Below, one piece after another: positions 1-28,234 of a stretch of DNA of 28,234 nucleotides. The DNA comes from a virus. The translations under genes and the position numbers were made by a program. The notes under the pieces were generated by a model. That model was not told the DNA's origin. It searched no databases and saw only the letters and a list, made by a program, of their open reading frames with translations. Position 1 is the stretch's first letter. The number at the start of each line of letters is the position of its first letter. The DNA lies in the IMG/VR virus record IMGVR_UViG_3300048672_001066, positions 1 through 28,234 of that record; one strand, 5' to 3'.

Positions 1-2166
1 GTTCCATTCATCACAAGTGGGGTTGATGGTCTTACGGTTAAGAACACCGCAAGTGGGGCTGCAGTTTTAGCAAACCCCCATGCTGGTATTGCAGCTCTGA
101 TGTCGCGTGAAGATACGGGAAATGTTTCTGGGTTCTCGTATGGTTCGTATACTTATCTGAAACGGGTTGCAGCGGCGGCAAGAGTTGATACGGGTCCGCT
201 CGTTGGATCTTATAATTCGATTGAGTTAGATGTTGCGAATAATAATTACACGAATGGTGCGGCGTATACGATTTACGCAACCGGCCTTGTTCATACTGGA
301 GCTGGAACGGTCACCATTCCTCTTGTAGGAAATGCCTTACTTGAAGACAATTCGGTCGCTGTTACGGGGAAGAAATTCACTTTATTTGTCGGAACCCAAA
401 CAGGTGGTTCTGTTGCGAATGTTTCTTTAACTGACAATACTCTGTGGACTTCGGACTGGACTTTGAATTTCACAAATACGAACCCGTCATTATTATCGGG
501 CCCGCTTCAGATGCCAGCGGGAAGCTTAGCGGTTCCTTCGATTTCTTGGAGTGATGATTCTGGGGCTACTGGGTTTTATCGAAATGCTGCAAATAACATT
601 TCGATGGTATTTGCCGGGGCTCGGAGATTCACATTCACGTCAACGGCAGTAACTCCAGGGATTATTGATAACACGGTAAGCATTGGCTCATCGGGTACTC
701 GGTTTAAAGATATTTACGGCTACAATATTTATTCGAAGGCTCTGCTTCAATTTGCCGATGGTAGTGCTGCGGCTCCTTCACTTGCATTTGCAACGGCTCC
801 GACCACAGGTATTTACTATGTGGGCGCTGGTGTACTCGGATTTTCAATGCTCGGTGTTTACTCGGGTAAGATCGGAGTAGCGGGAGCATGGGAGATTGGC
901 CAGACCGCAAGTAATGCGGTTCATGTTGTAAATGGGCAACTCGATATTAAACCGCTTGGATCAAGCGTTCTGACTATCAGTGATTCTAATATAATAGCCA
1001 CAGTCCCAATATTTATTGCTAACGGTACTGCAGCAGCTCCTAGTTTAGGATTTGCATCAGCGGGTAATACAAACACTGGAATATTTTTAAAAGGAGCCGA
1101 TAGTTTAGGCTTTTCCGCTAATGGCGCTGAAATAGGTTCTTATTCATCGGCTGGACTTTTTACATTTGGTGCGTCCGCAGGAACACAGACTCACGTATTT
1201 AATGGTGGGTTTACAACTACGGGAATAGTTGGAATCGGTGGCGCAACGAACACCACATATATTTTAAATGTTGGGACGGCCAATCCACTCACAGGATCAG
1301 TTCAAGGAGCGATCCAAATACTTACCACCGGAACGTCTGCCGCTACTGGTGGAGTTTATGGATTAGTCTCAGGAGTTACGACAGCAAACGCAGCGTTCAC
1401 ATGTAGTTTCGTTTGCGGAGTTTACTCATATCATGTTGCTAAGGGCGCTGCGAGCACGATCACCAGAAAGGCATCATATGGAGGAACGATCCCAACAGAC
1501 GGGGGAACTGGAAACGTTTTCCTCACGGACAACACTGCGTACTCTGGAAGCTTTGGGATTCACCTCGCCACAACAAATCCGAGCGTTCTAACGGGGACGC
1601 TCGGTGTTGGTGGAGTAAACAGTACTGCCGCGATATTAAATGTTGGTGAGACAAATGTTTTAGCGGGGACAACACAGATTGGGGTTCGAATTCCAATCGT
1701 TGCGACCTCTGCGGCAACCGCCGGAGTATACGGAGTTAGTTCATCTGCGAACGTTGCCAATGCATCATTTACAGTTCCAGAGCTTGCGCAATATTTATCA
1801 AATGCTCCAACAAAAGGAGCCTCGGCAACGATCACAAGAAACACGGGTTATCGTTATGTGATTAGTACGCAGGGAACTAACAACTGCGGGTTTAGTGACA
1901 ACGCAAGCTACACTGGAAATTTCTTCATTCACCAAGCGGGTACGGCAATAAGTCAATTTGCATCACTTGTTGGATTCAAACAGGCAACTGATAACGTTAC
2001 AGATGCGGGGCCCACACAAGCTGAAATAGTTACTGCCCTAGGAGCTGCTAATCAATTAACCGCCGGCGTTGGATTTATTAAAGATGCGAATGCTGACACC
2101 AACTTTTTCCTCTGCGTTACGAACGGGACAAGTTGGTATTATTTAAAAATGACTAAAGGCGCTTAA
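1..2166 (+). CDS. Tail fibre / receptor-binding type structural protein, 5' end missing
   Basis: The frame is open from the first base of the window, so the gene begins upstream; at least 721 residues are present. An internal ATG at 100 is not needed as a start. The protein is rich in Gly, Ala, Ser and Thr and built from repeats, with no membrane segment. One repeat type has the pattern G-x-A-x-P-S-(I/L)-x-F/W ... T-G-(I/F)-(Y/F) and occurs three times in the middle. A longer type, starting near I-L-N-V-G, occurs twice in the C-terminal half. Repeats of this kind are typical of phage tail fibres and spikes, which bind the host surface. The next gene overlaps by one base (TAATG), so the two are translated together. 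Recognition rests on composition and repeats; no enzymatic domain is visible. Confidence 0.7.
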   Translation, partial: VPFITSGVDGLTVKNTASGAAVLANPHAGIAALMSREDTGNVSGFSYGSYTYLKRVAAAARVDTGPLVGSYNSIELDVANNNYTNGAAYTIYATGLVHTGAGTVTIPLVGNALLEDNSVAVTGKKFTLFVGTQTGGSVANVSLTDNTLWTSDWTLNFTNTNPSLLSGPLQMPAGSLAVPSISWSDDSGATGFYRNAANNISMVFAGARRFTFTSTAVTPGIIDNTVSIGSSGTRFKDIYGYNIYSKALLQFADGSAAAPSLAFATAPTTGIYYVGAGVLGFSMLGVYSGKIGVAGAWEIGQTASNAVHVVNGQLDIKPLGSSVLTISDSNIIATVPIFIANGTAAAPSLGFASAGNTNTGIFLKGADSLGFSANGAEIGSYSSAGLFTFGASAGTQTHVFNGGFTTTGIVGIGGATNTTYILNVGTANPLTGSVQGAIQILTTGTSAATGGVYGLVSGVTTANAAFTCSFVCGVYSYHVAKGAASTITRKASYGGTIPTDGGTGNVFLTDNTAYSGSFGIHLATTNPSVLTGTLGVGGVNSTAAILNVGETNVLAGTTQIGVRIPIVATSAATAGVYGVSSSANVANASFTVPELAQYLSNAPTKGASATITRNTGYRYVISTQGTNNCGFSDNASYTGNFFIHQAGTAISQFASLVGFKQATDNVTDAGPTQAEIVTALGAANQLTAGVGFIKDANADTNFFLCVTNGTSWYYLKMTKGA
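511..1140 (+). repeat. Three imperfect copies of a fibre module
   Basis: Within the tail fibre gene, three segments beginning near 511, 754 and 1018 encode a related module: A-G-S-L-A-V-P-S-I-S-W, A-D-G-S-A-A-A-P-S-L-A-F and A-N-G-T-A-A-A-P-S-L-G-F. Each is followed 8-12 residues later by T-G-(F/I)-(Y/F) and then a stretch ending in G-F/F-A-G. The spacing is about 245-265 bases. The copies differ clearly in DNA sequence, so these are old protein-level repeats rather than recent duplications. Confidence 0.6.
1231..1975 (+). repeat. Two copies of a ~370-base fibre module
   Basis: Two long segments, starting near 1231 (G-I-G-G-A-T-N-T) and near 1603 (G-V-G-G-V-N-S-T), share the series I-L-N-V-G, then S-A-A-T-(G/A)-G-V-Y-G, then K-G-A-(A/S)-(S/A)-T-I-T-R, then D-N-(T/A)-(A/S)-Y-(S/T)-G. 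The period is about 372 bases. They form the C-terminal half of the fibre and probably arose by internal duplication. Confidence 0.55.
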
Positions 2167-2726
2167 TGAGATTCCAAGGATCAAATAGATTAAAGAATGT
2201 CATCGAAGGCGATGTCTGGGATGACATGCAGGTCAATGGATTTGGAATGCGCGGGGGCGCTTCGGCTCCTGATTTCAAAGCCTTTGGCCCATCAGGTAAT
2301 TTATATTGTTTTTCCTACGCGGGGTCAGGACCCGCTCAATATGCTTATTTTAGCATTCAAATGAGCCATGCTTACAAAGAAGGCTCGGCTATTTATCCGC
2401 ACATTCATTGGGCTCCTGGCAATGCGAATGCTGGCAATGTGAAATGGTTCTTTGAATATTCATGGGCCAGTGTAAACGGAACTTTTGGGGCTCCTCAAAT
2501 TCTTCCGGTTATCGACGCCGCTGATGGGGTTGCCTGGAAACATCAAATTGCGAGTTTTGATACGATTTCGGGGGTGGGTCAAACGATCTCATCTATTTTA
2601 ATTTGTAGATTAAGCAGGAACTCAGGTGACGGGGATGATAGCTATGCGGGAGATGCATTTTTATTACAATGTGATCTTCACTATGAAGTAGATTCCGCAG
2701 GGAGCCGACAAGAATTAATTAAATAA
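2166..2726 (+). CDS. Phage virion-type protein of unknown function
   Basis: This 186-residue protein starts at an ATG that shares one base with the fibre stop codon, so it is translationally coupled to it. It has no signal peptide or membrane segment. It contains the phrase I-Y-P-H-I-H-W-A-P near residue 80 and is rich in aromatic and small residues, as in beta-sandwich virion proteins. I recall similar proteins next to tail fibre genes in other phages, but I cannot name the family. Its position suggests a tail or fibre accessory protein. A capsid-related role cannot be excluded. Confidence 0.6.
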   Translation: MRFQGSNRLKNVIEGDVWDDMQVNGFGMRGGASAPDFKAFGPSGNLYCFSYAGSGPAQYAYFSIQMSHAYKEGSAIYPHIHWAPGNANAGNVKWFFEYSWASVNGTFGAPQILPVIDAADGVAWKHQIASFDTISGVGQTISSILICRLSRNSGDGDDSYAGDAFLLQCDLHYEVDSAGSRQELIK

Positions 2727-2780
2727 CTGAGGACGCGTGGGATAATCGTGCTTAGGTTGGTTGGGAAGGAGAACGTAACT

Positions 2781-3083
2781 ATGTTAGTCAATTTAACTCA
2801 ACCGATCACAGGAATGAATAAGAAGCCCATCGAAGATAAAGATGGGGTTTTAACCTTAAAGCACGCCATTTTATTGGCCTTGATTCAGCCGAATCCTGAG
2901 CAGCGCGGCACTCAGCCCGCTGAGGCAATTAAACTAAGAAGATTGTTTGATAAAATCGACGCAGCCGAGAAAGAAGTCGAGCTTCAGGCTGAGGAGATTG
3001 TTAAGCTGAAGGAGATTGCAAGCGCACGATTAAGTGAGCTTATTAGCGGGTCGATTTGCTTATTAATAGACCCCGAGGGGTGA
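2781..3083 (+). CDS. Small conserved phage protein (100 aa)
   Basis: The ATG at 2781 is chosen because AAGGAG lies about ten bases upstream; a GTG at 2748 in the same frame has no such site. The pattern is N-L-T-Q-P-I-T-G-M near the start, D-G-V-L-T-L-K-H-A-I-L-L-A-L after residue 20, then a charged helix (A-E-E-I-V-K-L-K). It closes with a hydrophobic tail, I-S-G-S-I-C-L-L-I. I recall this arrangement in small phage proteins found near fibre and lysis genes, with no firm function. The last 28 bases run into the region before the next gene, whose GTG lies two bases past this stop. Confidence 0.6.
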   Translation: MLVNLTQPITGMNKKPIEDKDGVLTLKHAILLALIQPNPEQRGTQPAEAIKLRRLFDKIDAAEKEVELQAEEIVKLKEIASARLSELISGSICLLIDPEG

Positions 3084-3085
3084 GT

Positions 3086-3319
3086 GTGACAGAGGTCGTT
3101 AGGTTCCGGTTATCTATGTTATCTATCTTTGGTTCGATGATTGTAGGGGTAGCGGCTTTAATCGTGTTTGTTTTTACGACATTTGCGACGAGGGCCGATG
3201 TAGATGATAAGGTGAATGACCTTTCAGGGCATATCTTAGAAGTTCGACAAGATATAAAGGACGTTAGGCTTGAGGTGAACCAGAAGCTTGACGTCCTTAT
3301 CGTACAGCACAAAAGATGA
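3086..3319 (+). CDS. Small membrane protein with coiled coil, holin- or spanin-like
   Basis: The GTG at 3086 is preferred because GAGGGG sits just upstream; a TTG at 3056 would overlap the previous gene. The 77-residue product has one strong membrane segment (about residues 7-30, L-S-M-L-S-I-F-G ... I-V-F-V-F). A charged heptad-like region follows (V-D-D-K-V-N-D-L ... L-D-V-L-I-V), likely a coiled coil. It overlaps the following M15 peptidase gene by an ATGA. A one-segment membrane protein directly before an endolysin is most often a holin or an inner-membrane spanin. Which of the two cannot be decided here. Confidence 0.6.
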   Translation: MTEVVRFRLSMLSIFGSMIVGVAALIVFVFTTFATRADVDDKVNDLSGHILEVRQDIKDVRLEVNQKLDVLIVQHKR

Positions 3320-3741
3320 GCGACATTTGGGGAAATTTAAAGCATTTCTCCAAAGATGAGGCATGGGGCGATCCTGAGCGGATGAACCATAGTCTTTTGC
3401 TTCAGCTTGATTATTTCAGAGAAGCTTCGGGTGTTCCGTTTGTAGTGACGAATGGATTTGATACCTCGGGGCATGTCACAAATTCCTATCATTATAGTGG
3501 GCGCGCCGTAGATGGCCGGTTTGTTGAAAAGAGCGGCAAGGTTTTAAGTCTTCGCGAGCATATTATCTTGGCTCTTAAATCTCCGTTTGGGGGGATTGGC
3601 ATTTACACCTGGAGTGCCAGGGGGCCTTTTGTTCATTTCGATAATCGCAACATCTTAGGGGAAAGAAAGATCTGGGTTTGTGAGAAGCAGGGCTCCTATA
3701 CCCCATTTACGTCTGAATTCCTGAGCCTTCATTTTAGCTAA
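3316..3741 (+). CDS. Endolysin, M15-family peptidase
   Basis: This 141-residue protein matches the zinc D-Ala-D-Ala carboxypeptidase/L-Ala-D-Glu peptidase group (peptidase M15, short phage type). The zinc-site signature is visible: S57-x-H59-x-x-G62-x-A64-x-D66, followed by G93-I-G-I-Y and F105-V-H107-x-D109. These supply the expected His, Asp, His ligands. There is no signal peptide, so release to the cell wall would need a holin, consistent with the membrane protein immediately upstream. Its role would be cutting peptidoglycan cross-bridges at lysis. Length is normal for phage M15_3-like endolysins. M15 enzymes can also be virion-associated, but the neighbourhood favours lysis. Confidence 0.85.
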   Translation: MSDIWGNLKHFSKDEAWGDPERMNHSLLLQLDYFREASGVPFVVTNGFDTSGHVTNSYHYSGRAVDGRFVEKSGKVLSLREHIILALKSPFGGIGIYTWSARGPFVHFDNRNILGERKIWVCEKQGSYTPFTSEFLSLHFS

Positions 3742-3824
3742 CTGCGTAGAATCATACGCCTTTTGCTGGGGATCTTTCATTAATTATTAATATAGTGTAT
3801 ATTGGATTTATGGAAGGAGGCTCT

Positions 3825-4037
3825 ATGATCGGAGCTTTAATACTAGGGCTTGTAATCGGGACGGCAATCGGAGTGTGGATGATGACAAGCATTTATAAAT
3901 ATCGGATTCAAGCGGTTGATCTTTATCTCAAGTGCTGTGAGGAGAAGCTTGACCCTGATATTCAGGCCCACTATCTCGCCCATCGAATGGTGACTGAGGC
4001 AAGAAAGATTTTCGTAGAACAGTTTGGTGATTTATGA
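3825..4037 (+). CDS. Small single-pass membrane protein
   Basis: The ATG at 3825 follows GGAAGGAGG by four bases, so it is preferred over the upstream GTG at 3795. The 70-residue product has one membrane segment at the N terminus (about residues 2-22, rich in I, L, G and A). A mostly helical soluble part carries two adjacent cysteines (K-C-C-E-E). The N-in topology with a helical tail, next to an endolysin and a downstream lipoprotein gene, resembles an inner-membrane spanin. This is an inference from layout only. The last bases overlap the following 31-codon gene. Confidence 0.55.
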   Translation: MIGALILGLVIGTAIGVWMMTSIYKYRIQAVDLYLKCCEEKLDPDIQAHYLAHRMVTEARKIFVEQFGDL

Positions 4038-4129
4038 TGTTACTTTCACTTCTATTCATAATCGCCATTTTCGTAATCTTAGTTACTATCGGGGCCGTCG
4101 TCGGACTGCTCTCAGGAGGACTATCATGA
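4034..4129 (+). CDS. 31-residue membrane peptide
   Basis: This tiny frame starts at ATG 4034 inside the end of the previous gene, and its TGA overlaps the ATG of the next gene (ATGA). Almost the whole product is hydrophobic (S-L-L-F-I-I-A-I-F-V-I-L-V, then G-A-V-V-G-L-L), forming one membrane segment. The overlaps at both ends support real, coupled translation. Its length matches the shortest holin-like or lysis-regulating peptides, but no family is recognised. The AGGAGGA that serves the next gene lies within its last codons. Confidence 0.5.
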   Translation: MMLLSLLFIIAIFVILVTIGAVVGLLSGGLS

Positions 4130-4479
4130 AAGCGTATACCCTATTATTAACCAGCTTTATTATAGCGTTTAGCCTAACTGCTTGCGGAGATGATTCATCC
4201 CCGGAGCCCGTAAGTGCGCCGACCGCTAATACCGAAGAACAAACCAAGACCGTGGAAGCTAAAATCAGTGAGATGTATTTCGTTTGCAAGGGCTTGATTG
4301 AAAACTCAGGCTTCACCGATCTTAACCAAGAGCAGATTGATGCCAAGTGGGCCCTGATCGTCGAAGAGGTTAGGTTCGATCTAGCCGATTGCCTCACCAG
4401 CGTTTATCGCTACTCCACAGAATGCGATGTTTATGCTATCGGTCGATTGAACAGCTATGTTAATAACAAATGTGTTTAG
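4126..4479 (+). CDS. Phage lipoprotein, possible outer-membrane spanin
   Basis: The ATG at 4126 follows AGGAGGA with ideal spacing, so the longer frame starting at 4024 is rejected. The first 20 residues form a lipoprotein signal: basic start (M-K), hydrophobic core and the lipobox L-T-A-C with Cys20 as the lipidation site. The mature part is about 97 residues and begins with an acidic, Pro/Ser-rich linker (G-D-D-S-S-P-E-P). Several more cysteines follow, which could form disulfides in the periplasm. Lying after an endolysin and short membrane proteins, it may be the outer-membrane partner of a spanin pair. It could instead be a superinfection-exclusion lipoprotein. Confidence 0.65.
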   Translation: MKAYTLLLTSFIIAFSLTACGDDSSPEPVSAPTANTEEQTKTVEAKISEMYFVCKGLIENSGFTDLNQEQIDAKWALIVEEVRFDLADCLTSVYRYSTECDVYAIGRLNSYVNNKCV

Positions 4480-4488
4480 GAGGGATTT

Positions 4489-4656
4489 ATGGAAGCGAAA
4501 CTTGGAAGACCGTGTAAATACGAGAAACGAACTCAGGTAGTCTCACTGGCTTTAAGCCCCCGGGCGTATGCCATTATTTCCTCTTTAAAGGCGGGTCAAA
4601 AGAGTGAAAAAGTGTCTGCTTTGATCGAGAAATACCTGAAAAATGGCAAAAAGTGA
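4489..4656 (+). CDS. Small ribbon-helix-helix-like protein (55 aa)
   Basis: The gene starts at ATG 4489 behind AGGAGG. The basic N terminus (L-G-R-P-C-K-Y-E-K-R) is followed by a short beta-like stretch (T-Q-V-V-S-L-A-L) and two predicted helices (S-P-R-A-Y-A-I-I-S-S-L and K-V-S-A-L-I-E-K-Y-L). That order is typical of ribbon-helix-helix DNA-binding proteins such as small phage repressors. The 3' end overlaps the next gene by 14 bases. The assignment is by pattern only; it would most likely act as a small transcription regulator. Confidence 0.55.
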   Translation: MEAKLGRPCKYEKRTQVVSLALSPRAYAIISSLKAGQKSEKVSALIEKYLKNGKK

Positions 4657-4873
4657 GAGACCGCCCCCGTGCATCGTTTGCGGCAATCCTGAATCATGCT
4701 GGCATCATATTAGGTCGCGCGGCGCAGGGGGATCTGAGGATCCATCGAATCTTTTGAATCTCTGTAAAGCCCATCATTTGGGAATTCACATGATGGGGGT
4801 AAAATCATTCACGGCAAAGTATGGGCTTTCGATTGATACCACTCTGATCTATCCGAAACGAACCGATGTTTGA
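4643..4873 (+). CDS. Small HNH-type protein
   Basis: The 76-residue product carries a compact HNH-like core. A zinc pair C-I-V-C (residues 10-13) and W-H-H (20-22) lead into R-G-A-G-G, N-L-L-N-L-C (38-43) and H-H-L-G-I-H (45-50). The arrangement of His, Asn and His fits the HNH nuclease fold, with Cys residues holding a structural zinc. Such small proteins are frequent in phages and may act as nicking enzymes in recombination or packaging. Family membership is fairly clear, but nuclease activity is not proven. It overlaps the preceding gene by 14 bases. Confidence 0.7.
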   Translation: MAKSERPPPCIVCGNPESCWHHIRSRGAGGSEDPSNLLNLCKAHHLGIHMMGVKSFTAKYGLSIDTTLIYPKRTDV

Positions 4874-4934
4874 CGCAACGAGTCTGTTGATTTTCATAGT
4901 ATGGGAAATGAAATTAAGCGCACACTAAGTGCAG

Positions 4935-5612
4935 ATGGCAACCGTACTTGTATGGCCCGATTGTCACATCCCATTTCAACATCCTAAAGCACTAGAATTT
5001 CTGTTGCGCGCCTACGAAAAATATAAATGCGACAAGGTAATAAACTTAGGAGATTTATTTGATTTTAGTTCGTACTCGTTAAAGTGGAGCCCAGATCCTA
5101 ATGGATATTCGCCTGGGGATGAGTACGAGCTGCTGATGGAAGAACTTCAGCCGTTCTTCAAACACTTTAAAGATGTCGAACTAATAATCGGGAACCATGA
5201 TGGTCGCCCTTGGAAGAAAGTGTTTAACGCCCAGCTTCCGAATCAACTCGTAAAGAGCATGGCTGAATTTATTCATGCTCCAAAAGGTTGGGCGTTTCAT
5301 CAGACTGGTTTTGAATTTCAAGATGTTTGGTATTTTCACGGCGAGGGATTGAGTCAGTCGAACTGGCGACTCGCTCATGAGAAATATAAACAGAGTACCG
5401 TTCATGGCCATTTACACAACTCAGCCGGCTGCATTTTCCACAAGGATCGCAAGAAAAGATATTTTGTTTTAAATGCCGGGTCATTAATAAATGAGAAGAA
5501 TTATTGCTTTCGATACGCGCAGCACAATTTCAATAAGGCGGTTTTAGGGTGTGGGGTTGTGTTCGATTCTCAAAGCGCGATTTTTGAGCCAATGCCAAAT
5601 AAATGGATTTAA
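4935..5612 (+). CDS. Calcineurin-like metallophosphoesterase
   Basis: All five signature blocks of the family are present: P-D9-x-H11, G39-D40-x-x-D43, G86-N87-H88-D89, F-H135-G and G-H159-x-H161. These form a two-metal centre that hydrolyses phosphomonoesters or phosphodiesters. The 225-residue length suits a soluble single-domain enzyme. Phage members may act on nucleic acids, proteins or small nucleotides; the substrate cannot be read from the sequence. ATG 4935 is preferred to a GTG at 4929 because the beta strand leading to D9 starts immediately after it; no strong ribosome site is visible for either. It is the last + gene before a convergent leftward operon 60 bases away. Confidence 0.85.
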   Translation: MATVLVWPDCHIPFQHPKALEFLLRAYEKYKCDKVINLGDLFDFSSYSLKWSPDPNGYSPGDEYELLMEELQPFFKHFKDVELIIGNHDGRPWKKVFNAQLPNQLVKSMAEFIHAPKGWAFHQTGFEFQDVWYFHGEGLSQSNWRLAHEKYKQSTVHGHLHNSAGCIFHKDRKKRYFVLNAGSLINEKNYCFRYAQHNFNKAVLGCGVVFDSQSAIFEPMPNKWI

Positions 5613-5672
5613 ACCGCTTCGATATGGTGGTGGTCGTTAATGCCGCATGCGACAGAATTTACCCTATTTATG

Positions 5673-5870
5673 CTATTTTAAACGGTATTTCTGATAGCAG
5701 ATCAGGATCATTCTATCTTGATAGCTCCGATCATCTGCGACCTTGGTCTTATTGAGCACACAAGAGACAACATAGTCCTGGCATTGAATCTTTTCGAAAG
5801 TGCCCACTTGAAACGAACTCGAGCATAAACTTGCAATCGCAACGGCAATAGATTGTAGCATCTCGGGCAT
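5673..5870 (-). CDS. Small cysteine-containing protein with signal-like N terminus
   Basis: The 65-residue product starts at an ATG preceded by AGGA about five bases upstream on the minus strand. The N terminus is hydrophobic (M-L-Q-S-I-A-V-A-I-A-S-L) and could be an export signal. The rest has C-Q-D-Y-V-V-S-C, a spacing suggestive of a disulfide. No family is recognised. It is the last gene of the leftward run and converges with the metallophosphoesterase gene. A 77-base gap separates it from the upstream gene, so it may be expressed separately. Confidence 0.45.
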   Translation of the reverse strand: MPEMLQSIAVAIASLCSSSFQVGTFEKIQCQDYVVSCVLNKTKVADDRSYQDRMILICYQKYRLK

Positions 5871-5947
5871 TGTATTCCTGACTTAGTTTTTATGCAAAAA
5901 AGCGCAAAAACCACATGCGAAATTGTATACCATAGGTAGTCGATTGT

Positions 5948-6112
5948 TCACTTAGGGTAGACATCTTTATTCCTCCTCTGTGCTTCCAGGAATTTCTTCA
6001 AGCGATCGAGTCTTTCTTTATGCAAAATCTTCATACGAATGATAAACGCGCATTCAGGTTTCGGCGGTAGTGGAGTTTGCAAGGCTCCTAAAATGAGTAG
6101 TGTGGTTAGCAT
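5948..6112 (-). CDS. Small protein with hydrophobic N terminus (54 aa)
   Basis: The ATG at 6112 lies four bases before the stop of the upstream gene (overlap ATGCTAA), which supports coupled translation; a longer frame starting at 6142 is less likely. The first 12-15 residues are hydrophobic (M-L-T-T-L-L-I-L-G-A-L), followed by a Pro-rich turn. A basic helical tail follows (H-K-E-R-L-D-R-L-K-K-F-L). It may be a small exported or membrane-anchored protein. No family is recognised. Confidence 0.45.
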   Translation of the reverse strand: MLTTLLILGALQTPLPPKPECAFIIRMKILHKERLDRLKKFLEAQRRNKDVYPK

Positions 6113-6438
6113 TCCTTCAACGCCTCTCGGGCTTCTGCACACGCCACACCAAAATCATGTCCTCCTGATTCTTCCCAACTTGCATCAAGTGAAAGAAGCA
6201 TTGATCTTAAGGCTTCCCGCAGTCGCTTGTTTTCTGTTTTAAGCTCCGCCCTATCTACAGCCATGTTCGCAATTGTTTTCACGGCAATCTCGTTTTCTTC
6301 CCTCGCCTCTCGAAGTTCGGAAAGCAACATGAGGATGCGCCGAGAGTTAGGGTCATCAAACCCTGACTTAGAAAACATAGCGATGTCATCTCTTGCCAAT
6401 TTCTCAATCTCCGCAAGCTGCTCGTCAGTGAGTGTCAT
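6106..6438 (-). CDS. Coiled-coil phage protein of unknown function
   Basis: The 110-residue product is strongly helical and charged. It contains a heptad-like stretch from about residue 35 to 80 (L-L-S-E-L-R-E-A-R-E-E-N-E ... L-K-T-E-N-K-R-L-R-E-A-L) that predicts a coiled coil. It begins with an acidic helix (T-L-T-D-E-Q-L-A-E-I-E-K-L-A). Proteins of this shape are common in phage early regions, often encoded beside recombination genes, but have no fixed role. It overlaps its neighbours on both sides (14 and 7 bases), so it belongs to the leftward operon. Confidence 0.6.
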   Translation of the reverse strand: MTLTDEQLAEIEKLARDDIAMFSKSGFDDPNSRRILMLLSELREAREENEIAVKTIANMAVDRAELKTENKRLREALRSMLLSLDASWEESGGHDFGVACAEAREALKEC

Positions 6439-6607
6439 ATTTTAAACTCCAAAGTGTTTCTCTTGCATCTCTAAATATGTCGGCTCTATTCATTTGTACG
6501 TACTCCCGCTTGGCTCCATCAAACTCGGAGAGTACAGAGCGTAAGCATTCAACCTCCTCACGTAGGAGGTAAACCAAGGTCATCAACAATTTCTCTCGCT
6601 CACTCAT
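6425..6607 (-). CDS. Small helical protein (60 aa)
   Basis: The ATG at 6607 is preceded by AAGGAG at good distance. The stop of an upstream small frame overlaps it as ATGA, and the 3' end overlaps the next gene by 14 bases. The product is helical (L-L-M-T-L-V-Y-L-L-R-E-E-V-E-C-L) and charged, without known motifs. Operon position and ribosome site support a real gene; the function is unknown. Confidence 0.55.
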   Translation of the reverse strand: MSEREKLLMTLVYLLREEVECLRSVLSEFDGAKREYVQMNRADIFRDARETLWSLKYDTH

Positions 6608-6743
6608 TTTGTCAGCTCCTTCTTAAAAGCCTTCACAAAACACTCGGGGCAAACAGTTATCTTTAATAGATTTCCATTTCGATCTTTCATGGCGTCGCCA
6701 TGCAGTACTTATAATAACGCTTTAGACCCTCAGGCGTTTCCAT
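6604..6743 (-). pseudogene. Tiny zinc-ribbon-like gene with interrupted frame
   Basis: An 18-codon frame (6743-6687) begins at an ATG that overlaps the stop of the FN3 gene (TGATG). It ends with K-Y-C-M-A-T-P. A second, 28-codon frame (6690-6604) contains V-C-P-E-C-F and ends overlapping the next ATG (ATGA). The span is one base short of a whole number of codons. Restoring one base near 6693-6697, at a short run of G, would join them into a 46-residue protein with Cys14 and a C-P-x-C knuckle, as in zinc ribbons. It is therefore either one gene with a one-base loss (real or a sequencing error) or two coupled micro-genes. Confidence 0.45.
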
Positions 6744-7438
6744 CACTTCACTCCTGGCATCGGTGGCATGAGCTGCACTTCTTCTTTCACTCGTGATTTC
6801 TTCAGCATATCCATCAGCAATGTCGCACCTTTTCGCTCATCAGCTCTTTTAAAAACTCTCTTGGGTTCAAACATCGCGGGAATAGGTGGGAGCTTTATGA
6901 CTGAAGCGGCCATGATGGTTCGAAGCATGGTTGTCGGATCGGCGGGAGGCACAAGCCGTGCTCTAAAAAACATATAGGGATGTTCTGCTAAATTCACCGG
7001 CAATCGAATCTCGCCATTACTCTCGGTGGCTACACTAAAGAGCGCCCATGTTTTAAAATCTTGGGTCTGCTCCACCATCCAGCTCAATCCTGGTGGTGTA
7101 GGGAATACGATTTCATTGCCAACGATTCTCATGCGCGGGTGATAATCAGGAGGAGTAAAACTCACTTCATTCGAGAAGTCCGACTCAACTGTTCCGCCAT
7201 CAGCATACGCTGTAGCTGCGAAGAAATAGGGCTGACCTACTTTCATTGATTCGACAACAAATTGAAGAGCGTTTCCTACATCATACGATTTTGTGTAATT
7301 TCCAGACGAAGGACCTTCGTAAATCTTATAACCAGTTACCCATCCACTTTCGGCATCAGGTGAAGCATCCCATTCTAAAGTTACGGCCCACGGAGCGGGA
7401 ACAGTCAAAATAAAGAGTGCGAGTAGTGATGAAATCAT
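6743..7438 (-). CDS. Secreted fibronectin type III domain protein
   Basis: The 231-residue protein starts with a signal peptide (hydrophobic I-S-S-L-L-A-L-F-I-L-T-V, likely cut after a small residue near 18). One fibronectin type III domain follows (about residues 19-95: V-T-L-E-W-D-A-S ... G-Y-K-I-Y-E ... P-Y-F-F-A-A-T-A-Y ... N-E-V-S-F-T). The next ~60 residues (W-M-V-E-Q-T-Q-D-F-K-T-W ... Y-M-F-F-R-A-R-L) look like a second beta domain of a type I recall from surface proteins of Verrucomicrobia. The C-terminal ~65 residues are basic and Pro-rich. It probably acts at the cell surface or in the periplasm. Its position between recombination and small genes is odd. ATGA overlaps with the upstream gene indicate coupled translation. 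Confidence 0.7.
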   Translation of the reverse strand: MISSLLALFILTVPAPWAVTLEWDASPDAESGWVTGYKIYEGPSSGNYTKSYDVGNALQFVVESMKVGQPYFFAATAYADGGTVESDFSNEVSFTPPDYHPRMRIVGNEIVFPTPPGLSWMVEQTQDFKTWALFSVATESNGEIRLPVNLAEHPYMFFRARLVPPADPTTMLRTIMAASVIKLPPIPAMFEPKRVFKRADERKGATLLMDMLKKSRVKEEVQLMPPMPGVK

Positions 7439-7968
7439 TTCTGAATATCTCCCATGATTTTCTCGAAATCTTGTTTGCGAATCTCTTCCGATGTCTCATA
7501 GCCGTACGTTTGAAGTAAACTCTTAACTTCTTCAGTCTTCCAGCCGTACTCCTTCGATTTATCAAATAGAATCTTTCGCTGCTCTGGCGAGATCACATCA
7601 AGCCCTTCACGCCCCAGCTTCTCCCACAGCTTTAATCCTAAACCAAGCCGGCCACACACCTTCACTAGCGCCCGTTGATGCGTATCAGCAATACCCTCAG
7701 CATTCTGTTTTTCTTTCTCAACAGGATACCAATCAGAGACAATAAGATCGTCGATTTTAATAGAGACATGAACAAATACTCCTAAATCATCTTTAAAAAA
7801 TGGAAGACCGGACGCAGAACAGTGGATCATATTTTCCGCCTGGGGGTATGTTTCCTTTAACAATCGCCAGGCCGTAGCCCATTCAATAAACACGCGTCCC
7901 GCTTTACTTTGAATGAACGGGCCAACATCAATCGCATAGAGCGTTTTAAAAACATCATTGGTTGTCAT
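7435..7968 (-). CDS. Single-strand annealing protein, Sak/DUF1071-like
   Basis: The 177-residue product matches the DUF1071/Sak type of phage annealing proteins. Visible hallmarks are the opening D-V-F-K-T-L-Y-A-I-D-V, an E-W-A-T-A-W-R-L-L-K-E-T-Y-P block (residues 29-42) and a beta hairpin G-V-F-V-H-V-S-I-K-I-D. Then come W-Y-P-V (80-83) and an R-A-L-V-K-V-C-G-R-L-G-L-G-L helix (about 99-112). These proteins bind single-stranded DNA and anneal complementary strands during phage recombination and replication. The typical N-terminal L-S-Y-L-S-W appears in diverged form as R-V-F-I-E-W. No partner exonuclease is seen nearby. The gene is coupled to both neighbours by overlaps of 4 and 14 bases. 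Confidence 0.7.
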   Translation of the reverse strand: MTTNDVFKTLYAIDVGPFIQSKAGRVFIEWATAWRLLKETYPQAENMIHCSASGLPFFKDDLGVFVHVSIKIDDLIVSDWYPVEKEKQNAEGIADTHQRALVKVCGRLGLGLKLWEKLGREGLDVISPEQRKILFDKSKEYGWKTEEVKSLLQTYGYETSEEIRKQDFEKIMGDIQK

Positions 7969-8260
7969 GGAGCCTCCTCAATAAGATTTGCATTTCATCG
8001 AAATCGACAATTTCCCATCGTTTACGATCTTTCATTTCTGAACCTTCAACCCAGGCGTGAATCTCTTCTCCCATAGCCATGAATTTAGGAAGTTTAAATT
8101 CTCCGAAGTAGCGGCCCGGCTGAAGGAAGGTATAGGTGCCCAAGGGGCGTCCGCAAACACCGGCCTTGGCGTTCTTTCCGAGGGATGTAATGGGCAAATC
8201 AAGATCAACCCCCGAGATATTATATTCGGCGGAAATGGTCACAATTTTGTGGTAAATCAT
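7955..8260 (-). CDS. Hypothetical protein, first gene of the leftward recombination operon
   Basis: The 101-residue product starts at ATG 8260; no good ribosome site is visible, perhaps because it is close to the transcript start. It is a mixed alpha/beta protein without membrane segments (E-Y-N-I-S-G-V-D-L-D-L-P-I near residues 12-24; W-E-I-V-D-F-D-E-M near the end). No family is recognised. Its 14-base overlap with the annealing protein gene suggests a recombination-linked role, but this is only a guess. Confidence 0.5.
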   Translation of the reverse strand: MIYHKIVTISAEYNISGVDLDLPITSLGKNAKAGVCGRPLGTYTFLQPGRYFGEFKLPKFMAMGEEIHAWVEGSEMKDRKRWEIVDFDEMQILLRRLHDNQ

Positions 8261-8299
8261 GTTTACTAACTAACGCAAGTGAGTATAGGTGTAAATATT

Positions 8300-8400
8300 A
8301 AAAGGGCAGTCTCGCAAATAGCGGGACGCTCCTCATTATACGCCAGACGGTCAGCTTTGAGCGGTCATATTCCTTAGAGCTGGCCGTCACTATTTTTTGA
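8300..8400. terminator. Two inverted repeats between leftward operons, possible terminators
   Basis: An 11-base stem (GACGGTCAGCT at 8346-8356 with AGCTGGCCGTC at 8378-8388, one G-T pair) is followed on the + strand by TATTTTTT, as in an intrinsic terminator. A second, 7-base stem (8309-8315 with 8321-8327, loop AAATA) is followed on the minus strand by TTTTAATATTT, after a four-base gap. The second would end leftward transcripts from the 9295-8390 genes. The gap holds no plausible gene. Strengths cannot be judged by eye. Confidence 0.4.
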
Positions 8401-8605
8401 ACTTGTGGAAGAAATGATGGCGAGAAAGCTCTTCGCCGACTTGCCGCATCTTGTTGTAAAGCTCTGAAACCTTCTCTTCAGATGGGCGATCTTTGAACTT
8501 CATTTTATAATACGTTTGATAGAAATCTTTAACCTGGCCCCATTTGTCGTCGTCTGAAATCTGTTTCATATAATAATCCGCAAAGAAATATATTTGAGCA
8601 CACAC
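8390..8605 (-). CDS. Small soluble helical protein (71 aa)
   Basis: The frame is open back to 8659, but that would overlap the lipoprotein gene by 50 bases. A GTG at 8605, five bases after that gene's stop, is a more economical start, with an ATG at 8569 also possible. The product is charged and aromatic (Y-Y-M-K-Q-I-S-D-D-D-K-W; F-Y-Q-T-Y-Y-K-M-K-F-K) and lacks membrane segments. No family is recognised. Confidence 0.45.
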   Translation of the reverse strand: MCAQIYFFADYYMKQISDDDKWGQVKDFYQTYYKMKFKDRPSEEKVSELYNKMRQVGEELSRHHFFHKFKK

Positions 8606-8609
8606 CGGA

Positions 8610-8951
8610 TCACTTCGATTTCTGATTCTGAAGCAGCGTCTTCTCCAGCTCCACAACATACGTTACAAGCTTTTGGGCTCCCAGACGATCAAGGGCGACG
8701 AACTTATCACAACGCTCCAGATCTAAATCGTAGTTCTTTTTATCTCCGTCAGAACAACGGCAAAGTGGAGCGGTTTGTAGAGCCATAAATGCGTGAAGCT
8801 TTTCTTCCGGTGTTTGAGCCGCTGCAAATATCTTGATCGCCTCTTGAATCGGCTGTTTATCAAGAATGCAGAAATCTACTTTTGGACGTGGCGGCAAACA
8901 ACTAGTTAGTGCCGCGAGCGTTCCACACAGAAGCCAAGGCTTGAGCTGCAT
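8610..8951 (-). CDS. Lipoprotein with conserved-looking cysteines
   Basis: The ATG at 8951 is chosen because GAGGA lies about ten bases upstream and because it places a lipoprotein signal at the N terminus: K-P-W-L-L-C-G-T-L-A-A-L then the lipobox L-T-S-C (Cys18). The 113-residue protein has further cysteines (D-F-C-I, L-C-R-C) and a helical C terminus. It overlaps the upstream gene by 50 bases, the nested arrangement common in spanin-type and other phage membrane gene pairs. It may be an outer-membrane lysis component or an exclusion lipoprotein. No family is recognised. Confidence 0.6.
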   Translation of the reverse strand: MQLKPWLLCGTLAALTSCLPPRPKVDFCILDKQPIQEAIKIFAAAQTPEEKLHAFMALQTAPLCRCSDGDKKNYDLDLERCDKFVALDRLGAQKLVTYVVELEKTLLQNQKSK

Positions 8952-9144
8952 TTGTTTTTTCCTCGGATGTCTTTGCTTCGGCAAGAGCGTTGAAAGCGGC
9001 ATTGATTTGATTTTGATTGGCCGTCAGTGAATTAATTTTCATCTGAAGAACGGCGTTCTTTATTTCAGCAATAGCCGCTTCAACGATAGGCCGGATGATC
9101 GGCTCTAGGATTTTTCCTATTAAGCTGACCAACCAAATCGGCAT
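8902..9144 (-). CDS. Small protein with amphipathic N-terminal helix
   Basis: The 80-residue product begins with a hydrophobic or amphipathic stretch (P-I-W-L-V-S-L-I-G-K-I-L-E-P-I-I) and continues as a charged helix with repeated Ala, Glu and Asn (I-N-A-A-F-N-A-L-A-E-A). Its start overlaps the stop of the upstream small membrane gene as TAATG. It could associate with the inner membrane and partner with the overlapping lipoprotein. No family is recognised. Confidence 0.5.
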   Translation of the reverse strand: MPIWLVSLIGKILEPIIRPIVEAAIAEIKNAVLQMKINSLTANQNQINAAFNALAEAKTSEEKTNAAQALASVWNARGTN

Positions 9145-9295
9145 TATGCTGGTTTTTTACCAAGCAATGATTTCACAGTATTCAAGTCAACTGTGCAATG
9201 CTGTTGCTCTTGATGAACGGAATAAAGGCCAACAGTTCGCTCACGCCTAAAAGGATTGATGCGATCAGAGCCCAGTTTTCGCGAATAAAGTTCAT
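9144..9295 (-). pseudogene. Small holin-like membrane protein gene with a frame break
   Basis: From ATG 9295, with GGAGGG nine bases upstream, the frame encodes a membrane segment (W-A-L-I-A-S-I-L-L-G-V-S-E-L-L-A-F-I-P). It continues K-S-N-S-I-A-Q-L-T and stops at TGA (9184-9182) after 37 residues. In the -1 frame the sequence continues L-N-T-V-K-S-L-L-G-K-K-P-A and its TAA overlaps the ATG of the next gene (TAATG), as intact operon genes do here. The span is one base short of whole codons, and adding one T near 9185 restores a 50-residue product. I recall intact small phage membrane proteins of this shape (S-N-S ... Q-L ... L-K-x-L-L-G). A sequencing error, a real mutation or frameshifting are all possible. 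Confidence 0.5.
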
Positions 9296-9314
9296 GTATT
9301 TTCCCTCCAATTTT

Positions 9315-9343
9315 ATTAGAACCGCTATCTATGGATCATGCAA
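9315..9343 (-). promoter_or_regulatory. Likely sigma70-type promoter for the 9295-8390 genes
   Basis: On the minus strand TTGCAT (9343-9338) is separated by 17 bases from TCTAAT (9320-9315). The -10 box matches the consensus in five of six positions and the -35 box in three. Transcription would start near 9308, just before the GGAGGG ribosome site of the first leftward gene. It overlaps the start of the HNH gene on the other strand. Confidence 0.45.
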
Positions 9344-9867
9344 GCCAAGATATCTGGAAGCCGATTCCAGGCTATAACGGTGCTTATGAAATATCAGAAA
9401 AAGGCGCGGTGCGTAGTTATTCGTTACGCGGATGTCGTGCAAAGTCTGAAGAATACCCCCGCATCATGAAATCGTTTATTCTTTCTGGCTATCCAGCAGT
9501 TTCACTATGTCGAAACGGGAAATATAAACTATTGTTACGGCACCGACTCCTGTTGCTGTCATTCGTCGGACCACCTCCAGATAAACATGAGGCTGCCCAC
9601 CTAGATGGTGACAAAATGAACTGCACTTTAAATAATTTGAGATGGGTTAGCCACAAAGAAAACATGTCTCATAAAGAGGTTCACGGAACTAGCTATAGAG
9701 GCTCAAAACACTCCAGGGCATCCATCACAGAGTTGTGTGTTAAATCCATAAGAGAAAGATTAAACTCAGGAGAATCTATCGAGAGTATTTCTGACTACTA
9801 TGGAGTAAGTAAAAAAACTGTTTACCACATTAAATGCGGGCTTACTTGGTCGTGGCTCAAAAGCTAA
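9331..9867 (+). CDS. Homing endonuclease, NUMOD4 + HNH + C-terminal helix-turn-helix
   Basis: The 178-residue protein has the usual free-standing homing endonuclease order. A NUMOD4 domain (about residues 8-30: W-K-P-I-P-G-Y-N-G-A-Y-E-I-S) is followed by an HNH_3 domain (about 70-115: H-R-L-L-L-L-S-F-V-G ... A-A-H-L-D-G-D-K-M-N ... N-L-R-W-V-S-H-K-E-N). The C terminus holds a helix-turn-helix (I-S-D-Y-Y-G-V-S-K-K-T-V-Y). Such enzymes cut a DNA target in related phages and spread their own gene. It sits alone on the + strand between leftward genes, as expected for an inserted selfish gene. No good ribosome site is seen before ATG 9331. The catalytic His and Asn are present, so it looks intact. 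Confidence 0.85.
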   Translation: MDHASQDIWKPIPGYNGAYEISEKGAVRSYSLRGCRAKSEEYPRIMKSFILSGYPAVSLCRNGKYKLLLRHRLLLLSFVGPPPDKHEAAHLDGDKMNCTLNNLRWVSHKENMSHKEVHGTSYRGSKHSRASITELCVKSIRERLNSGESIESISDYYGVSKKTVYHIKCGLTWSWLKS

Positions 9868-9880
9868 TCACACAAAAATG

Positions 9881-10264
9881 TTAAGTCTTTAGATATGGGC
9901 CAAACGCATTTTCAAGTTTAGAGCAAACAGCGGCTATGCCTTCGATGCTATTCACTAAAAAATAAACCCCTCCAGCCGTCTTTAACTCACGCTCAAATTC
10001 GATCTGACTTCCAGTTTGCTTTCCGCCGGGCCTTTTAACCTCTATAGAGACCCAACGACCATTCCAACATAAAAGCAGATCACTTATTCCGACTCCCACA
10101 TATGGGTTTGTATGTTTTCGAAATGTTCGACGTGTGGTATCAAAGTAACCGCCCATCGGTATTTTTCTAAAAAAAACACCCTTAATTCTCAACCAATCGC
10201 AAATCGATTTCTCAATATCTTTCTCTTTAGGCTTGAAATAAAAAGGTTTCTTCGATCTTGCCAA
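9881..10264 (-). CDS. VRR-NUC domain nuclease
   Basis: The core matches the virus-type replication-repair nuclease of the PD-(D/E)XK superfamily: an early Glu in K-E-K-D-I-E-K-S-I, then G-I-S-D-L-L-L, then S-I-E-V-K-R-P (the E-x-K pair), then Q-x-x-F. Stand-alone phage VRR-NUC proteins are thought to act as junction or flap nucleases during recombination. An open frame reaches a TTG at 10336, but that triplet lies inside a good promoter. The TTG at 10264 (127 residues) is therefore the likelier start, although it lacks a clear ribosome site. The gene runs opposite to the HNH gene, ending 13 bases from it. Confidence 0.7.
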   Translation of the reverse strand: MARSKKPFYFKPKEKDIEKSICDWLRIKGVFFRKIPMGGYFDTTRRTFRKHTNPYVGVGISDLLLCWNGRWVSIEVKRPGGKQTGSQIEFERELKTAGGVYFLVNSIEGIAAVCSKLENAFGPYLKT

Positions 10265-10307
10265 GCTTAGAAATAATTGACCCCCGCAGGGTAGGTTCAC
10301 AAGGATT

Positions 10308-10336
10308 ATTATAACATTATTGGTAAACCTGGACAA
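10308..10336 (-). promoter_or_regulatory. Sigma70-type promoter upstream of the VRR-NUC gene
   Basis: On the minus strand TTGTCC (10336-10331) is followed after exactly 17 bases by a perfect TATAAT (10313-10308). Transcription would start near 10301, giving a leader of roughly 35 bases before the TTG at 10264. This is the best-looking promoter in the window. Confidence 0.6.
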
Positions 10337-10569
10337 ATTTGGGGTGGGATAAAAGCAAGGGCCGGTAGATTAGGCCGACCCTTACGGAGTATTTTCACTA
10401 AAATGAATAAAGAACAATTTATTAATACGCTCAAAAAGAAGGGGCCTCAAGAAAACTTTGCATTGACTTGAGGCCCTCGAAGCATTTTGAATAACTTCAC
10501 GATTTAAGCAAGTTCAGCGTATATCACGCCTTTACTTGCTGCAAAAGAAATTTTTAATGGGAGTGGGAT
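10337..10569. other. Non-coding region with three inverted repeats
   Basis: No convincing gene is seen between the leftward nuclease and the rightward replication-type gene. Hairpin-forming repeats lie at 10357-10383 (nine pairs with one mismatch, loop of about seven), 10442-10476 (GGGCCTCAAG with CTTGAGGCCC, perfect ten bases, loop 15) and 10507-10540. A 22-codon frame (ATG 10403 to TGA 10471) overlaps the second hairpin and has no good ribosome site. The region could hold a rightward promoter with operators, a small RNA or a replication origin. Confidence 0.5.
10507..10540. promoter_or_regulatory. Nested inverted repeat, operator- or hairpin-like
   Basis: AGCAAGT (10507-10513) and ACTTGCT (10534-10540) are exact reverse complements. 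They enclose GCGT-ATATC-ACGC (10517-10529), itself a short palindrome, with spacers of three and four bases. The symmetry suits a dimeric regulator or a two-part RNA hairpin. It lies 30 bases before the start of the replication-type gene, so control of that gene is likely. Confidence 0.45.
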
Positions 10570-11118
10570 ATGCGGGTTAACGTTGAAGATTCAATAATGA
10601 GCGATCAAAGATTTTTGAGGTTTTCCAGAATGCTTGATGGAGACATCGAACTTGCGCTTGGTTGTATGATAAGACTTTGGCATACCGCCGCGGTCTATTG
10701 GGTTCCAAAAAAGAGATGGATTCCGAAGGATATTTTCATCGAATTGAGACACTCCGACCTGATGCTTGAATGCAAACTAGTCGTGAAACGTAAAACGAGT
10801 TACTACGCGATTGGGACAGATGCTAATTTCGCTTGGATTATACAAAAACATGAAGCTGGTTTAATTGGGGCTAGAGCCCGTTGGGGGACTAAAAAGAAGG
10901 TTGACATGAATTATGGCGTAGCTATAGCGGCGCCATGCCGAAACGATGCATCTATCTTATCTATCCCGTCATATCAATCTGATCCCGTCTTTCTATCAAA
11001 TCAATCGCGATCGATCGAATCATCGGTATCCGCAGAACTCGATACTACAGAGGTACCAAGAGAGGTTTTGATTCAAAAAAACGAGGAGAACAAAAAGAAG
11101 ATAGTTCATCTTGATTAA
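10570..11118 (+). CDS. Phage replication-type DNA-binding protein
   Basis: ATG 10570 follows GGGAG at good distance. The N-terminal ~110 residues follow a pattern I recall from phage replisome-organiser or initiator-like proteins: M-R-V-N-V-E-D-S, R-F-L-R-F-S-R-M-L, a helix with A-L-G-C-M-I-R-L-W, W-I-P-K-D-I-F, and F-A-W-I-I-Q-K-H-E-A-G-L-I-G-A-R-A-R-W. The last matches the usual K-x-E-A-G-x-x-G-x-x-A-R element. This part resembles a winged-helix DNA-binding unit. The C-terminal third is Ser-rich and probably flexible. It would act early, recruiting replication proteins or regulating transcription. No helicase or polymerase motif is present. Confidence 0.55.
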   Translation: MRVNVEDSIMSDQRFLRFSRMLDGDIELALGCMIRLWHTAAVYWVPKKRWIPKDIFIELRHSDLMLECKLVVKRKTSYYAIGTDANFAWIIQKHEAGLIGARARWGTKKKVDMNYGVAIAAPCRNDASILSIPSYQSDPVFLSNQSRSIESSVSAELDTTEVPREVLIQKNEENKKKIVHLD

Positions 11119-11123
11119 AAACC

Positions 11124-11162
11124 GGCCAAAGGGCTGGGCTCCCTACGGGCCCGCCCTTGGCC
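11124..11162. terminator. Strong inverted repeat after the replication-type gene
   Basis: GGCCAAAGGGC (11124-11134) pairs with GCCCTTGGCC (11153-11162) with one bulged A, and inner bases GGGCT/CGGGCCC can extend pairing. On the + strand it is followed by AAAAACAAAACCCC, not a U-run. On the minus strand it is followed by GGTTTTTAATC, which suits a leftward terminator, although no leftward gene ends here. It could be an attenuator or an RNA-processing site in the rightward transcript. Confidence 0.4.
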
Positions 11163-11208
11163 AAAAACAAAACCCCACCGAGGGGGGAAAGATCTTGGAG
11201 ACGATCTG

Positions 11209-11436
11209 ATGGAATTAAAGACTTTGACAATTGAGTTAAAGTGTTGTGGTAAGCCATTTCAGAAGATCATGGTGCCTTTACTGAGACCGGGTCGGACGGA
11301 ATATGTCTGGAAGAATGATAATAAGCTTGAGTATGAACGGCATCATGAAATCTGTTTGAAACAACTTTCAAAGGAGTTTTTACAATGGAGCCAAAGAAAG
11401 AAATCATCGGACGATGTGAAGAATGCGGCGAGATGA
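11209..11436 (+). CDS. Small hypothetical protein (75 aa)
   Basis: ATG 11209 is preceded by TTGGAG. The product has a beta-like start with a C-C-G-K motif (L-T-I-E-L-K-C-C-G-K-P-F) and a later H-H-E-I-C, which together could bind a metal. The tail is basic and polar. The end overlaps the next gene by 52 bases, so the true stop region may be less important. No family is recognised. Confidence 0.5.
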   Translation: MELKTLTIELKCCGKPFQKIMVPLLRPGRTEYVWKNDNKLEYERHHEICLKQLSKEFLQWSQRKKSSDDVKNAAR

Positions 11437-11546
11437 CCTCGCTTAAGAGTTCATGCTGTGATGCCCCGATTTGGATTAACGGGGCCCTGATGTATCGAGC
11501 GGAGGAAGAGGAAGAAGATGAAGAAGAGCCTGTGCCCGGGAACTAA
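11385..11546 (+). CDS. Small zinc-binding-type protein with acidic tail (53 aa)
   Basis: ATG 11385 has AAGGAG nine bases upstream, one of the best ribosome sites here. The product contains R-C-E-E-C-G (residues 10-15) and S-C-C-D-A-P (23-28), a four-cysteine set typical of a zinc ribbon. It ends with a run of Glu and Asp (E-E-E-E-E-D-E-E-E). The acidic tail could mimic DNA or contact a basic partner. It overlaps both neighbours (52 and 29 bases). The function is unknown. Confidence 0.55.
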   Translation: MEPKKEIIGRCEECGEMTSLKSSCCDAPIWINGALMYRAEEEEEDEEEPVPGN

Positions 11547-11727
11547 GTATCGGCTGAGGTCCGATTATAACAAGGCTGTTTCTCTTGGTGAGATGCGCGG
11601 AATTATGAATCTGAAGAAGCCAGATATTGTGATTCGTGATTGTCTTCGCTGTGGGATTCGTTTCGAGTCTGAATCACCGAGTAATCGCATCTGTAAACTC
11701 TGTAAGGCATCAAAAAGACAAAACTAA
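11518..11727 (+). CDS. Small zinc-finger protein (69 aa)
   Basis: Starting at ATG 11518 (an ATG at 11593 is an alternative), the product is basic. It carries a four-cysteine zinc knuckle, C-L-R-C-G ... C-K-L-C-K, near the C terminus. This is a common design for small phage DNA- or RNA-binding regulators. The preceding purine-rich stretch GAGGAAGAGGAAGAAG can act as the ribosome site. It is co-directional and overlapping with the acidic zinc protein, so the two may work as a pair; this is only a suggestion. Confidence 0.5.
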   Translation: MKKSLCPGTKYRLRSDYNKAVSLGEMRGIMNLKKPDIVIRDCLRCGIRFESESPSNRICKLCKASKRQN

Positions 11728-11766
11728 TCCTTTACCCCATCTGACAGATGAGTTTACCTTTCTCGC

Positions 11767-11961
11767 ATGGGGAAGCGACACCAACACTACAAGGGTACTA
11801 AGAAAATGGTTCATGTAAGGCTTGATGAGCTGACACTGAATCATGCAACCACATTTGCTAAGGGACAGAAGATTACTTTAAGTGATTATCTTCGCATGCT
11901 GATTACGCTTGGGAACGATCAGGTTCGAAGGGGGGAGCTTTTGTGGAGCGATCAGAAATGA
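11767..11961 (+). CDS. Ribbon-helix-helix-like DNA-binding protein
   Basis: The 64-residue product has a basic N terminus, a beta-strand-like V-H-V-R-L-D (residues 15-20), then two helices (L-N-H-A-T-T-F-A-K-G and L-S-D-Y-L-R-M-L-I-T-L-G). This matches the ribbon-helix-helix fold used by small dimeric repressors. ATG 11767 is used; ATG 11806 would leave the core intact. No clear ribosome site is seen. It probably regulates phage transcription. Its operator is not identified. Confidence 0.5.
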   Translation: MGKRHQHYKGTKKMVHVRLDELTLNHATTFAKGQKITLSDYLRMLITLGNDQVRRGELLWSDQK

Positions 11962-12164
11962 TTCTTTCGGTGGTGATTGCCCTATTGGCCGCCACTAACA
12001 TTCTTACGATCTACTGGGCGCTTCGCTTTCGAGGGCCAATTGATAAAAAGCTTCGGTTGATTAAATCAGCAATTTCGGAGTTCGAAGCCAAGGGCTATGC
12101 CTTAATTGAATTTCGCAGAATTAATCCTGATAACATCTTTTTGAGAAATCCTGAGAGGGAGTAA
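11943..12164 (+). CDS. Small single-pass membrane protein (73 aa)
   Basis: GTG 11943 has GGGGGAG five bases upstream; ATG 11958, overlapping the previous stop as ATGA, is the alternative. A membrane segment spans about residues 7-27 (I-L-S-V-V-I-A-L-L-A-A-T-N-I-L-T-I-Y-W). A basic, helical cytoplasmic-type tail follows. Its stop overlaps the next ATG (TAATG). No family is recognised. Confidence 0.5.
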   Translation: MERSEMILSVVIALLAATNILTIYWALRFRGPIDKKLRLIKSAISEFEAKGYALIEFRRINPDNIFLRNPERE

Positions 12165-12319
12165 TGATTCGTTTAGGGGAGAACATTCGGAGGAAGAGAT
12201 TTCGGCGGATGTTGTACCTCTACATCGAAAGAGTAGTAGTGCTGGGTTTATTAATGGGTTTGGGCTGTGCATCTTACGTTGTTTTAAGGGGCTTAATTAG
12301 TTTGATGGGGACGGAATGA
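12164..12319 (+). CDS. Small membrane protein (51 aa)
   Basis: The ATG shares one base with the preceding stop (TAATG) and the TGA overlaps the next ATG (ATGA). GAGAGGGAG lies just upstream. The N-terminal 20 residues are very basic (R-R-K-R-F-R-R), followed by a membrane segment (V-V-V-L-G-L-L-M-G-L-G-C-A-S-Y-V-V-L). It is coupled directly to the first sugar gene. The function is unknown. Confidence 0.5.
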   Translation: MIRLGENIRRKRFRRMLYLYIERVVVLGLLMGLGCASYVVLRGLISLMGTE

Positions 12320-13197
12320 AATTAGTTATAACGGGTGGTTCTGGAAGTCTTGGCAAAGCCATTCTTCACTCGCAAGAGTTTTTAGAATCCCATGGCATCA
12401 GCCGGATTCGAGTCATTTCTAGGGATGAGCAAAAGCAGGTTGCGATCACCCGCGCCTATACAGGAAAAATTCCAATAGATTGTTATCTCGGAGATGTTTC
12501 AGATCGCGAGCGTATGATGTTTGCGCTGAAGGACGCTCATTTCGTTATTCACGCCGCCGCACAGAAACATATCGATAAGTTTGAGCTGGACGTTCCGACC
12601 GGATATAAGACGAACATCTTCGGAACAGAGAGTGTCGCAAGAGGGTTTCTTGAGTCTAAAAACGCGGTGAGTGGAATGTTTATCTCGACCGATAAGAGTG
12701 CACTCCCGATTACAACTTATGGCGTTTCAAAGCTAGCCGCCCAACATCTTTGGCTTTGGCATAATACGTTTCAAAAGGCGATTCGGTATGGAGTTGCCGT
12801 CTATGGGAACATTTTCGGCTCTCGGGGCTCAGTAATCGAGACATGGACGGAGATGGCGAAGAAGGGTGATTCCATTCCCATCACGGATGTTACATGCACT
12901 CGATTCTTTATGCTCATCCCGGATGCGGCCCACTTTGTTCTGAGGAGTTTATTTCGAAACGAAAGAAAAGTTCATATTCCTGAGATGAAATCATCAGAGA
13001 TGCTCACACTTGCTCAAGTTATTTGGGAGCATCACAACAAATCGAAGTTTAAATATCATGTTACGGGAATGCGAAGCATAGAGAAAGTTCACGAGATATT
13101 GGAGCCCTATGGAAAATCAAGCTTTGAAACAGAACGATTCTCAAAAAAAGAACTCAAAGAAATGTACGCTGTGTGGCTTAGTAAAAGAAATATCTGA
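12316..13197 (+). CDS. Nucleotide-sugar 4,6-dehydratase, PseB/FlaA1-like
   Basis: This short-chain dehydrogenase-type enzyme has the nucleotide-binding loop G7-G-S-G-S-L-G13, the block S-R-D-E-x-K-Q typical of the FlaA1/PseB/CapD group, and H-A-A-A-Q-K-H-I. The catalytic set is T125-D126-K127 with Y135-x-x-x-K139. The Asp-Lys ... Tyr spacing is that of PseB, which converts UDP-GlcNAc to a 4-keto-6-deoxy sugar (dehydration with C5 inversion). At 293 residues it is shorter than typical members (about 330). It starts the sugar operon, overlapping the preceding stop by ATGA. The product would feed an aminotransferase and an acetyltransferase, both encoded downstream. The exact sugar substrate is inferred, not shown. 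Confidence 0.8.
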   Translation: MKLVITGGSGSLGKAILHSQEFLESHGISRIRVISRDEQKQVAITRAYTGKIPIDCYLGDVSDRERMMFALKDAHFVIHAAAQKHIDKFELDVPTGYKTNIFGTESVARGFLESKNAVSGMFISTDKSALPITTYGVSKLAAQHLWLWHNTFQKAIRYGVAVYGNIFGSRGSVIETWTEMAKKGDSIPITDVTCTRFFMLIPDAAHFVLRSLFRNERKVHIPEMKSSEMLTLAQVIWEHHNKSKFKYHVTGMRSIEKVHEILEPYGKSSFETERFSKKELKEMYAVWLSKRNI

Positions 13198-13792
13198 GTT
13201 TTATCTTTGTTTGAAGCGCGGAAAGAAGGTTCGTAAAAGTCGTTGCGCCGCATGTTGTCGAGCCATGCGTAATGAGTACCGCCTTAAAAATATTGAAAAA
13301 CAAAGAGCCTATGAAAGACATAAATATCATACAGTTTTGAAGTATCTTAGAAAAAACGACCCTGAAGTTAAGGCGAAGTGGAGAAAATATTTACAAAATC
13401 ATCGAAAGAAAAATCCTGAAAAAGCAAAGGCTCGTTATACAATTTCGAATGCTAAGCGTTGGAAAATAAAAACATTTACAATTTTGCCTTGCTCCACTTG
13501 TGGGTCTAAAAAATCTGAAGCCCATCATCCTGATTATACAAAGCCGTTAGAAATCGTGTGGCTTTGTCATCCGTGTCATATAAAATTACACAATGAAACA
13601 TCCGGCCAGACTCATGGGGCCAAAACGAGTCTCAACCGAGATGCTGGACTGGTTTCTAAAAAGCCCTCAATTTCGAGAGCTTCTTCTAAAAGATCCAAGT
13701 CCTCTTCCACTTCTCGCAACATGCTCAATTCAAATAGATACGATGGTGGAAAATCCAAAACTGTATCTCACATTCAAAAAGGTGGAGCATGA
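13109..13792 (+). CDS. HNH endonuclease-type protein inserted in the sugar operon
   Basis: The N-terminal part has a zinc finger (C-T-L-C-G, then C-A-A-C-C), followed by a basic helical linker with Y-R-L-K-N-I-E-K repeats. The HNH core is C-S-T-C-G ... A-H-H-P-D-Y-T-K-P-L ... L-C-H-P-C-H-I-K-L-H (about residues 127-161), a well-known phage HNH type. The remaining ~65 residues are Ser/Lys-rich and look like low-quality coding, as another frame (13593-13850) reads better there. The first 89 bases overlap the end of the dehydratase gene. Its lack of relation to sugar metabolism suggests a mobile homing-type gene. The TGA overlaps the NeuB-like ATG. Confidence 0.7.
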   Translation: MENQALKQNDSQKKNSKKCTLCGLVKEISEFYLCLKRGKKVRKSRCAACCRAMRNEYRLKNIEKQRAYERHKYHTVLKYLRKNDPEVKAKWRKYLQNHRKKNPEKAKARYTISNAKRWKIKTFTILPCSTCGSKKSEAHHPDYTKPLEIVWLCHPCHIKLHNETSGQTHGAKTSLNRDAGLVSKKPSISRASSKRSKSSSTSRNMLNSNRYDGGKSKTVSHIQKGGA

Positions 13793-13850
13793 ATACAAGG
13801 ATTATCGCCGAGGTCGGAAGTACCCACCAAGGATCAATCGAACTGATTAA
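13593..13850 (+). CDS. Possible small gene in an alternative frame under the HNH 3' end
   Basis: This 85-residue frame overlaps the HNH C terminus by 200 bases and the start of the NeuB-like gene by 62 bases. Its product looks like a normal soluble protein (M-L-D-W-F-L-K-S-P-Q-F-R-E-L-L-L-K-D-P; L-Y-L-T-F-K-K-V-E-H-E-Y) with well-spaced hydrophobic residues. The HNH frame across the same bases is Ser/Lys-rich and patternless. No good ribosome site precedes the ATG. It could be a real small gene, or the remainder of a gene displaced by the HNH insertion. Confidence 0.35.
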   Translation: MKHPARLMGPKRVSTEMLDWFLKSPQFRELLLKDPSPLPLLATCSIQIDTMVENPKLYLTFKKVEHEYKDYRRGRKYPPRINRTD

Positions 13851-14439
13851 ACGAGCCATAGATCACTGCGTATTGCTTCGAATTGACGCCATTAAGTTTC
13901 AACTATTCTCAAAAAATTCGGAGGCGGCAAAAGCAAATGTCTGGCTTGATCCGGTAATTTATCACGAGGCATCAGAGTACGCAAAAGAGGCGGCCCTTCA
14001 GTGCGGGGCTTCTGTGTTCGATGAGTACTCCCTTGATTTCCTTCTTTCGACAGATCCGTCGTTTGTGAAGTTCGCCTATTCTCAGAAGGGACAGCGCCCG
14101 TGGATTCAAAGAGTTCTCGATTGCGGGATTGAAACGATTGTTTCTTGTGATGTGATGTCGGATAAGAAAGTGCCAATAGGATGCACTCGCTTATTTTGCA
14201 TCCCACAGTATCCTGTTTATTTTCAGATCTGTTTCGATGAACTCTTCCCGAGGTTTGACGGCTACTCTGATCACAGCATGGGATTTGAGCAAACAGTGAA
14301 TGCAGTTTCAGCGGGTGCGAGGGTGATAGAAAAACATATAAGAATAACTAGTTCTTATAATTGTCCTGATGATAACTTCGCTCTTTCACTCGCTGAATTT
14401 TCTACAATGGTCGCTGCCCTTCGGAGCATTCGACAATGA
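13789..14439 (+). CDS. Short NeuB-type nonulosonic acid synthase
   Basis: The product matches the TIM-barrel domain of sialic-acid/pseudaminic-acid/legionaminic-acid synthases. Landmarks are I-A-E8-V-G-S-T-H13-Q-G-S, D-A-I-K36-F-Q, I-P-Q-Y-P-V-Y, G-Y-S-D-H-S-M-G, G-A-R-V-I-E-K-H and D-D-N-F-A-L-S. These enzymes condense phosphoenolpyruvate with a six-carbon sugar to form a nine-carbon acid. It is only 216 residues, against about 340 in the family. Part of the barrel is shortened and the C-terminal antifreeze-like (SAF) domain, which lends an arginine to the neighbouring active site, is absent. It may still be active or may act on a different sugar. ATG 13789 follows GGTGGAG. The stop overlaps the next ATG. 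Confidence 0.75.
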   Translation: MNTRIIAEVGSTHQGSIELIKRAIDHCVLLRIDAIKFQLFSKNSEAAKANVWLDPVIYHEASEYAKEAALQCGASVFDEYSLDFLLSTDPSFVKFAYSQKGQRPWIQRVLDCGIETIVSCDVMSDKKVPIGCTRLFCIPQYPVYFQICFDELFPRFDGYSDHSMGFEQTVNAVSAGARVIEKHIRITSSYNCPDDNFALSLAEFSTMVAALRSIRQ

Positions 14440-15146
14440 TTTTACTTATCGGAGGAAATGGTTCCATAGGGCGCCGTTACCAGTCTGTCATTCGCGCTCT
14501 CGAATATCCGTTTGAAATCTACGATAACCCGAAGCATAAGGCCGGCGATCCTTGGAATAAGAACGTAAGCCACGCACTAATTTGTACCCCAACCGAGACA
14601 CATACATTTTGGGCTAAGGAATGTGCGAGAGCTGAGATTCCATTTCTCTGTGAGAAGCCATTTTCTAAAAGACCGTCAGATGCGCTTCGGTTTAAAGATG
14701 CGAAGGCTTTCGTTGTAAACAATTATAATTTTCTTCCCTGTGCTCAAGTGCCGAGAAAGATTTATTACAACTTCTATAACACGGGTAAAGATGGTCTCGT
14801 ATGGGATGTCTGCCAGCTCGTCTATCTCGCGTGGAAGAATGGCGTTGAACTTGAGGTTACAAGAGATTCTTTTTGGTGGGATATGAAATGGGGCCAGCAT
14901 CAGGTTCCCTATAACGATATTGAACGAAGTTATTACTACATGGTGAAAGCGTTTATGACAGGGGATGCGACGAATCTATGGGATATGCATGACGCAGCCC
15001 ACATGAGTGAGATGTGCAACGAACTGAACGAAAGAGTGGTGAAAGATGTCGAGTACTTTATCTGGAAGCCGAATCCTGGTCGGAATACAAGCCAGGAGCG
15101 GATCTTCTCGCTTGCCGCAAAAGGTCTTTCAAAAGATCGGGGATAA
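14436..15146 (+). CDS. Gfo/Idh/MocA-type oxidoreductase
   Basis: A Rossmann motif at the N terminus (L-I-G6-G-N-G-S-I-G12-R) binds NAD(P). The family blocks I-C-T-P-T-E-T-H (about residues 49-56) and C-E-K-P (about 72-75, with the usual catalytic-site Lys) follow. The C-terminal substrate domain is compact and rich in Trp and Tyr. At 236 residues it is much shorter than the usual ~330. In nonulosonic-acid and lipopolysaccharide gene sets, members oxidise or reduce a ring or side-chain hydroxyl of a sugar. Here it probably modifies an intermediate or the final acid. ATGA overlap links it to the synthase gene. The last 101 bases overlap the cytidylyltransferase gene. Confidence 0.75.
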   Translation: MILLIGGNGSIGRRYQSVIRALEYPFEIYDNPKHKAGDPWNKNVSHALICTPTETHTFWAKECARAEIPFLCEKPFSKRPSDALRFKDAKAFVVNNYNFLPCAQVPRKIYYNFYNTGKDGLVWDVCQLVYLAWKNGVELEVTRDSFWWDMKWGQHQVPYNDIERSYYYMVKAFMTGDATNLWDMHDAAHMSEMCNELNERVVKDVEYFIWKPNPGRNTSQERIFSLAAKGLSKDRG

Positions 15147-15753
15147 AACACTTCTTCAGTGGGTTTATGATGCGGGAGTTGAGGCAGAGCGTATGCTTCG
15201 GGCTAAGAACATCACAGCCGAAGCGATGATCCTTGGGCCTGAGAAGGATATGGAGCTAGAGCGATTTTGTGATGAGAATTTACTCAAGTCCTGGTTCCCC
15301 GCATTTGTCAGAGAAGACGATCTAATCCTTCGCTATCTGAAAACCGCAAGAGAAAGAAACTTCACTCACATTGTTCGAGTCACATCGGATTGCTGGCAGA
15401 TGAATCCTGAAATAATCGTTCGAGTTGTTGAGCTGATGCTAAATGAGAAAGCTGATTACGTATCAAACACCACCACGCGAAGCTTCATTGAAGGGTTAGA
15501 CTGCCAGGCTTGCTCAGTAAAGGCGCTCGCCTGGTTTGATCGTGAGCAGACGAAAAGACGCGAGCATCCTTTTATCGACTTTGACAGAAATGAAAGTGTA
15601 CGAACTGATTTCGAGTACGCAGGATTTAAATATTTGGAGCTTCTGAATTCTTCAGCAGAATGGATGATCAGAACCAGCATCGATGATGAAGCTGATTTGA
15701 AGCGAGCAAGGGAGTTATATGCAAAAGCCAGCGGATCAGGATTGGTTAAATAG
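15046..15753 (+). CDS. SpsF/NeuA-type CMP-sugar cytidylyltransferase
   Basis: The product has the signature of the SpsF group of cytidylyltransferases near the N terminus: I-Q-A-R17-S-G-S-S-R22-L-P-Q-K26-V. This loop binds CTP. Further on come H-I-V-R-V-T-S-D-C-W, with the metal-binding Asp, and E-G-L-D in place of the usual G-x-D/E. The 235-residue length is normal. The role would be activation of a nonulosonic acid with CMP, the step needed before transfer. ATG 15046 makes a 101-base overlap with the oxidoreductase gene. This is unusually long for the operon but required, because the CTP loop begins only ten residues in. Confidence 0.8.
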   Translation: MSSTLSGSRILVGIQARSGSSRLPQKVFQKIGDKTLLQWVYDAGVEAERMLRAKNITAEAMILGPEKDMELERFCDENLLKSWFPAFVREDDLILRYLKTARERNFTHIVRVTSDCWQMNPEIIVRVVELMLNEKADYVSNTTTRSFIEGLDCQACSVKALAWFDREQTKRREHPFIDFDRNESVRTDFEYAGFKYLELLNSSAEWMIRTSIDDEADLKRARELYAKASGSGLVK

Positions 15754-16912
15754 ATCACGTGACGTATGGGCACAAAGTTTCCCGGCCACGAACAGCAAAC
15801 GCAGCACACACTACATTCAGAACATTTACCCCACAGTGGTTACGGGTGGGGTTGGCTGTTATATGTTGGGCGCTCATGATGCCCGCTATCTTGACTTTGT
15901 CTGTGGTCTTGGCGCTGTTAGCCTTTCTTACTCGAATCAAAAAGTCATCGAAGCCGTAACCAGACAAGCGCAAAAGGGATCAAGCTTTAGTCTTCCGCAT
16001 ACGCTTGAGATTGAAACGGCTGAGCATATCCGCGGCCTTGTTCCCGGTGCTGAGAGAATTCGATTCCTTAAGAATGGAGATGACGCCTCAAGAGCTGCTG
16101 TTCGAATTGCACGGGCCTACACAAACCGAACCAGAGTCTTAAGTGACGGCTATCATGGCCACTCTGACTTATTCACCTCGCTTACAGAACCGGCGTTGGG
16201 CGTGAAAGATAAGCATGAAATTTATCCCTTAGAGGAAGATAACATTGATTCAGCCGTGGCTTGTGTAATCGTCGAAGCTCTAAAGCTCAGTGACAAGCCT
16301 CAATACATGCAATGGTTAAAGAAGATCAGGGAGAAGTGTAGAGAAGTCGGGGCCGTGTTTGTAATGGATGAGATCGTAACAAACTGCCGAGTATCAAACC
16401 TTACCGTTTCTAAGTGGTGGGATATTGACCCCGATCTGATTCTGCTTGGAAAAGGCATAGCCAATGGCTGGCCGATTGCTGTTATCGGGGGAAAGAAAGA
16501 TTTAATGAATTGTGGGGAGTACTTCATTTCAACAACATTCGGCGGATGTGCTGTTGATCTCGCCGCTTGTAACGCCACATTAACCGAGATTGAAAAGCGA
16601 TCCTTGGTTGATTTGGTATTCTACGGAAAGCGTTTAGTAGATAGGTTGAACGCCCTACACCCTGAAATCAAATGGGAGGGGTGGGGTACTCGTGCTCAAT
16701 TGAATGTTGAAAATCCAACAACACAGCTCTTTCTGCAAGAAGCGGTTCGAGCCGGTATTTTCTTTGGGAAGGCGTTCTTTTTCAACTTCGCGATGTTAGA
16801 GGCTAATTTAGAAGAATTTGTTCTCAACACATGCCGAGCGATTGTAGAGCGGATTAAACGAGGGGAAGTTCGTATGGAAGGACTGCCCCCGCACATGAGC
16901 TTTAAGCGATGA
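15719..16912 (+). CDS. Class III PLP-dependent aminotransferase (GSA-aminomutase-like)
   Basis: The 397-residue enzyme resembles glutamate-1-semialdehyde aminomutase. Features are F-L-K-N-G-D-D-A-S-R-A-A-V-R-I-A-R-A (phosphate-binding helix), G-Y-H-G-H-S-D, F-V-M-D-E-I-V-T (the Asp that holds the PLP ring nitrogen) and L-G-K245-G-I-A-N-G-W-P with the PLP-binding lysine. Members in surface-glycan clusters add an amino group to a keto sugar instead of serving haem synthesis. The context, with a dehydratase making a 4-keto sugar and an acetyltransferase next door, supports that. Classic pseudaminic and legionaminic pathways use a DegT-type aminotransferase, so this is a non-standard choice. ATG 15719 follows GGGAG. 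Confidence 0.85.
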   Translation: MQKPADQDWLNRSRDVWAQSFPATNSKRSTHYIQNIYPTVVTGGVGCYMLGAHDARYLDFVCGLGAVSLSYSNQKVIEAVTRQAQKGSSFSLPHTLEIETAEHIRGLVPGAERIRFLKNGDDASRAAVRIARAYTNRTRVLSDGYHGHSDLFTSLTEPALGVKDKHEIYPLEEDNIDSAVACVIVEALKLSDKPQYMQWLKKIREKCREVGAVFVMDEIVTNCRVSNLTVSKWWDIDPDLILLGKGIANGWPIAVIGGKKDLMNCGEYFISTTFGGCAVDLAACNATLTEIEKRSLVDLVFYGKRLVDRLNALHPEIKWEGWGTRAQLNVENPTTQLFLQEAVRAGIFFGKAFFFNFAMLEANLEEFVLNTCRAIVERIKRGEVRMEGLPPHMSFKR

Positions 16913-17412
16913 TCACTTTAACCCGAGAGCTTTCTTCGAAACAACGAGCCTGGCGAAACGATGTCAGGATTAGTGCCTGGTCTCGGCAAAACGGGCTCAT
17001 ATCCCTTGAAGAAATGTATAAATGGCACGAGAGAACGTCTCGGGATCCTACGAAGAAAATCTTTGGCCTATTGAATGAGCATAATGAAAATGTGGGAACT
17101 GTAGGCTTAAGCAATATTTCGTTGATGCATGGAACGGCGGAATTTTCGATCTTGATTGGACCGGAGTATCAGTTAAAGGGGTATGGCAAAGAAGGATTGA
17201 TTGAGCTTTTGAAGTACGGCTTTAATCATTTACGACTGAATACGATTTATGGGGAAACCTTTTACGGCAATCCCGCGCTCAAGCTTTTTTTAAGTTTAGG
17301 ATTCACGGATGAGGGGAAGTTGAGATCGAGGTATTTTAAATTCGGTCAATATGTTGACGTTCACGCGATCAGCATGTTGTCTAGTGATGCACAGCGTCAG
17401 GAATGGTGGTAA
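16909..17412 (+). CDS. GNAT-family acetyltransferase, PseH/RimJ-like
   Basis: The 167-residue protein shows the GNAT layout. An N-terminal helix with W-R-N-D is followed by beta strands (V-G-T-V-G-L-S-N-I and A-E-F-S-I-L-I-G), the acetyl-CoA loop Q-L-K-G-Y-G-K-E, and the conserved N-P-A-L-K-L-F-L-S-L-G-F helix-turn. It closest resembles the RimJ/PseH branch, in which PseH N-acetylates the 4-amino group of an amino sugar. Following the aminotransferase with an ATGA overlap, it likely acetylates that enzyme's product. It ends the sugar operon. A role in protein acetylation is possible but less likely here. Confidence 0.75.
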   Translation: MITLTRELSSKQRAWRNDVRISAWSRQNGLISLEEMYKWHERTSRDPTKKIFGLLNEHNENVGTVGLSNISLMHGTAEFSILIGPEYQLKGYGKEGLIELLKYGFNHLRLNTIYGETFYGNPALKLFLSLGFTDEGKLRSRYFKFGQYVDVHAISMLSSDAQRQEWW

Positions 17413-17416
17413 TATT

Positions 17417-17662
17417 ATGTTAATATTGATTAATGCAATTGTGAGCTTCATTGGCGCGTTCTTAGGAGCTTGGGCCTACGAGAGCCGATGCGAGTGTAAA
17501 AAACTAAAAGAAGTGCCGTTACGTTCGAATGAGCCCTATCAACAACTTCCCGAGGCCCCACCAGCCCCCATCAAACGCAAAAGACGCACCTCCGATCAAA
17601 TCGCCATCGAAAAAGATCGCGCGATGTTCGAACAAAACGGAAACGTCACGGTGATTCAATGA
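17417..17662 (+). CDS. Small membrane-anchored protein with Pro-rich tail
   Basis: ATG 17417 is preferred over an upstream frame start at 17351 because the membrane segment begins right there (L-I-L-I-N-A-I-V-S-F-I-G-A-F-L-G-A-W-A). The 81-residue product continues with C-E-C, a Pro-rich stretch (P-E-A-P-P-A-P) and a basic patch (K-R-K-R-R). Its stop overlaps the next ATG. No family is recognised. It lies between the sugar operon and the methyltransferase. Confidence 0.5.
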   Translation: MLILINAIVSFIGAFLGAWAYESRCECKKLKEVPLRSNEPYQQLPEAPPAPIKRKRRTSDQIAIEKDRAMFEQNGNVTVIQ

Positions 17663-18858
17663 AAGTCATGTTCGCAAGCCAATTTGTTACCAAGCCCCTG
17701 GCTGATCTTGTCGATTCTCGTTTCCAGAGAAACAAACATTCCGATGAGCAGATCGAACGTCTTGCAAAGATCATGAAAGAGGAGGGGGTCACACACCCCA
17801 TCTTTATCGTAAAAGGTACAAATGAAATCTGCTTCGGGCATGGAAGAAAAGCTTCAGCTATCTTAAACGGCTGGTCTGAATTCCCTACCTGCGAAGTCAC
17901 TTTCGAAAACGATGATCAAATCTATCGTATGGTGCAATCAGATAACGCCATTGCTTCCTGGGCTGAACTCGATTTAGCTGCGATCAATGCGGACCTTCCT
18001 AACATAGGTCCGTTTGATATTGAACTATTAGGGATTAAAGACTTCGAAGTCGAGCCAGCCGATAAGTACGGAGATAAAGACGCTGACGCTGTTCCGGAGG
18101 TTAAAGAGTCATTCGTTAAATCAGGCGAGCTTTGGTTACTTGGAAATCACAGGCTCTTATGCGGAGATTGCACGAAGAAAGAAGATGTTGAGCGGCTCAT
18201 GAATGGTGAGAGGGCGGATATGGTCTACACAGACCCGCCGTATGGAATGAATTTAGACACAGAATTTGATTCCATGTTTAAAAGCGATTCCTCTCATGTA
18301 AAGACAGGGAATCGCTTTAAGAAGGTGCAAGACGACGACAAACCTTTTGACCCGGCTCATTTGCTTGCATTTGACTGTCAGAAATTTATCTGGGGCTGTG
18401 ATTATTTCTATTCGAGACTCCCTGACGGTGGTTCATTTGTGGCTTGGGACAAGCGAAATGAAAATCTAGACGCTGTTCCCGGCAATACTACGGAGTTTTG
18501 TTGGGCTTACCCGCCTGTGCGTCGGATGACCTGTAGGGTCTTGTGGTCGGGGCATCATGGAATGCAAAAAGACGATTCAAAGACTAGGGTGCATCCGACT
18601 CAAAAGCCGACTGCTTTGCATGAATGGTTCTTTGAGCGTTGGGGCAAAGACAAAACCAACATCGTCGATCTTTACGGCGGCAGCGGAAGCACGTTGATAG
18701 CGTGTGAAAAGCAAAATAAGAAGTGCTTTATGGCTGAAATCGACGAGCATTACGTGTCAGTGATCCTAGAGCGATGGGCTAAATTCACTTCGAAGGACCC
18801 GATTCGAGAATCGGATGGATTACCTCTTTCCGAAATTAAGAAATTACAGGTAGACTAA
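17659..18858 (+). CDS. ParB-N domain fused to a DNA methyltransferase
   Basis: The N-terminal ~100 residues form a ParB-like domain (P-L-A-D-L-V-D-S-R, then I-F-I-V-K-G-T-N-E-I-C-F-G-H-G-R-K-A). The rest is an N6-adenine/N4-cytosine methyltransferase: T-D192-P-P-Y195 is the catalytic motif and D-L-Y-G-G-S-G-S (337-344) the S-adenosylmethionine loop. The order, catalytic motif before the binding loop, is that of the beta class. H-P-T-Q-K-P precedes the binding loop, as usual. No restriction enzyme is nearby, so it is an orphan methylase, which in phages often protects DNA or marks it for packaging. It lies directly before the terminase genes. The recognition site cannot be deduced. Confidence 0.85.
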   Translation: MKVMFASQFVTKPLADLVDSRFQRNKHSDEQIERLAKIMKEEGVTHPIFIVKGTNEICFGHGRKASAILNGWSEFPTCEVTFENDDQIYRMVQSDNAIASWAELDLAAINADLPNIGPFDIELLGIKDFEVEPADKYGDKDADAVPEVKESFVKSGELWLLGNHRLLCGDCTKKEDVERLMNGERADMVYTDPPYGMNLDTEFDSMFKSDSSHVKTGNRFKKVQDDDKPFDPAHLLAFDCQKFIWGCDYFYSRLPDGGSFVAWDKRNENLDAVPGNTTEFCWAYPPVRRMTCRVLWSGHHGMQKDDSKTRVHPTQKPTALHEWFFERWGKDKTNIVDLYGGSGSTLIACEKQNKKCFMAEIDEHYVSVILERWAKFTSKDPIRESDGLPLSEIKKLQVD

Positions 18859-18863
18859 AACCT

Positions 18864-19244
18864 ATGGCAGGTAAGGGTAAACGAGGCCGTCCAGCCTGGG
18901 TCCCAACGCCGGAAATACTAGCCCAAGTCGAGGGCATGGCTGGGCGCTTTCTCAAAGAAGAACAAATAGCAACACTCCTAGGCATGGCTCCCACTACTTT
19001 CTGTGAAAAGAAGAAAGAATTTGCGGAATTATCGGAAGCCATTCGACGAGGCCGCGCGAAAGTCGCCGTCAATATATCAAATAAAATCTATGAACATGCA
19101 ATGAAGGGTAACGTCACGCTCCTCATGTTCCTTGGCAAATCTGTTGTAGGTCTTAAAGAAAATGATCCTCAAACTAATGAAACGGTAACGTTCAATGTCT
19201 TCACCAGCAAAGGTTCAGAGCGGATTCAATTTTCAAACGAATGA
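18864..19244 (+). CDS. terS: Terminase small subunit-like protein
   Basis: The 126-residue protein has a basic start (K-G-K-R-G-R-P) and a helix-turn-helix (L-K-E-E-Q-I-A-T-L-L-G-M-A-P-T-T-F). A helical region follows with A-V-N-I-S-N-K-I-Y-E-H-A-M-K-G-N-V-T, a pattern common in small terminase subunits before their oligomerisation part. It lies immediately upstream of the large subunit with a 50-base overlap. Its role would be recognising the packaging start site on phage DNA. Confidence comes mainly from position plus the helix-turn-helix. Confidence 0.75.
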   Translation: MAGKGKRGRPAWVPTPEILAQVEGMAGRFLKEEQIATLLGMAPTTFCEKKKEFAELSEAIRRGRAKVAVNISNKIYEHAMKGNVTLLMFLGKSVVGLKENDPQTNETVTFNVFTSKGSERIQFSNE

Positions 19245-20556
19245 TTTCGCCCTCCACAAATTCCAACAAGAAGCCTGGGATGCTCTCGAAGATGAAAAGA
19301 TAAGAGAAGTCGCACTCCTTGCCGGCATACAATCTGGAAAGACAAGTTTCGGTGCGCTCGCCACAACAAAGAAAATAGGCGTCCTGAGAAATAAACATAA
19401 AGACTGTAATTTCATCGTAGCCGCGGACACCTATAAAACACTCAGCCAATCGACAGTGCCAACACTGCTTAAGTTCACGAACCAGGGCCTTGGTATCTAT
19501 AATCAGCAAAGACAAGAGATTGAATTAAAAGGCGGTGGGAAGATCTATCTCCGCACATCTACCGATCCGTGGTCTGTTGAGGGTATACCGAACTGCGCCT
19601 TCGCTTGGGTTGATGAATCTGGAAAATGCAGCAAGCTCTTTCAAACGAACATCCTAGGCCGCGTGGCAAGACTCTCAGGTCAAGCCCTTTACACCTCGAC
19701 ACCCTACGCCATGAACTGGCTTTATCATGATGTTGAAAAACCGTTCCTCTCAGGCGAGAGAAAAGATATTCACCTCGTTCGATTTTCATCAGCCGATAAT
19801 CCGTCATTCCCTCGCGAGGAGTTTGAACGGCAAAGACAGATCTTAGACTCCCGAATGTTTCGCATGAAATATATGGGAGTTCATGAACGAATGCAGGGTC
19901 TCGTTTATGAGACACCAGACGATGTATTCGTCGAAGCCGATCAGCTTCCTAAAAACACACGCTACTTTGCTGGCGTTGACTGGGGTTTTGCCCAAGGCCA
20001 TGAGTTCGCCATCGTCGTGAGAGCCATTACCATTGACGGCTATCGTTATGAAGTTGACGAGTACAAATCAGCCGGTCTCGATCCTCAACAGCAAGTAGAT
20101 GCCTGTAAAGCGAAGGCGGGAATCTGGGGCATAGAGCGCTTCTTCTGTGATCCTGCGCGGCCAGACATGATTGCATCAATGAACAAGGCGGGACTTAAAA
20201 GCACAGGATTTCATGTCGGAAATGAATCCTATAAGCCGCTCATTCCAGGGATCAATAAGCATTATGAGTTAATAAAGTCTGGAAAATATAAAATTTGGCG
20301 ATCAAAATGTCCTCATCTTACTGATGAACTTGAAACATATCATTGGCCAGAATATCACGACGACAAGGAGCCTAAAGAGGTGCCAGTAGCTATAAATGAC
20401 CATTGTTTAGATGCGGCTCGCTACCTCACCATTGGTACAATGAATATTTGTATTAAAGATCCGCCGAAGGCCATTATCTCGCAGCGATTCCCAGAGCGTG
20501 ACTTCTGGAATCCCGCAAAGAAATCTAAACAAAAGAAAAGTTGGGATGCTTACTAA
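19195..20556 (+). CDS. terL: Terminase large subunit
   Basis: The 453-residue motor has an N-terminal ATPase with Walker A G44-I-Q-S-G-K-T50 and Walker B ending A-F-A-W-V-D140-E141. A coupling motif Y-T-S-T-P follows near residue 168. The C-terminal RNase H-like nuclease shows its acidic residues in G-V-D262-W-G, F-F-C-D-P and H-C-L-D-A. It uses ATP to pump DNA into the empty head and cuts the concatemer. The length is normal for the family. The start at 19195 overlaps the small subunit by 50 bases; the first ~20 residues are poorly conserved, so a slightly later start is possible. The stop overlaps the next gene as TAATG. Confidence 0.93.
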   Translation: MSSPAKVQSGFNFQTNDFALHKFQQEAWDALEDEKIREVALLAGIQSGKTSFGALATTKKIGVLRNKHKDCNFIVAADTYKTLSQSTVPTLLKFTNQGLGIYNQQRQEIELKGGGKIYLRTSTDPWSVEGIPNCAFAWVDESGKCSKLFQTNILGRVARLSGQALYTSTPYAMNWLYHDVEKPFLSGERKDIHLVRFSSADNPSFPREEFERQRQILDSRMFRMKYMGVHERMQGLVYETPDDVFVEADQLPKNTRYFAGVDWGFAQGHEFAIVVRAITIDGYRYEVDEYKSAGLDPQQQVDACKAKAGIWGIERFFCDPARPDMIASMNKAGLKSTGFHVGNESYKPLIPGINKHYELIKSGKYKIWRSKCPHLTDELETYHWPEYHDDKEPKEVPVAINDHCLDAARYLTIGTMNICIKDPPKAIISQRFPERDFWNPAKKSKQKKSWDAY

Positions 20557-20879
20557 TGCCAAGATACCAATACTCTTGCCCTGAATGTTTAAAAGAAATC
20601 GAAGTCGTGAAATCAATTGCTCAGCTTGAAGAACGTGAACTGTGCGATAAATGTAAAAAAAGAATGGTTCGTATCTTAACGGCCGTGCAGCTGAGCCCGA
20701 AAATTAGGGTCTTTAATCCGCATTTTAACCATGGCCTGGGCCGACACGTTGAGTCACAACGCGATATTAATGAAGAAATAGCCCGGATCAAAGGTGAAAC
20801 AGGAAAAGAGATTGTAGAAGTAGGTACCGACACATTAGATTCTGTGAAGAAAACTTATAAAAAGTATACACTCGATTAG
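20556..20879 (+). CDS. FmdB-type zinc-ribbon protein
   Basis: ATG 20556 shares a base with the terminase stop (TAATG); the frame start at 20541 is rejected. The first ~45 residues form a four-cysteine ribbon (Y-Q-Y-S-C-P-E-C ... L-C-D-K-C) like the FmdB family. The rest is a soluble charged segment (H-F-N-H-G-L-G near 70, I-A-R-I-K-G-E-T-G-K). Genes of this type often sit between terminase and portal in phages, role unknown. It may help head assembly or packaging. Confidence 0.65.
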   Translation: MPRYQYSCPECLKEIEVVKSIAQLEERELCDKCKKRMVRILTAVQLSPKIRVFNPHFNHGLGRHVESQRDINEEIARIKGETGKEIVEVGTDTLDSVKKTYKKYTLD

Positions 20880-20894
20880 TGGGGAAAATAATCA

Positions 20895-22742
20895 ATGTCT
20901 ATCGTTTCAGAATTTGAACAAGTGCCACTGAGCACCAGACAAGAAATTCCAGCCGATCAACCCGAAACAGACCGAGACCTCGTTAAGAAAATTAATGATC
21001 TTCTCAATAGATCCAAACGTCATCGTAAACGATACGATGCCGACTGGAACTATAACTATGAGTTCGTCTGCTCGGGACGACAATGGTCAATCGATCGACC
21101 ACGCTGGAGATTCGGTGAAGTTGTAAACGTCCTCTGGTCAACCATCATGACGGAAATCGCGCTTCAAACCGATGGCAAACCTAAAGCTGAGTTCTCCTCG
21201 GCAGAGCCAAATGATGCCGCGTTTACTGACATCCTCAGTGAAGTGCATCAATCGAACTGGGAGAAATATAAATGGTCCTCTGTAATCTCTGGACTACTCT
21301 TTCACTCGAAGCTTTATCACGCGGCCCATGCTGAAGTGGTGTGGGATCCTGATATGAACTCAGGTCTCGGTGACGTCTGCTTCCGTGAGCTAGATCCATT
21401 CTATTGCTATGTGGATCCACGCGCCTCTGACGTGAATAAGGGCCGTAAAGCCAGATGGTTTATCTATGCTGAGCCCCGTCCCACATCGGAACTAAAGCTT
21501 AAGTATCCTGATAAGAAAGATAAGATTAAGGCGGATATTTCCCTCTTGAATCAACATCAGGATTCGACTCAAACAGGGCGTATTTATACCAATTTCGATC
21601 CCTACAGTCCTAGCCGACTACCATCGTCTGCGACTGCAACGGGTGAGGTGTACGGAGGGGAGCCTCACACGGTTTTAATTCGCGCTTGGCTTCGAGATGA
21701 TACCTTAGAGGAAATCTGCGAAGAAAAAGATAATGAAGCTGGCGAGAAATCAAAGGAATATATTCTTCGAAAGAAGTATCCCACAGGCCGGTACATTGAA
21801 ATCTGTAACAACGAACTTCTGTTTGATGGACCTCCAGGGGTTGAGATTCAAGGCAACTGGGTTCCTTACGAAGACGACGCCTTCCCTGTTGCCAGGCTTG
21901 TAAACTACAACATGCCGTTAGAGTATTATGGGGAAAATGAGTGTACACACACCAAGGGCCCCCAGAAACTCGTTAACTATATCTGGTCTTACATCATGGA
22001 TATGTTCCGCACACAGGCTAATCCGATTACGGTCATTGGCACTGGCGCGAACGTTGATGAGGAAGAAGTTACAAACGAACCAGGCTCTATTGTTCACGCT
22101 GACGATGTAAATCAGTTTAAACGCGAGCAGGGCGTTCCCGTAACTCCGGGCTCCTTTGATCTTTTAGGCCAAGCGCTTGCTAATTTCGACAAGGTCCAAG
22201 GGATGCAAGACGTGCAGCGCGGAGCCGATGTCTCGAATGCGACCTCTGGCCTTATGTTAGAGGGCTACTTAGAAGCGGCTCAAACCAGGCCCAGATTAAA
22301 GAATCGTAATCTTGATGATTTCCTTCAAGACGTTGGAGAGCTGATCCTTAAGCGGATGCTTCAGTTTTACACACAACCCAGGGTTTATCGGATTGTAAAT
22401 AAGCTCGGTTTTCCCGAATTTGTGGAGTTTTATGTCCCGGAATTACAAGATGCTAATGGAAAGACGTCACGTGTAGCCCGTATTAAACGAGTGTCTACGC
22501 TTCCGAACGGTCAGACTCTAACCGATCAGACTGAGGTTGATGTGAAAGGATTGCCAGATGTCAGAATCACCTCGGGTTCAGCCCTTCCCTACGCGAAGGC
22601 GCAGAAAGCTCAAACGGCTCTTACGTACTTTAACGCGGGGGCTATCGACACTGAAGAACTCCTTAAATCGGTTGATTGGCCTAACTTCGAAGAAGTGATT
22701 AAGCGCATGGCGCAAAATCCTCCACAACAACCACAGAGGTAA
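20895..22742 (+). CDS. Portal protein
   Basis: The 615-residue protein lies directly after the terminase and before the scaffold and capsid genes. It has the portal-type opening (helical, charged; Y-N-Y-E-F-V-C-S-G-R-Q-W, then I-M-T-E-I-A-L). A central region contains L-D-P-F-Y-C-Y-V-D-P, frequent in large portals, and the C-terminal half is helical. Portals form the twelve-subunit ring through which DNA enters and leaves the head. The length fits the larger portals of P22-like or related phages. The ribosome site GGGGAAA precedes ATG 20895. No sequence motif is absolute for this family, so the call rests on order and overall character. Confidence 0.8.
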   Translation: MSIVSEFEQVPLSTRQEIPADQPETDRDLVKKINDLLNRSKRHRKRYDADWNYNYEFVCSGRQWSIDRPRWRFGEVVNVLWSTIMTEIALQTDGKPKAEFSSAEPNDAAFTDILSEVHQSNWEKYKWSSVISGLLFHSKLYHAAHAEVVWDPDMNSGLGDVCFRELDPFYCYVDPRASDVNKGRKARWFIYAEPRPTSELKLKYPDKKDKIKADISLLNQHQDSTQTGRIYTNFDPYSPSRLPSSATATGEVYGGEPHTVLIRAWLRDDTLEEICEEKDNEAGEKSKEYILRKKYPTGRYIEICNNELLFDGPPGVEIQGNWVPYEDDAFPVARLVNYNMPLEYYGENECTHTKGPQKLVNYIWSYIMDMFRTQANPITVIGTGANVDEEEVTNEPGSIVHADDVNQFKREQGVPVTPGSFDLLGQALANFDKVQGMQDVQRGADVSNATSGLMLEGYLEAAQTRPRLKNRNLDDFLQDVGELILKRMLQFYTQPRVYRIVNKLGFPEFVEFYVPELQDANGKTSRVARIKRVSTLPNGQTLTDQTEVDVKGLPDVRITSGSALPYAKAQKAQTALTYFNAGAIDTEELLKSVDWPNFEEVIKRMAQNPPQQPQR

Positions 22743-22745
22743 TCT

Positions 22746-23114
22746 ATGCCAACACGCATTATTCATAAGCAGTTGGCTCAGAGGAAGCTTTCAACCACAA
22801 CGCCGACCGTGATCTATAGTTGCCCAAGCGATTCAACGACAACGTATATACACACTATTGTGTCTGCGAATGTCGATAATGTGGCCCGGTCATACTCGCT
22901 GTTTTTAAATCCAAACTCGAATACAGCGGTTGATGGCGATCAAAATACATTATTTGACACGGAATCATTAGCTGCTCACGCTCATGATGTGCATACGTTT
23001 CCAGATGATTGCGCGCTGATATTAAATAAAAGCGGTGCGTCATTAATCGCGATTGCAGCAACGGCAAATTCGGTGGTCATCTCTGTTTTTGGTAAAGAGG
23101 TTATTGAAACTTGA
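22746..23114 (+). CDS. Virion-type protein (122 aa)
   Basis: ATG 22746 follows AGAGGTAA. The product is beta-rich with many Ser, Thr and Asn residues (S-T-T-T-P-T-V-I-Y, S-N-T-A-V-D-G-D). It has no membrane segment or enzymatic motif. It ends V-V-I-S-V-F-G-K-E-V. Placement between portal and scaffold suggests a minor head protein. No family is recognised. Confidence 0.55.
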   Translation: MPTRIIHKQLAQRKLSTTTPTVIYSCPSDSTTTYIHTIVSANVDNVARSYSLFLNPNSNTAVDGDQNTLFDTESLAAHAHDVHTFPDDCALILNKSGASLIAIAATANSVVISVFGKEVIET

Positions 23115-23240
23115 CGTTATAATTTTAGAAGTATTCATTTAGAATCAATAAGGGGGGAAGATTGATAGACAGCCGACATAAGATCCGATCATCGAACTTC
23201 CATAATCACCTTCCCCCCAACAACTCGAAGGGGAAATAAA
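23115..23240. promoter_or_regulatory. Longest gap in the late operon, with an inverted repeat
   Basis: GGGGGGAAG (23152-23160) and CTTCCCCCC (23210-23218) are exact reverse complements separated by 49 bases. A perfect TATAAT lies at 23118-23123, but the matching -35 is poor. Since late genes here are otherwise nearly contiguous, the 126-base gap probably carries a promoter, a processing hairpin or an attenuator. Confidence 0.4.
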
Positions 23241-23507
23241 ATGCAAGATCCAAACGCGCAACCCGCGCCTGAACAAGGCGGAGATTCCGCAGTCAATGTC
23301 ATGATGAAAGTAAAAGAAGTTCTGGCCAAACTTCAAGAGGTCGCTCCGAATGAGTTTCCTCCTGAAGCACAAAAACTTCTTCAAACCGCTGCGGCTTCCT
23401 ATGACGGATTTCTTCAAATGCTGATGGGAAAACCTGAACAAGGTCAACCCGCACAAGCGCCACAAACTGAAATGGCTGCTGGTGCAAAGCAGGCTGTTCC
23501 TGCATGA
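23241..23507 (+). CDS. Small head-module protein with C-terminal E-M-A-A-G motif (88 aa)
   Basis: ATG 23241 follows AAGGGGAAA. The product is acidic and helical in the middle (V-K-E-V-L-A-K-L-Q-E-V; L-L-Q-T-A-A-A-S-Y-D-G-F-L) with Gln/Pro-rich ends. It ends Q-T-E-M-A-A-G-A-K-Q-A-V-P-A. The same terminal pattern recurs in the next gene. It sits just before the scaffold, so an assembly role is plausible. No family is recognised. Confidence 0.55.
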   Translation: MQDPNAQPAPEQGGDSAVNVMMKVKEVLAKLQEVAPNEFPPEAQKLLQTAAASYDGFLQMLMGKPEQGQPAQAPQTEMAAGAKQAVPA

Positions 23508-23658
23508 AAACCGCCGAACAAATCTTAAAAGCAATTCAAGCCAATGATGCTGAGTTGCTCGCAACCCTTCTCAAGGCTTTCGTTTCTGAATGTGAAATGG
23601 AAGATGAGGAAGAAGAAGATTCAAAACAAATGGGTCCTCAAGACGAAATGGCTGCTGG
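23469..23658 (+). repeat. 14-base direct repeat encoding a shared C-terminal motif
   Basis: GAAATGGCTGCTGG occurs at 23469-23482 and again at 23645-23658, in frame in two adjacent genes. Both copies encode E-M-A-A-G near the C terminus. Confidence 0.7.
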
Positions 23659-23683
23659 GAAAAAAGCAATTCCCTACGAATAG
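23504..23683 (+). CDS. Small acidic head-module protein (59 aa)
   Basis: The ATG overlaps the previous stop (ATGA). The product has a helical first half (A-E-Q-I-L-K-A-I-Q-A-N-D-A-E-L-L-A-T-L-L), an acidic block (E-D-E-E-E-E-D) and the ending Q-D-E-M-A-A-G-K-K-A-I-P. The shared ending with the previous gene suggests a common binding partner or a processing signal. No family is recognised. Confidence 0.55.
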   Translation: MKTAEQILKAIQANDAELLATLLKAFVSECEMEDEEEEDSKQMGPQDEMAAGKKAIPYE

Positions 23684-23691
23684 GAGATTAG

Positions 23692-24654
23692 ATGCCTTCA
23701 GATGAACAATATCTCGCGGAAGCGGGATTAGATGCAGAAACAGGAGAAGCTAAAAAAGCTGACGCCACTGCCTCTGAACAACCACAACCCGAAGCAGTTC
23801 CGACTGCCAAAGACGTGGAAATGTTCGAGGTTCAGGGGGCAAAGTATCCGGTCGATACGAAGTTTAAACTCACACATGGTGGGAAGGTGCTTGATGTACC
23901 TTACTCGACTCTTGCCAACACGTATCGGCAATGGCAGCACATGCAAGACAAGTGGACCAGTGAGTACAAGCCTAAGATTGATGAATTTCAAAAGCTGCGC
24001 CCTGAGTTTGATAAGTACAAGGGCTTCTATGATAAGTACGGTCAACTTCAGACCTGGAGTGAGCAGAACCCACAAGACTGGGATGTGCTCTGGAATCTTT
24101 ACCAGAATAAAGATAAGCATCTGTTAGATGCAAAGACCGCTGGTGGGCAGCCGGCACCAGGTAATCCAAATCTTCAGCCGATTACTGAGAACCTCTCAAA
24201 GCTACAAAAAGAGTTAGAGGACCTACGGGGGTTCAAGACTCAGTTTGAACAAAAGCAACAAGAAGAGGCTCAGCGTAAAGACACAGAAGCGGTGATGGCT
24301 GAAGTCAAACAGTTTAAAGAATCGTATCCTGAACTTAATCTTGATGAGCGTGATCCTGATGGTGTGAGCCTTTGGGGAAAAGTCATTCAATATGGGATTG
24401 AGAACAAGTTACCAACATTTAAAGCCGCCGCTAATTTATACCTTGAAGAAAGACTGCGTGATATTTGGTCAACACGATCAAGAACCGAAACAGTCAAAAG
24501 CTTTCAAGCGGATAATAAAGCTGGCGTAATTAAGCGAAGCGCTACTCCGATTCGGGGTGAAGGTGCAAAGCCTAATGTAAAACAACTCTCGTATGCGGAA
24601 CTGGCTGATATGGCTAAAAATGGAGCCTTCCAAGACGCTGCGGGGCAACAATAA
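23692..24654 (+). CDS. Scaffold-like head assembly protein
   Basis: The 320-residue protein lies immediately before the major capsid gene and has the character of scaffolds. The N terminus is acidic and disordered (A-E-A-G-L-D-A-E-T-G-E-A). A long charged, Lys/Glu/Gln-rich coiled-coil centre follows (L-S-K-L-Q-K-E-L-E-D-L-R; F-E-Q-K-Q-Q-E-E-A-Q-R). The C-terminal part is basic and may contact the capsid protein (K-A-G-V-I-K-R-S-A-T-P-I-R). Scaffolds guide shell assembly and leave before packaging. No protease domain is visible. ATG 23692 follows AGGAGA. Confidence 0.75.
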   Translation: MPSDEQYLAEAGLDAETGEAKKADATASEQPQPEAVPTAKDVEMFEVQGAKYPVDTKFKLTHGGKVLDVPYSTLANTYRQWQHMQDKWTSEYKPKIDEFQKLRPEFDKYKGFYDKYGQLQTWSEQNPQDWDVLWNLYQNKDKHLLDAKTAGGQPAPGNPNLQPITENLSKLQKELEDLRGFKTQFEQKQQEEAQRKDTEAVMAEVKQFKESYPELNLDERDPDGVSLWGKVIQYGIENKLPTFKAAANLYLEERLRDIWSTRSRTETVKSFQADNKAGVIKRSATPIRGEGAKPNVKQLSYAELADMAKNGAFQDAAGQQ

Positions 24655-24682
24655 TATTAATTTAATTTAAGGGGAATTATAT

Positions 24683-25615
24683 ATGGCAGTTTCAGTGAGT
24701 GCGATTAACGCCATCACAAAACAAGCATTTATTCCTAAGTTGCAAGACAACGTGATTAAGTCGAACGCTCTTCTCACTTCGCTTGAGAAGAACGGCGGCC
24801 TTGAGAATCTGGACGGCGGGCAAGACGTGAGAGTCCCAGTTCGCTATGCCAGGTTTGCAGCTCGGGGATGGTATCAAGGTTCTGAGAGTCAAATCAGCGC
24901 CTATAATGAGAAAAAGACGGCCCTCGTTTTCGATTGGGCTCAATTTTACACCAACATCACTATTAGCGGTCTCGATAAGTTGAAGAACGCCGGTGAGAAC
25001 AAGGTCATTGACCATGTTCGCTCTGAAGTCGAAACGGCTGAAGAAGATATTCGGGATTCATTTGGTACAGGGCTTTATAGCAACGGTTCTACTGATCCTA
25101 AATCGATCATCGGACTTGGCGCTATCTTGAGCACCTCTAATACCTACGGTGGAATTTCGCAATCCAGCGAATCATGGCTGCAATCGAACATCGATAGCTC
25201 CACAACCACTATGACTCTTGGAAAACTTCAAACTATGTTTGAATCGGCTGTTCACGGTGCGGATAAACCGAATCTGGCAGTCACCACCAAGACACTTTTC
25301 AACGCTTACTGGGCTTTGCTGCAACCGCAACAAAGATTCAGTGACGGGGAAATGGCCTCGGCTGGATTCAAGAATTTATTGTTCAATGGCGCGACAGTTT
25401 TGATGGATGAGTATTGCACTGCATCTCTGTTTGCGTTTTTGAATACCAAGTTCTTAAAACTATACAGCCATAAAGATCGTAAATTTCCTGGCCAATATGT
25501 GGACTTCAGGAAGTTCTTTGATCAAGACGCTGAAATTGCTTCTATGCAATGGGCTGGGGCATTTGTTTGCTCGGCACCTCGTATGCAAGCGGCTTTAACG
25601 GCTTTAACGGCTTAA
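24683..25615 (+). CDS. Major capsid protein
   Basis: The 310-residue protein has landmarks I recall from one group of phage major capsid proteins: an N-terminal helix with I-P-K-L-Q-D-N-V and L-L-T-S-L-E-K-N, V-R-V-P-V-R-Y, F-D-W-A-Q-F-Y-T-N-I-T-I-S-G-L-D, K-N-A-G-E-N-K-V-I-D and I-I-G-L-G-A-I-L. A Ser/Thr-rich stretch (about residues 140-180, with S-T-S-N-T-Y and S-S-T-T-T-M) could be exposed on the capsid. The position after scaffold and portal supports the call. The C terminus ends in A-L-T-A-L-T-A, encoded by a tandem nine-base repeat at 25591-25608. It would form the icosahedral shell, presumably with the HK97 fold. Confidence 0.85.
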   Translation: MAVSVSAINAITKQAFIPKLQDNVIKSNALLTSLEKNGGLENLDGGQDVRVPVRYARFAARGWYQGSESQISAYNEKKTALVFDWAQFYTNITISGLDKLKNAGENKVIDHVRSEVETAEEDIRDSFGTGLYSNGSTDPKSIIGLGAILSTSNTYGGISQSSESWLQSNIDSSTTTMTLGKLQTMFESAVHGADKPNLAVTTKTLFNAYWALLQPQQRFSDGEMASAGFKNLLFNGATVLMDEYCTASLFAFLNTKFLKLYSHKDRKFPGQYVDFRKFFDQDAEIASMQWAGAFVCSAPRMQAALTALTA

Positions 25616-25633
25616 TTAAGAAAGGGGATTAAA

Positions 25634-25957
25634 ATGCCAGTACAATCAGAATCTAGATTTTTTGCTGATGCCGGTCTCGGATCGGTCTCGGCTACTGTGG
25701 CAAGTCTTCCTGTTGGATGCATTCTTGGAGAAGAACGCATTAATGCAGGAATTCGCTATAAGCTTTGCTATAACGCGGGAACTGCCGCGATTGGCCAAGG
25801 TAAAGTAGCGGCACCAGTGCTTGCGAATTGCACTCCCGGATCCGTGGCTGTATCGACGACTTCTCGTTCGATGCATCACATGGGCGCGGTTGTTGCTTCA
25901 AGGGTGTCGTCGGACCTATGGTGGGCGATGCTGCATCACTTCCTACTGGAAGCTTGA
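25634..25957 (+). CDS. Head decoration-like protein, N-terminal part of an interrupted frame
   Basis: ATG 25634 follows AAAGGGGATT. The first ~88 residues are beta-type and small-residue-rich (G-I-R-Y-K-L-C-Y-N-A-G, A-I-G-Q-G-K-V-A-A-P-V), like small decoration proteins encoded after capsid genes. After A-V-V-A (about residue 88) the frame gives a nonsense-like end (S-S-D-L-W-W-A-M-L-H-H) and stops at 25957. The -1 frame continues in the expected style to 26097. The full product would be about 154 residues. The break lies around 25895-25899. Confidence 0.6.
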   Translation: MPVQSESRFFADAGLGSVSATVASLPVGCILGEERINAGIRYKLCYNAGTAAIGQGKVAAPVLANCTPGSVAVSTTSRSMHHMGAVVASRVSSDLWWAMLHHFLLEA

Positions 25958-26097
25958 TCTGCGTAGGCGATTCGGGCGCCATTACTTTGATGCCCACTGG
26001 AAGCACCGCAACCGGATGGATTCCTTCCGGATACGTGATTACCACTGTATCAAATGGTGGAACCGCTACCGGTAACTGCTTCGTAGACTTCGCTTAA
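25897..26097 (+). pseudogene. C-terminal part of the decoration-like protein, shifted frame
   Basis: In the -1 frame relative to 25634, the sequence reads F-K-G-V-V-G-P-M-V-G-D-A-A, then G-S-L-I-C-V-G-D-S-G-A-I-T, and ends C-F-V-D-F-A, beta-rich and Gly/Thr-rich like the N-terminal part. It has no start of its own near the join. The combined span 25634-26097 is one base short of whole codons, and one extra T in the CTT at 25896-25898 would restore it. Programmed -1 frameshifting is possible, but no classic slippery heptamer is seen. Confidence 0.5.
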
Positions 26098-26100
26098 TGT

Positions 26101-27183
26101 ATGATAAAGACGATTGATATAGATTTAACGTATCGACCAACAATTGACGGGCCGCCTGCTCGAGAAGGGGACCTTTTTCAAAAGGCTGCTTCGAATGACC
26201 AGGCGACCGTTCATCGTTGGCGAGATGTGTGGGTTGATTTAACAAAGAAGGCCAAAGAACGTTTTGGATCTTTTTCAGAGAAATCAATCGGCAAGCTCTA
26301 CGGTATAAATCGAATGAAGCCTGTGATCATTTGCGGCTCAGGCCCTAGTCTAAAGACGTCAATCGAATCTTTAAAGAATAACGCAAAGTCAGAACACCCC
26401 GTCATGGTGGTCTCTTGCTTGCACAACTTCGGATATTTTGAGGATGAGGGATTTCATGCTGATTATTATCTGACGTTAGATAGCGGTGAGATCACTGTGG
26501 CGGATGTTTTTGAAGGCAGAAAGCAACCACCAGAACATTACTGGGAAGCGACAAAGGGTAAAAAGCTTTTAGCAACTGTTGCCACGCATCCGACTCTGTT
26601 TGATCTCTGGCAAGGGGAAATCATTCTCTTTAACGTGATGATTCCAGACCTTGAGATTCAAACAAAGATTCAGGAGGTAGAGCGGTTTACGCATTATCTA
26701 TCGCCAGGTGGAAACGCCTTAGGAGGGGTATTTTATGCGGCTAAAGCGATCTTTTGTTCTGATCCTGTAATATTCGTAGGGGCTGACTTCTGCTTTGATA
26801 CGAATAATCAATTTCATTCTTATGCGACCCATTATGACGCTCCTGGGAGCTATGTCATGTGGCCGTCAATCTATTCAGAATTGAATCGAAAGACATGGCC
26901 ATCGTATTTGAACTTCAAGTTCTTCTTCGATCATTGTGCCTGTAAGGTGCCTGGGAACTATATAAATTGTTCTGAGGGGCTTTTAGGGGCCTATCCCGAG
27001 GGGAATATAAGGCAGTTCAAATATATGACGCTTCGAGACGCATTGCTTCCTTATGTTTCTATGGATGTAATGAGTCTTAAGTCGATTGATATGCAAACTG
27101 GGAATATCATTTCAAGTGAGGAATTAAGGTTGAAAGATTTGTTCAGTAATTCACAATATCCAAAAGACTTGGTTTTATTTTAG
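26101..27183 (+). CDS. Maf/DUF115-type glycosyltransferase, candidate nonulosonic acid transferase
   Basis: The central part matches the MptE/Maf (DUF115) family: V-I-I-C-G79-S-G-P-S-L84, V-V-S-C-L, the A-D121-Y-Y-L-T-L-D127 element, P-G-G-N-A and the late V-I-F-V-G227-A-D229-F. In bacteria with glycosylated flagella, Maf proteins transfer pseudaminic or legionaminic acid from the CMP-sugar to Ser/Thr of flagellin, and their core resembles sialyltransferases. The 360-residue length fits the core without the extra domains of flagellar Maf proteins. It sits among head genes, four bases after the decoration-like gene and before other virion genes, with no flagellar gene near. I infer that it glycosylates a virion protein. 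A 6-hydroxymethylpterin kinase (MptE) role is less likely. Confidence 0.7.
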   Translation: MIKTIDIDLTYRPTIDGPPAREGDLFQKAASNDQATVHRWRDVWVDLTKKAKERFGSFSEKSIGKLYGINRMKPVIICGSGPSLKTSIESLKNNAKSEHPVMVVSCLHNFGYFEDEGFHADYYLTLDSGEITVADVFEGRKQPPEHYWEATKGKKLLATVATHPTLFDLWQGEIILFNVMIPDLEIQTKIQEVERFTHYLSPGGNALGGVFYAAKAIFCSDPVIFVGADFCFDTNNQFHSYATHYDAPGSYVMWPSIYSELNRKTWPSYLNFKFFFDHCACKVPGNYINCSEGLLGAYPEGNIRQFKYMTLRDALLPYVSMDVMSLKSIDMQTGNIISSEELRLKDLFSNSQYPKDLVLF

Positions 27184-27192
27184 GAGGAAAAA

Positions 27193-27462
27193 ATGGCTTT
27201 TACAGTTTCGAATGTAGTGCGCGATACCTGGGGCGCTAATAAAATTAATATTTTACGAGTGACCGCAGACGCGACGACTCAAACAATTGATACGGGATTT
27301 AATGTGGTGAAGCATGCTTCTCTCATGAATGAAGGTGCAAGCACCAGTCCTGTTATGGTAATGAATGCTGGCGCTGAAGGCACCTCGATCAATGGAAGCA
27401 TTGCTTTGAGTGGTTGCACGGCTGCGGCGATTTATCATCTTTGGGTTGTGTCTCCTGCTTAA
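27193..27462 (+). CDS. Small virion-type protein (89 aa)
   Basis: A very strong ribosome site (AGGAGG) precedes ATG 27193, which suggests high expression. The pattern F-T-V-S-N-V-V-R-D-T-W-G, V-T-A-D-A-T-T-Q-T-I-D-T-G-F, I-N-G-S-I-A matches small beta-sheet proteins I recall near phage capsid genes. It is rich in Ser and Thr. It is probably a virion component such as a decoration or connector-associated protein. The exact role is unknown. Confidence 0.65.
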   Translation: MAFTVSNVVRDTWGANKINILRVTADATTQTIDTGFNVVKHASLMNEGASTSPVMVMNAGAEGTSINGSIALSGCTAAAIYHLWVVSPA

Positions 27463-27480
27463 TTAAAAAAGGGGTTCATA

Positions 27481-27816
27481 ATGACAACTTATAAGATTTT
27501 CGAACCAGCTTGTGCGGCAGGAGCAACGGGAGCGACAAATTCGCTTATGTACGTTGGCCCACACACGAAGGCGATTTTAGTAGTCTCGAACGTGACTGGA
27601 TTTAACTCGGGCGCAGGGAATGCGACGATTCAAGTTCGTCAAGCCATTGATGAGAATGGTGGGACCTCGGTCATGACCTCGATAGCAACTGAAACGGTTG
27701 CTGGAGTTTATGAGCTGACGAACATCGGCTTGCAGTATATGAAGATAGGGTTTGGCACCGCGCCAACTGCAAGTGCTACTGGAAGAATTAACATAGTTGT
27801 GTACGACGATTTATAA
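27481..27816 (+). CDS. Small virion-type protein (111 aa)
   Basis: ATG 27481 follows AAAGGGG. The product is beta-type, with many Thr, Ala and Gly residues (C-A-A-G-A-T-G-A-T-N-S; A-T-I-Q-V-R-Q-A-I-D), and ends in I-N-I-V-V-Y-D-D-L. Its style is close to the preceding gene, so both are likely capsid-associated. No enzymatic motif or membrane segment is seen. Confidence 0.6.
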   Translation: MTTYKIFEPACAAGATGATNSLMYVGPHTKAILVVSNVTGFNSGAGNATIQVRQAIDENGGTSVMTSIATETVAGVYELTNIGLQYMKIGFGTAPTASATGRINIVVYDDL

Positions 27817-27845
27817 AAACTAACTTAGAAAGGACGGGGTGAAAC

Positions 27846-28234
27846 ATGGCAACACCGCAACCAACAGCAACTCAGGGTCAACTCGATGAAAGCTCAAGCC
27901 GTTTGGTATGGGTTTTAAATCGTGATGCAAAACCATACAAAGGAAAGTTTGAGGGGGCTCCTGTTGAGATTCCTGCAAACTCAGAGAAGATTGCAAAGCT
28001 GCACCATAAGGGTGGAAACTTGATGCCGTATCTTGCGGCACGGTCTTTTATTACGGACTACAAAGAACCCCAAGAGTGGGTCATGGATGCAGGTGGTAAG
28101 CCTCAGCCGATCTTTGGGCCTAAAGCTTTGTACGATATGGAACTGACCCAAGATGAGTTTGATAAGATAGTTAAAAAAAGCAGTGCGCAACTCAGTAAAG
28201 AAACTGCGGCTGAAGAGAAGAAGGCGCGAAAGAC
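27846..28234 (+). CDS. Hypothetical head-module protein, 3' end beyond window
   Basis: An open frame starts at ATG 27846, with AAAGGACGGGG upstream, and is still open at the window edge (129 codons seen). The product is soluble. It has a Gln/Thr-rich start (T-P-Q-P-T-A-T-Q-G-Q), a beta-like segment (F-E-G-A-P-V-E-I-P-A) and a charged helical end (E-L-T-Q-D-E-F-D-K-I-V). No family is recognised; position suggests a virion or assembly role. Confidence 0.6.
   Translation, partial: MATPQPTATQGQLDESSSRLVWVLNRDAKPYKGKFEGAPVEIPANSEKIAKLHHKGGNLMPYLAARSFITDYKEPQEWVMDAGGKPQPIFGPKALYDMELTQDEFDKIVKKSSAQLSKETAAEEKKARK

Follow-up and report, generated by a model that had tools for sequence, protein, structure and literature searches.

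Antisense RNAs of the RNAI/CopA type, known from plasmid replication, are about 100 nt long, combine stem-loops with a terminator and lie opposite a leader. Among phages, the OOP RNA of bacteriophage lambda is, in the passages of PMC5869508 that describe it, transcribed leftward from the promoter pO and ends at the intrinsic terminator tO; it opposes rightward early transcription and overlaps the message of a rightward gene (PMC5869508). Its length is given as 77 nt in a table of PMC12197685. The put RNAs of bacteriophage HK022, as outlined in a section of PMC9378689, are about 70 nt long, consist of two stem-loops located downstream of the early promoters and act on later terminators; their defining property is that the RNA by itself suppresses termination downstream.

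The locus considered here lies in a 28,234-base virus record in IMG/VR, all of which was analysed and is referred to as the window. Its three clustered hairpins are read as forming the end, and probably also the main part, of a short leftward antisense-type RNA with tandem terminators in a divergent control region, a reading that has an even chance of being correct. Such an RNA would resemble the RNAI/CopA type in its length of about 100 nt, its stem-loops and terminator, and its position opposite a leader, but the gene downstream is not recognisable as a replication gene. The resemblance to the pO-oop-tO unit, as far as the cited passages describe it, would lie in a short leftward RNA with a terminator at its 3′ end, placed opposite rightward early transcription, and a terminator is indeed found at that end. 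OOP, in the material cited, shares 52 bases with the C-terminal end of cII, whereas the overlap of the proposed RNA would be with a 5′ leader. The pair of stem-loops near an early promoter also recalls HK022 putL and putR as outlined above, except that in the phage region a terminator follows at once. If the reading holds, the region would work like OOP, with no homology or sequence relation claimed, and is best read as a switch element of a kind already known from other phages.

Most of the left arm of the window (6.1-10.3 kb) is taken up by a leftward operon with a nuclease gene first and a Sak-type annealing protein inside, as identified by PHROG and Pfam scans. Rightward genes, including terminase, portal and capsid, run from 10,570 onward, and the hairpins separate the two sets. 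The best explanation for the hairpin region is that an uncultivated tailed phage has its divergent early control region here. By protein comparison, the phage family is distant from the named phage records that were searched, because the portal protein matched none of them, the capsid protein 12 and the large terminase 822, all below 60% identity. The nuclease gene (9881..10264, minus strand, TTG start assumed), which we take to be VRR-NUC-like, matches phrog_93 (endonuclease, 1.2e-16) and phrog_5702 (Holliday junction resolvase, 1.2e-5) and has no Pfam match. The first rightward gene (10570..11118, plus strand) belongs to no recognisable family. The preliminary description had called it replication-type, for which no support was obtained: Pfam gave no match, the sole PHROG match is meaningless (E 0.19), the PDB-sequence matches are catalase-peroxidases only (E about 0.8), and neither tblastn of phage records, nor an IMG/VR pattern search, nor the three related records searched contained a relative. 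Its AlphaFold model is uninformative (pLDDT 31).

Related genomes proved few. Single IMG/VR queries with the 10570 protein, the terminase and the nuclease found none, while the major capsid protein matched three IMG/VR contigs at 61-72% identity. A capsid alignment added three contigs and a portal alignment one, for a total of seven other contigs in IMG/VR; the same alignments found none among genome contigs. The nuclease gene occurs in two of the three related records searched, at the loci L009 (genome G002) and L008 (genome G003), where the proteins are 41-42% identical to that of the window over the alignment. A nuclease alignment run through IMG/VR returned only these two records, and tblastn of the seven contigs, covering all but the initial 3,071 bases of a 22-kb contig, placed the gene only in the L008 and L009 contigs. 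The region is present in three genomes only: the window, L008 and L009.

All three inverted repeats of the preliminary description lie where it had placed them. The one at 10442-10476 pairs perfectly over 10 bp and encloses a 15-nt loop, and that at 10507-10540 is a two-part palindrome. The repeat at 10357-10383 is also present but imperfect on the plus strand; there its arms mismatch, whereas the minus strand forms an uninterrupted 11-bp stem (10355-10385) by means of G-U pairs. The interval 10265-10569 is non-coding, as described, in that no open reading frame of at least 60 aa enters it except the nuclease frame, open to 10336. Perfect stems with loops of 3-30 nt are about as frequent in the window as in 20 random sequences, with 13 observed against 11.3 expected for stems of at least 8 bp and 2 against 0.85 for at least 10 bp. 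Folding separates the strands further: 10290-10569 has a z of -5.36 leftward, a value that 0 of 200 shuffles matched, and of -1.82 rightward, matched by 7 of 200. Taken singly, the hairpins are not beyond chance; the cluster is unusual on one strand. The random sequences behind the stem counts, the terminator scans, and the alignment and separate folds of the conserved block described below come from a first-order Markov model and differ in this from exact dinucleotide shuffles.

That this hairpin density is unique in the window, as had been stated, is too strong. In a G+C-corrected tiling with 280-base tiles, the nearest tile to the hairpin region (10221-10500, which leaves out the third hairpin) ranks 4 of 200 on the minus strand and 24 of 200 on the plus strand, and the difference between strands ranks only 35 of 200. 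The three tiles ahead of it on the minus strand (23241, 23101 and 13581) overlap open reading frames taken as coding. A stabler hairpin also lies at 11122-11163. Very stable among the hairpins listed (-31.2 kcal/mol), it has a leftward U-run next to it and sits between two rightward genes; a small CCCC..GGGG hairpin with a leftward U-rich tail follows at about 11170-11190. Both look like terminators that face against the genes. No Rfam family of 4227 reached its gathering score in the window or at L003, L004, L005, L008 and L009, Rfam by E-value gave only sub-threshold matches (best E 0.54 and 0.11) with none in a further scan, and no tRNA or tmRNA was found.

A G+C-rich hairpin directly before a U-run on the transcribed strand, which characterises intrinsic terminators, is found leftward at both 10442-10476 and 10355-10385. 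The first, here called SL3 (10432..10476, minus strand), comprises the stem GGGCCUCAAG/CUUGAGGCCC at 10442-10476 followed by CUUCUUUUUG. It has a terminator score of -25.6, ranks second of 33 candidates in the window, and folds at -20.3 leftward vs -18.7 rightward. The second, H1 (10349..10385, minus strand), is a tandem terminator-like hairpin with the 11-bp stem GUAAGGGUCGG/CCGGCCCUUGC at 10355-10385, then UUUUAU; it scores -24.4, ranks fourth of 33, and folds at -17.5 leftward vs -12.2 rightward. The first-ranked candidate is inside the open reading frame 23241-23507, taken as coding. These ranks come from a stricter scan that superseded a lenient first one, which gave too many hits. The hairpin at 11122-11163, more stable than both SL3 and H1 among the hairpins listed in the lenient scan, is absent from the stricter one, we think because the latter demands a stem ending right at the U-run; counting it drops SL3 and H1 by one rank. 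SL3 and H1 are likely leftward intrinsic terminators.

The same arrangement recurs in the relatives. Upstream of the leftward operon, a leftward hairpin at 13099-13142 in L008 is the top of 19 candidates in 16.6 kb, and one at 12805-12841 in L009 is the top of 22 in 15.9 kb; both score higher than SL3 and H1. When each intergenic region was compared with random sequences of like dinucleotide make-up, its best leftward terminator was reached by 3 of 300 for the window, 4 of 300 for L009 and 0 of 300 for L008, and its best rightward terminator by 300, 28 and 207 of 300, respectively. All four terminators (SL3 and H1 of the window, SL3 of L009 and that of L008) fold better leftward than rightward. 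The number of sites is less telling. At the loosest cut, terminator-like sites over the whole stretch number 13 vs 15 random in the window, 3 vs 7 in L008 and 18 vs 10 in L009 (six random sequences each), and are thus not clearly above random. Leftward sites are the commoner among the 14 listed for each genome (10 in L008, 10 in L009 and 8 in the window). It is place and direction together, not the number of sites, that carry the terminator argument. Leftward terminators beyond chance occupy the same place and direction in three genomes, and a block around them is shared by homology with one relative. G-U asymmetry, combined with a few relatives, can thereby give bare-looking hairpins a strand and a direction. 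Directly before the L008 terminator lies a long hairpin (13010-13095, -50.5 kcal/mol leftward), where the listed open reading frames are at most 54 aa.

The block shared with L009 extends from ATTAAAAA, just before the third hairpin, to the U-run. Window positions 10434-10558 (minus strand) align with L009 12734-12846 (plus strand) with a Smith-Waterman score of 25, compared to a mean of 11.1, a standard deviation of 1.4 and a maximum of 18 for 300 random pairs. The blastn match between the two has an E of 3e-6 in a three-sequence search, and blastn of the block at a stricter cut-off gave no hit. Judged by these two comparisons, on which the assignment rests, the blocks are homologous. No sequence homology to either block was found in L008. 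The block spans a first stem-loop SL1 (the third hairpin), a small middle stem-loop SL2 (10478..10499, minus strand, UGAAGU..GCUUCG) and SL3, with counterparts in L009 at 12749-12786, 12785-12806 and 12805-12846, respectively; H1 is outside it. Each block folds alone into SL1, SL2 and a terminator, and SL2 (10475-10501) folds at -5.2 leftward vs -1.4 rightward.

Conservation of the stems in relatives, proposed earlier as a check, is seen in L009 by sequence and in L008 for the terminator by position and direction only, and the refuting outcome named with it, a lack of such conservation, did not occur. Covariation, proposed alongside it, was counted in two ways. Among 28 pairs taken from the two genomes' own folds, in a register hand-set to structure and with bulged bases excluded, 14 are unchanged, 4 differ on one side, 8 differ on both and 2 are broken in L009. 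In a plain MAFFT alignment, both bases differ in 2 of 11 pairs, a count reached by 124 of 500 shuffles. The covariation is suggestive only. A DNA pattern of the conserved loop retrieved only the L009 record from IMG/VR, and a covariance model (R1) run over 10 sources returned, beyond its own two member sequences, a single hit at E 4.4. An ATG frame of 22 codons at 10403-10471, noticed by eye, was considered as a leader peptide and rejected, as it ends inside SL3 and has no counterpart by eye in L009.

Next to its block, L009 carries about 420 bases (12311-12730) with no listed open reading frame above 47 aa within; the stretch is structured, has no Rfam match and could be a longer non-coding RNA. 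Part of it (12401-12700, G+C 0.51-0.59) is richer in G+C than its surroundings. Further off, at 10964-11291, a long simple repeat with frames of the Ala-Met and Gly-Asn-Gly-Asp type lies between rightward genes of the same genome.

The promoters suggested by sequence differ in strength. The leftward promoter of the preliminary description is borne out: the site at 10308..10336 (minus strand, TTGTCC-17-TATAAT, TG before the -10) scores 12.6, above the best of 20 plain letter shuffles (10.1), which served as background for all promoter scores. It is preceded by the tandem terminators SL3 and H1, and since it comes after both, a start of its own is available to the nuclease operon in the window. 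The candidate rightward promoter (10463..10492, plus strand, TTGACT-18-TTGAAT) has a -35 that spans the SL3 loop into the stem. It scores 9.1, compared to 8.8 for the mean best of 20 shuffles, and is the best rightward candidate in the window. The homologous site in L009, TTGACT-17-TTTTAT, is likewise the best rightward candidate there (9.6), with an identical -35 running from loop into stem. As neither score beats shuffles, only the coincidence of homologous sites speaks for this promoter. Upstream of SL1, no leftward sigma-70 match above background was found in the window, and the sigma-70 consensus may not be that of the host. Immediately upstream of SL1, ATTAAAAA (10551..10558, minus strand) is a weak candidate -10 of the leftward RNA that is identical in L009; it lies outside the eight best sigma-70-like sites of its strand. 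The best leftward candidate in L009 (9.6, not above shuffles) is inside SL1, and an RNA starting there would keep only SL2 and the terminator.

These elements can be assembled into a non-coding RNA of about 113 nt (10432..10544, minus strand). We infer that such an RNA is made and that its 5′ end is near 10544. Transcription would proceed leftward from 10544 to 10432 through SL1 and SL2 and stop at SL3, with H1 as a backup directly ahead of the promoter that serves the leftward nuclease/recombination operon. The terminators would keep leftward transcription from this RNA out of the nuclease operon. The first ~46 nt of the RNA would be complementary to the very beginning of the rightward early message, although the overlap implies this complementarity only for a rightward start near 10499, where the promoter is weak. 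The RNA would probably act in cis, with either pairing or transcriptional interference tuning rightward expression; antisense control of the rightward message is likewise inferred. That a short leftward RNA ends at the terminators has about the same chance of being right as wrong. SL1 (10507..10540, no strand assigned, AGCAAGT..GCGT..ACGC..ACTTGCT) is proposed to serve both as its first stem-loop and as a hairpin or operator just past the candidate rightward start. Among the functions the preliminary description had offered, a regulatory switch region and a structured small RNA are favoured by the strand-biased fold, the two leftward terminators and the recurrence of the arrangement in two relatives, with one of which part of it is homologous. 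If the RNA is made, early control in a family far from the named phage records searched would include an element at the RNA level.

Several observations run against the short RNA. No promoter for it was found, and SL1 in L009 folds better rightward (-14.5) than leftward (-9.4), while SL1 of the window folds better leftward. In L008, where a pair of small leftward genes lies upstream of the terminator and 23 nt separate its end from the ATG of the nuclease, it may act as an operon terminator or an attenuator. This last point leads to the strongest competitor, an attenuator or antitermination leader, which is possible but not favoured. Leftward transcripts would start further right, stop early at the terminators and later read into the nuclease operon by means of an antiterminator, which could be a protein or, as in HK022 put, the RNA. 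In each of the three genomes the leftward operon has terminators ahead of it, the terminator follows two stem-loops in both the window and L009, and in L008 the distance from the terminator end (13142) to the ATG (13166) is too short for a promoter, with none of the eight best listed leftward promoter-like sites nearby. In the window, however, the promoter 10336-10308 lies past both terminators and could serve the operon alone, and no antiterminator gene was recognised among the scanned proteins.

Plain insulation, by which the terminators only halt stray leftward transcription before the leftward promoter and no functional RNA exists, is rather unlikely. SL1 would then be an operator or the 5′-end hairpin of the rightward message, in keeping with its place just past the candidate rightward start in both the window and L009 and with its rightward fold in L009. 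Its four half-sites are mutually alike by eye, but a half-site search yielded no further copies above chance (7 matches vs 5.5 expected), and the pattern was matched exactly only by the SL1 arm that had supplied it. The terminator-like hairpin at 11122-11163, with no acceptable leftward gene before it, also fits insulation. Against it, the homology with L009 forms a single block that takes in SL1, SL2 and the terminator and exceeds the needs of a bare terminator.

The short-RNA reading also has a more ambitious form, which is doubtful: a new phage small-RNA family built of SL1, SL2 and the terminator, with a conserved AGUCAAU..AAAG at the terminator loop, whose terminator would be interlocked with the rightward early promoter. 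As the rightward -35 lies in the terminator hairpin, synthesis of the RNA and firing of the rightward promoter would be mutually exclusive. If true, this would be an early switch without a repressor protein.

An origin of replication with extrudable hairpins, another function offered by the preliminary description, is very improbable. The region is non-coding, hairpin-rich and close to a point where cumulative G+C skew has a local minimum, as would suit an origin, but that minimum, near 10 kb, exists because gene direction changes there, and the skew tracks gene direction. Short two-copy repeats were found and no iterons, and no initiator or other replication protein was recognised next door, which leaves room for an iteron-less origin. 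In addition, the terminator hairpins depend on the G-U pairs of one strand, which points to RNA. Least credible of all are chance hairpins in an ordinary intergenic region, since the perfect-stem count of the window is as expected but terminator direction and place repeat in three genomes and the block is homologous to L009.

Other features of the window concern its gene content. An HNH/NUMOD4 homing-endonuclease-like gene (9331-9867, plus strand; Pfam and PHROG) sits amid the leftward genes of the nuclease operon. A row of sugar-pathway-like genes occupies 12316-16912 with matches to Polysacc_synt_2, NeuB, GFO_IDH_MocA and Aminotran_3, and similar open reading frames are present in L008 and L009. 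Finally, at 23152-23218, a nine-base inverted repeat, GGGGGGAAG/CTTCCCCCC, with its arms about 50 bases apart, lies directly before a rightward open reading frame.

Follow-up and report, generated by a model that had tools for sequence, protein, structure and literature searches.

Flagellar Maf enzymes modify flagellin in the cytoplasm, ahead of its export (PMC4065374), and take CMP-Neu5Ac and CMP-KDO as donors (PMC11339370); in the latter study, C. botulinum Maf was expressed in EV136, an E. coli K-12 strain that accumulates CMP-Neu5Ac. Because they act before export and accept these donors, a cytoplasmic protein acceptor is plausible for a Maf-like enzyme, which would suit a phage that assembles in the cytoplasm. 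Among phages, virion glycosylation has been described for mycobacteriophages: according to PMC12363180 (citing Freeman et al. 2023) and PMC12619734, phage enzymes glycosylate capsid and tail tube, and the former attributes the modification of capsid and tail proteins of Che8, Corndog and Myrna to phage-encoded transferases, a likeness to the system proposed here. The mycobacteriophage glycosyltransferases are not reported as PF01973 or Maf-like in the available part of PMC12363180. In the present case, modification is predicted from the genes, which include the phage's own nonulosonate-type sugar genes. Mycobacteriophage capsid glycosylation and nonulosonate glycosylation of flagella by Maf are documented, but the open-access literature yielded no account that joins the two, with a Maf-like enzyme encoded among phage head genes together with nonulosonate genes of its own.

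The DNA analysed here (the window) is a linear IMG/VR fragment of 28,234 bp. Its transferase shares with flagellar Maf proteins (M. magneticum 5MU5, A. caviae Maf1 and C. botulinum Maf) the PF01973 core, the best fold and profile match, and the presence of nonulosonate genes in the genome. Flagellar Maf proteins are built of three parts and comprise about 650 residues (~630–670 in 5MU5, with 632 resolved), whereas the phage protein has 360 aa and one domain, without the extra N- and C-terminal domains. They are encoded in flagellar loci, whereas the phage gene lies in a head module; as the preliminary description had noted, no flagellar gene is near, and the record contains no flagellin (PF00669) match. 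To the sialyltransferases of families GT29 and GT42 (ST8SiaIII, 5BO9; CstII) the likeness is one of fold, with a match to a CMP-sialic-acid-bound structure at E=3e-5, but no family-level sequence match. MptE and archaeal HPPK (M. jannaschii, 8SD5) belong to the same Pfam family and appear related in fold, with a fold match weaker than that to Maf; the genes seen to recur with the phage transferase are sugar genes. Finally, the legionaminic acid pathway of the B. subtilis Sps system (PMC7439481) has in common with the phage a dehydratase, an aminotransferase, an acetyltransferase, a NeuB-type synthase and an SpsF-type cytidylyltransferase; unlike it, the phage has no SpsG-like hydrolase family and possesses an extra Gfo/Idh oxidoreductase and a class-III aminotransferase. 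We consider the phage protein to be, somewhat more probably than not, a self-supplied nonulosonate protein transferase working on virion proteins.

The transferase and the head module

The transferase gene (26101–27183, plus strand) is intact from ATG to stop, encodes 360 aa and starts 3 bases past the stop codon of the preceding gene. Its sole Pfam match is PF01973 (E=3e-14, 53.6 bits at a cut-off of 34.6, residues 61–233), the MptE-like family, formerly DUF115/Maf; searches of PHROG and NCBIfam gave no match. All 20 aligned relatives match PF01973 as well, and across the 20 sequences the GPSL loop, D127, GG203-204, G208, GADF 227-230, F238-H239 and Y245-D246 are invariant. An AlphaFold2 model built on the alignment with these 20 relatives (pLDDT 90.2, pTM 0.88) is that of a soluble globular protein. 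When compared with the PDB by Foldseek, it ranks the M. magneticum (Magnetospirillum magneticum) Maf structure 5MU5 first (E=2.9e-12), human ST8SiaIII with CMP-3FNeu5Ac second (E=3.1e-5) and the archaeal HPPK 8SD5 third (E=4.8e-5), and a PDB sequence search with a profile of the 20 sequences again places 5MU5 on top (E=6.9e-5). With a TM-score by query of 0.48 and an rmsd of 6.2 Å to 5MU5, the moderate TM-scores of the model indicate a common core of transferase and Maf without tight superposition of the whole. Altogether, the predicted fold supports a Maf/sialyltransferase-like enzyme.

That a Maf-like gene stands among head genes, as initially described, holds: the PF01973 frame follows the capsid and cement genes and precedes small Ser/Thr-rich genes. 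Upstream lie the large terminase (19195–20556, plus strand; TIGR01547, E=4e-15), which in most relatives is directly preceded by NeuB, the portal (20895–22742), a scaffold-like gene (23692–24654) and the gene of the 310-aa major capsid protein (24683–25615, plus strand; NF033394, E=1.1e-68; PHROG 9953, E=3.7e-55). Between capsid and transferase, a cement/decoration-like gene (25634–26097, plus strand) is split into two ORFs, 25634–25957 and 25828–26097, by an apparent frameshift near 25900. Relatives carry a single intact ORF of ~165 aa at this place, and tblastn with the intact 166-aa protein of the near relative L002 matches frames 1 and then 3; the frameshift may be real or may stem from faulty sequencing or assembly. 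A model of the L002 protein (pLDDT 80) matches cement and head-fibre base proteins of Pam3, HFTV1, phi29 (gp8.5), T1 and TW1, the best at E=6.5e-4. Downstream of the transferase, on the plus strand, follow a small protein of 89 aa (27193–27462), whose family is the immediate 3' neighbour of the transferase at 85/91 loci, and, in the same block, a small Ser/Thr-rich protein of 111 aa (27481–27816) that is kept in the nearest relatives, L002, L006 and L007.

This gene order is nearly constant. IMG/VR scans with the transferase gave 164 relatives, the best 80 of which were taken, and gene position was surveyed at 96 loci including the window, some of the records being overlapping or near-duplicate. 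At every one of the 81 IMG/VR loci with more than 2 kb of upstream sequence, the transferase is preceded, within 2.5 kb, by a capsid gene of the same orientation, and the cement gene adjoins the transferase in 88/89. In L013, L014 and L015, the cement gene is present in two tandem copies between the capsid and transferase genes. In L003 (7814–8930), ~175 bases out of frame interrupt the capsid gene, which may reflect an insertion or an intron.

The sugar genes and their co-occurrence with the transferase

The preliminary description had also placed a nonulosonate pathway at 12316–17412 of the same genome, and six genes on the plus strand bear this out. They encode a PseB/SpsM-like UDP-sugar dehydratase (12316–13197; PF02719, E=4e-56; TIGR03589, E=2e-52, under the equivalog cut-off), a NeuB-like synthase of 216 aa (13789–14439; PF03102, E=1e-22), a Gfo/Idh/MocA-type oxidoreductase that belongs to the recurring cassette (14436–15146; PF01408, E=1e-6), an SpsF/NeuA-type cytidylyltransferase of the CTP_transf_3 family (15046–15753; PF02348, E=2e-11), which presumably makes the CMP-sugar donor, a class-III aminotransferase of the glutamate-1-semialdehyde type (15719–16912; PF00202, E=2.5e-36) and a PseH-like GNAT acetyltransferase (16909–17412; TIGR03585, E=1e-19, under the cut-off; PF13302, E=3e-12). 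The dehydratase, aminotransferase and acetyltransferase families are thus all present in the window, at scores that do not reach the NCBIfam equivalog cut-offs. The window's NeuB is without a C-terminal region found in many relatives and has every residue that is invariant among 17 phage NeuB sequences. No match to PF02350 or PF04101, i.e. to a sugar-nucleotide hydrolase of the NeuC/LegG or PseG type, was found in the window, itself a fragment, or in eight long relatives. Hence, the pathway may depend on the host for one step, or its product may be an unusual sugar; with the hydrolase missing and the Gfo/Idh enzyme conserved, this sugar could be one not described before.

The usual arrangement in relatives is a solitary NeuB gene just 5' of the terminase gene terL, with a median gap of ~180 bases, while PseB, Gfo, SpsF, aminotransferase and GNAT form a five-gene cassette elsewhere, in the same order. 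All six sugar genes lie upstream of terL in the window and in G022; in G006 the five genes other than NeuB are found upstream of terS-terL, the sugar block is re-ordered in G014, and the pseB-neuB pair is inverted in L018 and L022. The set of sugar genes persists among records although linkage, order and orientation vary. An HNH-like ORF is inserted in the sugar block of the window (13109–13792; called by eye, no Pfam match) and an HNH-endonuclease-like ORF, also called by eye, in the cassette of L098 (8198–8671) at a different point; both look as if they were inserted homing endonucleases.

A genome survey had been named beforehand as a possible refutation, and transferase and nonulosonate genes turned out to co-occur in both search directions. 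Of the transferase-bearing IMG/VR records, 18 are 33 kb or longer; 16 of these contain PF03102 (NeuB), 17 contain PF02348, and 16 contain both. NeuB, detected with a local model, lies upstream of terL in 34 of 38 loci with at least 1.5 kb of sequence there; of the remaining four, L023/G022 carries its NeuB at another place in the record. The reverse scan, starting from phage NeuB, gave 80 loci, 76 of them with terL within 10 kb; a few are other viruses that have NeuB without PF01973. All 39 NeuB loci whose sequence continues beyond the capsid gene for more than 1.5 kb carry the transferase, a count that describes the NeuB of the transferase clade and not all viral NeuB, as the queries were drawn from that clade. 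Outside the clade, neither PF01973 nor NeuB occurs in nine annotated phage records with related capsids (BUCT555, Mx8, Mx9, Bradyrhizobium, Ruegeria and others), nor NeuB in 35 IMG/VR records with BUCT555/Mx8-type capsids, i.e. NeuB in 0/44 capsid relatives in total. A Fisher test on the record counts yields p=5e-11 but ignores shared ancestry and is therefore not taken as proof. Every positive record comes from a single phage clade, so that the counts are not independent and common descent could account for some of the association.

Three records depart from this pattern. G024 (35.8 kb) has the transferase, with NeuB and cytidylyltransferase absent, G062 (a 22.7-kb fragment) has none of the sugar genes, and G006 is without NeuB. 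A donor supplied by the host would explain all three; the same exceptions show that the link between transferase and pathway is not absolute. In G024, a shortened aminotransferase remnant (locus L108, 4141–5091) is the one sugar gene of the record. It reads IGAANACG opposite the window's LGKGIANG in an alignment by eye, with the lysine lost, and judged by its sequence G024 appears to hold a decaying sugar cassette. The proposal of a two-part system that makes the sugar and then attaches it to the virion gains from the near-constant co-occurrence and the Maf/sialyltransferase-like fold, but the completeness of the pathway was not borne out, the hydrolase family not having been found.

Candidate acceptors and alternative readings

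We propose that the phage's own enzymes would make a CMP-nonulosonate inside the infected cell, and that the Maf/sialyltransferase-like enzyme, predicted to be soluble and cytoplasmic and expressed alongside the late head genes, would move this CMP-activated, sialic-acid-like sugar onto Ser/Thr of new virion proteins in a presumed O-linkage. The most likely acceptor would be the capsid or its cement protein, with transfer before or during assembly. More tentatively, the whole uncultured clade may make a nonulosonic acid, perhaps of an undescribed kind, and put it on the capsid or cement protein of its own particles, whose heads would then be sialic-acid-like. If true, the heads of a widespread environmental phage group would bear sialic-acid-like sugars with a negative charge. 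Such sugars could influence how stable the particles are, how they adhere and bind to hosts, or how other organisms recognise them, with some benefit to the phage presumed. The Maf-like transferase, small and possibly soluble, would have an acceptor of a new type, and the function of a family annotated as 'MptE-like, hypothetical' would become directly testable.

The preliminary description had pointed to a Ser/Thr-rich stretch of the capsid protein and to the adjacent small proteins. More specific than Ser/Thr richness is the cluster SSTTTMT at capsid residues 172–178 (25196–25216, plus strand), which is conserved in the clade: among 82 clade sequences, no column falls below 82% Ser/Thr and most reach 94% or more, and 60/82 clade capsid proteins contain [DNE]S(S)TT[TS], versus 0/86 outside the clade. 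We regard residues 172–178 as a candidate glycosylation site only, one confounded by ancestry. Ser/Thr richness by itself carries little weight, since the Ser/Thr fraction of the small genes after the transferase (0.19–0.20) does not exceed that of the window's tail fibre (0.22) and is close to that of tail-tube proteins (0.18). Outside the clade, proteins encoded after the capsid gene range from 0.12 to 0.25, and Ser/Thr content was rejected as stand-alone evidence for an acceptor. Co-divergence was likewise uninformative as a guide: the transferase tracks portal and tail tube most closely (rho 0.81), more so than capsid (0.69) or cement (0.61). Portal and tail genes thus follow it no less closely than the capsid and cement genes do, and the capsid is not singled out.

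The same numbers bear on the alternative that survives best, namely that the enzyme is indeed the protein transferase of the clade and its acceptor a tail, tail-fibre or internal virion protein instead of a head protein. Tail fibre and tail tube match the head proteins in Ser/Thr richness, the strongest co-divergence is that with portal and tail tube, and mycobacteriophages, according to the sources cited above (PMC12363180, PMC12619734), carry glycans on the tail tube besides the capsid. Yet the gene adjoins capsid and cement genes, and the Ser/Thr cluster of the capsid protein is kept within the clade and missing from relatives outside, so that we regard a tail or internal acceptor as unlikely.

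Somewhat further from what we expect is a nonulosonate transferase that modifies the host surface (lipopolysaccharide, capsule or flagella), blocking superinfection or hiding receptors, with its site in the head operon serving late expression only. Phage and prophage enzymes that alter nonulosonic acids of the host capsule are known (PMC12053666, PMC6586298), and a tyrosine-recombinase-like ORF in L039 (178–1017) suggests that some clade members may be temperate. However, the transferase directly follows the capsid and cement genes at every testable locus, the model is of a soluble globular protein, and Maf-type enzymes use soluble cytoplasmic protein (PMC4065374). Moreover, almost none of the clade is seen in cellular genomes: the sole match in 84,980 of them is one short fragment of a relative in an actinomycete bin, which is unfavourable to stable lysogeny. 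We therefore consider modification of the host surface rather improbable. Least of all do we expect transferase and sugar genes to be core genes of one lineage, co-inherited without joint function (e.g. an MptE-like kinase or structural protein, the sugar going elsewhere): although all records form a single clade, transferase and NeuB track core-gene divergence, G024 has the transferase without the pathway and PF01973 is named for MptE, the pathway genes vary in order, orientation and linkage and yet stay, as is less consistent with a passive passenger, and the fold search ranks Maf and sialyltransferase above HPPK.

Returning to the virion-directed transferase, no relative of it was found among 50,697 records of isolated phages with two different queries, nor a NeuB match with one query; the search mode itself works, as a pseB query matched six records. 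No cultured model is therefore at hand. One of 80 BUCT555/Mx8-type loci, L215, encodes a fusion of PF01973 with a methyltransferase immediately 3' of its capsid and cement genes, without NeuB or cytidylyltransferase; it is a second case of PF01973 at the post-capsid position, in a different phage group. The fusion shares this position (11545–13553) with another ORF, which contains a DLDT motif, and the two are perhaps another capsid-modifying set. Within the clade, an N-terminal piece of one transferase frame (CQLTKEVFKTRDELEAH) resembles the C2H2-like end that a relative's small virion-block protein bears (L018, 8501–8740; L004, 8779–9231), possibly as a shared docking piece.
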